Part shown: in pieces, positions 1 through 64,000 of the stretch
Layout: every line of letters starts with the position of its first letter
Position numbering within the stretch: the first letter of the stretch is position 1
Assembly (NCBI RefSeq): GCF_017654505.1
Contig: NC_054559.1
Span: 3,046,781-3,110,780 of the forward strand
Direction of reading: 5' to 3'
DNA: 64,000 nucleotides
Origin: Polyodon spathula
Lineage: Eukaryota; Chordata; Actinopteri; Acipenseriformes; Polyodontidae
Position numbers and translations under genes: made by a program
Notes under the pieces: model-generated
What the model was told of the DNA's origin: nothing
The model's input: only the letters and a program-made list of their open reading frames with translations
Database searches by the model: none

Positions 1-639
1 ATGCTGTGGAGACTGGGTTGTTAACACCGATTCCATAACATTCTTAATCAGATCTTTCAAAGTTGATAAGGCACAAACTGTTAACTGTTTGAAGCTCACC
101 TTCCAAAATACATTCCATTTCTAACACACCCTTTTTATGTGACACGCAACTGTCTATCAAATACTGTGAACCAATGGAAGAACCAACAAAGACTTTACAG
201 TACAAGGGAATGCCTATACATTGTGTTATTTAAACTCAAAACAAGGATTTTCTTTTCTTATCTCTGGGCTCTCTCTGGGTGCTCTGGATTTGCTCTTTCT
301 TCAAAACATCTCATTGCTCTCAATTCATCAAACTCTGAATTTCTTCAACAAAGATGCAGTGATGTAATCTTCAAAACTGTCCCAGAGAAGATGGGCTTCC
401 TCTGGAATGACGAAACTTTTGCCTGCAGACTTCACAGAGATACTGCTAACTTCTATAGAGAGGACGACCGTGTTAAGACTTTGTTTTAAACATCACACCA
501 ACAGAATAAGTGTCAAACTCATTACAAGTAGCTGAACTGAAGCCATGCTTTTGATGATATCACAATACGTAATGTGCTTCTATTTAACTAGATGTTGAAC
601 ATTGTGCATGCTTACTTAGCCACATTGAAGCTAAGTACA
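1..639. other. No recognisable gene or repeat
   Basis: AT-rich sequence. An open frame at 139-489 encodes 116 residues with no motif, no repeat character and no family I recognise, so I treat it as chance. Nothing else is supported here. Confidence 0.5.
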
Positions 640-836
640 CAGAAAACAAAACACTGGTACACAAAACTAAACTAAACACTGGTACACAAAACAAAACACT
701 GGTACCTAAAAGAAAACACTGGCAAAGAAAACAAAATACTGGTTTCATAAAACAAAATACTGGTACACAAATCAAAATACTGGTACACGAAACAAAACAT
801 TGGTAAACAAAACAAAAACACTGATACACAAAACAA
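640..836. repeat. Minisatellite, unit about 19 bp
   Basis: About ten imperfect tandem copies of a unit like aaaacactggtacacaaa. The unit length varies slightly and is not coding. The minus-strand open frame across it only reflects the repeat. Confidence 0.85.
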
Positions 837-2879
837 CAACTATATACAGCAATTCCACAAGTAGCAATTGTTTTCTTTTTATATCTTACTTCTTATGTTC
901 TTCCTCTCTGAACAACCAACCCTGATGAGCGGCTGATCCGCTCTTTATATACACGTGACCATCTCCAACTTGGAAATCACTTCATTAATTTGGAGATGGC
1001 CACATTATGCATGTGTTTAGCTGGATGGGGAATTTTAACCACATCCATACCGTATAACAGTAATAATAAACATTGTGTTTAAACACCAAACAATACCTTT
1101 AAATCATATTATAATCCAGGGCTGGCAATGGAAAATAAAACAAGCAATGTGATTGGTTGAGCAAGGTTCCAGCTGTCCGTATATTGGATGAGTACGGAAA
1201 GTTGGAGCCTTGTCACATATTCGAAATCAATGCTCTGCCTCACAGAATTTAAAGTATCGGACGGTAGCCACCTTGCTTTTATAGTTACAGATGTACAGCA
1301 GAGTGATGTACAAACTGAGTGACCAATTACCCGCAGAAAATCTCAAAGTAGTAAGTAGACATGACGATTTGGATGAAGAACAATTAAATGAACTGGAAGA
1401 CAGCAACAAAAAAAAAAAATAATGTAAAAATCGGTCTCTACTAGTCATCCCGACTTTGTCACTTAAAATAATGTATTTTTAGCTGTTTGTAAACGCTACA
1501 GAAAAACACAAAAAAGATACTTCTGCACATAATCTGACACATACCTTGAAGATTTACTAAAATCCAAGACGTATTTTTTTCATTCCTCCAGTCTGTTCTG
1601 CTCAAACAGTGTATCTGCACTGTCAGAGACAGGGAAAAAAAATAACTCAGTGCTGTCTCAACTCCGCCACCTGGTGTATCTTTTTAATGGCATTGTCCAC
1701 AAAATCTAAACTACAGATGTAATTTCTTTTGCATGTTCCAATAAAATTAATTTACTCAGCTTAACTTAGTGTGAAGTTCAAAGTTATACTTTACGTTATT
1801 ACTTTATTGGTGTAAGGATATAAATATATAAATAAATAAATAAATATTTTTTTGCTCTAAACATGATTTTGCTTTTTTTTTTTTTCCAAATCCAGTGCTT
1901 GAGCTGGATTATAAATGCAGTAAGGCCCTTCAGGTTGTCCGTATACGGTGGATATAGACCTCTAGGGGGTTGGAGGCACTTAACTTTGCTGGGCTTTATT
2001 GCATATACAACACAAATTACAAATAAAGATAAGGGTGGGGTGTACCATGTCACACTGCGATACAGACAGTACAGGATACTGCAGGGGATTACAAAACCCT
2101 CTCTACATACACAGATAATACTCCTACACAATGACAATGTGAGCTTCCCCACATTGACAAACATTCATTTGCTGTTACTAAGGGGAATGAGATCTGTCTA
2201 CAAAAAGAACACAAGTTGGACTTTTAAACTCCCTGAACTGTCTATATTATACTTTCTAAATCCAGGTTCAAGCAAGATACATCTTCTGAAAATTCTAGCA
2301 TGCTAAATGAAATGAACACCAATTTGTACAGTGATGAATGTGGTTGCTGTCTCAGTCTGTATATCCTCCATGTTTCTGGTTTTAAGATGGTGCACATACA
2401 CAGATTCTCAGAGCGATTCCCTTCAAAATGCATTGAAGTGCCAATCAATAGCTATCTCATAAAACTTATTAAAATCACTCAGATTTTATCTGCAATTATC
2501 TATTTGAACTTTCTTTTGACATAAAATTATTTTGATCTGCCAGTTTCCTTAGAAATGATTCACCTCTGAAGTGATTTGAGCAAGATTTAATTTGATTACA
2601 TTGGACAAAAAAATACATATGCCAGTGTGTAGTGGTAACTCTTAAGGTGGGTCTAAGCATTCACGTCTATGTAATGAATCAGTTGCATTTGCTGGTTTTA
2701 ATATTTTCATTGTCAGTTCATGACCTTGGTACAGCAATAAAAATATCAGCACCCTTGGGGAAAGGAGAATTGGCTTATAAATCACTCAACCAGACATGGG
2801 GTGAAATGCATTGTAGCAGGGCAGGAGCCCTGCACATGAAGCGTGGGTTTTATGTGTATATCTTGTAATTAATTTAATG
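837..2879. other. No recognisable gene; simple A/T runs
   Basis: Contains short simple tracts, such as an AAAT-type run near 1820-1850 and T runs near 1873. Open frames of 70-150 codons occur on both strands but overlap one another and show no domain, so none is called. Confidence 0.5.
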
Positions 2880-3440
2880 AATTACCTGATGCTCCTGGGA
2901 TAGCCTGCCTGCTGTGTGTGTTTGCCAGCTGTGGATAATCAGCAGGTAGGTGTGTTCCAGCACAACGTCGGGTAAAAAGAGGTCCTGTTTGTTCACCTCA
3001 GTGCTGCTGCAAAGCCACGGACAACGGACTAAAGATCGTCCACGCCGACGGTCCTGCTAGTAGTCGGAGTCAGGGTTTGGTTGGGATTGAATGGAGAAGA
3101 TTAGTTCAGGGATTGTAAATCCCACTAATGTATAGTGAGCGAGGTGTACAGAGCGGGACCTCCATGGTTTAGGGAGTAGCGCACGCCGTTGTTACGGCAC
3201 CTTTATTTTGATAGTTTTTTGTGCTGTTTTATTTGGAATTTTTTGTACAGCTTGCTATAGCAGTCCTCTGTGCGTTACCATCGTTGGTAATGTCACATGA
3301 CCATTTTTATTTACTTTCACTGTTTGTGTTAATAAATCCTGCGCTCCTGTGCCGGTGTTTCAACTTCAACCCCTGTCTTAATCACCTGCCCGTCACTCGG
3401 CAGCGAATGCACACACGCATAAGCAAAATCCTGCTACATG
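2880..3440 (+). mobile_element. Possible LTR-like 3' end
   Basis: The stretch has LTR-like composition, with an AATAAA at 3331-3336 followed by a T/C-rich segment. A Gypsy integrase fragment lies nearby but on the opposite strand. I could not identify both LTR ends, so this is a weak call based on the poly(A) signal and general resemblance to the other LTRs in the window. Confidence 0.25.
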
Positions 3441-3722
3441 CATATAAATGCAAATGCAAATAATTTCATGTTTTAAAAATTTTGAATTTGCAAATGCAAA
3501 ATGTGATACCTTCACTACCAAAACTAAATGCAAATATGTGAATTATACTAAATAACTTTCAAATACTTTTCCATACAACAGACATTAATTGACTGATTAG
3601 TCTATACAAACATTAGTACAATTTGGGCCATATTCATAAAACTTACCGTCTCCTTTATCGTGCCAGTAACAGTGTTTAACATGACGGTATTTTATCTGGT
3701 AATGCATAAATGCCATTTACCA

Positions 3723-4110
3723 TTAAAAAAAAAAGTATTGTGCCATCAAAATGATTTTAGTGCTAGGGGTCTCTGGCCAGGGGCCTAAATCATTGTCTAT
3801 ATTACATGGGGCTATAAATAAGGCCTCTCTTGCCTGCCAGGGCTTTAACAAATTTACATGATAAATTTCACGTTCATTACGGCGATCAGGCAGTTTAGTT
3901 TCATAATTCACCTTTCCTATATCCCGAATCACTTCATATGGCCCCTGCCATTTAGCACATCATTTTGATTCTGAGGAGGGAAGCAGCAGCATTACCTTGT
4001 CTCCTGGTCAAAAGGTTTGAATTAATGCATTTTTATTATAATGCTGCTGTTGCCAGTTCTGAGCCGATTGGAGGTTGTCCTGGGCCAAACGACCAACCAA
4101 ATCCAGACTA
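3723..4110 (-). pseudogene. Ty3/Gypsy-type pol fragment (integrase C-terminus)
   Basis: Reading the minus strand, the segment encodes a broken integrase tail. It begins with a helix-like NLQSAQNWQQQHYNKNA, then a PGDKVMLLLPSSESK stretch, then AKWQGPYEVIRDIGKVNYE and KLPDRRNEREIYHVNLLKPW. This order (PGDKV, then KWQGPYEV, then YHVNLLKPW) is typical of the GPY/F region at the end of Gypsy integrases. One in-frame stop and a frame slip interrupt it. Reverse transcriptase, protease and the integrase core are absent, so only the last roughly 130 residues remain. It is a dead relic. Confidence 0.75.
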
Positions 4111-4984
4111 TCTCTTTTCTACATGACCGACTTCCTTTTAACCCTCAGAATGAAGTGTCAGGCCAAATAGTCCAGAGTACTTTGTTCCCATTACTAGTGT
4201 CCTCACAGGTCGGGGGGGGGAATTTACAACCAAGAATCATTGTCTTTCTGTCACACCTGCTTTGTGTCGTCACTGTCAGTGCATTAACAAACATGCGAGA
4301 AAGGGATGCAGAAACATAGTGTTTCTACAGTACTGGTGGCACCTTTTAACAGCACTTTGCTAATGCTAAATGTTACTCAATACTCTTTGACAGTGTCATT
4401 ACGTTACCTAACTTAGAACATATTAAAGGGAATTACCAAGAAAATCAGCACCTTGAAGACAAAGAGACTTATAAATTAAATGGCAAACATTCAGTTTCTT
4501 TTAGAATTTCTAAATGTAGCACTATTCAGTGTCTAAAAGTAGGGCTAGAACTAATCTGACAATGAATATTTTGGATAAAAATTGTCAAATACAGTGCCCC
4601 CCCCCCAAAACTGCTTAACATAAAAAAGAACAGTCGTACAGGTACCACAGTAGCAGGTGCAGATTACACTGCCTCTGAGTTCCTGATCGTGTCTTAAATT
4701 CCAGATTTTCTCAATCTATTGATGTAAATGTCTGGTCTGCTTTTAATTTTTTCAAGCAAATTGACTTCATCACAGTGCCATTCTCATATTTTCTCATAAT
4801 CACTTTGACATCCAACACATTCTTTCCCTTGCCCAGCGCTTCTTTAACCTGTGCTGCATACCAGTCTGTCTGAGGTCGGGATCACTCACTGTATGCCACA
4901 CTCCGATTGGTGAAACCGCCAATAAAGCCAAAATAAATTCCCCACCAAAATTTCCTGTTATACAGTATACTGATAGCTTTGATT

Positions 4985-5402
4985 GTGAACTGACAGTCCT
5001 GACAACAGGGATGCATGTTACTGACAGTCCTGACAATAGGGATGCATGTTACTGACAGTCCTGACAATGGGGATGCATGTTACTGACAGTCCTGACAATA
5101 GGGATGCATGTTACTGACAGTCCTGACAATGGGGATGCATGTCACTGACAGTCCTGACAATGGGGGATACATGTTACTGACAGTCCCAGCAATGGGGGAT
5201 GCATGTTACTGACAGTCCTAACAATGGGGATGCATGTTACTGACAGTCCTGACAATGGGGATGCATGTTACTGACAGCGCCGGGAAATTTGCATGCATGT
5301 TACTGACAGTCCTGACAATGGGGATGCATGTTACTGACAGTCCTGACAATGGGGATGCATGTTACTGACAGCCCTGGCAATGTGCATGCATGTTACTGAC
5401 AA
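4985..5402. repeat. 31-bp minisatellite, about 13 copies
   Basis: Tandem copies of a unit containing ttactgacagtcctgacaat followed by ggggatgcatg. Copies differ by single bases, and two near 5280 and 5370 are more divergent. There are no unique spacers, so this is not a CRISPR array. The 31-bp unit is not a multiple of three, consistent with a non-coding satellite. Confidence 0.9.
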
Positions 5403-6072
5403 TGTTTCAGTAAAAGACAGCTAAAAAAATTTGGATTATCTATATGAGGATGGTGGGATATTGTTCTGCAAGTTTTATTATTTATTTATTTATTTATTTA
5501 TATTTTAAATTTAGTTGTTGCCAATTTTTTTCACCCCAGTTTTTCTCACCTTTGCTGGATGCGCCACTCGGGAGCCCCTATTCTGCAAGTTTTGTTGTCA
5601 TTTAATTGATCATGTACAAGTCAATACCACTAAAGATCACACTGCCAGTCTGACCAGAAAGGGCGCTGTGTAAGTTTGGTAGTACACTTCTCCATAGATA
5701 GGTCGACTCGATGGTGGGTGGAAACAGGAAGTCAGCAATCTTGGAGGAAGAGTGTGGCTGTGCATATTCAAAATGATTCCTGTGCGATCAGCTGCGGGCC
5801 AGGCAGAGGTGCAGCCCTTTATGTTATTTATTAAATAAAACACAGACATTTTTGGGACAATTAGTCTGAACATTATCTTTGTTTACCATACCACATCACC
5901 CGTGTCATACAGTCAAATACGTAGAGAACAAGAAAGCAAATAAAACGGCAACAATGGCAAAGCACTGCATTCTTTGATGCAGAAAAACTTAGACCTGAGG
6001 TACTGCGCTCAAGGCGAGTCTTCACTGAAGAAAGCTAAATTAATTGCGTATTTCATTATTGTTTACCTGCCT
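5403..6072. other. No gene recognised; TATT microsatellite
   Basis: A TTTA/TATT tract lies at about 5475-5505. The remainder, up to the piggyBac left end, shows no coding or repeat signature I can support. Confidence 0.5.
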
Positions 6073-6413
6073 TTAACACTAGAACCGTCATGGTAGTCAT
6101 TTTGACGGTTTTCACTTTTAAAATTTAAATTACTCTGCGGGTGTTAAAGATTTGCGGTTGTCTGTTCTTGACTTTTCCTGCATACATATATTAAATATCC
6201 TGACGGTGTTTGAAAGTTAAAAAAATAAAAGCACTTCTACCTAGAAACGGCAAAAGTAGTCATTTTGACATCTTATTACAATACATGCTTTTTATTGTCA
6301 ATATAAACCTACGTTATTTTTTATATGTGTACAAGCCAGTTTGTTATCTCTACCTCCGCTGAGTTTACAGCAGTATGTATTTGAATAAAATATTGCTCAA
6401 TTGAAGTCTAGAT

Positions 6414-7190
6414 ATGTGTTATCCAAATCTCTATTGTAATCCTATCAATTCTTTGAAGAACTGTCGTCTGGCTGTCTACTTCAGCATATATAGTCTGCTG
6501 TCTTATAATATTACTATTACAAGAATTTTTCAAGAAATCTTGATAATTCTGCATTTGGATTTGAGAGCAACTACAGATATATTTGCATTAGCAGGAGGAA
6601 TTTGGAACGACTTCATTGAAAACAGCATTGCCTGTTTCAAGCTAAACATAAAACAACACATGGACAAGCAACTGTTTCCAACAAAAGCACGGTGTTGCTG
6701 GGCACCATACACATCAAACAAACCTGTCAAATCTGGGTTCAAGTTTTGGCTAGAAGCGGACCCTACCTCTACCTGTGCAAAGATGAAACTCGCCCAGCTG
6801 ATAAGAGACTGGGTGGCAATGTGGTACTTAGGCTGTAACTGTGCTTAGGAAAAGGGATGAATGTTACCAATAACATTTTTCTTATTTCACTGTAATTAGC
6901 AAAACAAAAACAAAAAAGCCTGGTTGGAACAGTAAATAAAGCGAGAAGAGAGTTTCCACCATCTGCGCAAAACTTAGTTCTCCGTGAAAGCAATCACCAG
7001 TGTCCAGTTGCTGTACTTTACAATGTACTGGACATGGCAGCTGTCAATTTCTTCGTTTTGTACAATAAATACACAGGGGAAAATCTCTTATGATGCTAGC
7101 CACGGAGCTTTGGCAGAAACATTTTGATCAGAAAGCTGCAAAGCGGCAGAGAAACACAGCTCAAACTGGATACAGTGCGTATCAAGTTAC
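6414..7190 (+). pseudogene. piggyBac transposase remnant
   Basis: The open frame at 6414-6848 contains IFQEILIILHLDLRATTDIF, then IWNDFIENS, then DKQLFPTKARCCWAPYTSNK and KSGFKFWLEAD. These are the hallmark DDE core motifs of piggyBac transposases (family knowledge). A frameshift near 6770 is followed by YLCKDETRPADKRLGGNVVL in another frame. After more damage, 6985-7170 gives VAVLYNVLDMAAVNFFVLYN and MMLATELWQKHFDQKAAKRQ, the C-terminal part of the same protein. The first catalytic Asp region and the N-terminus are missing. An LTR element interrupts the frame at 7195. Non-functional. Confidence 0.8.
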
Positions 7191-7194
7191 ACAC

Positions 7195-7614
7195 TGTGAC
7201 AAAGTGCCCGCCCTTGTGTGTATTTTCTGTTATATGTTGTGTGTGGTGTGTAAATGTCGGTGTATAGGCATTGGTACACGGGATATAAAAGGGTCTGTGT
7301 TTCACGTGTGTTTAAAAATGTATAATTGTATTTAGGCACGGGATTGTAGATCACTTCACGTGCATTTAAAGTATTTAATATGTGAGAACGAGGTTGCACA
7401 TAATTAATTCATGTGCTGGGATTCAAGTGAATAATTAATTGGTAATTGAATCTCAGCACAACAGTATATATAGATGCACGTTTTACTTTATTAAGTATTT
7501 TTTATTTTCAATAAACTGGCGCAAGCAAGTGTCTTCATAATTTCACCTCATCTGTCCTGTTTTTGTGTATTAATTTCCTGGTTCTGACGTCACCACTAGG
7601 TCATCTTTGTGAAA
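7195..7614 (+). repeat. 5' LTR of non-autonomous element copy 1
   Basis: Begins TGTGACAAAG and ends near CTTTGTGAAA, giving inverted ends like the related LTRs at 30244, 32761 and 23119. Contains a TATATATA near 7463 and AATAAA at 7510-7515, a usual promoter and poly(A) layout. It is shorter (about 420 bp) than the 579-bp copy at 30244-30822. Confidence 0.75.
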
Positions 7615-7616
7615 TG

Positions 7617-7636
7617 TGGTGTTCTGCGTGGGATAA
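7617..7636 (+). promoter_or_regulatory. Primer binding site, tRNA-Leu-like
   Basis: TGGTGTTCTGCGTGGGAT follows the 5' LTR by two bases. It is a diverged version of the TGGTGTCAGAA motif in the sister element at 32740-32758, the motif complementary to a tRNA-Leu 3' end in many Gypsy elements. Confidence 0.5.
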
Positions 7637-7899
7637 CAGCGCCTCCAAGCGTCAGACCAGGTGAGGTGTTTTTGTGGGAAAAAAAAAGACAAAAGATGGG
7701 AAAGAGGCAGCAGCCACAACAACTGCCGGAGGAACAGCAGCCTGGGTGTTACTGCTGCGCTGCCCCTGGTACCCCCTCGGACAGCTACCCCGACTATGCC
7801 CCATCTGCGGAGGTGAGCCCTACGTGGCCCTCTGCCCTGTCCATCAGGAGAGGGAGGAGCAGGGGTCACCTCAGTCTCCACCACCAGCAGGGGGAGGTA

Positions 7900-8070
7900 G
7901 ACGGGGGGACTGTGAGCGTCCAGCGCCCAGACGGGGGGACCGCGAGCATCCAGTGCCCAGACGGAGGGACCGCGAGCGTCCAGCGCCCAGACGGGGGGAC
8001 CGCGAGCGTCCAGCGCCCAGACGGGGGGACCGCGAGTGTCCAGCGCCCAGACGGGGGGACCGCGGGAATC
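7900..8070 (+). repeat. 30-bp coding minisatellite
   Basis: About six tandem copies of a unit beginning ggggggaccgcgagcgtcca. The 30-bp period keeps the reading frame and yields a 10-residue Arg/Asp/Pro-rich repeat. Confidence 0.85.
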
Positions 8071-8479
8071 CAAAGTCTGACAGGTAGCTGTTCACACCTC
8101 CACCAGCAGAGGGTGAATGCCTGCTGGTATCACTTCCCCCACCATCATGAGGAGAGGAGCTGGAGCTGCCTCTGCCTGCACCACCACTACCAGCAGAGGA
8201 AGAATGCCTGCTGGTTTCCCCACCAGCACCTGCAGAGGAAGAATGCCTGCTGGGTCCCTGTCCACCAGCAGAGGAAGAATGCCTGCTGGTTTCCCCTTCC
8301 AAGGCAGAGGCAGAGCCGCATTAGTCCCCTGTAAGAGAGGCAGAGCCACACCAGTCCCCTGTAATAAGGGTAGAGTACACGCCGCTCCCACCTCCGCCGC
8401 CAGGAGACTACACGCCTCTGCCACCTCCATCGGCAGGAGCAGAGCAGCAGGAGCTGCCTCTACCTCCGCCACCAGCGAA

Positions 8480-8790
8480 GGGTAAATGCTTGCTGGGTCC
8501 CTGTCCACCAGCAGAGGGTAAATGCCTGCTGGGTCCCTGTCCACCAGCAGAGGGTGAATTCCTGCTGGGTCCCTGTCCACCAGCAGAGGGTGAATGCCTG
8601 CTGGGTCCCTGTCCACCAGCAGAGGGTGAATGCCTGCTGGGTCCCTGTCCACCAGCAGAGGGTGAATGCCTGCTGGGTCCCTGTTCACCAGCAGAGGGTG
8701 AATGCCTGCTGGGTCCCTGTTCACCAGCAGAGGGTGAATGCCTGCTGGGTCCCCCACCAGCAGAGGAAGAATGTCCACCAGCAGAGGAAG
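8480..8790 (+). repeat. 36-bp coding minisatellite
   Basis: Seven to eight tandem copies of a unit containing gggtgaatgcctgctgggtc, each encoding PPAEGECLLGPC in the gag-like frame. Degenerate copies continue at 9000-9180 and 9335-9505. The period is a multiple of three. Confidence 0.9.
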
Positions 8791-9507
8791 AATGCCTGCT
8801 GGTTTCCCCTTCCAAGGCAGAAGCAGAGCCGCATTAGTCCCCTGTAAGAGAGGCAGAGCCACACCAGTCCCCTGTAATAAGGGTAGAGTACACGCCGCTC
8901 CCACCTCCGCCGCCAGGAGACTACACGCCTCTGCCACCTCCATCGGCAGGAGCAGAGCAGCAGGAGCTGCCTCTACCTCCGCCACCAGCGAAGGGTAAAT
9001 GCTTGCTGGGTCCCTGTCCACCAGCAGAGGGTAAATGTCTGCTGGGTCCCTGTCCACCAGCAGAGGGTGAATGCCTGCTCCATCAACCAGCAGAGGGTGA
9101 ATGCCTGCTGGATCCCTGTCCACCAGCACCTGCTGGGTCCCTGTCCACCAGCAGAGGGTGAATGCCTGCTGGGTCCCTGGTTTCACCAGCAGAGGGTCCC
9201 CTGTAAGAATGCCTGCTGTCCCCTGTAATAAATGTAGACTACACGCCGCTATCACTTCCACCACCAGGAGCCTACACCGACCACTTGGGCTTTTACAAGA
9301 GGGTCCTCAGTCTTACGTGACCTCGACCGGCTCCTGTCCACCAGCAGAGGGTGAATGCTTGTTGGGTCCCTGTCCACCAGCAGAGGGTGTATGCTTGCCA
9401 TGGGTCCCTGTCCACCAGCAGAGTGTGAATGTCTGCTGGGTCTCTGTCCACAAGCAGAGGGTGAATGCCTGCTGGATCTCTGTTCACCAGCAGAGGGTGA
9501 ATGCGTG

Positions 9508-10105
9508 CTATTCCTAATCTACATTAATGATTTAGATTCTGGGGCTGTTGCAAACTTGTTTAAATTTGCAGACGACACAAAAGTAGGAGGAGTGGCAAAC
9601 ACTGTTGCAGCAGCAAAGGTCATTCAAAATGATCTAGACAAAGATTCAGAACTGGGCAGACACACGGCAAATGACATTTAATAGAGAAAAGTGTAAGGTA
9701 CTGCACGCAGGAAATAAAAATGTACATTATAAATATCATATGGGAGATACTGAAATTGGAGAAGGAATCTATGAAAAAGACCTAGGAGTTTTTGTTGACT
9801 CAGAAATGTCTTCATCTAGACAATGTGGGGAAGCTATAAAAAAGGCTAACAAGATGCTCGGATACATTGTGAAAAGTGTTGAATTTAAATCAAGGGAAGT
9901 AATGTTAAAACTGTACAATGCATTAGTAAGACCTCATCTTGAATATTGTGTGCAGTTCTGGTCACCTCGCTATAAAAAAGATATTGCTGCTCTAGAAAGA
10001 GTGCAAAGAAGAGCAACCAGAATTATTCTGGGTTTAAAAGGCATGTCCATATGCAGACAGGCTAAAAGAATTGAATCTGTTCAGTCTTGAACAAAGAAGC
10101 TGACG
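9508..10105 (+). pseudogene. CR1-type LINE fragment (RT 3' half)
   Basis: Starts abruptly inside the reverse transcriptase at LFLIYINDLDSG, includes the catalytic FADDTK block, and runs into the C-terminal region (LEYCVQFWSP, ERVQRRATRI). A frameshift lies near 9645 and another near 10045. The 3' end is lost at the point matching ...GDLIQAF in the intact copy. Both ends are truncated, and a second LINE follows immediately in the opposite orientation. Confidence 0.85.
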
Positions 10106-10197
10106 TGGCGGTGGATTAAAAGAACATAAGAACATAAGAACATAAGAAAGTTTACAAACGAGAGGAGGCCATTCGGCCCATCTTGCTCGTTTGGTTG

Positions 10198-13046
10198 TTA
10201 GTAGCTTATTGATCCCAAAATCTCATCAAGCAGCTTCTTGAAGGATCCCAGGGTGTCAGCTTCAACAACATTACTGGGGAGTTGATTCCAGACCCTCACG
10301 ATTCTCTGTGTAAAAAAGTGTCTCCTATTTTCTGTTCTGAATGCCCCTTTTTCTAAACTCCATTTGTGACCCCTGGTCCTTGTTTCTTTTTTCAGGCTGA
10401 AAAAGTCCCTTGGGTCGACACTGTCAATACCTTTTAGAATTTTGAATGCTTGAATTAGGTCGCCACGTAGTCTTCTTTGTTCAAGACTGAACAGATTCAA
10501 TTCTTTTAGCCTGTCTGCATATGACATGCCTTTTAAGCCCGGAATAATTCTGGTCGCTCTTCTTTGCACTCTTTCTAGAGCAGCGATATCTTTTTTATAG
10601 CGAGGTGACCAGAACTGCACACAATATTCAAGATGAGGTCTTACAATGCATTGTACAGTTTTAACATTACTTCCCTTGGATTTAAATTCTACACTTTTCA
10701 CAATGTATCCGAGCATCTTGTTAGCCTTTTTTTATAGCTTCCCCACATTGTCTAGATGAAGACATTTCTGAGTAAACAAAAACTCCTAGGTCTTTTTCAT
10801 AGATTCCTTCTTCAATTTCAATATCTCCCATATGATATTTATAATGTATATTTTTATTTCCTGCGTGCAGTACCTTACACTTTTCTCTATTAAATGTCAT
10901 TTGCCATGTGTCTGCCCAGTTCTGAATCTTGTCTAGATCATTTTGAATGACCTTTGCTGCTGCAACAGTGTTTGCCACTCCTCCTACTTTTGTGTCGTCT
11001 GCAAATTTAACAAGTTTGCTTACTATACCAGAATCTAAATCATTAATGTAGATTAGGAATAGCAGAGGACCTAATACTGATCCCTGTGGTACACCGCTGG
11101 TTACCACACTCCATTCTGAGGTTTTTCCTCTAATCAGTACTTTCTGTTTTCTACATGTTAACCACTCCCTAATCCATGTACATGTGTTTCCTTGAATCCC
11201 AACTGCGTTCAGTTTGAGAATTAATCTTTTATGCGGGACTTTGTCAAAAGCTTTCTGGAAATCTAAATAAACCATGTCATATGCTTTGCAATTATCCATT
11301 ATGGATGTTGCATCCTCAAAAAAATCAAGCAAGTTAGTTAGGCGCGATCTCCCTTTCCTAAAACCATGTTGACTGTCTCCCAGTACCCTGTTACCATATA
11401 GGTAATTTTCCATTTTGGATCTTATTATAGTTTCCATAAGTTTGCATATAATAGAAGTCAGGCTTACTGGTCTGTAGTTACCTGGTTCAGTTTTGTTTCC
11501 CTTTTTGTGGATCGGTATTACGTTTGCAATTTTCCAGTCTGTCGGTACCACCCCTGTGTCAAGAGACTGCTGCATGATCTTGGTTAGCGGTTTGTAAATT
11601 ACTTCTTTCATTTCTTTGAGTACTACTGGGAGGATCTCATCCGGCCCAGGGGATTTGTTTATTTTAAGAGCTCCTATTCCCTTTAACACTTCTGCCTCAG
11701 TTATGCTAAAGTTTTTTAAAACTCGATAGGAATTGGCTGACATGTGGGGCATGTTGTCAGTATCTTCCTTTGTAAAAACTTGTGAAAAGTAATCATTTAA
11801 CATATTTGCTATTTTTTTTTCTTCATCTACGATTTTGCCATTTGTATCTCTTAAACATTTAATCTCCTCTTTGAATGTTCTCTTGCTGTTGTAATATTGG
11901 AAAAACATTTTGGAATTTGTTTTAGCTCCCTTAGCAATGTTCATTTCTATTTCTCTCTTGGCCTTTCTAACTTCCTTTTTGACTTGCGTTTGCAGTTCCG
12001 TGTACTCTTTCTGCGTACTTTCTTTTTGGTCCTTTTTTAATGCTCTGTAAAGTGCCTTTTTTCGCTGAATATTTTTTTTAATTGATCTATTAAACCATTT
12101 TGGCAATTTAGTTTTACATTTAGATTTGTCTACTTTAGGGATGTAATTGTTTTGCGCCTCTAGTACTACATTTTTGAAGAACAACCATCCTTCTTCTGTG
12201 GGTGTTTTCTCTATTTTACTCCAATCTACTTCTGTTAGTCTCTGTTTCATGCCTTCATAGTTTGCTTTTCTAAAATTGTAAACCTTAGCTTTAGTCATTA
12301 CTTTTGGGGTTTTAAAAAAACACTTCAAATGAGACCATGTTATGGTCTGAGTTTGCCAGTGGTTCTCTGACCTCTGTTTTAGTTATTCTATCTTCGTTAT
12401 TTGAAAAGACTAAATCAAGGCATGCCTCCCCTCTAGTGGGTGCCTTCACAAATTGTGTTAGGAAGCAGTCATTTGTCGTTTCCACCATTTCTATTTCATC
12501 CTTCGCGCTACCCACCGGGTTTTCCCATTTTGTTTGGGGGAAGTTGAAATCCCCCATTAGTATGGCTTCTCCTTTGCTGCACGCATTTCTAATGTCATTG
12601 TATAACAGATTATTTTGCTCACCGTCTGAATCTGGCGGTCTATAGCATGCTCCTATTATTATGCCCTTTGAATTTTTGTCCGTTATTCTGACCCATATTG
12701 ATTCGGTTTTATTTTCTTTGTCCAGGTTTAACACCTGGGCTTCAAGACGGTTTCTTATGTATAGCGCTACCCCTCCTCCTCTTCTGTCCTGCCTGTCTTT
12801 CCTATACAGTGTATACCCACAAATATTATATTCGTCCCCATCACTCTCAGATAACCACGTTTCTGTAACACCTATCACATCATAGTTACCTGTTAGTGCA
12901 GTAGCTTCAAGTTCTAGAATTTTGTTTCTGATACTTCTAGCATTTAGATAAATAAATTTAATGGTTGTCTTACCTGAGTTGTTGTTCTTGTTTTGATGCG
13001 GTCTCCCTTCTGTTTTTTTGTTGATTTCTCTTCCCCCCCTTCCTTT
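10198..13046 (-). pseudogene. LINE ORF2 (endonuclease-RT), frameshifted
   Basis: The N-terminal APE endonuclease part (12312-12878) shows VTETWLSESDGDEYN, GDFNFPQTKWE and SDHNMV. A frameshift from an extra A in a poly(A) run near 12312 leads into the RT part (10721-12328) with VPQGSVLGPLLFLIYINDLD and FADDTK. A further shift near 10720 leads to the C-terminal region. Relative to the copy at 15371-18217, four extra bases follow the ORF1 stop (13020-13040), which also disrupts the -1 relation of ORF2 to ORF1. Not translatable as one protein. Confidence 0.85.
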
Positions 13047-13996
13047 CTAGTTTAAATGCTTCCGAACCTGCTCGAGGATCTTTTCTCCGAGTAGACTGGT
13101 TCCCTTGTTATTTAAATGCAGTCCATCCCGTCTATACAGATAGTCCTCGTTGTAGAATGTGGTCCAATGATCAAGATAGGTGAAGCCTTCCTGTGTGCAC
13201 CACGTCTTCAGCCATGCGTTTTGATTAATTATTTCCAGCTGTCCATATGGTCCTTTGCAAGGTGCGGGTAGTATACCAGAAAATACCACAGTTTTGGTTT
13301 TCTCTTTTAATTTCCTTCCTAGCTCTCTGAATTTATTTTGCAGGGATTTTGGTCTGTCTCTTCCAATGTTGTTTGTACCGATGTGGACGACTACTACCGG
13401 GTCGTCTCCTGTTCGTTCTAGGAGCCTGTCCACGTTTTCAGTGATGTGCTTGACAGAGGCTCCTGGAAGGCAGCACACTGTTGTAGTAAGGGGGTCCAAA
13501 CTGCGAATTGAACTTGCTGTGTTTCTCAATATGGAGTCCCCAACAATCATGACCTCCCTTCTTTTTGCTGTCTGGTCACCACTGTCAATAGGGTCCTGGA
13601 TGTTGTTCCTTTCATTCTCTTGTTGTTGGTTCTGCTCATCACAATTCTGAAGTGACTCAAATCTGTTGGTTGTTTTGATTTCTGGTGGTTGTGTTTGAGG
13701 AAGTTTCTTTTTTTTCCCTGCTTCTGCCTACCTCAAACCAGCTGTTCTGACCTTCTATCTCTCTGGTGGCTTTCAGTTTGTTAGGGGTGATGCAGACTTC
13801 CATGAATTGTGGGTGTGCCAGTTCCTCAAGATCCTGTTGCTGTCTCACTTCTTCCAACTTCATTTCTAGCATACTTACTAGTTTATGCAAATCCTGGATC
13901 GCGCGGCACTTTTACGCACACTTGGTTTAGCTCTGCGGGGTTTTCTCGGATTTCCCACATCAATCAGGTGTCACAGATTACAGGCTTGAAGACCAT
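13047..13996 (-). pseudogene. LINE ORF1 (esterase type), broken
   Basis: The ATG at 13996-13994 opens MVFKPVICDT, then a stop replaces the second Cys of the first CxxC. An extra A near 13910 and another slip near 13710 break the frame. The distal esterase part (13047-13550) is open, with VGDSILRN, HIGTNNIGRD and DGLHLNNKG, the Ser, Asn and Asp/His blocks of SGNH hydrolases seen in CR1/L2 ORF1 proteins. It ends KHLN-stop at TTTAAACTAG like the other copies. Confidence 0.8.
13050..13056 (-). other. TTTAAAC heptamer at ORF1 stop (copy in minus LINE 1)
   Basis: Minus strand reads TTTAAAC then TAG. In this copy a 4-base expansion downstream removes the -1 link to ORF2. Confidence 0.6.
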
Positions 13997-14426
13997 GTTG
14001 AGTTTTTTTTTTTTTTTTAAGTTTAGTTTCTTCTGCAGCCGTCCACCTGCTTTCCTCAATGCATCGAAACTGCTCTGTACTTTTCCACGCCTGTACTTCT
14101 CCTTCTCCCACTCGCTGTCTCTTCCACTCGCTGTCGCTGGGAAGACGGCCTCGTTTACCTGCGTTGTTCTGCTCTGCTGTTCGCTCCTCCCCTCGCCCGT
14201 TTCTCAAAACGACGCTGAATTTGAATCAGCTGCTCCGGGTTTCAGCTTGTTTGTTATCATAAAAACACACGCGGCTGTTTGACTTTGAGATGCTGCTGTG
14301 TGTCCCCAGTGTCCTCTGTTTTCTGATTAAACCAGCGACAGCGAGTGGAAGCGAGAAGTACAGTACAGCGTGGAAAAGTACAGAGCAGTTTCGAAGCAGT
14401 TGGAAAGCAGGTTGACAGCTGCAGAA

Positions 14427-15374
14427 GTGGTCTTCAAGCCTGTAATCTGTGACACCTGCTTGATGTGGGAAATCTGAGAAAACCCAGCGGAGCTAAACCA
14501 AGTGTGCGTAAAGTGCCGCGCGATCCAGGATTTGCATAAACTAGTAAGTATGCTAGAAATGGAGCTGGAAGAAGTGAGACAGCAACAGGATCTTGAGGAA
14601 CTGGCACACCCACAATTCATGGAAGTCTGCATCACCCCTAACAGACTGAAAGCCACCAGGGAGATAGAAGGTCAGAACAGCTGGGTTCAGGTAGGCAGAA
14701 GCAGGGAAAAAAAGAAACTTCGTCAAACACAACCACCAGAAATCAAAACAACCAACAGATTTGAGTCACTTCAGAATTTTGATGAGCAGAACCAACAACA
14801 AGAGAATGAAAGGAACAACATCCAGGACCCTATTGACAGTGGTGACCAGACAGCAAAAAGAAGGGAGGTCATGATTGTTGGGGACTCCATATTGAGAAAC
14901 ACAGCAAGTTCAGTTCGCAGTTTGGACCCCCTTACTACAACAGTGTGCTGCCTTCCGGGAGCCTCGGTCAAGCACATCACTGAGAACGTGGACAGGCTCC
15001 TAGAACGAACAGGAGACGACCCGGTAGTAGTCGTCCACATTGGTACAAACAACATTGGAAGAGACAGACCAAAATCCCTGCAAAACAAATTCAGAGAGCT
15101 AGGAAGGAAATTAAAAGAGAAAACCAAAACTGTGGTATTTTCTGGTATACTACCCGCACCTTGCAAAGGACCATATGGACAGCTGGAAATAATTAATCAA
15201 AACGCATGGCTGAAGACGTGGTGCACACGGGAAGGCTTCACCTATCTTGATCATTGGACCACATTCTACAACGAGGACTATCTGTATAGACGGGATGGAC
15301 TGCATTTAAATAACAAGGGAACTAGTCTACTTGGAGAAAAGATCCTCGAGCAGGTTCGGAAGCATTTAAACTAG
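14427..15374 (+). pseudogene. LINE ORF1, SGNH-esterase type, one nonsense codon
   Basis: From 14502 the frame is open for 290 codons. Upstream, a CDTC finger half is followed by a TGA where the intact copy has an Arg codon, so the frame from the natural start is broken. Order of parts: paired CxxC motifs, a short Leu-rich coiled coil (LHKLVSMLEMELEEVRQQQ), a polar linker, then an SGNH hydrolase domain with VGDSILRN, HIGTNNIGRD and DGLHLNNKG. CR1/L2 ORF1 proteins with esterase domains are known; they are thought to bind RNA and lipids. The last codons are CAT TTA AAC TAG, with ORF2 continuing in the -1 frame. Confidence 0.85.
15365..15371 (+). other. Candidate -1 frameshift heptamer TTTAAAC at the ORF1/ORF2 junction
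   Basis: In the ORF1 frame this reads T TTA AAC, followed at once by TAG (15372-15374). It fits the X-XXY-YYZ slippery rule. A -1 slip continues with CTA GAA AGG, which is the ORF2 frame and is open for 948 codons. I see no strong local hairpin downstream; the sequence is purine-rich. Function is inferred, not shown. Confidence 0.55.
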
Positions 15375-18217
15375 AAAGGAAGGGGGGAGAAATCAACAAA
15401 AAAACAGAAGGGAGACCGCATCAAAACAAGAACAACAACTCAGGTAAGACAACCATTAAATGTATTTATCTAAATGCTAGAAGTATCAGAAACAAAATTC
15501 TAGAACTTGAAGCTACTGCACTAACAGGTAACTATGATGTGATAGGTGTTACAGAAACGTGGTTATCTGAGAGTGATGGGGACGAATATAATATTTGTGG
15601 GTATACACTGTATAGGAAAGACAGGCAGGACAGAAGAGGAGGAGGGGTAGCGCTATACATAAGAAACAGTCTTGAAGCCCAGGTGTTAAACCTGGACAAA
15701 GAAAATAAAACCGAATCAATATGGGTCAGAATAACAGACAAAAATTCAAAAGGCATAATAATAGGAGCATGCTATAGACCGCCAGATTCAGACGGTGAGC
15801 ACAATAATCTGTTATACAATGACATTAGAAATGTGTGTAGCAAAGGAGAAGCCATACTAATGGGGGATTTCAACTTCCCCCAAATAAAATGGGAAAACCC
15901 GGTGGGTAGCGCGAAGGATGAAATAGAAATGGTGGAAATGACAAATGACTGCTTCCTAACACAATTTGTGAAGGCACCCACTAGAGGGGAGGCATGCCTT
16001 GATTTAGTCTTTTCAAATAACGAAGATAGAATAACTAAAACAGAGGTCAGAGAACCACTGGCAAACTCAGACCACAACATGGTCTCATTTGAAGTGTTTT
16101 TTAAATCCCCAAAAGTAAAGACTAAAGCTAAGGTTTACAATTTTAGAAAAGCAAACTATGAAGGTATGAAACAGAGACTAACAGAAGTAGATTGGAGTAA
16201 AATAGAGAAAACACCCACAGAAGAAGGATGGTTGTTCTTCAAAAATGTAGTACTAGAGGCGCAAAACAATTACATCCCTAAAGTAGACAAATCTAAATGT
16301 AAAACTAAATTGCCAAAATGGTTTAATAGATCAATTAAAAAAAATATTCAGCGAAAAAAGGCACTTTACAGAGCATTAAAAAAGGACCAAAAAGAAAGTA
16401 CGCAGAAAGAGTACACAGAACTGCAAACGCAAGTCAAAAAGGAAGTTAGAAAGGCCAAGAGAGAAATAGAAATGAACATTGCTAAGGGAGCTAAAACCAA
16501 TTCCAAAATGTTTTTCCAATATTACAACAGCAAGAGAACATTCAAAGAGGAGATTAAATGTTTAAGAGATACAAATGGCAAAATCGTAGATGAAGAAAAA
16601 AAAATAGCAAATATGTTAAATGATTACTTTTCACAAGTTTTTACAAAGGAAGATACTGACAACATGCCCCACATGTCATCCAGTTCCTATCCAGTTTTAA
16701 ATAACTTTAGCATAACTGAGGCAGAAGTGTTAAAGGGACTAGGAGCTCTTAAAATAAACAAATCCCCTGGGCCGGATGAGATCCTCCCAGTAGTACTCAA
16801 AGAAATGAAAGAAGTAATTTACAAACCGCTAACCAAGATCATGCAGCAGTCTCTTGACACAGGGGTGGTACCGACAGACTGGAAAATTGCAAACGTAATA
16901 CCGATCCACAAAAAGGGAAACAAAACTGAACCAGGTAACTACAGACCAGTAAGCCTGACTTCTATTATATGCAAACTTATGGAAACTATAATAAGATCCA
17001 AAATGGAAAATTACCTATATGGTAACAGGGTACTGGGAGACAGTCAACATGGTTTTAGGAAAGGGAGATCGTGCCTAACTAACTTGCTTGATTTTTTTGA
17101 GGATGCAACATCGATAATGGATAATTGCAAAGCATATGATATGGTTTATTTAGATTTCCAGAAAGCTTTTGACAAAGTCCCGCACAAAAGATTAATTCTC
17201 AAACTGAACGCAGTTGGGATTCAAGGAAACACATGTACATGGATTAGGGAGTGGTTAACATGTAGAAAACAGAAAGTACTGATTAGAGGAAAAACCTCAG
17301 AATGGAGTGTGGTAACCAGCGGTGTACCACAGGGATCAGTATTAGGTCCTCTGCTATTCCTAATCTACATTAATGATTTAGATTCTGGTATAGTAAGCAA
17401 ACTTGTTAAATTTGCAGACGACACAAAAGTAGGAGGAGTGGCAAACACTGTTGCAGCAGCAAAGGTCATTCAAAATGATCTAGACAAGATTCAGAACTGG
17501 GCAGACACATGGCAAATGACATTTAATAGAGAAAAGTGTAAGGTACTGCACGCAGGAAATAAAAATGTACATTATAAATATCATATGGGAGATATTGAAA
17601 TTGGAGAAGGAATCTATGAAAAAGACCTAGGAGTTTTTGTTGACTCAGAAATGTCTTCATCTAGGCAATGTGGGGAAGCTATAAAAAAGGCTAACAAGAT
17701 GCTCGGATACATTGTGAAAAGTGTAGAATTTAAATCAAGGGAAGTAATGTTAAAACTGTACAATGCACTAGTAAGACCTCATCTTGAATATTGTGTGCAG
17801 TTCTGGTCACCTCGCTATAAAAAAGATATTGCTGCTCTAGAAAGAGTGCAAAGAAGAGCGACCAGAATTATTCCGGGCTTAAAAGGCATGTCATATGCAG
17901 ACAGGCTAAAAGAATTGAATCTGTTCAGTCTTGAACAAAGAAGACTACGTGGCGACCTAATTCAAGCATTCAAAATTCTAAAAGGTATTGACAGTGTCGA
18001 CCCAAGGGACTTTTTCAGCCTGAAAAAAGAAACAAGGACCAGGGGTCACAAATGGAGTTTAGAAAAAGGGGCATTCAGAACAGAAAATAGGAGACACTTT
18101 TTTACACAGAGAATTGTGAGGGTCTGGAATCAACTCCCCAATAATGTTGTTGAAGCTGACACCCTGGGATCCTTCAAGAAGCTGCTTGATGAGATTTTGG
18201 GATCAATAAGCTACTAA
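15371..18217 (+). CDS. LINE ORF2: APE endonuclease plus reverse transcriptase, intact
   Basis: Uninterrupted frame. It nicks target DNA and copies the LINE RNA at the nick (known for the family). The N-terminal APE endonuclease shows LNARSIRNK, ETWLSESDGD, GDFNFPQIKWE and SDHNMV. The RT core shows INKSPGPDEILP, YRPVSLTSI, VYLDFQKAFDKVPH, TSGVPQGSVLGPLLF and the catalytic FADDTK. A C-terminal region (LEYCVQFWSP, RRATRIIPGLKG) precedes the end LGSISY. No in-frame ATG precedes the endonuclease core; the first is at MGDFNF. I therefore take the start as the frame continuation from the TTTAAAC site (948 residues) and not as an independent initiation. Near-identical copies in the window suggest recent activity. 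Confidence 0.9.
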   Translation, partial: LERKGGEINKKTEGRPHQNKNNNSGKTTIKCIYLNARSIRNKILELEATALTGNYDVIGVTETWLSESDGDEYNICGYTLYRKDRQDRRGGGVALYIRNSLEAQVLNLDKENKTESIWVRITDKNSKGIIIGACYRPPDSDGEHNNLLYNDIRNVCSKGEAILMGDFNFPQIKWENPVGSAKDEIEMVEMTNDCFLTQFVKAPTRGEACLDLVFSNNEDRITKTEVREPLANSDHNMVSFEVFFKSPKVKTKAKVYNFRKANYEGMKQRLTEVDWSKIEKTPTEEGWLFFKNVVLEAQNNYIPKVDKSKCKTKLPKWFNRSIKKNIQRKKALYRALKKDQKESTQKEYTELQTQVKKEVRKAKREIEMNIAKGAKTNSKMFFQYYNSKRTFKEEIKCLRDTNGKIVDEEKKIANMLNDYFSQVFTKEDTDNMPHMSSSSYPVLNNFSITEAEVLKGLGALKINKSPGPDEILPVVLKEMKEVIYKPLTKIMQQSLDTGVVPTDWKIANVIPIHKKGNKTEPGNYRPVSLTSIICKLMETIIRSKMENYLYGNRVLGDSQHGFRKGRSCLTNLLDFFEDATSIMDNCKAYDMVYLDFQKAFDKVPHKRLILKLNAVGIQGNTCTWIREWLTCRKQKVLIRGKTSEWSVVTSGVPQGSVLGPLLFLIYINDLDSGIVSKLVKFADDTKVGGVANTVAAAKVIQNDLDKIQNWADTWQMTFNREKCKVLHAGNKNVHYKYHMGDIEIGEGIYEKDLGVFVDSEMSSSRQCGEAIKKANKMLGYIVKSVEFKSREVMLKLYNALVRPHLEYCVQFWSPRYKKDIAALERVQRRATRIIPGLKGMSYADRLKELNLFSLEQRRLRGDLIQAFKILKGIDSVDPRDFFSLKKETRTRGHKWSLEKGAFRTENRRHFFTQRIVRVWNQLPNNVVEADTLGSFKKLLDEILGSISY

Positions 18218-18305
18218 CAACCAAACGAGCAAGATAGGCCGAATGGCCTCCTCTCGTTTGTAAACTTTCTTATGTTCTTATGTTCTTATGTTCTTATGTT
18301 CTTAA

Positions 18306-18778
18306 ATGTCGGTGTATAGGCATTGGTACATGGGATATAAACGGGTCTGTGTTTCACGTGTGTTTAAAAATGTATAATTGCATTTAAGGCAAGGGATTGT
18401 ACATCACTTCACGTGCATTTAAAGTATTTAATATGTGAGCATGAGGTTGCACATAATTAATTCACGTGCTGGGATTCAAGTGAATAATTAATTGGTAATT
18501 GAATCCTAGCACAACAGTATATATAGATGCACGTTTTACTCACTCGGGGTTGTTGGGTGTTCGTTGAGTAGGAAACGGGAGAGAGGAGAAACCAGTTTAG
18601 AGTTTGATATCAATTGCTATTACATGCTGGTGGGACCAGCATGATACTTGTTTATTTAAACCACCATGTTTGTTAGTGTGTCTGTCTGCTCACCGTTTGT
18701 TAAGTGTTCGTCGGTTTTTGTTTGTCTATTTATTTTGGCGTAAAGTGCAGTGTCCTGTCTTCTGTTTGTTTAAACCTT
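18306..18778 (+). repeat. Partial 3' LTR of non-autonomous element copy 1
   Basis: Closely similar to 7245-7490 of the 5' LTR at its start (aatgtcggtgtataggcatt). It then continues with LTR sequence shared with 26219-26420, and stops near 18778 before the usual CTTTGTGACA end. The 5' end is cut off by the LINE octamer tail. Confidence 0.75.
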
Positions 18779-19083
18779 TATAATATAATTATAATTTTGT
18801 ATATACAGCAGTTTACATCTGTTTACACAATATATTCTTTTAAAATGTTTATTTTATTACAGTTTATAATTTTTTTAAGTCATGAATTATATGCGCTAAT
18901 TTCGAAAATAAAGCCTTTTGTTTATTTTTTCATTTAAATATGATGTTCATAAATACATCTTTTGAGTTGGATCTGATAGTTTGTGTTTCATTTTCATATC
19001 GAAACTGTTTAAAATGTACCCGTCAAAATGACTACCACTGGCTGTTCTAGGTAGTAGCAGAAACCCCGCGGTTCTAGTGTTAA
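18779..19083 (+). mobile_element. piggyBac right end
   Basis: AT-rich non-coding tail of the piggyBac element, ending in the right TIR and TTAA. The inner GTCAAAATGACTACCA block mirrors the left-end GGTAGTCATTTTGAC. Confidence 0.7.
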
Positions 19084-19689
19084 TAAAGCTATAATAAGCA
19101 ACGTAACTGCTTAATTAAATTATGTTATCTGACAGTAAAAAAACAAGCTCAAAGCTATTTTTCTAGCTATAAATTCCTTAAAGGAAATTGATCACTTTCT
19201 GTGTAAAGGATGTAGTCACTGCAATACAGACTGTTTGTTTCATAAAGACATTCTGTCTGGAGACACAAAAGAATGCAGGATTAGCAAAAAAACAATTGGG
19301 AGGATTAAATATGCATTTATATTGGGGGCGCTGTGGCAGGGACAGGGTTAACGTCTCTGCCAGCAACCACAGGTGTGGCCACTCTCCAGTTAGTGCAGAT
19401 TGGTTCTAATTGGTGAGTGGCCACCTGCATAAAAGCAGGCAGAAATCCTGTGTCTAGGGCAAGAGGAGTTGGTGTTTTGAATCTGTGTTACTAGATTATA
19501 TCTGTAAGTAGTGAAGATGAATGCCCAGCCTAAAAACTGTGTTTTGGTTGAACATTTTGTTTTGGCCATTGTGCCCTTTTGTTTGTGTTTTGTGTTTTGT
19601 TTATTAAACTGTGCTGTTTGTGCTTTAAACTGCAGCTTCCTTGCCTCCGAGTTGCTTTCTTAGCACTTGTGGCGGAATGTCCCGTCCCC

Positions 19690-19690
<1 letters not shown>

Positions 19691-19737
<47 letters not shown>
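19691..19737. repeat. (TA)n microsatellite
   Basis: About 23 TA units between the LTR-like sequence and the internal coding remnant. Confidence 0.95.
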
Positions 19738-19739
<2 letters not shown>

Positions 19740-20384
19740 ACTGAGCTGGCTGACGGAGCCTTAGAGGGAGGTCGAGGAGGCCCTCCCTGCTGGGATCAAG
19801 CTCCTGTGGGCCCGAGATGGGGAGCACTGGGAGGCCTGGGAGCAGCAACACCACCCAGCATCCCTCCCAAACATCGTCGCCATGGTGCTCAATTACCTGG
19901 CTGCAGATACAGGAGGGGACCCGCAGCCATCGCTGCCGGCTCTAGCGCAAGAGGAAGAGGTCCCACTTCTGATTCCGGCGCCAGAGGGAAAGGAGCCGTT
20001 GCTGTCCTCTCCAGCGCCAGGAGGAGACTGCTTCTTTGCCTTCTTGGCCGGGAGCTCCCCTACTAGCGCCGCCTTCTGAGGGTCCGCTGCCGATGTTGCC
20101 TGGGATCGCCGGAACTGCTTCGCCTGGGGTCGCTACCAACTCTGCTTCGCCTGGGGTTACTGTCAGCCCTACTTTGCCGCAGGAAATACTGTGGCCGGAG
20201 CCCAACAAGGGGGAGCTGCCAGCTATGAAGGATGGAGAGGTCAGGAAACCAACTTCCCCTGCAGCACTTTTGCTGCAGGAAATTCGGTGGCCGGAGCCCT
20301 ATAAGAGGGAGCTGCTAGCTACAGAAAAGGGGACGGGAAGGTCAGCACGTCCCCACTGCAGCTATCCTGTTCACAGTGCTATTT
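19738..20384 (+). pseudogene. Gag-like ORF remnant related to the 585-codon ORF
   Basis: Frame from 19738 (one TAG at codon 9) contains LLWARDGEHWEAWEQQHHPA then SLPNIVAMVLNYLAAD. This lines up with VLWLMDREQWEAYEREH, SLKEGVELVLCYLEA in the ORF at 30894-32651. A proline/glutamate-rich stretch follows to 20079. After a frame slip, 20100-20384 encodes WPEPNKGELPAMKDGE and a diverged second copy, matching WPEPHQRELPAMKGG of the same ORF. The two LTR families therefore share a conserved N-terminal module and C-terminal motifs. Function unknown. Confidence 0.65.
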
Positions 20385-20386
20385 AA

Positions 20387-22429
20387 ATTATTGGTAATAC
20401 ACAGCAGTGAGCAAGGAGTCAGTCAACACTTTTTGAAATCAAAGTGTTTCTTATTTTATCCTCGTTATTGTAATGCCAGTAAAACGCTAAACTTCATTTG
20501 TGGAGTGCTGTAAATAGGATTACTCTCGCATGACCTTGCTGGACTGTCACTAAACTGTTTCATATTTGTTATTGTTATTGTAATGCCAGCAATAAGATAA
20601 ACAGGTCTTTTCACAACTCCTTCATTTGTATATTGAACTACAGTGTTAGTAGGAGACTGTAACATGATTCTCACAAAGTGCTGGACATTTGTTTTCTCTG
20701 AACTGTTATAACTCTTAGGTTTTATTGTTTATTTTAATGCCAGCAATGAGCCAAGTGATGTCTATAAACATTGTGACAGGTTTGAAGTGTCTTCAGGTGC
20801 TTATTACAGCAACAAGAATCTGATTAAACAAACTCTTGGCTTTAATAAAAATAAAAGAATTGTGGTAATATTTAATGTACTTACTTTAACAACCAACATT
20901 ATATTTATGTTCAGATGCCATGTTTAATTATTAACACAATGATAAGTGGTGAAAAAATGGAATTGGCCATTTTTGAAAACCAGACATTTGCTATTCCCAC
21001 GCATGGAAAGTCAGTAAACTATATATATTATTGAACAGTACAGTATACACAGTGTCTTCCTATAGCACAGTATCACATTAAACAGTACAGTATAGGCAGT
21101 GTCACATTGAACAGTACAGTATACAGTGTCACATTGAACAGTACAGTATACACGCTAGTGTCTTCATTTTATATTTTGTAGTGCTGGGACAAATATCCGA
21201 ACACATTTTTTTTACGGCCAATGAGAAAGAGCTCTGTGTGATTTGAGATTCTAATATACATATATAAACAAACCAGATTATGCGCTTGTAAGCATAGTGA
21301 TCTCGGGAAGGCCATCTGGGTCAAAAAAGCGTTGTTCTGCTTTAGCGCGAATGAGAACCTCATAACAAAAAAGGCATGCACAACATTCTGAAATGCCTCG
21401 CTTAAACAAGGGGGCCCAACTTGCTGGAAATGTTGTGTTGTGATTTTTATACAGATTGTATATATTATATATTTTTGTTGCGATTTTGTTATGTGCAATG
21501 TAATAAACTAGAACAAAAATGGTTAGACTTTTTAGCTTCCACAGAACGCCATTTCCACGTTTGTTTTATTTGAAGTGTTTAAAGTTAAAAAAAAAAAAAA
21601 TTGGTTTCGTTCAGCTACAAAAAGGCACAAGTGAACCTCATGTTATTACTTTTATGAAAACGTGTCTACGGCCACTGTTGACGGCGAAGAAATGGCAACG
21701 GCAAGGAACCTTTAAAAAAATGCTGCAGAGGTCGCGCTAGCCTTTAAAAATGTGCATTTGTAAAAAGCATACCATCTCAAAATCTGCGTTTTCAACCAAA
21801 CACCTGCGTTTTTACATATTGCACCAACATAGTTATATTATTTTCCAGTGTAACTATTTCAGATTAACGAAGTTAATATGCAAAACAGTTCACAGTATAA
21901 ATAATGGTAGTAGAAATAGACATAAAGACATGCTTACCATGAAACGTTTTCTTTCGAAAATCCTCCGTTCATGCGACGTAAAAATCAGTGGAACATATAC
22001 ATAAACAGTCTTGCTGTTAAAAGTTCTTTAAATTTTCCTTTTAGCATCAAGTCAAAAAAAATGACTCGTTCTCTTTCCAAATCAAAACGATACAGCTCCT
22101 CACGTAAACGACAGCGTTGCACCGTGCTACTTGTTGCACAGGTATCGTAATTGCAATTGCTGCAAGTTTTCCAAAAGCAGGAAATATGTCGGAATAGTTA
22201 TCAATAAAAACCCCGCAGCCCTCATCCATGGCCTTAAAACGTTAGTTTACCTACCGTAAACCTGATTCCCTGAAAGAGAAGATGGCCACCAAACATCGTT
22301 ATGGGAAACGTGTACCAGAGCCGTCGCGAGGGAAGAAGGAACGGCAGTATACGACCAAGGTCAACGGAATGAACGTTCAAACTCGAGGACCCTTGTGCCC
22401 ACAGAGGGAAATGAGCGATCTACCACATT
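20387..22429. other. No recognisable gene; short tandem repeats
   Basis: A 20-30 bp tandem repeat with core gaacagtacagtata lies at about 21035-21150. A recurring ttattgtaatgccagcaat motif (20460-20760) marks an unknown dispersed repeat. No coding sequence is supported. Confidence 0.5.
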
Positions 22430-23113
22430 CAGGTGGTAGCCCAGATAGCCGCATTACAAATCTCAGCCATGGAAGCACCTCGGAATAGATCCCATGACGT
22501 AGCCGACTGTGTCCACAATCCAAAGCGACAGCGGTTGCTTCGAGAGGGGCTGTCCCAGGGTCGGTGTTCCATGGCAGAAAAGAGCTGGTCAGACTGACGC
22601 AGCACTCTCATCCTATCTACATAACATCTCAATGCCCGAACTGGGCAGAGAAGGTTCAACTTCTTATCTCTTCCATTGCAAATGGTGGAGGATGAAAAGA
22701 CTCCAGTTCCACGCTGATTCATGTGGAAAGCCGTAATCACCTTGGAGAGAAAAGCAGGGTTTACACGCAGTGACACTCTGCTACCATCATCCCAAATACG
22801 TATACAGGAGCTATGCACGGACAGGTTCTTTAAATCGATGGATTATATAGGCTCAAATGGGGCCTGCGTGAGAGCCTCCAGTACATCAATTCTCCATTCG
22901 GGGAGAGTGGCCTTCCTAGGAGGGCGCAATTGCCGAGCGCCTCGGAAAAACCGGGTAGCCAAAAAATGCGCGCCCGGGGACACTGAGTCAACGGAGACAT
23001 AGCAAGCAGAAATAGCCGCTAGGTAAACCTTCAGTGTGGAAGGTGATCTACCAGCCTCAAGCAGAAACTGCAAGATGGAGGGCATGGGACAGGAGATTGG
23101 ATCATGACCGTTA
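22430..23113 (-). pseudogene. DIRS-type tyrosine recombinase fragment
   Basis: The minus strand encodes SILQFLLEAGRSPSTLKVYL, then AAISACYVSVDSVSPGAHFL and LRPPRKATLPEW. After a stop and frame slip near 22845 come LCPVRALRCYVDRMRVLRQS and SATSWDLFRGASMAEICNAA. This order is that of the recombinase of vertebrate DIRS elements, which integrate circular cDNA without an integrase. The His-containing block before ATSW is degenerate, and no complete Arg-His-Arg-Tyr set is visible. It is the 3' part of the DIRS remnant spread over 22430-29150. Confidence 0.75.
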
Positions 23114-23270
23114 GTACCTGTGGCAAAGTGCCCCTCCCCTGTGTGTATTTTGTGTTGTGTGTTAATGTTGGTGTAGTCATTGGTACAGGGGATATAAACG
23201 GGTCTGTATATTTGTTTTTAGGCACGAAGATTGCACAGCACTTCACATGCAAGTAAAATGTAATACACAA

Positions 23271-25888
23271 GAACATAAGAACATAAGAAAGTTTACAAAC
23301 AAGAGGAGGCCATTCGGCCCATCTTGCTCGTTTGGTTGTTAGTAGCTTATTGATCCCAGAATCTCATCAAGCAGCTTCTTGAAGGATCCCAGGGTGTCAG
23401 CTTCAACAACATTACTGGGGAGTTGATTCCAGACCCTCACAATTTTCTGTGTAAAAAAGTGCCTCCTATTTTCTGTTCTGAATGCCCCTTTGTCTAATCT
23501 CCATTTGTGACCCCTGGTCCTTGTTTCTTTTTTCAGGCTGAAAAAGTCCCTTGGGTCGACACTGTCAATACCTTTTAGAATTTTGAATGCTTGAATTAGG
23601 TCGCCACGTAGTCTTCTTTGTTCAAGACTGAACAGATTCAATTCTTTTAGCCTGTCTGCTATGACATGCCTTTTAAGCCCGTAATAATTCTGGTCTTCTC
23701 TGCTCTTCTTTGCACTCTTTCTAGAGCAGCAATATCTTTTTTAGAGGTGACCAGAACTGCACACAATATTCAAGATGAGGTCTTACTAGTGCATTGTACA
23801 GTTTTAACATTACTTCCCTTGATTTAAATTCAACACTATTCACAATGTATCCGAGCATCTTGTTAGCCTTTTTTATAGCTTCCCTACATTGTCTAGATGA
23901 AGACATTTCTGAGTCAACAAAAACTCCAACACTTTTTCATAGATTCCTTCTCCAATTTCAGTATCTCCCATATGATATTTATAATGTACATTTTTATTTC
24001 CTGCGTGCAGTACCTTACACTTTTCTCTATTAAATGTCATTTGCCATGTGTCTGCCCAGTTCTGAATCTTGTCTAGATCATTTTGAATGACCTTTGCTGC
24101 TGCAACAGTGTTTGCCACTCCTCCTACTTTTGTGTCGTCTGCAAATTTAACAAGTTTGCTTACTATACCAGAATCTAAATCATTAATGTAGATTAGGAAT
24201 AGCAGAGGACCTAATACTGATCCCTGTGGTACACCGCTGGTTACCACACTCCATTCTGAGGTTTTTCCTCTAATCAGTACTTTCTGTTTTCTACATGTTA
24301 ACCACTCCCTAATCCATGTACATGTGTTTCCTTGAATTCCAACTGTGTTCAGTTTGAGAATTAATCTTTTGTGTGGGACTTTGTCAAAAGCTTTCTGGAA
24401 ATCTAAATAAACCATGTCATATGCTTTGCAATTATCCATTATCGATGTTGCATCCTCAAAAATATCAAGCAAGTTAGTTAGACACGATCTTCCCTTCCTA
24501 AAACCATGTTGACTGTCTCCCAGGACCCTGTTACCATATAGGTAATTTTCCATTTTGGATCTTATTATAGTTTCCATAAGTTTGCATATAATAGAAGTCA
24601 GGCTTACTGGTCTGTAGTTACCTGGTTCAGTTTTGTTTCCCTTTTTGTGGATCGGTATTACGTTTGCAATTTTCCAGTCTGTCGGTACCACCCCTGTGTC
24701 AAGAGACTGCTGCATGATCTTGGTTAGCGGTTTGTAAATTACTTCTTTCATTTCTTTGAGTACTACTGGGAGGATCTCATCCGGCCCAGGGGATTTGTTT
24801 ATTTTAAGAGCTCCTAGTCCCTTTAACACTTCTGCCTCAGTTATGCTAAAGTTATTTAAAACTGGATAGGAACTGGATGACATGTGGGGCATGTTGTCAG
24901 TATCTTCCTTTGTAAAAACTTGTGAAAAGTAATCATTTAATATATTTTGCTATTTTTTTTTCTTCATCTACGATTTTGCCATTTGTATCTCTTAAACATT
25001 TAATCTCCTCTTTGAATGTTCTCTTGCTGTTGTAATATTGGAAAAACATTTTGGAATTGGTTTTCGCTCCCTTAGCAATGTTCATTTCTATTTCTCTCTT
25101 GGCCTTTCTAACTTCCTTTTTGACTTGCATTTGCAGTTCTGTGTACTCTTTCTGCATACTTTCTTTTTGGTCCCTTTTTAATGCTCTATAAAGTGCCTTT
25201 TTTCGCTGAATATTTTTTTTAATTGATCTATTAAACCATTTTGGCAATTTAGTTTTACATTTAGATTTGTCTACTTTAGGGATGTAATTGTTTTGCGCCT
25301 CTAGTACTACATTTTTGAAGAACAACCATCCTTCTTCTGTGGGTGTTTTCTCTATTTTACTCCAATCTACTTCTGTTAGTCTCTGTTTCATACCTTCATA
25401 GTTTGCTTTTCTAAAATTATAAACCTTAGCTTTAGTCATTACTTTTGGGGTTTTAAAAAACACTTCAAATGAGACCATGTTGTGGTCGGAGTTTGCCAGT
25501 GGTTCTCTGACTTCTGTTTTAGTTATTCTGTCTTCGTTATTTGAAAAGACTAAATCAAGGCATGCCTCCCCTCTAGTTGGTGCCTTGACCAATTGTGTTA
25601 GGAAGCAGTCATTTGTCATTTCCACCATTTCAATTTCATCCTTCGTGCTACCCACCGGGTTTTCCCATTTTATATGGGGGAAGTTGAAATCCCCCATTAG
25701 TATGGCTTCTCCTTTGCTACACGCATTTCTAATGTCATTGTATAACAGATTATTTTGCTCAACGTCTGAATCTGGCGGTCTATAGCATGCTGCTATTATT
25801 ATGCCCTTTGAATTTTTGTCCGTTATTCTGACCCATATTGATTTGGATTTATTTTCTTTGTCCAGGTTTAACACCTGGGCTTCAAGTT
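23271..25888 (-). pseudogene. CR1-type LINE, 5'-truncated, ORF2 frameshifted
   Basis: Octamer tail at 23271-23290, then ORF2 on the minus strand. The frame breaks near 23660, 23730, 23930 and 24940 (one extra T in a poly(T) tract). EN and RT motifs (GDFNFPHIKWE, SDHNMV, VPQGSVLGPL, FADDTK) remain. It is 5'-truncated within the endonuclease at the point EAQVLNLDKEN, and LTR sequence resumes at about 25889. Confidence 0.85.
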
Positions 25889-25988
25889 TATATGTGAGCA
25901 TGGGGAATTGCACTTTATTAATTCACGTGCAGTTTTACCGCGACTCCAATTGAATGATTGATTACACCGTGTAACAAATTTAGTAAGT

Positions 25989-26175
25989 GGGTAGTAAGTG
26001 TTATTTCCTAATTGCTTATGCCTCAAAAGTATAGAAAATGACTATTATTCCACACAAACTTTGCTTTTGTGACCAGGACAGTGATATTTTTAAATTTAAG
26101 CAAAATTTGTGGGGAATAATAGCCATTTTCTATACATTTGAGGCATAAGCAATTAGGAAATAACACTTACTACCC
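25989..26175. repeat. Foldback (hairpin) element, 187 bp
   Basis: Left arm gggtagtaagtgttatttcc... and right arm ...ggaaataacacttactaccc are near-perfect inverted repeats about 66 bases long, separated by a loop of about 55 bases. It lies inside the solo LTR and is absent from the sister LTRs. A MITE is most likely; a hairpin RNA source cannot be excluded. Confidence 0.8.
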
Positions 26176-26561
26176 AGGAACAAAAATTGTGTTATGTAGT
26201 GTTAACAATGGAGTCTCGTTACAGCTGCATAAAAGCAGCATGTTTTAACTCACTTGGGGTTGTGTGTTCAGTGAGTGGACAATAGGCTTGGAGACGGATA
26301 ATAGTATAATTATAATATAATAATAATAATAGTTAAAATATCAGCTCACCGTGTTTGTCTGTGTAGTCAGTTTTGTTTGCCTCTTTAAGTGACCTGTGTT
26401 TCTGTTTGTTACAACTTTTTTATTTACTGTGCTGTTCATTCATTAAATGCTGAGCGAAACCAATCGCTCAGCTCCACCCAACTTCACCTCTCTGTTGTTT
26501 ATTTCCTGGTTCCTGTTTCTGGTCTGACGTCACCCACTACAGACGTCTTTGTGACAGTACG

Positions 26562-26925
26562 GCACAAATCTTGGAAAGGCTGACCAGCGGTCCCTTTCAG
26601 GGGCCAGACCGATAGTTGGAGCCTGCCTGGCTCCAGGTGCCAAAGCATGCCTCTCGGCTGACTGAGAAGATCCCGGCGAAGCAGGATTTCCCAGGACGTG
26701 CTGTTCAATAGCTGGCACAGGGATGAAAACTGGATTCTCCTGGGCCACCTTTTCGAGAAAGGTCGGGAGCAATGGCAGAGGCGGGAACGCGTAAAGGAGC
26801 GCTCCGAGCCATACGTGGGCTAGGGCGTCAAGGTGAGTGGACCGTCGCAGTGGTGGAGGAAGTACCATAGGGGGCAGTATGTCGTCTCTGCCGAGGCGAA
26901 GAAATCGACCTCCGCCTTCCTGAAA
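26562..26925 (-). pseudogene. DIRS fragment (RT-RH/recombinase linker)
   Basis: The minus strand contains FQEGGGRFLRLGRDDILPPM, LDALAHVWLGALLYAFPPLP and LLPTFLEKVAQENPVF, characteristic of the region after RNase H in DIRS polyproteins. It is separated from the RNase H part (28555-29150) by a LINE and from the recombinase part by the solo LTR. Confidence 0.7.
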
Positions 26926-28553
26926 CATAAGAACATAAGAACATAAGAACATAAGAAAGTTTACAAACGAGAGGAGGCCATTCGGCCCATCTTGCTCGTT
27001 TGGTTGTTAGTAGCTTATTGATCCCAAAATCTCATCAAGCAGCTTCTTGAAGGATCCCAGGGTGTCAGCTTCAACAACATTACTGGGGAGTTGATTCCAG
27101 ACCCTCACAATTCTCTGTGTAAAAAAGTGTCTCCTATTTTCTGTTCTGAATGCCCCTTTTTCTAAACTCCATTTGTGACCCCTGGTCCTTGTTTCTTTTT
27201 TCAGGCTGAAAAAGTCCCTTGCGTCGACACTGTCAATACCTTTTAGAATTTTGAATGCTTGAATTAGGTCGCCACGTAGTCTTCTTTGTTCAAGACTGAA
27301 CAGATTCAATTCTTTTAGCCTGTCTGCATATGACATGCCTTTTAAGCCCGGAATAATTCTGGTCGCTCTTCTTTGCACTCTTTCTAGAGCAGCAATATCT
27401 TTTTTTATAGCGAGGTGACCAGAACTGCACACAATATTCAAGATGAGGTCTTACAAGTGCATTGTACAGTTTTAACATTACTTCCCTTGATTTAAATTCA
27501 ACACTTTTCACAATGTATCCGAGCATCTTGTTAGCCTTTTTTATAGCTTCCCCACATTGCCTAGATGAAGACATTTCTGAGTCAACAAAAACTCCTAGGT
27601 CTTTTTCATAGATTCCTTCTTCAATTTCAATATCTCCCATATGATATTTATAATGTACATTTTTATTTCCTGCGTGCAGTACCTTACACTTTTCTCTATT
27701 AAATGTCATTTGCCATGTGTCTGCCCAGTTCTGAATCTTGTCTAGATCATTTTGAATGACCTTTGCTGCTGCAACAGTGTTTGCCACTCCTCCTACTTTT
27801 GTGTCGTCTGCAAATTTAACAAGTTTGCTTACTATACCAGAATCTAAATCATTAATGTAGATTAGGAATAGCAGAGGACCTAATACTGATCCCTGTGGTA
27901 CACCGCTGGTTACCACACTCCATTCTGAGGTTTTTCCTCTAATCAGTACTTTCTGTTTTCTACATGTTAACCACTCCCTAATCCATGTACATGTGTTTCC
28001 TTGAATCCCAACTGCGTTCAGTTTGAGAATTAATCTTTTGTGCGGGACTTTGTCAAAAGCTTTCTGGAAATCTAAATAAACCATATCATATGCTTTGCAA
28101 TTATCCATTATCGATGTTGCATCCTCAAAAAAATCAAGCAAGTTAGTTAGGCACGATCTCCCTTTCCTAAAACCATGTTGACTGTCTCCCAGTACCCTGT
28201 TACCATATAGGTAATTTTCCATTTTGGATCTTATTATAGTTTCCATAAGTTTGCATATAATAGAAGTCAGGCTTACTGGTCTGTAGTTACCTGGTTCAGT
28301 TTTGTTTCCCTTTTTGTGGATCGGTATTACGTTTGCAATTTTCCAGTCTGTCGGTACCACCCCTGTGTCAAGAGACTGCTGCATGATCTTGGTTAGCGGT
28401 TTGTAAATTACTTCTTTCATTTCTTTGAGTACTACTGGGAGGATCTCATCCGGCCCAGGGGATTTGTTTATTTTAAGAGCTCCTAGTCCCTTTAACACTT
28501 CTGCCTCAGTTATGCTAAAGTTATTTAAAACTGGATAGGAACTGGATGACATG
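26926..28553 (-). pseudogene. CR1-type LINE, 5'-truncated
   Basis: Octamer tail CATAAGAA x3-4 at 26926-26956. The C-terminal region and reverse transcriptase follow on the minus strand, open for 420 codons (27290-28552). One extra T near 27412 shifts the frame into the C-terminal part (27007-27441). Truncated at the start of the RT domain (MSSSSYPVLNNFSITEAEV). Inserted in the DIRS element. Confidence 0.85.
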
Positions 28554-28554
28554 G

Positions 28555-29150
28555 GGCATTCCTAAATGTGCTCCACCACCTGAGAGTGGAGCCTCCAAGA
28601 GGAGGAGGTCTGCCGCCCGATTCTCCATGCCCGGAACATGCGTCGCCCAAAGGGACAGTAAGTTCTGTTGGGCCCAAATCAGAAGCCTGAAGGCTAGGCA
28701 ATGCAACCCTAGGAACCGAAGGCCACCCTGGTGGTTGACATACGCCACCACTGATGTATTGTCTGTGCGGATCAGCACATGTCTGTTCCGCCCCAAGGGT
28801 AGGAAGTGCTGAAGGGCAAGGAACACTGTTTGCAACTCCAACATTTTGATATGCAGAGACCAGGACCAGGATCCGCCGACTCCTTTGCCTTCGCAGACCG
28901 CGTCCCAACCTGAGTTGGACCTGTCCGGTTGGAAACTACTCCCATTTGGACTCCTTGGTGCAGGGGAGAAGTAACCCTCCACCAGTGAAGGGCCGCTGAG
29001 CAAGCAAGACACACTGTCAGCCAACGGTGTCTCTCGCACTTGGGATGCAGATGGAACGCATTGAGCCACGCTTGCAGCGGGCACATGCACAGTAAACCCA
29101 TCCCGATGCTGATATAGCTACGGCACAAGACAATCTCGATCCATGTCAAA
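28555..29150 (-). pseudogene. DIRS reverse transcriptase/RNase H fragment
   Basis: Minus-strand frames give GLLCMCPLQAWLNAFHL, then HIKMLELQTVFLALQHFLPL, LIRTDNTSVVAYVNHQGG and ATHVPGMENRAADLL, the RNase H domain that follows RT in vertebrate DIRS elements. Frameshifts near 28770-28900 split it. The RT catalytic part upstream (to the right) is not recognisable. Confidence 0.75.
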
Positions 29151-30243
29151 ACAGGTAGAGTTGGTGCTGGAGAACTGCTACTCTGTCGTCCGACAGGTAA
29201 GCTTACTATTAAATGGCTCTAGCATTGTTAAGGGGAGACCCACTCTCAAACAGATGCTTCATCACAAATAGCTGTGTGGCCCACCGCTCCTTCCTGCGAC
29301 TGGGCAAATCAACCAGTCGTACAGGCAATTCATCACCTGATCACTTGCCGCCACATGAAAGCGAGGGTGGCATCCATGCAATTTGATACGTCCAGGGGTA
29401 AGGAGAGGCCGAATCACCACACGGAAACTCAGGACGTCTATAGCGACGTGGAACATGTTCTCCCGGCCCAGTGTGATAACTGGGCCAACGGCCTGGCGAG
29501 CCACCATATGGCTCAGCCTTTTATTGAAGCACTTAGGCACCAAGGGTGCAGACACACTGAGGGCACTGAGTGAGGTAGAATACACTGCTGGTGCACCAAA
29601 GCATCAGTGACACTGAGTGTTATTAACATGCTGTGGCGCCAAGCACTGAGGCATGGACGTGAATTCAACACAATCCAGGGTAGCGCATAGCATACACTGG
29701 GGTGGATACATAGCTCGAGTGACTGCAGTAGGCAATCAGGAGAGCAGTACAGGGGAGCGCACGGTGCTGCACCATGGTGCAGAGCGGCGATTACCTGGTT
29801 CTGGACTACGTGCAGTCACACCACGTGGCAGAGCATAGTGTATGCCAGAGTGGAGCACAGGCTCAAGGAGCTGTGGGGTGTTATGCAGGAAGAAAATGAC
29901 ACATTCCCCATGCCAGGTGGGTGAAAATAATCCTGCTGATTCAAATCAACAGCGGGACCCTGCCCTATTTTGGGTAAATTATAAAATAAAATTACAAAAC
30001 CATTGTCCATTGTAAAATACAATGCTAGTTGTATATTTTAAATTTGAAATAATATAACAAAGCATTAACTGAGCAAATAATTAATGTAATATATCCTACA
30101 TGCATGTTTTGGTGATGTCCCTATAGGCTAATATATAAATTCATTAATGAATTAAACTCAGTAAATTGTATAAAATATATACAATTCAGCCATTATCATG
30201 GAAAACAAACTAGATCATATTTGTACAAATATATATTTAGGCC
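29151..30243. other. No gene recognised; possible DIRS flank
   Basis: Moderately GC-rich to 29880, then AT-rich. Several short open frames exist but none shows a family motif. The sequence may be degenerate DIRS 5' region; this is inferred from position only. Confidence 0.35.
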
Positions 30244-30822
30244 TGTCACAAAGCCGTCCAGAGTGGGTGACGTCAGATCAGAAACAGGAAATAAACAAAA
30301 AGAGAGGTGGAGTTTGGTGGAGCTGAGCAAATGGTCTCGCTCATTTAATGAATGAACAGACAAACAGAAAATAAACGGTTGCAACAAACAAAAACAGGAC
30401 ACGGCACATTCGCCAAAATAAACAGACAAACAAAACGGACTAAATAAAACACAGTGAGCAGATATTTTACTACTACGACTACGACTACTATTATTATTAT
30501 TTGTATTACCTCCGTCTCCAATCCCGTTCTCCACTCACCAAACACACAACCCAGAGCTGTACCGTGACTCGATTGCTAATCAATCATTCACTTGGAGTCG
30601 TGGTACAACTATACGTGAATTAATAAAGTGCAATTCCCCGTGCTCACATAGTATTACTTTTTACTTGCAAGTGAAGTGCTGTGCAAACCTCGTGCCGAAA
30701 TACAAATATACATTTTAAACACTCGTGTTACACAGACCCATTTATATCCCCGTGTACCAATGACTATACACCAACATTAACACACAACACAAAATACACA
30801 CAGGGGTGGGCACTTTGCCACA
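30244..30822 (-). repeat. 3' LTR of copy 3
   Basis: 579 bp; on the minus strand TGTGGCAAAG...CTTTGTGACA, so the ends form an imperfect 10-bp inverted repeat. Similar along its length to 32761-33351. Confidence 0.9.
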
Positions 30823-30825
30823 TAT

Positions 30826-30835
30826 ACCACCCCCT
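30826..30835 (-). promoter_or_regulatory. Polypurine tract candidate
   Basis: Minus strand AAGGGGGTGG lies a few bases before the 3' LTR; a second tract, AAGGGGGGAGGTGG, is about 40 bases further upstream. Either could prime plus-strand synthesis. Confidence 0.45.
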
Positions 30836-30893
30836 TGTGCAAAGCTCACATGGCCTCAATGGCCACCTCCCCCCTTAAAATCCCCAGTCTCGC

Positions 30894-32651
30894 TCAAAGT
30901 CCTGGGCCAAGAACAGGGACTTTAAGGGGTTGATGGGCGGCAATGTTGCTAGTAGCCAGGCTGCTACTGGCCATGCTGTCAGCAGACGTGCTGACAGTGG
31001 GGTGAATCTCTCCTCCCGCTGTACCACTGGCAGCGGAAATGCTGCCAATGGCGCGGCTGTCAGCAGACGTGCTGACAGCTCCCAGACTGACTCCTTCAGC
31101 CGGGACAAGTCCAGCAGCGGAAAAGCTGCTGGGGTTGGTGGTCTCCAGACCTCGCCCAAGATCTCCGGTAGCGAAACTGCTGCGGGGGAAGGTGGTCTCC
31201 TGACCTCTCCCCCCTTTATAGCCGGCAGCTCCCTCTGGGGCGCCTCCAGCCCCCAGAACTCCTGCAGCAAAATTGCTGCGGGGAAGGGTGGTTTCCTGAC
31301 CTCTCCCCCCTTTCATAGCCGGCAGCTCCCTCTGGTGGGGCTCCGGCCACACTGACCCCTGCGGCCAAGCAGAGCCGACTGCAACCCCTGGCGAAGCAGT
31401 TCCAGCGACCCCAGGTGATGCGGAGTGACAGGCAACCCCAGGCGATGCGGCATGATAGGCAACCCCAGGCGACGCCAGGCAGGCATCCTTGGGCGAAGCG
31501 AGGCAGGCATCCTTGGGCAAAGCGAGGCAGGCATCCTTGGGCAAAGCGAGGCAGGCATCCTTGGGCAAAGCGAGGCAGGCATCCTTGGGCAAAGCGAGGC
31601 AGGCATCCTTGGGCAAAGCGAGGCAGGCATCCTTGGGCAAAGCGAGGCAGGCATCCTTGGGCAAAGCGAGGCAGGCATCCTTGGGCAAAGCGAGGCAGGC
31701 ATCCTTGGGTAATGCGAGACAGGGAATCAGGACAAGCTGGTGTGCGGGTGTTGGCCCTCTTCTCGGCCACTGCGGTCGGGCGGTTCTTCCCCGTGCTTCC
31801 CTCAGCAGCCTATGCAAGGGCTGCTGAGGACCGCCAGCATCTAGTCCTGATCCTTCTGGTGAAGGGAGAGGCAGCTCCTGCTCCTCTCCCCCTGATGGTG
31901 ATGGAGGCAGAGCCAGTTCCAGCTCCTCTCCTTGTGATGGTGGGGGAAGTGATACCAGCAGGCATTCATCCTCTGCTGGTGGGGGAAGTGATACCAGCAG
32001 GCATTCACCCTCTGCTGGTGGACAGGGACCCAGCAGGCATTCACCCTCTGCTGGTGGACAGGGACCCAGCAGGCATTCACCCTCTGCCGGTGAAGGTGGC
32101 GGAGTCCGAAGCAGATCCTGCTGCTTTGCTCCTGCCGATGGAGGTGGCGGAGGCATGTAGTCTCCTGGCGGCGGAGGTGGGAGCGACGTGTAGTCTACCC
32201 TTATTACAGGGGACTGGTGCGGCTCTCCCTCACTTGCAGGGGAAGGTGATGGAGGCAGAGGAAGCACCTGCTCCTCTCCTCCAGGTGGTGATGGTAGGGG
32301 AAGTGATACCAGCAGGCACTCACCCTCTGCTGGTGGAGATGGGAACAGCTCCCTCTCAGGCTTTGGATCCCCGCGGTCCCCCCATCTGGGCGCTGGACTC
32401 TCATGGTCCCCCCACCTGGTCGCTGGAGACCCTGCTACCTGGGCTGCTGTTCTATTTATAGCTGCCTCCAGGTAGCAGAGGACCAACTCCACACCTTCCT
32501 TAAGGGAGTTTAGTGTGTGTTCCCTCTCGTACGCCTCCCATTGCTCCCTGTCCATCAGCCACAGGACCCGGATGGCTATGGTCATGGACTGTGCCTTCAG
32601 CCCAGCATTGTCCCGGATCCAGTCCCTCAGCCTGACAACGTCTTCTGACAT
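30894..32651 (-). CDS. 585-codon gag-like protein with expanded repeats, LTR element copy 3
   Basis: Starts at ATG 32651-32649 and is open throughout. Residues 1-75 form a compact, probably helical module (VVRLRDWIRDNAGLK, VLWLMDREQWEAYEREH, ELVLCYLEAAI) that also occurs in the second LTR family at 19738. A proline/glutamate-rich region follows, with 12-residue PPAEGECLLGPC repeats (about 190-240). Then come about ten 8-residue CLALPKDA repeats, then SPGVA repeats, then duplicated WPEPHQRELPAMKGG-type blocks. I do not recognise a catalytic domain or an intact zinc knuckle. As the element's only ORF it probably plays a gag-like packaging role; this is inference. Repeat units are multiples of three bases. 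Confidence 0.65.
   Translation of the reverse strand: MSEDVVRLRDWIRDNAGLKAQSMTIAIRVLWLMDREQWEAYEREHTLNSLKEGVELVLCYLEAAINRTAAQVAGSPATRWGDHESPAPRWGDRGDPKPERELFPSPPAEGECLLVSLPLPSPPGGEEQVLPLPPSPSPASEGEPHQSPVIRVDYTSLPPPPPGDYMPPPPPSAGAKQQDLLRTPPPSPAEGECLLGPCPPAEGECLLGPCPPAEGECLLVSLPPPAEDECLLVSLPPPSQGEELELALPPSPSGGEEQELPLPSPEGSGLDAGGPQQPLHRLLREARGRTARPQWPRRGPTPAHQLVLIPCLALPKDACLALPKDACLALPKDACLALPKDACLALPKDACLALPKDACLALPKDACLALPKDACLALPKDACLASPKDACLASPGVAYHAASPGVACHSASPGVAGTASPGVAVGSAWPQGSVWPEPHQRELPAMKGGRGQETTLPRSNFAAGVLGAGGAPEGAAGYKGGRGQETTFPRSSFATGDLGRGLETTNPSSFSAAGLVPAEGVSLGAVSTSADSRAIGSISAASGTAGGEIHPTVSTSADSMASSSLATSNIAAHQPLKVPVLGPGL
31485..31712 (-). repeat. 24-bp coding minisatellite
   Basis: About ten near-identical tandem copies of a 24-bp unit (plus strand gcatccttgggcaaagcgag plus gcag), encoding CLALPKDA in the element's ORF. 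Their near-identity points to recent expansion. Confidence 0.9.
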
Positions 32652-32739
32652 TTTTTTTGTTTCTGTTTTTTTTTTTTTTTTTTTTTTTTAAACAAGAAAT
32701 TGCAGTTCCTGCTCTGGTCTGCGTCTAGGGGGCGCTGGT

Positions 32740-32758
32740 AATCCCGGTTCTGACACCA
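32740..32758 (-). promoter_or_regulatory. Primer binding site (tRNA-Leu type)
   Basis: Minus strand TGGTGTCAGAACCGGGATT begins two bases after the 5' LTR end. It resembles the tRNA-Leu-complementary TGGTGTCAGAA... site common in vertebrate Gypsy elements. Confidence 0.7.
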
Positions 32759-32760
32759 CG

Positions 32761-33351
32761 TGTCACAAAGATGGCCGGTGTGGGTGACGTCAGACCAGAA
32801 ACAGGAAATAAACAAAAAAGGGAGGTGGAGTTTGGTGGAGCTGAGCGAATGGTCTCGCCCAGCATTTAATGAATGAACAGACAGAAAATAAACGGTTGCA
32901 ACAAACAAAAACAGGACACGGCACATTCGCCCAAATAAACAGACAAACAAACAAAATGGACTAAACAAAACACGATGAGACGATCTTTTACTACTACGAC
33001 TACTATTATTATTATTATTATTATTCGTATTACCTCCGTCTCCAATCCCGTTCTCCACTCACCGAACACACAACCCAGAGTATGTGAAAATATGTTGCTT
33101 TTATGCAGCTGTACCGAGACTCGACCGCTAATCAATCATTCAATTGGAGTCGCAGTACAACTGCACGTGAATTAATAAAGTGCAATTCCCCATGTTCACA
33201 TATTATTACTTTTTAGTTGCACGTGAAGTGCTGTGCAATCCTCGTGCCTAAATACAAATATACATTTTAAACATTCGTGTTACACAGACCCATTTATATC
33301 CCATGTACCAATGACTATACACCAACATTAACACACAACACAATACAATAT
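32761..33351 (-). repeat. 5' LTR of copy 3 (start missing)
   Basis: Matches the 3' LTR from its CTTTGTGACA end (32761 on the plus strand) to about 33351. There it breaks into unrelated AT-rich sequence before the TGTGGCAAAG start. Confidence 0.85.
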
Positions 33352-33452
33352 TTTTTACAAAATTTAACATTAATTTTTGTCTGGATTTGTAATGAAACTA
33401 TAAAGACCATAAGGAAATTCTTATTTTTTTTCCCAGACAGATATAGAATAAA

Positions 33453-35556
33453 ATGGTACTTTCTGCTGCAGAAAAGCAACTGCGCTATCGTGCTCGCCGT
33501 GATGCTGATCCCATTAAAAGAGAACAGTACTTGCAAAGGGAGTGCCAGAAATGGCAAGAAAAAAAAGAAGCAGGGAAAGTAAAGTCATGGCAGAGCTAAG
33601 TGACAGGGAGAAACGTAGAAAACGCAAATTTTGGAGAAAAGCTCAACAGCAGTCTAGGGAAAGGAAGAAAAGAGTAGCATCTCTGGTAACACCCCCACAG
33701 AGCCCTGAGGAGAGACCACAGCCTGGACCATCAAGGTTAGATAGAGTATAAATGCATACAGTATAAGTGGAAACATTTAAGATTGCATGTAAAAAAAAAA
33801 AATAATAAAAAAAAAAAGCAGTGGTTAGTGTTAATATTCCTCAGTAGACCTAAGTAATTGTTTACAAAATAACATTTTTAAGGATACTTTTTGATCTTGC
33901 TTTTGCTTATTTACAGGCAACTGCTATCTGGCAGAAGAAAAATAAGAAGGGAAAACAGTCAAATATATAGAGAAATTAAAAGATTGAAGAATTCTCTAAA
34001 AGGACAGCAGAGACTTACAGACAGGTATAAGAAAAGGTACCAACGCTTGTTAAAGGAAACAGAATCTCCCAGATCAAAAACAAATAGGTTGCTAAGAGGA
34101 TTTTCAGTTCCAGATACTCTCCGTAAAACCCTTGTCTTTCATCATTCATTAATTGAAGACATTAAATAGAAATATTTAAATTCCAAAAAAGAAAAGAACA
34201 AGCAACTTATTTCACAAATCATTACCGGAAAAATTCTAAAGAAGTACAGATTGCAGAAATGTGCTAGGAAAGCCTTTGGCTTTTCAAGAAAACGGTTTCG
34301 TAGGGGCCTAGAAAATGAACAGGAACCATTAACATTTGTTTGGAGAAAATTCAGAACAGCTGCCAATGAACTAAAGAGGGAAGTTGTTGTCTTTTACGTC
34401 AGAGATGATACCAGCTGTATAACTGCAAGCAAGAAATAAAGCATTACAGTAAAGAAATACAAAATGCAAAAACGCTTCCTAACTGACACACTGAAGAATC
34501 TGCACAGAAAATTCCTTCTGGAGAATCCACTTGCAACCATCTCCTATTCATTGTTCTGCCGACTTCTCAGAAAACTATTCTTGCAAGTTCGGTAGTGAAA
34601 TTTAAGCAGTGCTCTTTGCCGCATCTCAACAACAAGCTACACTACATACTGGACTGGTGTATCTTGGTGGAAAAGAGCATGTCTGTTTTAGTACAATATC
34701 TCCATCCAAACAAAAGGGCACTCCAGCAATATGGGAATACCTTGCTCCTGTTCTAGATCATCTGAAAGAAATGTATCCCTTTGTGTCTGTTGTTCACTTT
34801 TTCAGTGATGGGCCATGCACACAATACAGGCAAAAGGGAAATTTCTATCATTTTAGCATTGAACTACACAAGAGAGGGTTCACTGCAGGAACATGGAACT
34901 TCTTTGAGGCAAGCCATGGCAAAGATGCTCCCGATGGAGTTGGTGGTGTTCTGAAAAGAACAGCTGAAAGGTTAGTCAGTCATGGAAGGGATATACCAAG
35001 TGCTGCTCATTTGTACAAGTCATTATGTGATGCAGGTACAACTGTAAAGCTGTTCTACGTGGATAATGATATTGTAGACAATGCCACAGAAGAAATGCTT
35101 ACAGGTCTTCCAATTGTACTTTCAACAATGAAAATTCATCAGCTCATCACACTCGCTCCAAGAAAGCTTACATATCGAGATGTCAGCTGTTTGTGCTCAA
35201 CACAACAGGTGCTTGAATGTCAATGCTACAATACACAAAACTTGACCTTTGCAGTTCAACCTCTTTCTGAATCTCCAGAGCCTGCTGATTGGGACATTCA
35301 ATGGCAAAATCCAGATATCCTTGGGAAATGGTGTGTCCTTAAGTATGCAGATGAGCTGTATCCTGGAATTGTACTTCAAACTAATGAAACACATGTACAA
35401 GTGAAGTGCATGCATCGTGTTGGGTCCAACAGATTTTATTGGCCCAATCTTGATGATATGTTGTGGTACTTATATGATGATGTGATATACATGATTCCAC
35501 CATCAATGTTTGATACACTATATGAGGCTCATATTCCATTTTTTGTGGCATCCTAG
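33453..35556 (+). pseudogene. Intron-containing transposase-like gene, unclassified family, broken
   Basis: Exon-like segment 33453-33735 (MVLSAAEKQLRYRARRDADP, then after a 1-base slip near 33585 a Lys/Arg-rich MAELSDREKRRKRKFWRKAQ and PQPGPSR) ends at a GT donor. An intron of 181 bp (33736-33916) has a TTTACAG acceptor. The reading continues with a basic coiled region, stops near 34166 and 34437, and FLTDTLKNLHRKFLLENP. A middle section is missing near 34565. The long frame 34609-35556 then shows HFFSDGPCTQYRQKGNFYHF, FFEASHGKDAPDGVGGVLKR and KLTYRDVSCLCS. I recognise this as a multi-copy family of uncharacterised animal proteins. The spaced Asp residues suggest a DDE-type transposase, which is inference. 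Confidence 0.65.
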
Positions 35557-35895
35557 TACTTCTAAGTCTCAGTCACTTAGTCACGACATTTGTTTGCAAT
35601 GTTCACAAGTTTTAAATGTGTTCTTAAATTGCTGAATTTAAAAGTTAAATTGTTTTCATAAATGTTTAAAGAACAAAATGTTTAAAAAACAAGGAGCAAT
35701 GAAAAGACTCTAAACCTGTTACTTTTTATCCTTGTTTATTGTGGAATTTAAAACACACACATTATATATATACAGACTGGCTGCCTCTCAAATACCCTGC
35801 ACCTGGCTCTAATTTACCTCAATTAAACCCCATAACACCCAAATGTGCATTCTCACAAGGTGGCTTCTAATTTTATTGGCAATTAACACCACAAT

Positions 35896-35954
<59 letters not shown>

Positions 35955-36049
35955 TGGTATAACTGTTTTAAAATCACACCGTTTGGCAAAGAAAGTTCTA
36001 TCAATACTTGGAGGGCCTAATCTATATATATTAAAGTTCATATTTTTAC
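35557..36049. other. Non-coding; (TA)n microsatellite
   Basis: A TA tract occupies about 35895-35954. The remainder has no gene or recognisable repeat. Confidence 0.6.
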
Positions 36050-37951
36050 AAAAGGAAGGGGGGAGAAATCAACAAAAAAAACAGAAGGGAGACCGCATCA
36101 AAACTAAACAACAACTAGGTAAGACAACCATTAAATGTGTTTATCTAAATGCTAGAAGTATCAGAAACAAAATTCTAGAACTTGAAGCTACTGCACTAAC
36201 AGGTAACTATGATGTGATAGGTGTTACAAGAAACGTGGTTATCTGAGAGTGATGGGGACGAATATAATATTTGTGGGTATACACTGTATAGGAAAGACAG
36301 GCAGGACAGAAGAGGAGGAGGGGTAGCGCTATACATAAGAAACAGTCTTGAAGCCCAGGTGTTAAACCTGGACAAAGAAAATAAAACCGAATCAATATGG
36401 GTCAGAATAACAGACAAAAATTCAAAGGGCATAATAATAGGAGCATGCTATAGACCGCCAGATTCAGACACAAAATAGTCTGTTATACAATGACATTAGA
36501 AATGCGTGTAGCAAAGGAGAAGCCATACTAATGGGGGATTTCAACTTCCCCCAAATAAAATGGGAAAACCCGGTGGGTAGCGCGAAGGATGAAATAGAAA
36601 TGGTGGAAATGACAAATGACTGCTTCCTAACACAATTTGTGAAGGCACCCACTAGAGGGGAGGCATGCCTTGATTTAGTCTTTTCAAATAACGAAGATAG
36701 AATAACTAAAACAGAGGTCAGAGAACCACTGGCAAACTCAGACCACAACATGGTCTCATTTGAAGTGTTTTTTAAATCCTCAAAAGTAAAGACTAAAGCT
36801 AAGGTTTACAATTTTAAAAAAGCAAACTATGAAGGTATGAAACAGAGACTAACAGAAGTAGATTGGAGTAAAATAGAGAAAACACCCACAGAAGAAGGAT
36901 GGTTGTTCTTCAAAAACGTAGTACTAGAGGCGCAAAACAATTATATCCCTAAAGTAGACAAATCTAAATGTAAAAACTAAATTGCCAAAATGGTTTAATA
37001 GATCAATTAAAAAAAATATTCAGCGAAAAAAGGCACTTTACAGAGCATTAAAAAAGGACCAAAAAGAAAGTACACAGAAAGAGTACACAGAACTGCAAAT
37101 GCAAGTCAAAAAGGAAGTTAGAAAGGCCAAGAGAGAAATAGAAATGAACATTGCTAAGGGAGCTAAAACCAATTCCAAAATGTTTTTCCAATATTACAAC
37201 AGCAAGAGAACATTCAAAGAGGAGATTAAATGTTTAAGAGATACAAATGGCAAAATCGTAGATGAAGAAAAAAAAAATAGCAAATATGTTAAATGATTAC
37301 TTTTCACAAGTAAGATTACTTTTCAAGAGGATACTGACAACATGCCCCACATGTCATCCAGTTCCTATCCAGTTTTAAATAACTTTAGCATAACTGAGGC
37401 AGAAGTGTTAAAGGGACTAGGAGCTCTTAAAATAAACAAATCCCCTGGGCCGGATGAGATCCTCCCAGTAGTACTCAAAGAAATGAAAGAAGTAATTTAC
37501 AAACCGCTAACCAAGATCTGCAGCAGTCTCTTGACACAGGGGTGGTACCGACAGACTGGAAAATTGCAAACGTAATACCGATCCACAAAAAGGGAAACAA
37601 AACTGAACCAGGTAACTACAGACCAGTAAGCCTGACTATTATATGCAAACTTATGGAAACAAACCAAAATGGAAAATTACCTATATGGTAACAGGGTATG
37701 GGAGACAGTCAACATGGTTTTAGAAAGGGAGATCGTGCCTAACTATTGCTTGATTAGGATGCAACATCGATAATGGATAATTGCAAAGCATATGATATGG
37801 TTTATTTAGATTTCCAGAAAGCTTTTGACAAAGTCCCGCACAAAAGATTAATTCTCAAACTGAACGCAGTTGGGATTCAAGGAAACACAATGGATTAGGG
37901 AGTGGTTAACATGTAGAAAACAGAAAGTACATTAGAGGATCAGAATGGAGT
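36050..37951 (+). pseudogene. CR1-type LINE fragment with many small deletions
   Basis: Matches the intact LINE from just after the ORF1 stop (aaaggaaggggggagaaatc) through the endonuclease to the middle of the RT. Frame breaks occur at 36228 (extra A), 36470, 36974 (extra A), 37270-37330 and repeatedly from 37518 on. Between 37500 and 37951 at least eight deletions of 1-8 bases occur with few substitutions. Ends before the FADD block. No ORF1 and no octamer tail. Confidence 0.85.
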
Positions 37952-38600
37952 CTGCAGATCAACAGTCTTAATAGATTTTAAACATAAGTTCTTTACTTGT
38001 TAACAACTAGCTTTTGTTAAACTAAGATAAAGGACACATGAATTCACATATATCCATGAATTAGATATTTAATAGTAGATACACTTTGCTGAACAGTATG
38101 CTACATATCAGTAACAGAGTTGACCAAAAATACTGTTTACATGTGGATTTTTAGCATAAATCTTTTAGGTGTTTTGCTGTTGAGCTCTGCAAAGAGCAGT
38201 TTCTGTACATTTGAAGGTTTATTTTTTGAATAAAAAAAATACTTTGAAAAAATATTTACTCTTGTTTTTCCTTTTTCACATGTTGCAAAATGTACCATAA
38301 TGGATTTTAAACTGCAAGTTTACTTGTTAACGCAGTTTCTGAGATTTGAAGTTTTATTTTTTGAACTTCAGCCCAACCCTTTACCTTGTTTTTCCTTTTT
38401 CACATGGGATGTACCATAATGGTAACTCACTGCAAGTTGTCATGCGGGTCCTAAAATGTTAGCGGTCAATGCTCGCTAGCGATGCTTGTATGCTTGTCTG
38501 GATTGCTACTTTTTATCTGTTTATCATATCTAATTTCATTTCTGCTAGGTTATATCAAACTGGCCTGCTTTTCTGACAGACGTAAACAGTAGAATTAGTT
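37952..38600. other. No gene recognised; short internal duplication
   Basis: AT-rich sequence in which ttgtttttcctttttcacat (38263 region and 38383 region) and neighbouring motifs occur twice about 120 bases apart. No coding signal. Confidence 0.5.
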
Positions 38601-38996
38601 TGGCCGGCCCCTAGGCCTCGTTTATTGGACAGCTCCCAGCCTCCTTCGGGGTCAGTCAAACAGCGTAGACGGCAGCGAAGGACAGAAACTGCAGCCTTGG
38701 TGTGCCATTGCGGCTCTCACGGTTGTAGTGAACAGCGCAATGTAAGCTCTGTGCTGGAATCTGGATCTACTTGGCGTGAATTTAATAACCGATACGCAGT
38801 CATTGTCGTGGGGTACAGTAAAATATGGGTAACTTGTGTTGTCGACATTTGGATAATTTTATTTTAGAAGATACAGTTTTCACCTGTCAACAGAGCGTGA
38901 CGCAAGGGGGAAGGCGTGTTATATGTTTTAGGTTTTGTGGGATTGGATGAATGGTGTTGCCGGAGAGCAGGAAGTGAAGATAACTGGAACATCAGC
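38601..38996 (+). promoter_or_regulatory. NUBP2 promoter and 5' UTR region (approximate)
   Basis: Sequence immediately upstream of the NUBP2 ATG is relatively GC/CpG-richer than the surroundings (for example gcgtagacggcagcgaagga). No TATA box stands out and the transcription start cannot be placed. The 80-codon open frame at 38625 has no support. Confidence 0.35.
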
Positions 38997-39012
38997 ATGG
39001 CGTCCGAAGAAG
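38997..39012 (+). CDS. nubp2: NUBP2 exon 1
   Basis: ATG GCG TCC GAA GAA G, encoding MASEE plus one base, with donor GTATGT. The ATG is preceded by acatcagc (A at -8, a purine G at -2) and is the only start that splices in phase to exon 2. Confidence 0.85.
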
Positions 39013-39797
39013 GTATGTACTGTAATAAATACAAATACACCAGAATGTGATACTGGATGGGAGACTGGGACACCAGTTCTGACCATATGAAAGGGAGACT
39101 GGGACGCCAGTTCTGTTTTTGGTATTTGTTAAAACTCCAAAGACTACTTTCTTAAAAAAATGTACGGAAGTTTATTAACGGCTTTGCTAGTTATTATTCC
39201 GTTTAATTTCAGCATAGACAGTTCAGGGTGTTACGAGACGTTCCCAGTGTTAATTACTCTTCATTTGGTGTTTCTTAGTTTGTAGCAAAAGTATTATTTT
39301 TCTTTAATGTTTGCGTGTGGTCAGGGACAATGACGGTTCTCGCAACTTTGAAGTTTCTGTGTAAGAAAAGGTACGCCGATAACGATTCGTGTTCAGTTTC
39401 CAAGTAGCATACGATTACAGGTAGATGAGTACAGTTTGTATTATTATGTATTTAATGTTATAAATGATGACGGTTCTGTGATTTCATATTGAAATTCAGT
39501 AAAATAATTAATTTGGGAATCTGGAACCAAGTCCCCAATAATGTTGTTGATGCTGACACCCTGTGATGCTTCAAGAAGCTGCTTGATGAGATTATGGGAT
39601 CAATAAGCTACTAACAATCAAACGAGTAAGATAGGCTGAATGGCCTCCTCTCATTTGTAAACTTTAATATGTTCTTATAATGCATTCTGTTAATTAAAGT
39701 AGTATTTTAGGTAAGGACTAGGAATTACCAACCTGCTAAATGTAATCTTCATTTAAGTGTGTAAATGTTGTTGATGATAATAATAATAATAATAATA

Positions 39798-39840
<43 letters not shown>

Positions 39841-42800
39841 GTGTAACACGCTTAATTGTATACCCGTATTGGTTACGGTGTAGTGTTGTTTTCAGGTACT
39901 CGGCGCACTGCGCTGCTCGCGCATGCCTAAACTTCCGCTAAGAAAGCAGGGAAGCGCCCATTCAAACCTTACACTTATCTTGCATGCTCAAATTCTGCTT
40001 AATTTTTGCTCGTTAGCGTTACAAGGTCATGTATGAAAAATACAGCGATGAATGAATTTGTCAGTAAAATATTGGTTAAAACGTTGCTGCATATAAAAAT
40101 AGAAAATCCTGCTTATTTTATAGTGTCGTCCGACAGTCGCCGTGCTTGAAAACGACAGTCGCTGAGAGTTCAAATCAACTGAACTTGGACCTCATCGCTG
40201 ACCTTGTTGCTAAGTGATAAACGCTAAAATGGATGACAGGCTGTTTGTTGAGCTGCTGAGTATAATATGCCTGCCCTTGTCTGTAGTAGATAAAGTAGAT
40301 CAGCAGAACAAAGAGAATGCTTGAGTATTTTACACTCTCAACAAATGAAGGGCTCCAAGGTTGTGTTTCTTTTTGACCGGCACATAATGCCATCGCACTG
40401 TGCGGAACTGTAGGACAATGCAATGTAACTATACATGGATATCGAATAAACAAGTTTTGAAATCAAACGATATATGTGTCTATCTAATCTAGCTCCCGAC
40501 CTACCTACTACAATGGTTTTTTTTTTTCTAGAATGCAGTCAATAAAAGTAACAGAATGAGAGCTCGCCTGCATTGCAATACAGCACAAATAAAATCAACA
40601 TTAATTCATAACGAAACGGAACACCAGAGCTTAACAAATAACAACCCACAGTGCCTTTTTTGTAATCCTTCTAGAAGGAGCATATTGTATAATGTTAGAA
40701 TACATCTGCATATATATCACAGGGATAGAAATAAGACACCCATTGCATAGCAGTTTGAGACATTTCAGTTTTACCAGCTGCAGGCCCTTGAAGCAGAAAA
40801 GCAAATATTAGTTTTTTCTGCTTTATTGGTACATTTGTACACGAGCCTGCATTTCATACCATAGAATAAGTGTTTATTGTGTGTAGATAGACAAAGACTG
40901 TACAAATAATTACGACCTGATAAGGGCCAGGGTATCGTGGTATGGATATTTGATAAAATATGCCAGTTGTGTGAAACGTTTTGTTTTTAACAAAAAAATG
41001 GCAGATTTTCTGTTTATTATGCCATCCCATTTAAATGGAAAACCTTTGTGTTTAATATGCCTAACCACTGTAACAGTCGGCAAGGTCGCCAACCTGAGGA
41101 GGCACTTTGAATCAAAGCACAGTAATTTCAACATGGCCTATCCTCCTGGCAGTGTCTTAAGAGGTGACAAAATTGAAAGTCTGAAGTCTTCATTATCGCA
41201 CGTTAGTTTTGATTTTCACAACATCAGCGACTGTACAGGAAAAAGCAACAGCTGCTTTTCTTCGGGTAATGAGGACACTAGCTAAAAAGAAAATGCCTTT
41301 CCTGGACTCTGTGCTTGTGAAGGAGTGCACCTTGGAATTGCTGGATGAGCTGTTGGCGGGAGGTAAAAACAAAGATGACATTCTGAACAGCGTGAAGCAA
41401 GTTCCACTGTCTGATTCCACAGCAGCACGAAGAGTGGAGATTACTGGTGAGGATTGCCTGTCAGCACTGCTTTCCGAATTGAAAAATATCAAATACATGC
41501 GATGCGATTTTATTGACACTGCCCAGCTATCGTTGTTTGTTAGATTTTATGATGGTGAATTCTTCAAGGAAGAATTTTTGTGCTTAATACCTTTAGAAAC
41601 CTACACTACAGGAGAGATTGTTTCTGAAAAGTTAAAAGGCTTTTTTTGATCAGCATAAAGTAAACCTGCTTGTTACAGATGGAGCCCCCTCCATGACAGG
41701 GAAAGAGAAAGGCTTTGCCTCCCGTTTGGCAGCGATACACCCTTCATTAAACACTCTTTACTGCATCATTTGCCAAACTGTCCTGTGTGGTAAGTTGTCT
41801 GGTGAATTGAAAAAACAATGAATTTTGTGATGAAATTAGTGAACTACATACGCTCAAGTTGTAGCTTGCAACATAGTCTTTCACCCTGTTCACACTTACT
41901 GAGTTGGCCTTGGGCCGTCTCAGGGCAGCCTGAAAATTTCCGTTCACAGTTGAGGTTTTAGGGGGCCTGAGTGCGTTCACATATGTGGTTGAAAAGGAAG
42001 CCTAAATTGTGGCGAAGTGCTTGTCAGGAATGTAAACGCTGCATTCCTAGAAGTCAACATAAGAGATTGAGCTGGGAAATTTGCAGATGTAAATATGGCA
42101 ATCTTATTTTTTTCAACAATGTTGGTACTGTACTTATTGCATAAGATACGATAAAGGCATGTGTTGACAGTGCAGTCGGTTACTGTGGAAAGAATCGATA
42201 TTGATGGTGACTGAATATGCAACATTGTATGCATTATTTATCAATATTGAGATTTACAATCTGAAGTGTGTGTGTGTGAGAGCGCTAGTTTTATCGTTTT
42301 AATGAAAGCTGTACGATGAAGAAATACTTACCATTCATGACTGACCCAGCATCATCATCGTCAAGTGTCAGTGTATCCAGTGCATTCCCCATTGCTATTT
42401 TCCAGGCTGGAGATCACTGTAGGTTCCATAAAATCCAAGATCCATGGTGGGTTTATTTCTGGCCTGCTGTTCAGTATTTCCGAGAGTTTTCAGACAAACT
42501 TGCAGGTTTTCACCAGAGAGAACGGACATAAAGGAGATAGCTGCTTCTTCATCCAGTGCTCAAAGAATACCACAGACATTTGCAGAGCTTTGTGAGGATT
42601 TTGGTGATAAAATTAGTGATCGGGAGAGTATCTACGTCTATAAAGAGGTATGTGAAAAATACAGCGAACAAGGGGAGGGGCTTGGCATTGGTTTTAGCTC
42701 CCTTAGCAATGTTCATTTCTATTTCTCTCTTGGCCTTTCTAACTTCCTTTTTGACTTGCGTTTGCAGTTCTGTGTACTCTTTCTGCGTACTTTCTTTTTG

Positions 42801-45800
42801 GTCCTTTTTTAATGCTCTATAAAGTGCCTTTTTTCGCTGAATATTTTTTTTAATTGATCTATTAAACCATTTTGGCAATTTAGTTTTACATTTAGATTTG
42901 TCTACTTTAGGGATATAATTGTTTTGCGCCTCTAGTACTACATTTTTGAAGAACAACCATCCTTCTTCTGTGGGTGTTTTCTCTATTTTACTCCAATCTA
43001 CTTCTGTTGGTCTCTGTTTCATACCTTCATAGTTTGCTTTTCTAAAATTGTAAACCTTAGCTTTAGTCATTACTTTTGGGGATTTAAAAAACACTTAAAA
43101 TGAGACCATGTTGTGGTCTGAGTTTGCCAGTAGTTCTCTGACCTCTGTTTTAGTTATTCTATCTTCAGTGTCAGGGATCTGTTTGAGGTATGCACATTTC
43201 AGAGGAACCTTGAAATCTTTAACACTGACTTAACAGGAAAAATATTGCACTTTTCCACATTGCATGTTGTTGCTACAGATGACACCTCGATGAAAATGAT
43301 GCAAGAATTCATGAACAATCTCATAAAAAACCTTCAAATCCGATTTGAGAACTTTAAAGTTCCAAAGGATGTGCTTTTATTTGTATGTGATCAGTTTGTT
43401 GTCTCTGCTGACGGATCTTGCCCTTCTGAAGTGGAGAACATTCTTGATTCAATTGTTGAAGGTACCTTTCAGTTAGAAATTGTAAGGCCCCAGAGTTCAG
43501 ACGTCTTTAAAACGAAATTCAGAGAAGTGGGACCTTGTGATTTCTGGACTCAATATGCGGACCAATTTCAGAATAGCCAGAACTGGCAGTCTTTCTTTTA
43601 ACAGCGTTCGGATCGACGTGCCTGTGTGAATCAGGGTGTGGCAGGGCGATTGCCCTGCACAGTGGTAAATTAGCGTTGATGTGGTTTGTATGTGGAAATG
43701 GGTTTATTATGTCTTTTTTGAGTTGATTTGTGTGATTTGAATTGTTGTTTATAGACGGGGGTTCAATTGAGACTTGCTGCCTGCTAGGCTTGGTTGAGGG
43801 GAAGGGCAGCAAGTGGTTGGCTTTGCTGGTCCTTAATCAGCAGATGGGCAGGTCTTGACCAAGTGTCTGTCAGTTTAAAAACATCCGCTGGAGATGAGTC
43901 TAGGCGACTGCAATGCCATGCTACAGAGGGGAGCTGCGTATACTCAGTGGCCATTACACAAACTGAAAACCCAGCGTAGCGGCCTGATTACAGCGTTATT
44001 TTTTCAGGTATCGACGTAACGGCCCGTTACGCTCAACGGCGTTGGTGTGAACCCTGCAATAAGTAAACAGAAGAATGTGTGGTTGCCTGAGAGTTGTTCC
44101 AGTGGTGTAATTGTGCTTCATCTTGCATGACGAAAGTGACGTTTTTTACAAAATCACCAACAACTAGGAATTCATTTTCTTGAAGGAGTTCATCCCTCAG
44201 CTGTTGATAATATGCAGTCTGCATCTTTGCAATGAAATCATGTTGATGAAGATGTTGGAGATGTTTGTGGAAGGCTATGAACTGATCAACAAGTTCATTG
44301 ATTGTCTGAAGGGTGGATCTGTCAGTTGTAGTCCACTGCTGATACTCCACTGTGTCCACCAGGCTATCTTGAAAGAACATTTGTAGATGACTCTTGAAAT
44401 CTTCAAGTGATAGACAAATTCCAACTTTCCTAAGTGGCAGTCGACATAAGGTGGGGAGTACATGAGATAAAGTAAGCAATGCAGTGTGGACACACACACA
44501 CACTCATGTGCTGGGCTACTGCCTGCCAATACACACTTCTTTTAGTTTCAGCTCAGCAAATTTGAGAAGCCAATCTTCATGCCAGGATGCTGTAATTTGA
44601 AGAAAAGATAGGCCTCTGAAAGATTGCAGTGAACAAGCTGTTTTTGTTGGTGCTCCCTCCTTCCTGACTGTTTTTTTTTATTGTAACCAAAAACAAAATC
44701 TGTCTTTCCGTCTGAGTCGACTAACATTTTCCCTCTTGTAGAACAATTTTACCATTTGAGCAATCTTCTCTGTTAGCCTTCTCCCCCCAGTTTTTGGATT
44801 TTTATCTGATAGGCATCCCTTCTCTTCCTGTAAAGCCTTGGGTATCCTGGATGTGGTAGGTAGCACCAAACTCAATATCTGTATTGTGACAACCTCCCCC
44901 TCTCCAGTGGAGGTTCTTGTATTGCCTCCAAGGTCTTGTTTATTTGTGAAATCTTATGTTCCTTTTCAGCTTTGAAAATTGCATCTCTGCTTAATGAAAA
45001 ACTGATATTTGCATCGCAACAGAAAATAAGTAAGCCACAGATACTTAAATGCAGTGGTAGTCCTGACAGTAAAATATTGTACTATAATGTAATTTTAATT
45101 CAAAGGCCATTTCATGTAACAGTGCCCGGCAGGTAAACTAAGCAGACGAGACGATCGCTTCTCAAGTATACTGTAGTAAAATAAGATTTTGCAGGAAACA
45201 TAATCGTGATTGTATAACAAGCTGTTTACCCACAAGGACTTGTTTTGATGTATTGTCCCCAGTGATTGAGCACCACTGACATTTGTATACTGTATTTAAA
45301 TTGCCCTTTTTCAGACCCTTTTTCTAATTGTGATGTGAGGTGGCCGAGGGCAGTGTAAATGATCAGGCTGGAGTCTTGATTTACAGCTTAAAACCGGTGT
45401 TGGTTTTATTTTTTTTGCAGTGTGGTGGGGAAACAACTGCTAATAACACAAACAAACCAAACCTAGCTTTCGGTTGAGCACTAACTAAACAGTACTTTGT
45501 GTGGTCCCTGTGCACACTTGCAGGAACTCATGACATCTAGTGGTCAATCCATTAATTGCAGAGAACAAAGCTTTCATTCTCAAACTAACATACTGATTTT
45601 GCATCACTTCACCACAGTAATCCGTTTTTAAGAATCAAATCATCCAGGACAGATGTGATTCTTCTAAACGGAGTGCACTGTACTATTAATCGGTCATTTC
45701 AATAGATTTTACATTGATACTATCACCCCTTTTGCTTACCTAATGACATCTATGCCCTTAATCACTTATACAATTTCCATGAAACTGTTGCCATTTCTTA

Positions 45801-48800
45801 TGCTATATTGTTCTTTACATACTGTTGCTATATGTCCTGGTCATTAATTTTTCATCCTACTGATTTCGAGCCGTGGCAGGGGATGTATGTTACTGATGCC
45901 GTACTGACTTGTATAAGAAAGTAGAATGCATGGGGGCAAATCACACATTTGGATTCCAAAATAGTGTTACACATTGAATCTCCTGGTAGCAGCCAACGTT
46001 CTCTGGGTTCCTTAATTGCTGGATAAGCGAGACTTTGAAATGTTGCCGAGGACACAGCTGGGAATAAGATGGAGACAGTGGCATGAGGGCATCAGTGCCA
46101 TTGTAAACCAAACAAATGGATCTGATTTTAGGGATGGCTCAGTGTAGTCGGAATACATGATTACATGAAAAATAAAAAACTATTCAATAGCATATTACAT
46201 ATTTGAGTACACAGCTTGTTTTCATCTAATGTTAACAGATCCCTGCTTGAGTTCCCCTGCAATGACGGCACACAGCAACTTCTAGGGGCACAGCTCTGGC
46301 AAACTTTAAATGTATAAACTGAAATAAAATAATAACTTGGATAACATTGAAATTAGAACGCTAATTTACTTTATAATTTATATAGACATACTAAATGCTA
46401 AGCAGAGCAACTCACTGACTAATACGAAAAAGCAAGATAATTGGAAAGGAGTTTTTATTTAACTCTCGACTGCAGTTCAATATGAAACATCTACTGTTGA
46501 CTTTCTGTGACCATTAAAAGTACAACCATTAAAAGTGTGTTCCTCGTTTTGAATTATTTACATATTATTGAATAAACAAAGTAACTTGACTTAGATTCAT
46601 CCGAGGTCAGTTCTTAATGGCTGGTTGTTATTGGTAGTAATGTTAAACTATTGTAATGCTGGAATGTATTTTCTATTGTTTGGCTAGGTTACAACATTTG
46701 CACGATTCGGATTTTATTAATATTATTTGTTGGAATTAAACATGCAGAGTATTTAGGTTGCTGTATGATGTGTTATTTTATTCTCCATACAATGATATTT
46801 GGTGCAGTGTTTTGTACCGCGCAGCATTATGCTATTGTTTGTTTAATTGGAACTTGAACAGGTACATGCTGGGACGTTGGTTCTCAACTGCGTCTTAGGA
46901 GCGTAAGAGCGGAGACTAGAGTTCAGGTAATTGAATACACATGTTGTTCCCAGTGTATTCGAATAGGAAAGTATTTGAAATTCCCATCCCTAGTTTGATT
47001 TATAAAGACGTTGGACAACTTTATTGAAATTAGGCCAGAGAGCAAGAGACACTTTCACACAGAGGGTTTTGAGGGTATGGAACAGGAATTTAAATGGAGA
47101 CAGATTTATGATCGAGGGAAGGAGACACAGTGATGAGGGGATGGAATGGGTTACCTAGTCATGTTGTGGCAGAATCACTGGGATCATTTAGGACACCTGT
47201 GACAGGATAGCGTTGCGGGCCCAGGTGGTATCGGCAGGCAAGGAGACTCGGAGACAAGGAAACTGCAGTTAAAGCACTTCTGCGCTGTTTAATAAACAAA
47301 AGGCAATCAAAAAGTCAAACAAAACACTGCTCACAGAGCCAAAAATAAAAGGTCAAACAAAAACAAATCTCGCACACAGTAAACACTTACAAAATAACTG
47401 GCACAAGGGCCAAAACAAAAGTTTAAACAAAACTGTTCAGGCTGGGTAGAGCCTTCACTGAACTTTGTCACACCAAACAAATGTAGTAACACACTGTTCA
47501 CTCACCCCAAAACACTTCCTCCAAACAAAGGAATTTCCCCTTTTTTATAGCATGTGGCTGGAGCCTAATTATCAATTATTCAATTAGCTCCAGCCACATT
47601 CTCACATGTATTTTGGCAGGGATAGGAAATTAACCCCACCCCTGCCAACCACCACCAAATCACCACACAACAATATTATTTTTTACAGACAGGGCCCTGC
47701 CCTGCCACAACACCCAAGTTGACAAAGTTCTGAGGTCAGTCAGTTACGAGGAACCGTCTGGCCACTTTATTAGGACCAGATTTGCAGTTGGACAATGAAT
47801 CCTAGTTTTGTCAATGACAGTGTATCTTATCTTGTGTAGCAATGCCATTAGTGTATAGAACATGTGACACAATTCTAAAGTATGATTGTTTTCAAAGTTA
47901 GGTATTTAGGGCATCTTTTTATTATACCACAGATTATTTCACAGGTTAACTGGATGACAAAACAAGCCTGTCAGTAATATCCACCCCCCTGCCATGGCTG
48001 TGAATTCAGAAGCAGAGCTGTCAGTAGGATGAAAAAGTTTATGAACATGACATTTGAACAGTATGTACAGAAAAGTATAAAATAAGGAATGGCAAGTTTT
48101 ATGACAATTTGATCAGCGATTTATCCAGATACATGTAAGTGTGACATGCAGATTGAAAGACATCCACTGTATCCCCGGATTCTGATACTGTCAACAACTT
48201 ATGCTAAATAATGTTAATACCATGTATTGGCGTGGACAAGCAGTTCTCCAGATGCACTGACAAGGTGAAGTGTGATGTTAGCTGTGCATGAGTATGCATG
48301 AGCACCTCCACTATAGCCTCTTCCAGTAGTGTTCATCCCCAGGTTTTTACCTGACTGCCTTCTTGTTTCTTCTCTCAGGGAAGGGTAACCTGGCTCTCGT
48401 TCAGCACATCGTGTTGGTTCTGTCAGGGAAAGGAGGGGTAGGGAAGAGCACAATCGCCACTGAGCTTGCCCTGGCATTGAGGCATGCAGGGAAGAAGGTG
48501 AGTCACCTCGGGGTATAATCCACTCTCGCTGGGAGAGCCTGCCCTGGCATTGAGGCACGCAGGGATATTGGTGAGTCGTGTCAGGGTATAATCCACTCTC
48601 GCTGGGATTGTTTGCAACTGGAAGGTTTTTTTTCATCTTATTTTTAAACAAATTTAAAGAAACTCACAATGATTATAAGATGGGGAATTTGGCCAACGAG
48701 TAACCCTTCAGGGTACAATGACTCATTTTTCCAGAAAAAAAAATATTTTCATTTATCATCTTCCAAATGACCCCAAACTTTAGATGCATTGGCTCGACTA

Positions 48801-51800
48801 TAAGTACCAATAACGGCTTTTCCCATTCCTTCATGTGACTTCAGGAAGTACAGTATTGAAGTATCTGCAAGGAACGTTCGATAAGTATTATTCTCCAACA
48901 GCTTCAAATAAATTACCATTAAAAATGTACGTGTATTACTGATAAAATCATAGCATTGTGTATTAGGTGAGATTTACTGGAATGGTTTTGTCAGCACCGA
49001 TGGTGTATCTCGTTCGTTCTGTGTTGTTGCAGGTGGGGATTCTGGATGTGGATCTTTGCGGCCCCAGTATCCCCCACATGTTGAATGTGCGCAATAAACA
49101 CGTCCACCAGTGTGATGCGGGCTGGGTCCCTGTGTACGCAAACCCCGAACAGACCATTGCTGTCATGTCAATCGGTTTCCTGCTAGAGAACCCTGATGAT
49201 GCTGTAGTCTGGAGGGGACCCAAGAAAACAGGTAGGATCTGCAGTTCCCGGTTCAAAACCCGGCTCAGCCACTGACTCATTGTGTGTGTGACCCTGAGCA
49301 AGTCGTTCAACGTCCTTGTGCTCCATCCTTCGGATGAGATGTAAAACCGAGGTCCTATTTTAAGGGACTCTGCAGCAGCTGCCGTTGTTGATGCATAGTT
49401 TACCCCCTAGTCTCTGTAAGCTGCTTTGGATGAAAGTGTCTCATAAATGACTATATAATGTCCTGAACTAGTGCTGGGAAAGTGAACAAGTACTGTGTAA
49501 CAATTACAATTAAGCAACATTGTAACTAGTTACAGTAACTGATGTAAAAATGTAACTAGTGACAGTTACAAATGTTTACTTCTCAGGCACAGATTACATT
49601 TTACAGAGATTTTTTTTCAGTTTGGTCAGGCTGCAGCTCAAAGTATTCTTTGAAGATACAGCTGTCGAACCCACTCATTCCCTCCTCTGTAATAATTTTC
49701 TATCAAGATGGTATGAAAAGCGTGTTCATGTGACATATTAAGTTTGACTTGAATTGTTGAAGAGCGTTTTGATTTCCATGCCATACATTAGCCGTTATGC
49801 TGTTTTTAAATGTATCGAAAATTAACTTTTTCGTATGAAAGGTAATCCATTACCACATTTTGTTACCTGCCAGAAAAAGGAACCGTCCCAGTTACAAGTT
49901 ACTGAAAAATGTAATCGGATTAGCAAAAGACAAAAGATTAGCGAGACATCCTATATTCCAGAGTGGTTTTGTTTCAGGTAGGTGAAGGGATATCTTGTGT
50001 ACAAACTCCAGATGTGTAATAATAATTTATTTGATTCACACAGCAATGCAATTGTGTGCAATGTCTTGTGAACTGATAACATAAATCAGTCCAGTAACAT
50101 ATTGAGTGTTAAAATAACATTTTTTTAATGCTTTTTGGTCCCAGTGAGAAATTAATAATTTCATAAAGATGACTGATTTGTACAGGGTACTCGTGCTGTT
50201 GTAAACTAAACAAGTGAGTTTTTAAACGTGTTTAAGTAATATTTTTGACTTGATCACTTTTGTGAAATTAGACAGACACACCCTGGTGTGGTGAGGGTAT
50301 GGAATGGGCTACCTAGTCATGTTGCTGGGGCAGAATCACTGCGATCCTTAAAGACCCGACCCAGTTTTGAGATTAATCAGCCCTAGGAACCGGACAGGCA
50401 GAGTGGCCTCCCTTTGTTGGTAAATTTTCTTATGTAAATGTACGTAGCTGTTTAATTACAAGTTAGCTTTTAGAGGTAATCTACCTGTGGGATAATGACT
50501 GCTCTATTGCAGAATGCTAAAGCAGTTTGTTTAATCCTTGGATATTAACCCATGGGATCCCAGTATCTCTGTTTGTATAGTCCTTGGATATTAACCCATT
50601 GGATCCCTGTGTCTCTACCGGCAGCCCTCATTAAGCAGTTTGTGTCAGACGTGTCATGGGGGGAGCTGGATTACCTCATCGTGGACACCCCCCCAGGCAC
50701 CTCCGATGAGCACCTGGCCGTGGTGGAGAGTCTCAGAGGGCATGGTGTGGAGGGGGCGGTGCTGGTCACCACACCTCAGGTAACAATCCAACATGCAGAA
50801 TGCACTAACATTCCTGACTGGGATTCCAGCCTGCTCCACACGTCACACACAGGGGGCCTAGAAGACCAGCTCTTGACCTGAGTGCTCGGTGGTGCAGTGG
50901 CAAACATTTAGCATCAAATACACATTTTACATAATGTGAGCCTCTTTCATATAGGTGTAAGAAAAGAGATATGTCACACACCAAGTTCCAGTTTCAAAAC
51001 CAGAGGTTGGTTTATTGTAATCACACAAGAGCGAGGTTACGGTGCTGGAGAGAACTTCAAAATTCTCTAAAGCAGCAGAGTTCACAACTTTTTTATACAT
51101 GCAGGCAAAACAGCATCAGTATACACCCCACAAACTGTTTGTGCTTTTTGTCACATCAACCTTCACAAAATGTTCGTTCTCAGTACTTTCCTGTTATCTG
51201 CTAGCCCCCCCCCCCACCCCCCCCCCCCCCCCCTTGCAGAGACATTCTCTCTGTAGGAGGATTACCATGATCATTTTAGCCGGTCCGTTTCCTGTTACTA
51301 ACACACTTGTTTTTATTTGATTGTTTTTCTAGGCAGTTTCAACCGGGGATGTGAGACGGGAAATCACATTCTGTAAGAAGACTGGCTTACGAATCCTGGG
51401 AATCGTAGAGAATATGAGTGGATTTGCCTGTCCGCACTGTTCTGTGAGTTTACTGAGAATATGACTGGATTTGCCTGTCCGCACTGTTCTGTGAGTTTAC
51501 TGAGAATATGACTGGATTTGCCTGTCCGCACTGTTCTGTGAGTTTACTGAGAATATGAGTGGATTTGCCTGTCCGCACTGTTCTGTGAGTTTACTGAGAA
51601 TATGACTGGATTTGCCTGTCCGCACTGTTCTGTGAGTTTACTGAGAATATGAGTGGCTTTGACTGTCCCCACTGTTCTCCACCATTTACCTACATTTACC
51701 ATAGTTTGTTATGTTTATTAATATGCTTTACCATACCTTGCTAATCTTTGCAATGCTTACTTGTGCTTTACCATGCTTTCAGTGTGCTTTATTATAATTT

Positions 51801-53969
51801 GTTATGCTTTTACTGTGCACAACTTTCATAAGGGATGTCCTGTATGGTAGCGTTTCATTTAAACATTTAAACAGATGGATCATAAATGAACTAGGGGAAT
51901 ACATTTCTCTGCATTTTCTCAGGAGCTTTCATCAGGAGAAAGAGAATCTCTGAACATCACAGTGTATCCAGATCGCGCTCCCTCCTGTAACAGCAATATC
52001 TCTGAACATCAGTGTATCCAGATCACACTCCCTCCTGTAACAGCAATATCTCTGAACATCACAGTGTATCCAGATCACGCTTCCTCCTGTAACAGCAATA
52101 TCTCTGAACATCACAGTGTATCCAGATCACACTCCCTCCTGTAACAGCAATATCTCTGAACATCACAGTGTATCCAGATCACGCTTCCTCCTGTAACAGC
52201 AATATTTCTGAACATCAGTGTATCCAGATCACACTCCCTCCTGCAATAGTAATGGTTTCTGTTCCCATAACATGCCACTCATTTCAATCAGTATACTTTC
52301 CTTATATTTGTCTTGTAATTTTTTTTCAGCAATGTACAAATATATTTTCCAAAGGCGGAGGAGAGGAGTTGGCTAAACAGACAGGAGTCCCCTTTCTAGG
52401 TGAGTTATCAAAGCTAGGGGGCCTCTTGACAAGGCAGCTGAGGGGCAGAGCTGTGCACTGAAGCAGTCACAACAGCACAGCACTCCCCATCACACCTCCC
52501 AAATTATGCAAGTGTAGTTTCTCCCATTCAGTAAGAAGGGGGGAAATTATCGATTTTGTAACTTTTGCTTGACACTTTAATTTAGTTGTACTCTAAAAAC
52601 AAAGCAAGGGTCACCAGCAGTGCTCTGAAAACCTGACTTCTGCTTCACTGAAGTAATATAATACTTGTACCCTTATAACAGAGTCCTGTAATAAAGCATG
52701 GTAAACCCCAGAGAGGTATGATAAATCATATTTAAAAACATGCAAATGGTAAATGCATACTATAATCATGGGAAACTGCAAAATGACTATGGTAAACTTT
52801 TATAATGGTAGTGTCACCATTTGAGGCTATTTATAGTGCTTATCGCACTGAGTTATCAGTTGGTTGAGAGAATTGGAATTAGTGATGATGGTATTGTTTT
52901 TGACCAACCAATTTTAACTTTTTAATTGTGATTGGTGGATGCAGAGTGTGTGTGTTTTAAAATCAAGAAAGATGATAGGACCTATTATGCTGTTATATTT
53001 CAAATTTGTTTTTCATAGAATATTTATTTTTCTGTCCTTCAGTGGACTATAGATAAATGCGGACAGAAGGCATTAAGGTGTCTGCATTAACCCTTTGCGG
53101 TCCTATGTCGGACCAGGTCCGACATTACAACTTTCACATTCCAGTTCGATGTTGTACCCTGTCCTACATCATCAAAAAGATGTAAAGCACATATTTCTGG
53201 TCATTTTTTCTTCATAAAAAGCAGAGAAAACCTTTCAATGGTCGAGTGAGACTGATAGGAGCCGAAAAAAAGGGGTGTCTTTGAGCAATACAGGTTGCCC
53301 CATGCACCACAGAGATAACATGGACACAAACAAAGGAGCTAGCTGCTTCTGCATTAAGCTCATATCACAAACATTTGCAGAGCTTTTTGAGATATTATAG
53401 TAATAAAGTAATGACTTGGATCGCATTATTGAGGGGTTTGGTGATAAAAAACGATAAATCGGGAGAGATTTATCAGTAAGCACGTCTATAAAGAGGCATG
53501 TGAAAAATACAGTGAACAAGGGGTGGGGCTTGGCTGGAGATGCAGTACTGATGTCCTTTTGCCATTCAGGGCTTTTTAAACCGGTTTTACTCGGGGGGGG
53601 GGGGGGGGGGGTATTTTAAACAGCGCATGTAAAATAAACGGCGTGTGTGAAAATAAATGGGACCAACGCGCCTGACAAGCGCTGAATAAATTTACTGCAA
53701 AGGGTTTAAAGCAGTGCATTGTATAGTGAAGGGCAAGGCAACGCATCGCTGTGTTCCCTGCGCTGATGTGTTCATGCTCATTGACTGGGTAATGAAGTAA
53801 CGGTCTTTATGGGGTTCTTCCGGCAGGGTGTGTGCCTTTGGACCCTCAGCTCAGTTCCAGTTTAGAAGAAGGTGGAGATTTCATCAAGGCTTTCCCGCTG
53901 AGTAATACCTTCAGTGCCATTAACGAGATTGTCCAGAAAGTAATGAGCGGCGCTGCTGTGAGACAATGA
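38997..53969 (+). CDS. nubp2: Cytosolic Fe-S cluster assembly factor NUBP2, seven coding exons
   Basis: Exons 38997-39012, 48379-48497, 49033-49231, 50625-50779, 51333-51443, 52330-52399 and 53827-53969 join in phase into 813 bases, a 270-residue protein, close to the vertebrate NUBP2 length of about 270. All introns are GT-AG. The deviant Walker A is GKGGVGKST (22-30), switch I lies in [12 protein letters not shown] (48-59), Walker B is LIVDTPPGT (129-137), and the cluster-binding CPHC is at 196-199. NUBP2 partners NUBP1 as the cytosolic scaffold that assembles 4Fe-4S clusters (family knowledge). Intron 1 is 9.4 kb and filled with transposons. Frame and key residues are intact, so the gene looks functional. 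Confidence 0.95.
39515..39680 (+). mobile_element. CR1-type LINE 3' end, older copy
   Basis: In NUBP2 intron 1. Matches the last roughly 150 bases of the LINE (cccaataatgttgttga, gatcaataagctactaacaa, gaatggcctcctct) with more substitutions than the other copies, and ends in a decayed octamer tail. It represents an earlier insertion. Confidence 0.85.
39776..39841. repeat. (AAT)n microsatellite
   Basis: About 20 AAT/ATA units with one interruption, in NUBP2 intron 1. Confidence 0.95.
40950..41885 (+). pseudogene. hAT transposase, N-terminal part (BED finger)
   Basis: [20 protein letters not shown] then C-x2-C and [10 protein letters not shown] (H-x4-H) form a BED zinc finger. After a frame slip near 41210, [40 protein letters not shown] and [20 protein letters not shown] follow. 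A second slip near 41648 leads to [18 protein letters not shown]. These are typical of hAT transposases of the ZBED/GTF2IRD2-like group. Interrupted at about 41885, resuming at 43168. In NUBP2 intron 1, same strand as the gene. Non-functional. Confidence 0.75.
41886..42688. mobile_element. Insertion in hAT: unknown repeat plus TTAA-MITE piece
   Basis: Non-hAT sequence. 42520-42688 (gctgcttcttcatccagtgc ... aatacagcgaacaaggggag) is homologous to 53325-53540 of the TTAA element in intron 6. The left part (41886-42300) I cannot assign. Confidence 0.5.
42689..43167 (-). pseudogene. CR1-type LINE fragment (ORF2 endonuclease/RT linker)
   Basis: Minus-strand match to about 480 bases of ORF2 (SDHNMV-equivalent region, [36 protein letters not shown]). 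It lacks the tail and both ends, so it is not a normal 3'-anchored LINE insertion and was probably carried in by another event. Confidence 0.8.
43168..43601 (+). pseudogene. hAT transposase, continued
   Basis: [40 protein letters not shown] and [19 protein letters not shown] continue the hAT protein broken off at 41885. The C-terminal dimerisation region is absent. Confidence 0.65.
43602..44032. other. No gene recognised
   Basis: Sequence between two transposase remnants; no motif beyond short GC-rich segments near 43840 and 44010. Confidence 0.45.
44033..44900 (-). pseudogene. Unclassified transposable-element protein, degenerate
   Basis: The minus strand shows [20 protein letters not shown] and [20 protein letters not shown], a broken middle ending [11 protein letters not shown], then [20 protein letters not shown], then [20 protein letters not shown] and [18 protein letters not shown] recognise the [15 protein letters not shown] pattern from uncharacterised multi-copy proteins in fish and arthropods, probably mobile-element derived; no family name is assigned. 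Several stops. Lies antisense in NUBP2 intron 1. Confidence 0.55.
44901..45769. other. Intron 1 sequence, nothing recognised
   Basis: No coding or repeat signature beyond short homopolymer tracts. Confidence 0.5.
46995..47197 (+). mobile_element. L2/CR1-like LINE 3' fragment, split by the solo LTR
   Basis: [20 protein letters not shown] coding remnant and ggatggaatgggttacctag, resembling the 3' part of another CR1/L2-type LINE (compare 50281-50432). It continues to the right of the solo LTR at 47715. Confidence 0.5.
47198..47709 (-). mobile_element. Solo LTR with 5-bp target duplication
   Basis: 512 bp, minus strand TGTGGCAGGG...CCTGTCACA, flanked by ACACC on both sides (47193-47197 and 47710-47714). 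Same LTR family as 19332-19690. The intact TSD shows a normal LTR integration followed by LTR-LTR recombination. Confidence 0.85.
48379..48497 (+). CDS. nubp2: NUBP2 exon 2 (P-loop)
   Basis: Acceptor TTCTCTCAG, donor AAG/GTGAGT. Encodes residues 6-45 including [20 protein letters not shown]. The last 30 bases and the donor are repeated 73 bases downstream. Confidence 0.95.
48468..48612 (+). repeat. 73-bp tandem duplication over exon 2 end and donor
   Basis: gccctggcattgaggca begins at 48468 and again at 48541. Each copy contains the exon end, a GTGAGT-type donor and ggtataatccactctcgctg. The second copy is diverged (gggatattg/gtgagtcg). Confidence 0.9.
49033..49231 (+). CDS. nubp2: NUBP2 exon 3
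   Basis: Acceptor GTTGTTGCAG. Encodes residues 46-111 ([20 protein letters not shown] ... VVWRGPKKT). The donor is GTAGGA, weaker than consensus, with SINE-like sequence starting within a few bases. Confidence 0.95.
49236..49460 (+). mobile_element. tRNA-derived SINE, 5'-truncated
   Basis: A B-box-like GGTTCAAAACC at 49250-49260 is followed by a body (tgtgtgaccctgagcaagtc, ccttcggatgagatgtaaaa) and the 3' tail agctgctttggatgaaagtg-tct-ataaatga, typical of fish SINE tails. The A box would fall inside exon 3, so the head is missing. Located at the start of NUBP2 intron 3. Confidence 0.7.
49461..50280. mobile_element. Possible non-autonomous hAT-like element and unassigned intron
   Basis: 49466-49925 begins tagtgctgggaaagtgaac and has mirrored gtaactagttacagtaactg / gttacaagttactg motifs near both ends, a pattern seen in fish hAT-type MITEs. 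Termini are not resolved. From 49926 to 50280 nothing is recognised. Confidence 0.35.
50281..50432 (+). mobile_element. L2/CR1-like LINE 3' end
   Basis: ggtatggaatgggctaccta, atcactgcgatccttaaag and a tail cctccctttgttggtaaatt-ttcttatg match the general layout of CR1/L2 3' ends (terminal coding block, GGCCTCC segment, TTATG tail). A different subfamily from the abundant one here. Confidence 0.6.
50625..50779 (+). CDS. nubp2: NUBP2 exon 4 (Walker B)
   Basis: Acceptor TACCGGCAG, donor CAG/GTAACA. Encodes residues 112-163 with [20 protein letters not shown] and AVLVTTPQ. Confidence 0.95.
50882..51240. other. NUBP2 intron 4 interior; poly(C) run
   Basis: Nothing coding. A C-rich homopolymer-like tract spans about 51207-51234, a likely place for assembly or sequencing error. 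Confidence 0.6.
51333..51443 (+). CDS. nubp2: NUBP2 exon 5 (CPHC cluster ligands)
   Basis: Acceptor TTTTTCTAG, donor TCT/GTGAGT. Encodes residues 164-200, [20 protein letters not shown] ... [11 protein letters not shown], including the two Cys that bind the bridging cluster. The exon end and donor are the first copy of a 47-bp tandem array. Confidence 0.95.
51408..51683 (+). repeat. 47-bp tandem array over exon 5 end and donor
   Basis: Nearly six copies of a 47-bp unit (gagaatatgagtggatttgc-ctgtccgcactgttctgtgagtttact). Copy 1 is the coding end of exon 5 plus its GT donor. Copies 2-5 each repeat the coding end and a GTGAGT donor; the last is degenerate. Confidence 0.95.
51955..52250 (+). repeat. 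About 51-54-bp minisatellite in NUBP2 intron 5
   Basis: Five to six copies of a unit with tctctgaacatcacagtgta and ccagatcacactccctcctg plus taacagcaata. Non-coding, close to exon 6. Confidence 0.9.
52330..52399 (+). CDS. nubp2: NUBP2 exon 6
   Basis: Acceptor TTTTTTTTCAG, donor CTAG/GTGAGT. Encodes residues 201-223, [20 protein letters not shown] then PFL. Confidence 0.95.
53087..53709. mobile_element. Non-autonomous TTAA element (piggyBac-type MITE)
   Basis: TTAA at both ends and inverted termini CCCTTTGCGGTC / CCCTTTGCAGTA (minus strand at right). Contains a G19-20 run near 53593-53612. No transposase. Located in NUBP2 intron 6; a homologous piece lies at 42520-42688. Confidence 0.75.
53827..53969 (+). 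CDS. nubp2: NUBP2 exon 7 and stop
   Basis: Acceptor CTTCCGGCAG. Encodes residues 224-270, [20 protein letters not shown] ... VMSGAAVRQ, ending in TGA 53967-53969. Confidence 0.95.
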
Positions 53970-54365
53970 GAAACCACCGGCCTGTGCTGAGCGTCAGGAG
54001 GGGCCGATTCCACAATTACATGGAAAGAAGTGACTTTCCACATCGACCTTAAAAGATCTCATGCTTTTAAAATGAAACGTTTGATGTAACATGCAATTTT
54101 GAAAGAAACACATGTTGAGACCAGGGTATATAATGGAGGTACAAAACTTATCATATAATTTTATTAGGTCCAATTACTTTACATATGTCACACTTTATAT
54201 GTAAAAAACCACTGATCCTTTTAATTTGCTATTAACATTATTTAGTTATTATAAGATTATTAGAATGTTTTGTCAATTTGCCTGTTTGTCAGACTTGCAT
54301 TTTGGGTTAATGTTGACATTTCTTTAACCGCAGGAAAAGCAAAAATCATGTTATTAAAAGTATAT

Positions 54366-54371
54366 AATAAA
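54366..54371 (+). terminator. nubp2: NUBP2 poly(A) signal
   Basis: AATAAA about 400 bases after the stop codon, the first canonical signal downstream. Confidence 0.6.
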
Positions 54372-54479
54372 CCAAAAATGCAGTGGTTCTTGAATTCTAT
54401 TCACCTATACTCCAAAAATATATAAAGAAGATAAACTGCAGCATCTGTTTGCTAATGTAGGACTGAATTCAGTTGTGTT

Positions 54480-54770
54480 GCAATGTGGAATGTGTGTTTA
54501 GTTGTGTTGATTCAGCCGTGTTGCAGTGTGGAATGTGTGTTTAGTTGTGTTGCAATGTGGAATGTGTGTTTAGTTGTGTTGATTCAGCCGTGTTGCAGTG
54601 TGGAATGTGTGTTTAGTTGTGTTGCAATGTGGAATGTGTGTTTAGTTGTGTTGATTCAGCCGTGTTGCAGTGTGGAATGTGTGTTTAGTTGTGTTGCAAT
54701 GTGGAATGTGTGTTTAGTTTTGTTGATTCAGCCGTGTTGCAGTGTGGAATGTGTGTTTAGTTATGTTAAG
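54480..54770. repeat. 72-bp minisatellite
   Basis: Four copies of a 72-bp unit made of two related halves (gttgcaatgtggaatgtgtg and ttgattcagccgtgttgcag). The 100-codon open frame here only reflects the 72-bp period. Confidence 0.9.
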
Positions 54771-54774
54771 GTGT

Positions 54775-55712
54775 CTCAATTTTGATTTCTGGAGCTGCTG
54801 TTAAATTTTAATGGCCTGCCATATGTAACAGCCTAAGTGAAGTGTTGTATGTTCGTAAGCGCTAGCACACCACATTGCCAAAGACAGTTGCGGCGTTGGA
54901 GCACAGAGGTTCAGCAAAGAAGGACAAGACAAGCAAATGAAATTTCAATTTGTTGCATTTTTATTTGCTCTGCAACGGTGACTACTAACAGTAGCATTTA
55001 TAAGCACTGAACTAAGCAGAGAATAAAGACGCAAACGGGAAAGGGTAAGAGACGGCAAGCGTAACACACTGGGGGTGAGAAATACACACGAGGATCGCAC
55101 AAAGAGGGTGTGGGGCTGACGAGACATGTACATTAAATTAAGTGCAACTGCACAACAATTAAAACACAAGTTAAACAATAATTTCAATTAAAAAGAGGAA
55201 ACTGTTCAATGTATGTCCCGGAGCGAATGCTGACAGTATAATACACACACACACATCCACGCACGCACACATGGACAGATTGAATTTATGAACTGTTAAC
55301 ATAACTTTCAAGAAGTATTTAATTGAAGAGCTTAGTTTGAGAATTTTTTTTTTATTCTCCAAAAAAATAAAAAAAGCACAGCAAGTACGGTGTTGGAGCT
55401 AGTTCAAAATATGTAATTATTAATAAACGATCAATGCATTTTTTTTTTTAAATGTGAAATTTAAGGTTAAAGAGAAACACTTTCCAATAAAATCACATTC
55501 AGATTGAACACAATTTACTGATATTCCCGCAAGTCTAGCACATCAGCAAAAATCAAGGACAGTAACAAAAGACACGGAATCCGTGACACCCGCAACCACC
55601 GTGACTAAATCCCAGCCCTATTCATAACACACTGAAATGAATAAATAAGGTTATAAACTGCTGACATCATTGTATTGGTATAAATCAACATCTCTATATA
55701 CAATTTATATAT
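54775..55712. other. No gene recognised
   Basis: AT-rich intergenic sequence with a short CA tract near 55240-55252 and T/A runs. Some LTR-like character near 54900-55190, but no ends found. Confidence 0.45.
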
Positions 55713-56135
55713 ACAGTGCTGTGCAAAAGTTTTAGGCAGGTGTGAAAAAATGCTGTAAAGTAAGAATGCTTTCAAAAATAGACATGTTACTAGATTATAT
55801 TTATCAATTAACTAAATGCAAAGTGAGTGAACAGAAGAAAAATCTAAATCAAATCCATATTTGTTGTGACCACCCTTTGCCTTCAAAACAGCATCAATTC
55901 TTCTAGGTACACTTGCACAAAGTCAGGGATTTTGTAGGCATATAGTCAGGTGTATGATTAAACAATCATACCAAACAGGTGCTAATGATCATCAATTCGA
56001 TATGTAGGTTGAAACACAATCATTAACTGAAACAGAAACAGCTGTGTAGGAGGAATAAAACTGGGTGAGGAAAAGCCAAACTCTGCTAACAAGGTGAGGT
56101 TGCTGAAGACAGTTTACTGTCAAAAGTCATACACC

Positions 56136-56978
56136 ATGGCAAGACTGAGCACAGCAACAAGACACAAGGGAGTTATACTGCATCAGCAAGGTCTCTCCCA
56201 GGCAGAAATTTCAAGGCAGACAGGGGTTTCCAGCTGTCCAAGCTCTTTTGAAGAAGCACAAAGAAAAGGGCAACGTTGAGGACTGTAGATGCAGTGGTCG
56301 GCCAAGGAAACTTACTGCAGCAGATGAAAGACACATCATGCTTACTTCCCTTCTCAATCGGAAGATGTCCAGCAATGCCATCAGTTCAGAATTGGCAGAA
56401 AACAGTGGGACCCTGGTACACTCATCTACTGTCCGGAGAAGTCTGGTCAGAAGTGGCCTTCATGGAAGAGTTGCGGCCAAAAAGCCATACCTCCGACATG
56501 GAAACAAGGCCAAGCGACTCAACAATGCACGAAAACACAGGAACTGGGGTGCAGAAAAATGGCAGCAGGTACTCTGGACTGATGAGTCAAAATTTGCAAT
56601 ATTTGGCTGTAGCAGAAGGCAGTTTGTTTGCCGAAGGGCTGGAGAGTGGCACACGAATGAGTGTCTGAAGGCAACAGTGAAGCATGGTGGAGGTTCCTTG
56701 CAAGTTTGGGGCTGCATTTCTGCAAATGGAGTTGGGGATTTGGTGAGAATGAATGGTCTCCTCAATGGTAAGAAGTACAGGCAGATACTTATCCATCATG
56801 CAATACCATCAGGGAGGCATCTGATTGGCCCCAAATTTATTCAATGACCCCAAACATACATTGAAAGTCATTAAGAACTATCTTCAGCGTAAAGAAGAAC
56901 GAGGAGTCCTGGAAGTGATGGTATGGCCCCCACAGAGCCCTGATCTCAACATCATCGAGTCTGTCTGGGATTACATGA
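56136..56978 (+). pseudogene. Tc1 transposase, frameshifted and interrupted
   Basis: MARLSTATRHKGVILHQQGL opens the DNA-binding domain. A slip near 56232 leads into the frame 56248-56847 with CSGRPRKLTAADERHI, LVRSGLHGRVAAKKPYLRHG and the first catalytic block WTDESKF. A 7-base loss near 56845 breaks the frame before the second Asp block (DPKHT-like). SPDLNIIESVWDYMK then carries the final catalytic Glu region, right before the LINE insertion. The last part (NPQKNCG... PTYLSSSFKNCVQVYLKD-like) follows at 61820-61912. Inactive. Confidence 0.85.
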
Positions 56979-57120
56979 AAACATAAGAAAGTTTACAAAC
57001 GAGAGGAGGCCATGTCGGGCCCATCTTGCTCGTTTGGTTGTTAGTAGCTTATTGATCCCAAAATCTCATCAAGCAGCTTCTTGAAGGATCCCAGGGTGTC
57101 AGCTTCAACAACATTACTGC

Positions 57121-59841
57121 CTATTTTCTGTTCTGAATGCCCCTTTTTCTAAAACTCCATTTGTGACCCCTGGTCCTTGTTTCTTTTTTCAGGCTGAAAA
57201 AGTCCCTTGGGTCGACACTGTCAATACCTTTTAGAATTTTGAATGCTTGAATTAGGTCGCCACGTAGTCTTCTTTGTTCAAGACTGAACAGATTCAATTC
57301 TTTTAGCCTGTCTGCATATGACATGCCTTTTAAGCCCGGAATAATTCTGGTCGCTCTTCTTTGCACTCTTTCTAGAGCAGCAATATCTTTTTTATAGCGA
57401 GGTGACCAGAACTGAACACAATATTCAAGATGAGGTCTTACAAGTGCATTGTACAGTTTTAACATTACTTCCCTTGATTTAAATTCAACACTTTTCACAA
57501 TGTATCCGAGCATCTTGTTAGCCTTTTTTATAGCTTCCCCACATTGCCTAGATGAAGACATTTCTGAGTCAACAAAAACTCCTAGGTCTTTTTCATAGAT
57601 TCCTTCTCCAATTTCAATATCTCCCATATGATATTTATAATGTACATTTTTATTTCCTGCGTGCAGTACCTTACACTTTTCTCTATTAAATGTCATTTGC
57701 CATGTGTCTGCCCAGTTCTGAATCTTGTCTAGATCATTTTGAATGACCTTTGCTGCTGCAACAGTGTTTGCCACTCCTCCTACTTTTGTGTCGTCTGCAA
57801 ATTTAACAAGTTTGCTTACTATACCAGAATCTAAATCATTAATGTAGATTAGGAATAGCAGAGGACCTAATACTGATCCCTGTGGTACACCGCTGGTTAC
57901 CACACTCCATTCTGAGGTTTTTCCTCTAATCAGTACTTTCTGTTTTCTACATGTTAACCACTCCCTAATCCATGTACATGTGTTTCCTTGAATCCCAACT
58001 GCGTTCAGTTTGAGAATTAATCTTTTGTGCGGGACTTTGTCAAAAGCTTTCTGGAAATCTAAATAAACCATATCATATGCTTTGCAATTATCCATTATCG
58101 ATGTTGCATCCTCAAAAAAATCAAGCAAGTTAGTTAGGCACGATCTCCCTTTCCTAAAACCATGTTGACTGTCTCCCAGTACTCTGTTACCATATAGGTA
58201 ATTTTCCATTTTGGCTCTTATTATAGTTTCCATAAGTTTGCATATAATAGAAGTCAGGCTTACTGGTCTGTAGTTACCTGGTTCAGTTTTGTTTCCCTTT
58301 TTGTGGATCGGTATTACGTTTGCAATTTTCCAGTCTGTCGGTACCACCCCTGTGTCAAGAGACTGCTGCATGATCTTGGTTAGCGGTTTGTAAATTACTT
58401 CTTTCATTTCTTTGAGTACTACTGGGAGGATCTCATCCGGCCCAGGGGATTTGTTTATTTTAAGAGCTCCTAGTCCCTTTAACACTTCTGCCTCAGTTAT
58501 GCTAAAGTTATTTAAAACTGGATAGGAACTGGATGACATGTGGGGCATGTTGTCAGTATCTTCCTTTGTAAAAACTTGTGAAAAGTAATCATTTAACATA
58601 TTTGCTATTTTTTTTTCTTCCTCTACGATTTTGCCATTTGTATCTCTTAAACATTTAATCTCCTCTTTGAATGTTCTCTTGCTGTTGTAATATTGGAAAA
58701 ACATTTTGGAATTGGTTTTAGCTCCCTTAGCAATGTTCATTTCTATTTCTCTCTTGGCCTTTCTAACTTCCTTTTTGACTTGCATTTGCAGTTCTGTGTA
58801 CTCTTTCTGTGTACTTTCTTTTTGGTCCTTTTTTAATGCTCTGTAAAGTGCCTTTTTTCGCTGAATATTTTTTTTAATTGATCTATTAAACCATTTTGGC
58901 AATTTAGTTTTACATTTAGATTTGTCTACTTTAGGGATATAATTGTTTTGCGCCTCTAGTACTACATTTTTGAAGAACAACCATCCTTCTTCTGTGGGTG
59001 TTTTCTCTATTTTACTCCAATCTACTTCTGTTAGTCTCTGTTTCATACCTTCATAGTTTGCTTTTCTAAAATTGTAAACCTTAGCTTTAGTCTTTACTTT
59101 TGAGGATTTAAAAAACACTTCAAATGAGACCATGTTGTGGTCTGAGTTTGCCAGTGGTTCTCTGACCTCTGTTTTAGTTATTCTATCTTCGTTATTTGAA
59201 AAGACTAAATCAAGGCATGCCTCCCCTCTAGTGGGTGCCTTCACAAATTGTGTTAGGAAGCAGTCATTTGTCATTTCCACCATTTCTATTTCATCCTTCG
59301 CGCTACCCACCGGGTTTTCCCATTTTATTTGGGGGAAGTTGAAATCCCCCATTAGTATGGCTTCTCCTTTGCTACACACATTTCTAATGTCATTGTATAA
59401 CAGATTATTGTGCTCACCGTCTGAATCTGGCGGTCTATAGCATGCTCCTATTATTATGCCTTTTGAATTTTTGTCTGTTATTCTGACCCATATTGATTCG
59501 GTTTTATTTTCTTTGTCCAGGTTTAACACCTGGGCTTCAAGACTGTTTCTTATGTATAGCGCTACCCCTCCTCCTCGTCTGTCCTGCCTGTCTTTCCTAT
59601 ACAGTGTATACCCACAAATATTATATTCGTCCCCATCACTCTCAGATAACCACGTTTCTGTAACACCTATCACATCATAGTTACCTGTTAGTGCAGTAGC
59701 TTCAAGTTCTAGAATTTTGTTTCTGATACTTCTAGCATTTAGATAAACACATTTAATGGTTGTCTTACCTGAGTTGTTGTTCTTGTTTTGATGCGGTCTC
59801 CCTTCTGTTTTTTTGTTGATTTCTCCCCCCTTCCTTTCTAG
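57121..59841 (-). pseudogene. LINE ORF2, 3' end broken
   Basis: Reading from the TTTAAAC site (59847-59841) in the -1 frame, the endonuclease and RT are open for about 900 codons with the same motifs as 15371-18217 (LNARSIRNK, SDHNMV, VPQGSVLGPLLF, FADDTK). The frame shifts at 57152 (one extra A in ctaaaactcc), and a deletion of about 45 bases near 57119 removes the final codons (…FFTQRIVRVWNQLP region). The catalytic core is intact but the C-terminus is not. Confidence 0.85.
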
Positions 59842-60785
59842 TTTAAATGCTTCCGAACCTGCTCGAGGATCTTTTCTCCAAGTAGACTAGTTCCCTTGTT
59901 ATTTAAATGCAGTCCATCCCGTCTATACAGATAGTCCTCGTTGTAGAAAGTGGTCCAATGATCAAGATAGGTGAAGCCTTCCCGTGTGCACCACGTCTTC
60001 AGCCATGCGTTTTGATTAATTATTTCCAGCTGTCCATATGGTCCTTTGCAAGGTGCGGGTAGTATACCAGAAAATACCACAGTTTTGGTTTTCTCTTTTA
60101 ATTTCCTTCCTAGCTCTCTGAATTTGTTTTGCAGGGATTTTGGTCTGTCTCTTCCAATGTTGTTTGTACCGATGTGGACGACTACTACCGGGTCGTCTCC
60201 TGTTCGTTCTAGGAGCCTGTCCACGTTCTCAGTGATGTGCTTGACCGAGGCTCCCGGAAGGCAGCACACTGTTGTAGTAAGGGGGTCCAAACTGCGAACT
60301 GAACTTGCTGTGTTTCTCAATATGGAGTCCCCAACAATCATGACCTCCCTTCTTTTTGCTGTCTGGTCACCACTGTCAATGGGGTCCTGGATGTTGTTCC
60401 TTTCATTCTCTTGTTGTTGGTTCTGCTCATCACAATTCTGAAGTGACTCAAATCTGTTGGTTGTTTTGATTTCTGGTGGTTGTGTTTGACGAAGTTTCTT
60501 TTTTTCCCTGCTTCTGCCTACCTGAACCCAGCTGTTCTGACCTTCTATCTCCCTGGTGGCTTTCAGTCTGTTAGGGGTGATGCAGACTTCCATGAATTGT
60601 GGGTGTGCCAGTTCCTCAAGATCTTGTTGCTGTCTCACTTCTTCCAGCTCCATTTCTAGCATGCTTACTAGTTTATGCAAATCCTGGATCGCGCGGCACT
60701 TTACGCACACTTGGTTTAGCTCCGCTGGGTTTTCTCGGATTTCCCACATCAAGCAGGTGTCACAGATTACTGGCTTGAAGACCAT
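59838..60785 (-). CDS. LINE ORF1, intact SGNH-esterase protein
   Basis: ATG at 60785-60783 in context caacATGG, 315 residues. Cys pairs CDTC (8-11) and CVKC (27-30) form a probable zinc finger. A coiled coil (about 35-60) precedes a Gln/Glu-rich linker and an SGNH hydrolase domain with VGDSILRN (Ser near 152), HIGTNNIGRD and DGLHLNNKG (near 290). Esterase-type ORF1 proteins are known in CR1 and L2 elements; proposed roles are RNA and membrane binding. It ends KHLN-stop with TTTAAAC overlapping the last codons. This is the only unbroken ORF1 in the window. Confidence 0.85.
   Translation of the reverse strand: MVFKPVICDTCLMWEIRENPAELNQVCVKCRAIQDLHKLVSMLEMELEEVRQQQDLEELAHPQFMEVCITPNRLKATREIEGQNSWVQVGRSREKKKLRQTQPPEIKTTNRFESLQNCDEQNQQQENERNNIQDPIDSGDQTAKRREVMIVGDSILRNTASSVRSLDPLTTTVCCLPGASVKHITENVDRLLERTGDDPVVVVHIGTNNIGRDRPKSLQNKFRELGRKLKEKTKTVVFSGILPAPCKGPYGQLEIINQNAWLKTWCTREGFTYLDHWTTFYNEDYLYRRDGLHLNNKGTSLLGEKILEQVRKHLN
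59841..59847 (-). other. Candidate -1 frameshift heptamer TTTAAAC
   Basis: Same arrangement as 15365-15371: T TTA AAC TAG in the ORF1 frame, with ORF2 open in the -1 frame. The distance from the ORF1 stop to the common ORF2 position is 167 bases in both copies. Confidence 0.55.
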
Positions 60786-60867
60786 GTTGAGGGTTTTTTT
60801 TTTTTTTTTTTTAAGTTTAGTTTCTTCTGCAGCCGTCAACCTGCTTTCAAACTGCTTCGAAACTTTC

Positions 60868-61808
60868 CCCAATGTCCTCTGTTTTCTGATTAAAGCAATT
60901 CAAGATGCAATTTCTCCTTTCTGCTTCGAAACTGCTCTGTACTTTTCCACGCCTGTACTTCTCCCACTCGCTGTCGCTTCCACTCGCTGTCGCTGGGAAG
61001 ACTGCCTCGTTTAACTGCGTTGTTCTGCTGTGCTGTCGGCTCCTCCCCTCGCCCGTGTCTCAAAACGGCGCTGAATTTGAATCAGCTGCTCCGAGTTTCA
61101 GCTTGTTTGTTATCAGAAAAACACACGCGGCTGTGTTTCCCCAATGTCCTCTGTTTTCTGATTAAAGCAATTCAAGATGCAATTTCTCCTTTCTGCTTCT
61201 AAACTGCTCTGTACTTTTCCACGCCTGTACTTCTCCCACTCGCTGTCGCTTCCACTCGCTGTCGCTGGGAAGACTGCCTCGTTTAACTGCGTTGTTCTGC
61301 TGTGCTGTCGGCTCCTCCCCTCGCCCGTGTCTCAAAACGGCGCTGAATTTGAATCAGCTGCTCCGAGTTTCAGCTTGTTTGTTATCAGAAAAACACACGC
61401 GGCTGTGTTTCCCCAATGTCCTCTGTTTTCTGATTAAAGCAATTCAAGATGCAATTTCTCCTTTCTGCTTCTAAACTGCTCTGTACTTTTCCACGCTGTA
61501 CTTCTCCCACTCGCTGTCGCTTCCACTCGCTGTCGCTGGGAAGACTGCCTCGTTTAACTGCGTTGTTCTGCTGTGCTGTCGGCTCCTCCCCTCGCCCGTG
61601 TCTCAAAACGGCGCTGAATTTGAATCAGCTGCTCCGAGTTTCAGCTTGTTTGTTATCAGAAAAACACACGCGGCTGTGTTTCCCCAATGTCCTCTGTTTT
61701 CTGATTAAAGCAATTCAAGATGCAATTTCTCCTTTCTGCTTCGAAACTGCTCTGTACTTTTCCACGCCTGTACTTCTCCCACTCGCTGTCGCTTCCACTC
61801 GCTGTCGC
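60868..61808 (-). repeat. 272-bp tandem 5' monomers of CR1 LINE
   Basis: gcaattcaagatgcaatttc recurs at 60895, 61167, 61439 and 61710 (spacing 272, 272, 271), giving three full monomers and a partial one. Each holds a GC-rich stretch (minus strand ggcgaggggaggagccgaca). The copies meeting at 14332 have only one monomer between them. Confidence 0.9.
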
Positions 61809-61912
61809 AACTGAGGCTGTAAATCCACAGAAGAACTGTGGTTAGTTCTCCACGATGTTTGGGCCAACCTACCTGTCGAGTTCCTTCAAAAACTGTGTGC
61901 AAGTGTACCTAA

Positions 61913-62252
61913 AAGACTCTGGACTTTGTTGGTCAAACGGTTTTCAAACAGCAGCAGTTTGTTGTTCGGTGTGCGTTTCGATAAGATTTGTGGCAGCCAT
62001 TTTGACATTAAAATTTATCACAGCAGCTACTGCTTCGCAAACTTGATGTGGGTTTGGATGCTGATGACATATGCCAAGTGTCAGATCAATCGCTTCACCG
62101 GTTCCTAATAAGATTTCGAAAAGTTTTATCGAAAAATGCGTCAGGGTGCCAATTGCGGCAACGCAGCAGCACAATTTTTGCAGCATCTGATAGCCAATGT
62201 ATCCAAAAGCTTCCCAAGCCTTGCTTAGAGGCCTAATAATTATAATATTCAA
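61913..62252 (+). mobile_element. Degenerate unknown element, copy A
   Basis: gatttgtggcagccatttt, actgcttcgcaaacttgatg and gatgctgatgacat are matched by the reverse complement of 63720-63850. Translated, LLRKLDVGLDADDI resembles LLRKLDAGLNADDI from the minus strand of copy C. Coding origin likely; family not recognised. Confidence 0.6.
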
Positions 62253-62756
62253 GTTTTATTAAGCAATGCTTAAAAAGGAAATATTTAATATTTTTGAAAA
62301 CTGCTTGTTAACAGTTAATTAAAAAAAACATACCCCTGTCTTAAAGAGTAGCATGATTAACAGCAACTCCCTTATAAATGGGTTATTTTTAAATAAAAAA
62401 ATAAAGCTTTTTATTCATGCTTATATTTTTCCTTTTCTATTGCATTTGAAAATTAATAATTTAGAGTGCATCTTTAAACCACGAAAGTAAATAGCTCAGT
62501 AAAGTCTTCTTTTTTAGGGTGGCTAATTGCTGATCCAGGAAACACAGCCAAAGGCTTCTACAAATACTGTAGTGTCTCAATAAGACATGTAAAAAACAAA
62601 TGAAACATATGCTACTCCACATTTTGCCTTGAATAAAATTTAAAAAAAAAACTGCTTCCAAGTAGCAGCCATGTTGTAGGTTAATGTCAGAAAGAGAAGG
62701 GCAGAATTGACATGAACATTTCTAGTGGGAAATCACAACCCCATTTCCTCTGTGGA
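62253..62756. other. Unassigned AT-rich spacer
   Basis: No gene. Probably part of the same repeat complex as the flanking copies, but I could not align it. Confidence 0.4.
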
Positions 62757-62860
62757 TGGCTTGTGTGAGATCATCAAAGACATTGTAAATGACAAAAAGT
62801 GCACAAAACAAAGTACACAGCAGTGATACATTCAGTCCTGGGGCCATGCTTTTTAATTTA
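62757..62860 (+). repeat. Repeat segment X (direct)
   Basis: tggcttgtgtgagatcatca through ttcagtcctggggccatgct. Its base-by-base complement, in the same left-to-right order, closely resembles 62861-62975. Confidence 0.7.
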
Positions 62861-63500
62861 CCCGAACACACTCTATTAGTTTTCTTTGTTGGAACAGTTA
62901 CTTTCGTTTATAGACCCACTAAATTAAGTCAGGGGGGGGGGACCTCCGGGGGGGTACGAATAAATTTATAATCATGACAAAAGGGTTCGTTCCTAATCCT
63001 TTCGGATTTAAAAGAATTAACAATGTCAAAAAAAATTTAATAATAAATAAAAAATCCTACGATGGGTATTTTGAAAAATTTTGACGACGGAGAACAGGAC
63101 GAAGGTTTTACACTATCTAGTCAAACGTGATTTTTCGACCTTGTAACCGACAGTTATACTGTTACATAACGATGATTCCCTGCTATCGGGACCTTTAACC
63201 GCGACACTGTGTACAGCTATTTTTAACAGTTTCGCTTTATAGAAGAATAGGAACCCTTAAGTTACTTCGGTAACCTAAGATTACAGTTGAACCGTTTAAC
63301 TGTATCTGTCGTAAGTTACTAGACTTAGTTCACCACGCTTTCGCTTCAAAGGTACGCTATTTTAAAATACACTTAGTTAGAATTTCGGTGTTGTTTACTA
63401 CTTTAACGCGGGGGAATTGTGTTTCATGACGACTGCTATGGCAAATTACCCGGTTTACAACAAGGTTGATGAACGTTTCAAATTCGTTTTAAATGCATAA
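62861..63500. other. Segment homologous to its flanks only as an unreversed complement
   Basis: Complementing each base without reversing gives sequence matching 62757-62860 and then 63501-64000 in collinear order. Example: 63136-63154 complements to gctggaacattggctgtca, against gctggatacattggctgtca at 63621-63640. CpG is unusually frequent here (about 24 CG against 10 GC in 63001-63480), as expected if a CpG-poor sequence had been complemented or read backwards. Most likely a data artefact. Confidence 0.75.
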
Positions 63501-64000
63501 GATGCATTGTTAAAGTTTTTTATTATTTATTTATTTTTAAAAGGCTGCCAAGCTAAAACTTTAAACTGCTGCTGCTTCGCAGCTGTGTGACTGATCAGGT
63601 TCTGACTTGGCAACTAACAAGCTGGATACATTGGCTGTCAGAACAACTGAAAAAAAATTTGCTGCTGCGTCCTTGCAATTGGCGCCAGGACACATTTTTC
63701 GAAATTTTAAACCTTTCGAAATCTTCTTCTTGACTAACTCCAAACTTCAAAGCATTGATCTGACACTTGGCAATATCATCAGCATTCAAACCTGCATCAA
63801 GTTTGCGAAGCAGAAGTGGCCAGCGATAAATTTCTTGTCGAAATGGCTGCCACAAATCTTTAAAGTTACTTGGAATTTGTTGCTTTGACGACTCAGTTTT
63901 CTTAGTGGCAAACGGTGTTAAAATCAAGGAAGCCACCAACAGCGGGGAACGATCGTTCTACCGGTTTCCATGCATCAAACTTTAGAATTTGACGTAGTCG
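63501..64000 (-). pseudogene. Degenerate unknown element, copy C
   Basis: Minus-strand frame 63939-63595 contains KDLWQPFRQEIYRWPLLLRK, LDAGLNADDIAKCQINAL and WRQLQGRSSKFFFSCSDSQC. Copy A encodes a similar but broken version. No recognisable family. Runs off the window edge. Confidence 0.5.

What the first reader, a model, noticed from the sequence alone, without database searches (positions are those of the whole stretch)
62861..63500. A 640-base segment is the complement, not the reverse complement, of its neighbours
Complementing 62861-63500 base by base without reversal gives a sequence collinear with flanking DNA. 62861-62880 becomes gggcttgtgtgagataatca, against tggcttgtgtgagatcatca at 62757-62776. 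63195-63214 becomes aattggcgctgtgacacatg, against aattggcgccaggacacatt at 63677-63696. 63136-63154 matches 63621-63640. Further blocks (cagcattcaa, gcgataaa, cccatgctt) fall in the same order over about 600 bases. CpG excess in the segment fits. Antiparallel DNA synthesis, inversion, transposition and template switching all give reverse complements, so this orientation has no known biological route. An assembly or file-handling error is the leading hypothesis; if raw reads support it, it would be remarkable.
Basis: seen in the sequence. Interest (0 to 1): 0.9.

Follow-up and report, generated by a model that had tools for sequence, protein, structure and literature searches.

The report
Half-converted raw-read patches in assembly

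Summary
Complemented without reversal, 62861-63500 scores 196 against its joined flanks (0 of 300 shuffles, max 78); as-is, reversed and reverse-complement forms score 29-40. It is not unique. A second complement-only stretch follows past the window (about 63864-64604). A third, 50 kb on, sits in phase inside a 45-base minisatellite: 83.0% identical to the unit, flanking copies 97-99%. A whole-genome search with the complement of an abundant LINE gives 41 matches; a shuffled query gives none. In 4 of 10 fetched LINE places, normal and complement-only LINE abut within one base. Nine patches pooled carry 9.0 indels per 100 aligned bases against 1.5 in nearby normal LINE, with transitions 0.38 against 0.59 of substitutions. 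This looks like uncorrected long-read letters. The likely cause is a gap-filling or read-stitching step that reversed opposite-strand reads without complementing them. No reads could be checked; the program is not identified. It is not a biological feature.

The parts
62861..63490 (.). S1: complement-only stretch (left edge 62854-62862, right edge 63444-63492)
   Evidence: Four-form alignment with shuffles, 5-mer composition, edge scans; its complement matches repeat copies at other loci, best E 5.5e-15
63501..63863 (+). Normal copy of the dispersed repeat beside S1; its normal homology ends at 63860 or 63863 in all 10 loci compared
   Evidence: 1149 first-look candidates in the genome, 40 scored, 58 matches; BLAST to 10 loci
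61920..62205 (-). Inverted normal copy of the same repeat
   Evidence: 61983-62205 matches 63860-63623 at 77%; 61920-62205 matches family loci in the opposite sense
63864..64000 (.). Start of S2, a second complement-only stretch that runs on past the window to about 64604 (L002 4865-5604); normal homology resumes at 64605 in 9 of 10 loci
   Evidence: 5-mer stretch 64049-64607; complement of 63930-64620 scores 128 against 64621-66000, 60 shuffles 30.6 +- 4.0, max 43; edges
57401..58600 (-). LINE stretch (inside the ORF 57121-59886) whose complement was used as genome-wide probe
   Evidence: 41 complement-only matches; shuffled control none; as is 1043 first-look candidates, 40 scored

Best explanation
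62861-63490 is a complement-only, not reverse-complement, copy of a dispersed repeat, and it is likely one of many patches in this assembly where raw long-read letters from the opposite strand were reversed but not complemented before being pasted in. The steps are: contigs meet at a repeat and leave a gap or a disputed overlap (inferred); a gap-filling or read-stitching step inserts a piece of one uncorrected long read (inferred from the error pattern); for reads on the opposite strand the letters are reversed without being complemented, so order and place are right and every base is its partner (shown as a sequence relation, inferred as a program step); later polishing would not mend it, because no correct read aligns to such text (inferred). 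In S1 and S2 the pieces also overlap or misplace their flanks and look like a diverged copy, so normal and complement-only repeat text alternates here.
For: Orientation: complement 196 against 29-40 for the other forms, 0 of 300 shuffles. Recurrence: S2; a complement-only run inside a 45-base minisatellite (score 491.5 in complement form against 22.5-74.5 in the others; 200 shuffles max 30), in phase with the clean copies to about 1 base on the left and 3 on the right; 41 complement-only LINE matches genome-wide, shuffled query 0. In 3 of the 30 strongest complement-like stretches of a 269-kb survey the complement matches the flanks with scores of 127-207; the other 27 score 38 or less. Placement: LINE coordinates continue within one base across a junction in L034, L036, L038 and L043. 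Errors: nine patches pooled have 9.0 indel events per 100 aligned bases (132 insertions, 56 deletions) and transitions 76 of 200; nearby normal LINE has 1.5 (47 and 73) and 330 of 562. L036: normal copy with 0.5 substitutions, 0.2 insertions, 0.2 deletions per 100, then from the next base 5.7, 6.4 and 0. Minisatellite: 20 insertion and 9 deletion events in 431 bases, while flanking copies are 98.8% and 97.3% identical. S1: 32 gap events against the family consensus, 9-13 in 13 other copies.
Against: No reads were seen and the program is not identified. S1 itself is not cleanly in place: its match to the left flank is weak and its edges are uncertain. Its identity to the joined flanks, 63.5%, is too low for raw-read error alone, so a diverged source copy must be assumed; a genome search with its complement found only one match, 66% identical, so no source is known. 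Whether S1 is insertion-heavy, or indel-rich at all against the inverted arm, depends on alignment settings (Fisher p 0.02, 0.59, 1.0). The minisatellite patch shows 19 transitions among 37 substitutions, so the loss of transition bias is not seen there; patches in L041 and L043 are not insertion-heavy. Of 10 LINE places, L039 has no normal LINE nearby, and L035, L037, L040, L041 and one side of L043 show overlaps, jumps or duplications.
Confidence: 0.88

Rival explanations
1. Same artefact, but S1 is a noisy reading of this very place rather than of a diverged copy of the repeat.
For: In three-way comparison with the inverted arm, S1 has 3 to 10 times more private substitutions than the neighbour (40 to 5, 28 to 3, 21 to 2; 40 to 13, 66 to 8, 73 to 8). 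Aligned to the neighbour, S1 shares 14 of 24 of its private sites, the other copies 0-7.
Against: Aligned to the family consensus it shares only 5 of 23 (others 0-5), and it is no closer to the neighbour (191) than to the consensus (199). Noise alone would need an error rate near 0.6, which would spoil the composition (25.3 observed; 5.5 +- 6.2 for ordinary DNA and 10.2 +- 6.2 for this site at error 0.6). Under simulated noise 3% of runs reach the observed share of sites at which S1 agrees with the inverted arm.
Confidence: 0.07
2. A file-handling slip after assembly complemented stretches of finished, polished text in place.
For: Would also give complement letters in the right order, and in 4 of 10 LINE places the coordinates abut within one base.
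Against: Finished text would be as clean as its surroundings, but patches carry six times the indels of nearby LINE (9.0 against 1.5 per 100), the minisatellite run is 83.0% against 97-99%, and in L036 error sets in at the very base where the orientation changes.
Confidence: 0.04
3. Complement-only DNA is physically present: some process copies or joins DNA in parallel orientation.
For: The relation itself is certain, and it recurs in repeats.
Against: No known polymerase or joining reaction works in parallel orientation (general knowledge). The patches coincide with read-like errors and with abrupt switches inside otherwise clean copies. S1 as is occurs once in the genome, so no complement-only copy has multiplied; S2 as is did not complete.
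Confidence: 0.005
4. Ordinary inversion, inverted repeat, mirror repeat or chance similarity.
For: The repeat family does occur inverted here (61920-62205), and the window has reverse-only matches.
Against: Reverse complement scores 34-40 and reverse 34, at shuffle level or just above it (7 of 300 shuffles reach the reverse-complement score; 87 of 500), complement 196-221. The reverse-only matches of the window lie elsewhere, mostly in minisatellites.
Confidence: 0.005

Closest known systems
Long-read gap filling (PBJelly, LR_Gapcloser, TGS-GapCloser), with overfilled and negative gaps
   Same: Uncorrected read letters between contigs, sometimes overlapping the flanks. Fill identities of about 87.7% (LR_gapcloser) and 88.6-95.2% (PBJelly) in a simulated test (PMC8848313, passages); negative and overfilled gaps (PMC3504050, passages); need to correct inserted raw segments (PMC7476103, passage).
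   Different: Fills in those accounts are in normal orientation; complement-only fills are not mentioned in the passages that I saw.
Missed-adapter PacBio reads
   Same: A long-read artefact in which both strands of one place appear in one read, about 1% of reads (PMC3504050, passage).
   Different: Gives reverse complements, not complement-only text.
DBG2OLC-style stitching of raw reads into a backbone
   Same: Raw reads are patched one after another and then corrected by aligning reads to the backbone (PMC5004134, passages); used for the paddlefish assembly of PMC8042750 (passage).
   Different: No orientation fault is reported in the passages seen; that this genome is that assembly is inferred.

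Membership tests
Uncorrected long-read fill in an assembly | Indel-rich differences confined to the patch | tested here: met
   Nine LINE patches 9.0 against 1.5 indel events per 100; L036 switches at one base; minisatellite 83.0% against 97-99%
Uncorrected long-read fill in an assembly | Right sequence at the right place between the flanks | tested here: inconclusive
   Met in the minisatellite and within one base at a junction in 4 of 10 LINE places; overlaps, jumps or no neighbour in others. S1 overlaps its flanks.
Uncorrected long-read fill in an assembly | Patch letters found in a raw read | not testable with these tools
   No reads available
Uncorrected long-read fill in an assembly | Fills from same-strand reads appear in normal orientation | tested here: inconclusive
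   One LINE piece, L041 1263-1489, is raw-like in normal orientation (7.4 insertions, 0 deletions per 100), 836-981 less so (4.3 and 0.7); no systematic count made
Inversion or inverted repeat | Reverse-complement similarity to the surroundings | tested here: not met
   Reverse complement 40 against complement 196
Mirror or simple-sequence repeat | Low-complexity match, or one that also appears reversed in place | tested here: not met
   Match region is complex (44-51 different trinucleotides); reverse form 34 against the flanks

The most novel reading that the evidence does not exclude
The chromosomes of this fish physically hold complement-only copies of repeats, made by an unknown error-prone copying process that runs parallel to its template.
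Probability: 0.005. Interest if true: 1.

Novelty: not a real feature. Interest (0 to 1): 0.38.

Why it matters
A complement-only patch is invisible to tools that try only forward and reverse-complement strands: it looks like unique sequence, would attract no reads in polishing, and could break exons or be taken for orphan or lineage-specific DNA. One LINE probe found 41 matches, and the 269-kb survey holds three stretches of about 1.8 kb in all, some 0.65% of its bases; if that rate held genome-wide (a crude extrapolation from one region that was chosen for having patches) the file would carry several megabases of such text. It is cheap to detect: search with complemented repeats, or scan for exchanged CpG and GpC counts.

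Tried and rejected
Noisy copy of the neighbour: first read, demoted. Target-site-like TTACCCG at both edges (62858-62864 and 63446-63452): a shared word of 7 or more occurs at 5.3% of 2000 random place pairs, so not used. Right edge at 63444: raised, weakened and by composition. 39078-39390 as another complement-only stretch: second-best composition score of the window, but its complement has no match to its surroundings; left as ordinary. Protein homologues of 63595-63957(-): none below 0.001. tRNA and Rfam scans of the window: none. Pfam on six ORFs: none for 63595-63954. Literature: ten searches, seven of them aimed at such a fault. Two of these found no paper; the others list only 5-20 papers each (of 12,566, 10, 277, 73 and 31), and none of the listed titles or abstract starts is about complement-only patches. 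Of ten papers I saw passages only.

Full report
Observation. 62861-63500 read as its complement, in the same left-to-right order, matches the surrounding sequence; the other three forms do not. Against the joined flanks the scores are 196 for the complement and 29, 34 and 40 for as is, reverse and reverse complement; 300 dinucleotide-preserving shuffles of the complement reach at most 78. On a core of 581 bases the figures are 221 against 26-34, with 0 of 500 shuffles reaching it, and 200 other places of the window treated in the same way reach at most 51 in complement form. Composition says the same without alignment: CG 31 and GC 11 where the window is CpG-depleted, and a 5-mer model makes 62854-63487 the strongest complement-like stretch of the window with 59.2 bits, next 19.9. 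The left edge is firm to a few bases; the right edge lies between 63444 and 63492.

What it is related to. The flank 63506-63863 belongs to a dispersed repeat: 1149 first-look candidates in the genome, 40 scored, 58 matches. The complement of S1 also matches copies at other loci, best E 5.5e-15 (7 of 10 loci compared). S1 scores 199 against the family consensus and 191 against its neighbour, and has 32 gap events against the consensus where 13 other copies have 9-13 under the same scoring. Pure noise on the neighbour cannot easily give both the low identity (63.5%; an error rate near 0.6 in simulation) and the well-kept composition (25.3 bits per 300 bases, against 24.9 +- 10.3 for complemented ordinary DNA and 5.5 +- 6.2 at 60% error). 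S1 is therefore read as a diverged copy of the family plus read-type errors. This is an inference; no source copy was found (one genome match to its complement, 66%).

It is not alone. Ten kilobases around the site (L002) show a second complement-like stretch, 64049-64607. The complement of 63930-64620 matches 64665-65298 with score 128; 60 shuffles give 30.6 +- 4.0, max 43. Joined, the two complement-only stretches align collinearly with the joined normal blocks (score 298; 807 of 1064 aligned columns equal). In a survey of 269 kb of the contig these two rank first (52.0 and 32.1 bits); of the 30 best stretches, three have a complement-form flank score of 127-207 and 27 have 38 or less. The third of these (rank 5 by composition) is a 45-base minisatellite. 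Clean copies at 112527-112693 (98.8% identical to the unit) and 113125-113199 (97.3%) enclose 431 bases that are the complement of the same unit. They are in phase with the copies to about 1 base on the left and 3 on the right, and 83.0% identical, with 37 substitutions (19 transitions), 20 insertion and 9 deletion events.

Genome-wide test. The complement of 1200 bases of an abundant LINE was searched in the whole genome: 40 candidates, all scored, 41 matches at E <= 0.001, best 3.2e-65, 73-91% identical. A dinucleotide shuffle of that query gave no candidate. The LINE as is has 1043 candidates, of which 40 were scored. Ten of the 41 places were fetched and dissected. Nine have normal LINE within the fetched stretch, one (L039) has none. 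In four, LINE coordinates run on across a junction within one base: L034, L036, L038 and L043. L042 leaves 7 LINE bases unaligned and L037 about 26 on one side; L035 overlaps by 5 and 13 bases; L041 duplicates LINE; L037, L040 and one side of L043 also show jumps. For nine of the ten the best of the four forms was the complement-only one each time, with scores 151-475 against 22-34 (L039 was not run there).

Error pattern. Those nine patches pooled have 9.6 substitutions and 9.0 indel events per 100 aligned bases, 132 insertions to 56 deletions, and 76 transitions among 200 substitutions. The normal LINE pieces near them have 7.2 and 1.5, 47 to 73, and 330 of 562. In L036 the normal copy has 0.5 substitutions, 0.2 insertions and 0.2 deletions per 100; from the very next base the patch has 5.7, 6.4 and 0. 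Not every patch is insertion-heavy: L041 has 1.6 insertions to 2.5 deletions and L043 3.3 to 3.3 per 100. One normal-orientation piece looks raw as well (L041 1263-1489: 7.4 insertions, 0 deletions per 100), as expected if fills from same-strand reads were pasted correctly; this was not counted systematically.

Mechanism. Shown: the orientation, its recurrence, in-phase placement in several cases, and the error pattern. Inferred: that the letters come from single uncorrected long reads, that opposite-strand reads were reversed without being complemented, and that polishing failed because no correct read aligns. Published gap fillers do leave raw letters: TGS-GapCloser's authors write that inserted raw segments need correction (PMC7476103, passage), LR_gapcloser fills averaged about 87.7% and PBJelly fills 88.6-95.2% identity in a simulated test (PMC8848313, passages), and the PBJelly paper describes negative and overfilled gaps (PMC3504050, passages). 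A complement-only fault is in none of the passages that I saw, and the searches aimed at it listed no paper about it.

Organism. The LINE ORF is 89% identical to an Acipenser sinensis protein over 45% of the query. The genome has 1,541,705,134 bases in 4204 contigs. A table in PMC11425059 gives 1,542,083,420 for American paddlefish (passage), and PMC8042750 describes a 1.54-Gb paddlefish assembly made with Platanus, DBG2OLC, SSPACE-LongRead, SSPACE_Standard, GapCloser, GapFiller and Pilon (passages). That the window comes from that assembly is likely but not shown, and no program is singled out.

Verdict. The best account is a systematic assembly artefact, not biology. The physical alternative has not been tested against reads; it is only made very unlikely.

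Noticed in passing
L007 3527-4199 (C26:3159307-3159979; window-scale 112527-113199): A 45-base minisatellite whose middle 431 bases are the complement of the unit, in phase with clean copies on both sides: the clearest single case.
   Followed up: yes
L034-L043 and 31 further matches listed: Complement-only LINE pieces on many contigs of the genome; only ten were fetched.
   Followed up: partly
window 39078-39390 and 22230-22396: Next most complement-like compositions of the window, without complement-form homology to their surroundings; patches without matching flanks cannot be told from ordinary CpG-rich sequence here.
   Followed up: partly
window 60864-61808: A 272-base unit repeated 3.5 times at 99% identity next to the repeat locus.
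   Followed up: no
L041 1263-1489: Normal-orientation LINE piece with 7.4 insertions and no deletions per 100 bases: perhaps a raw fill the right way round.
   Followed up: partly
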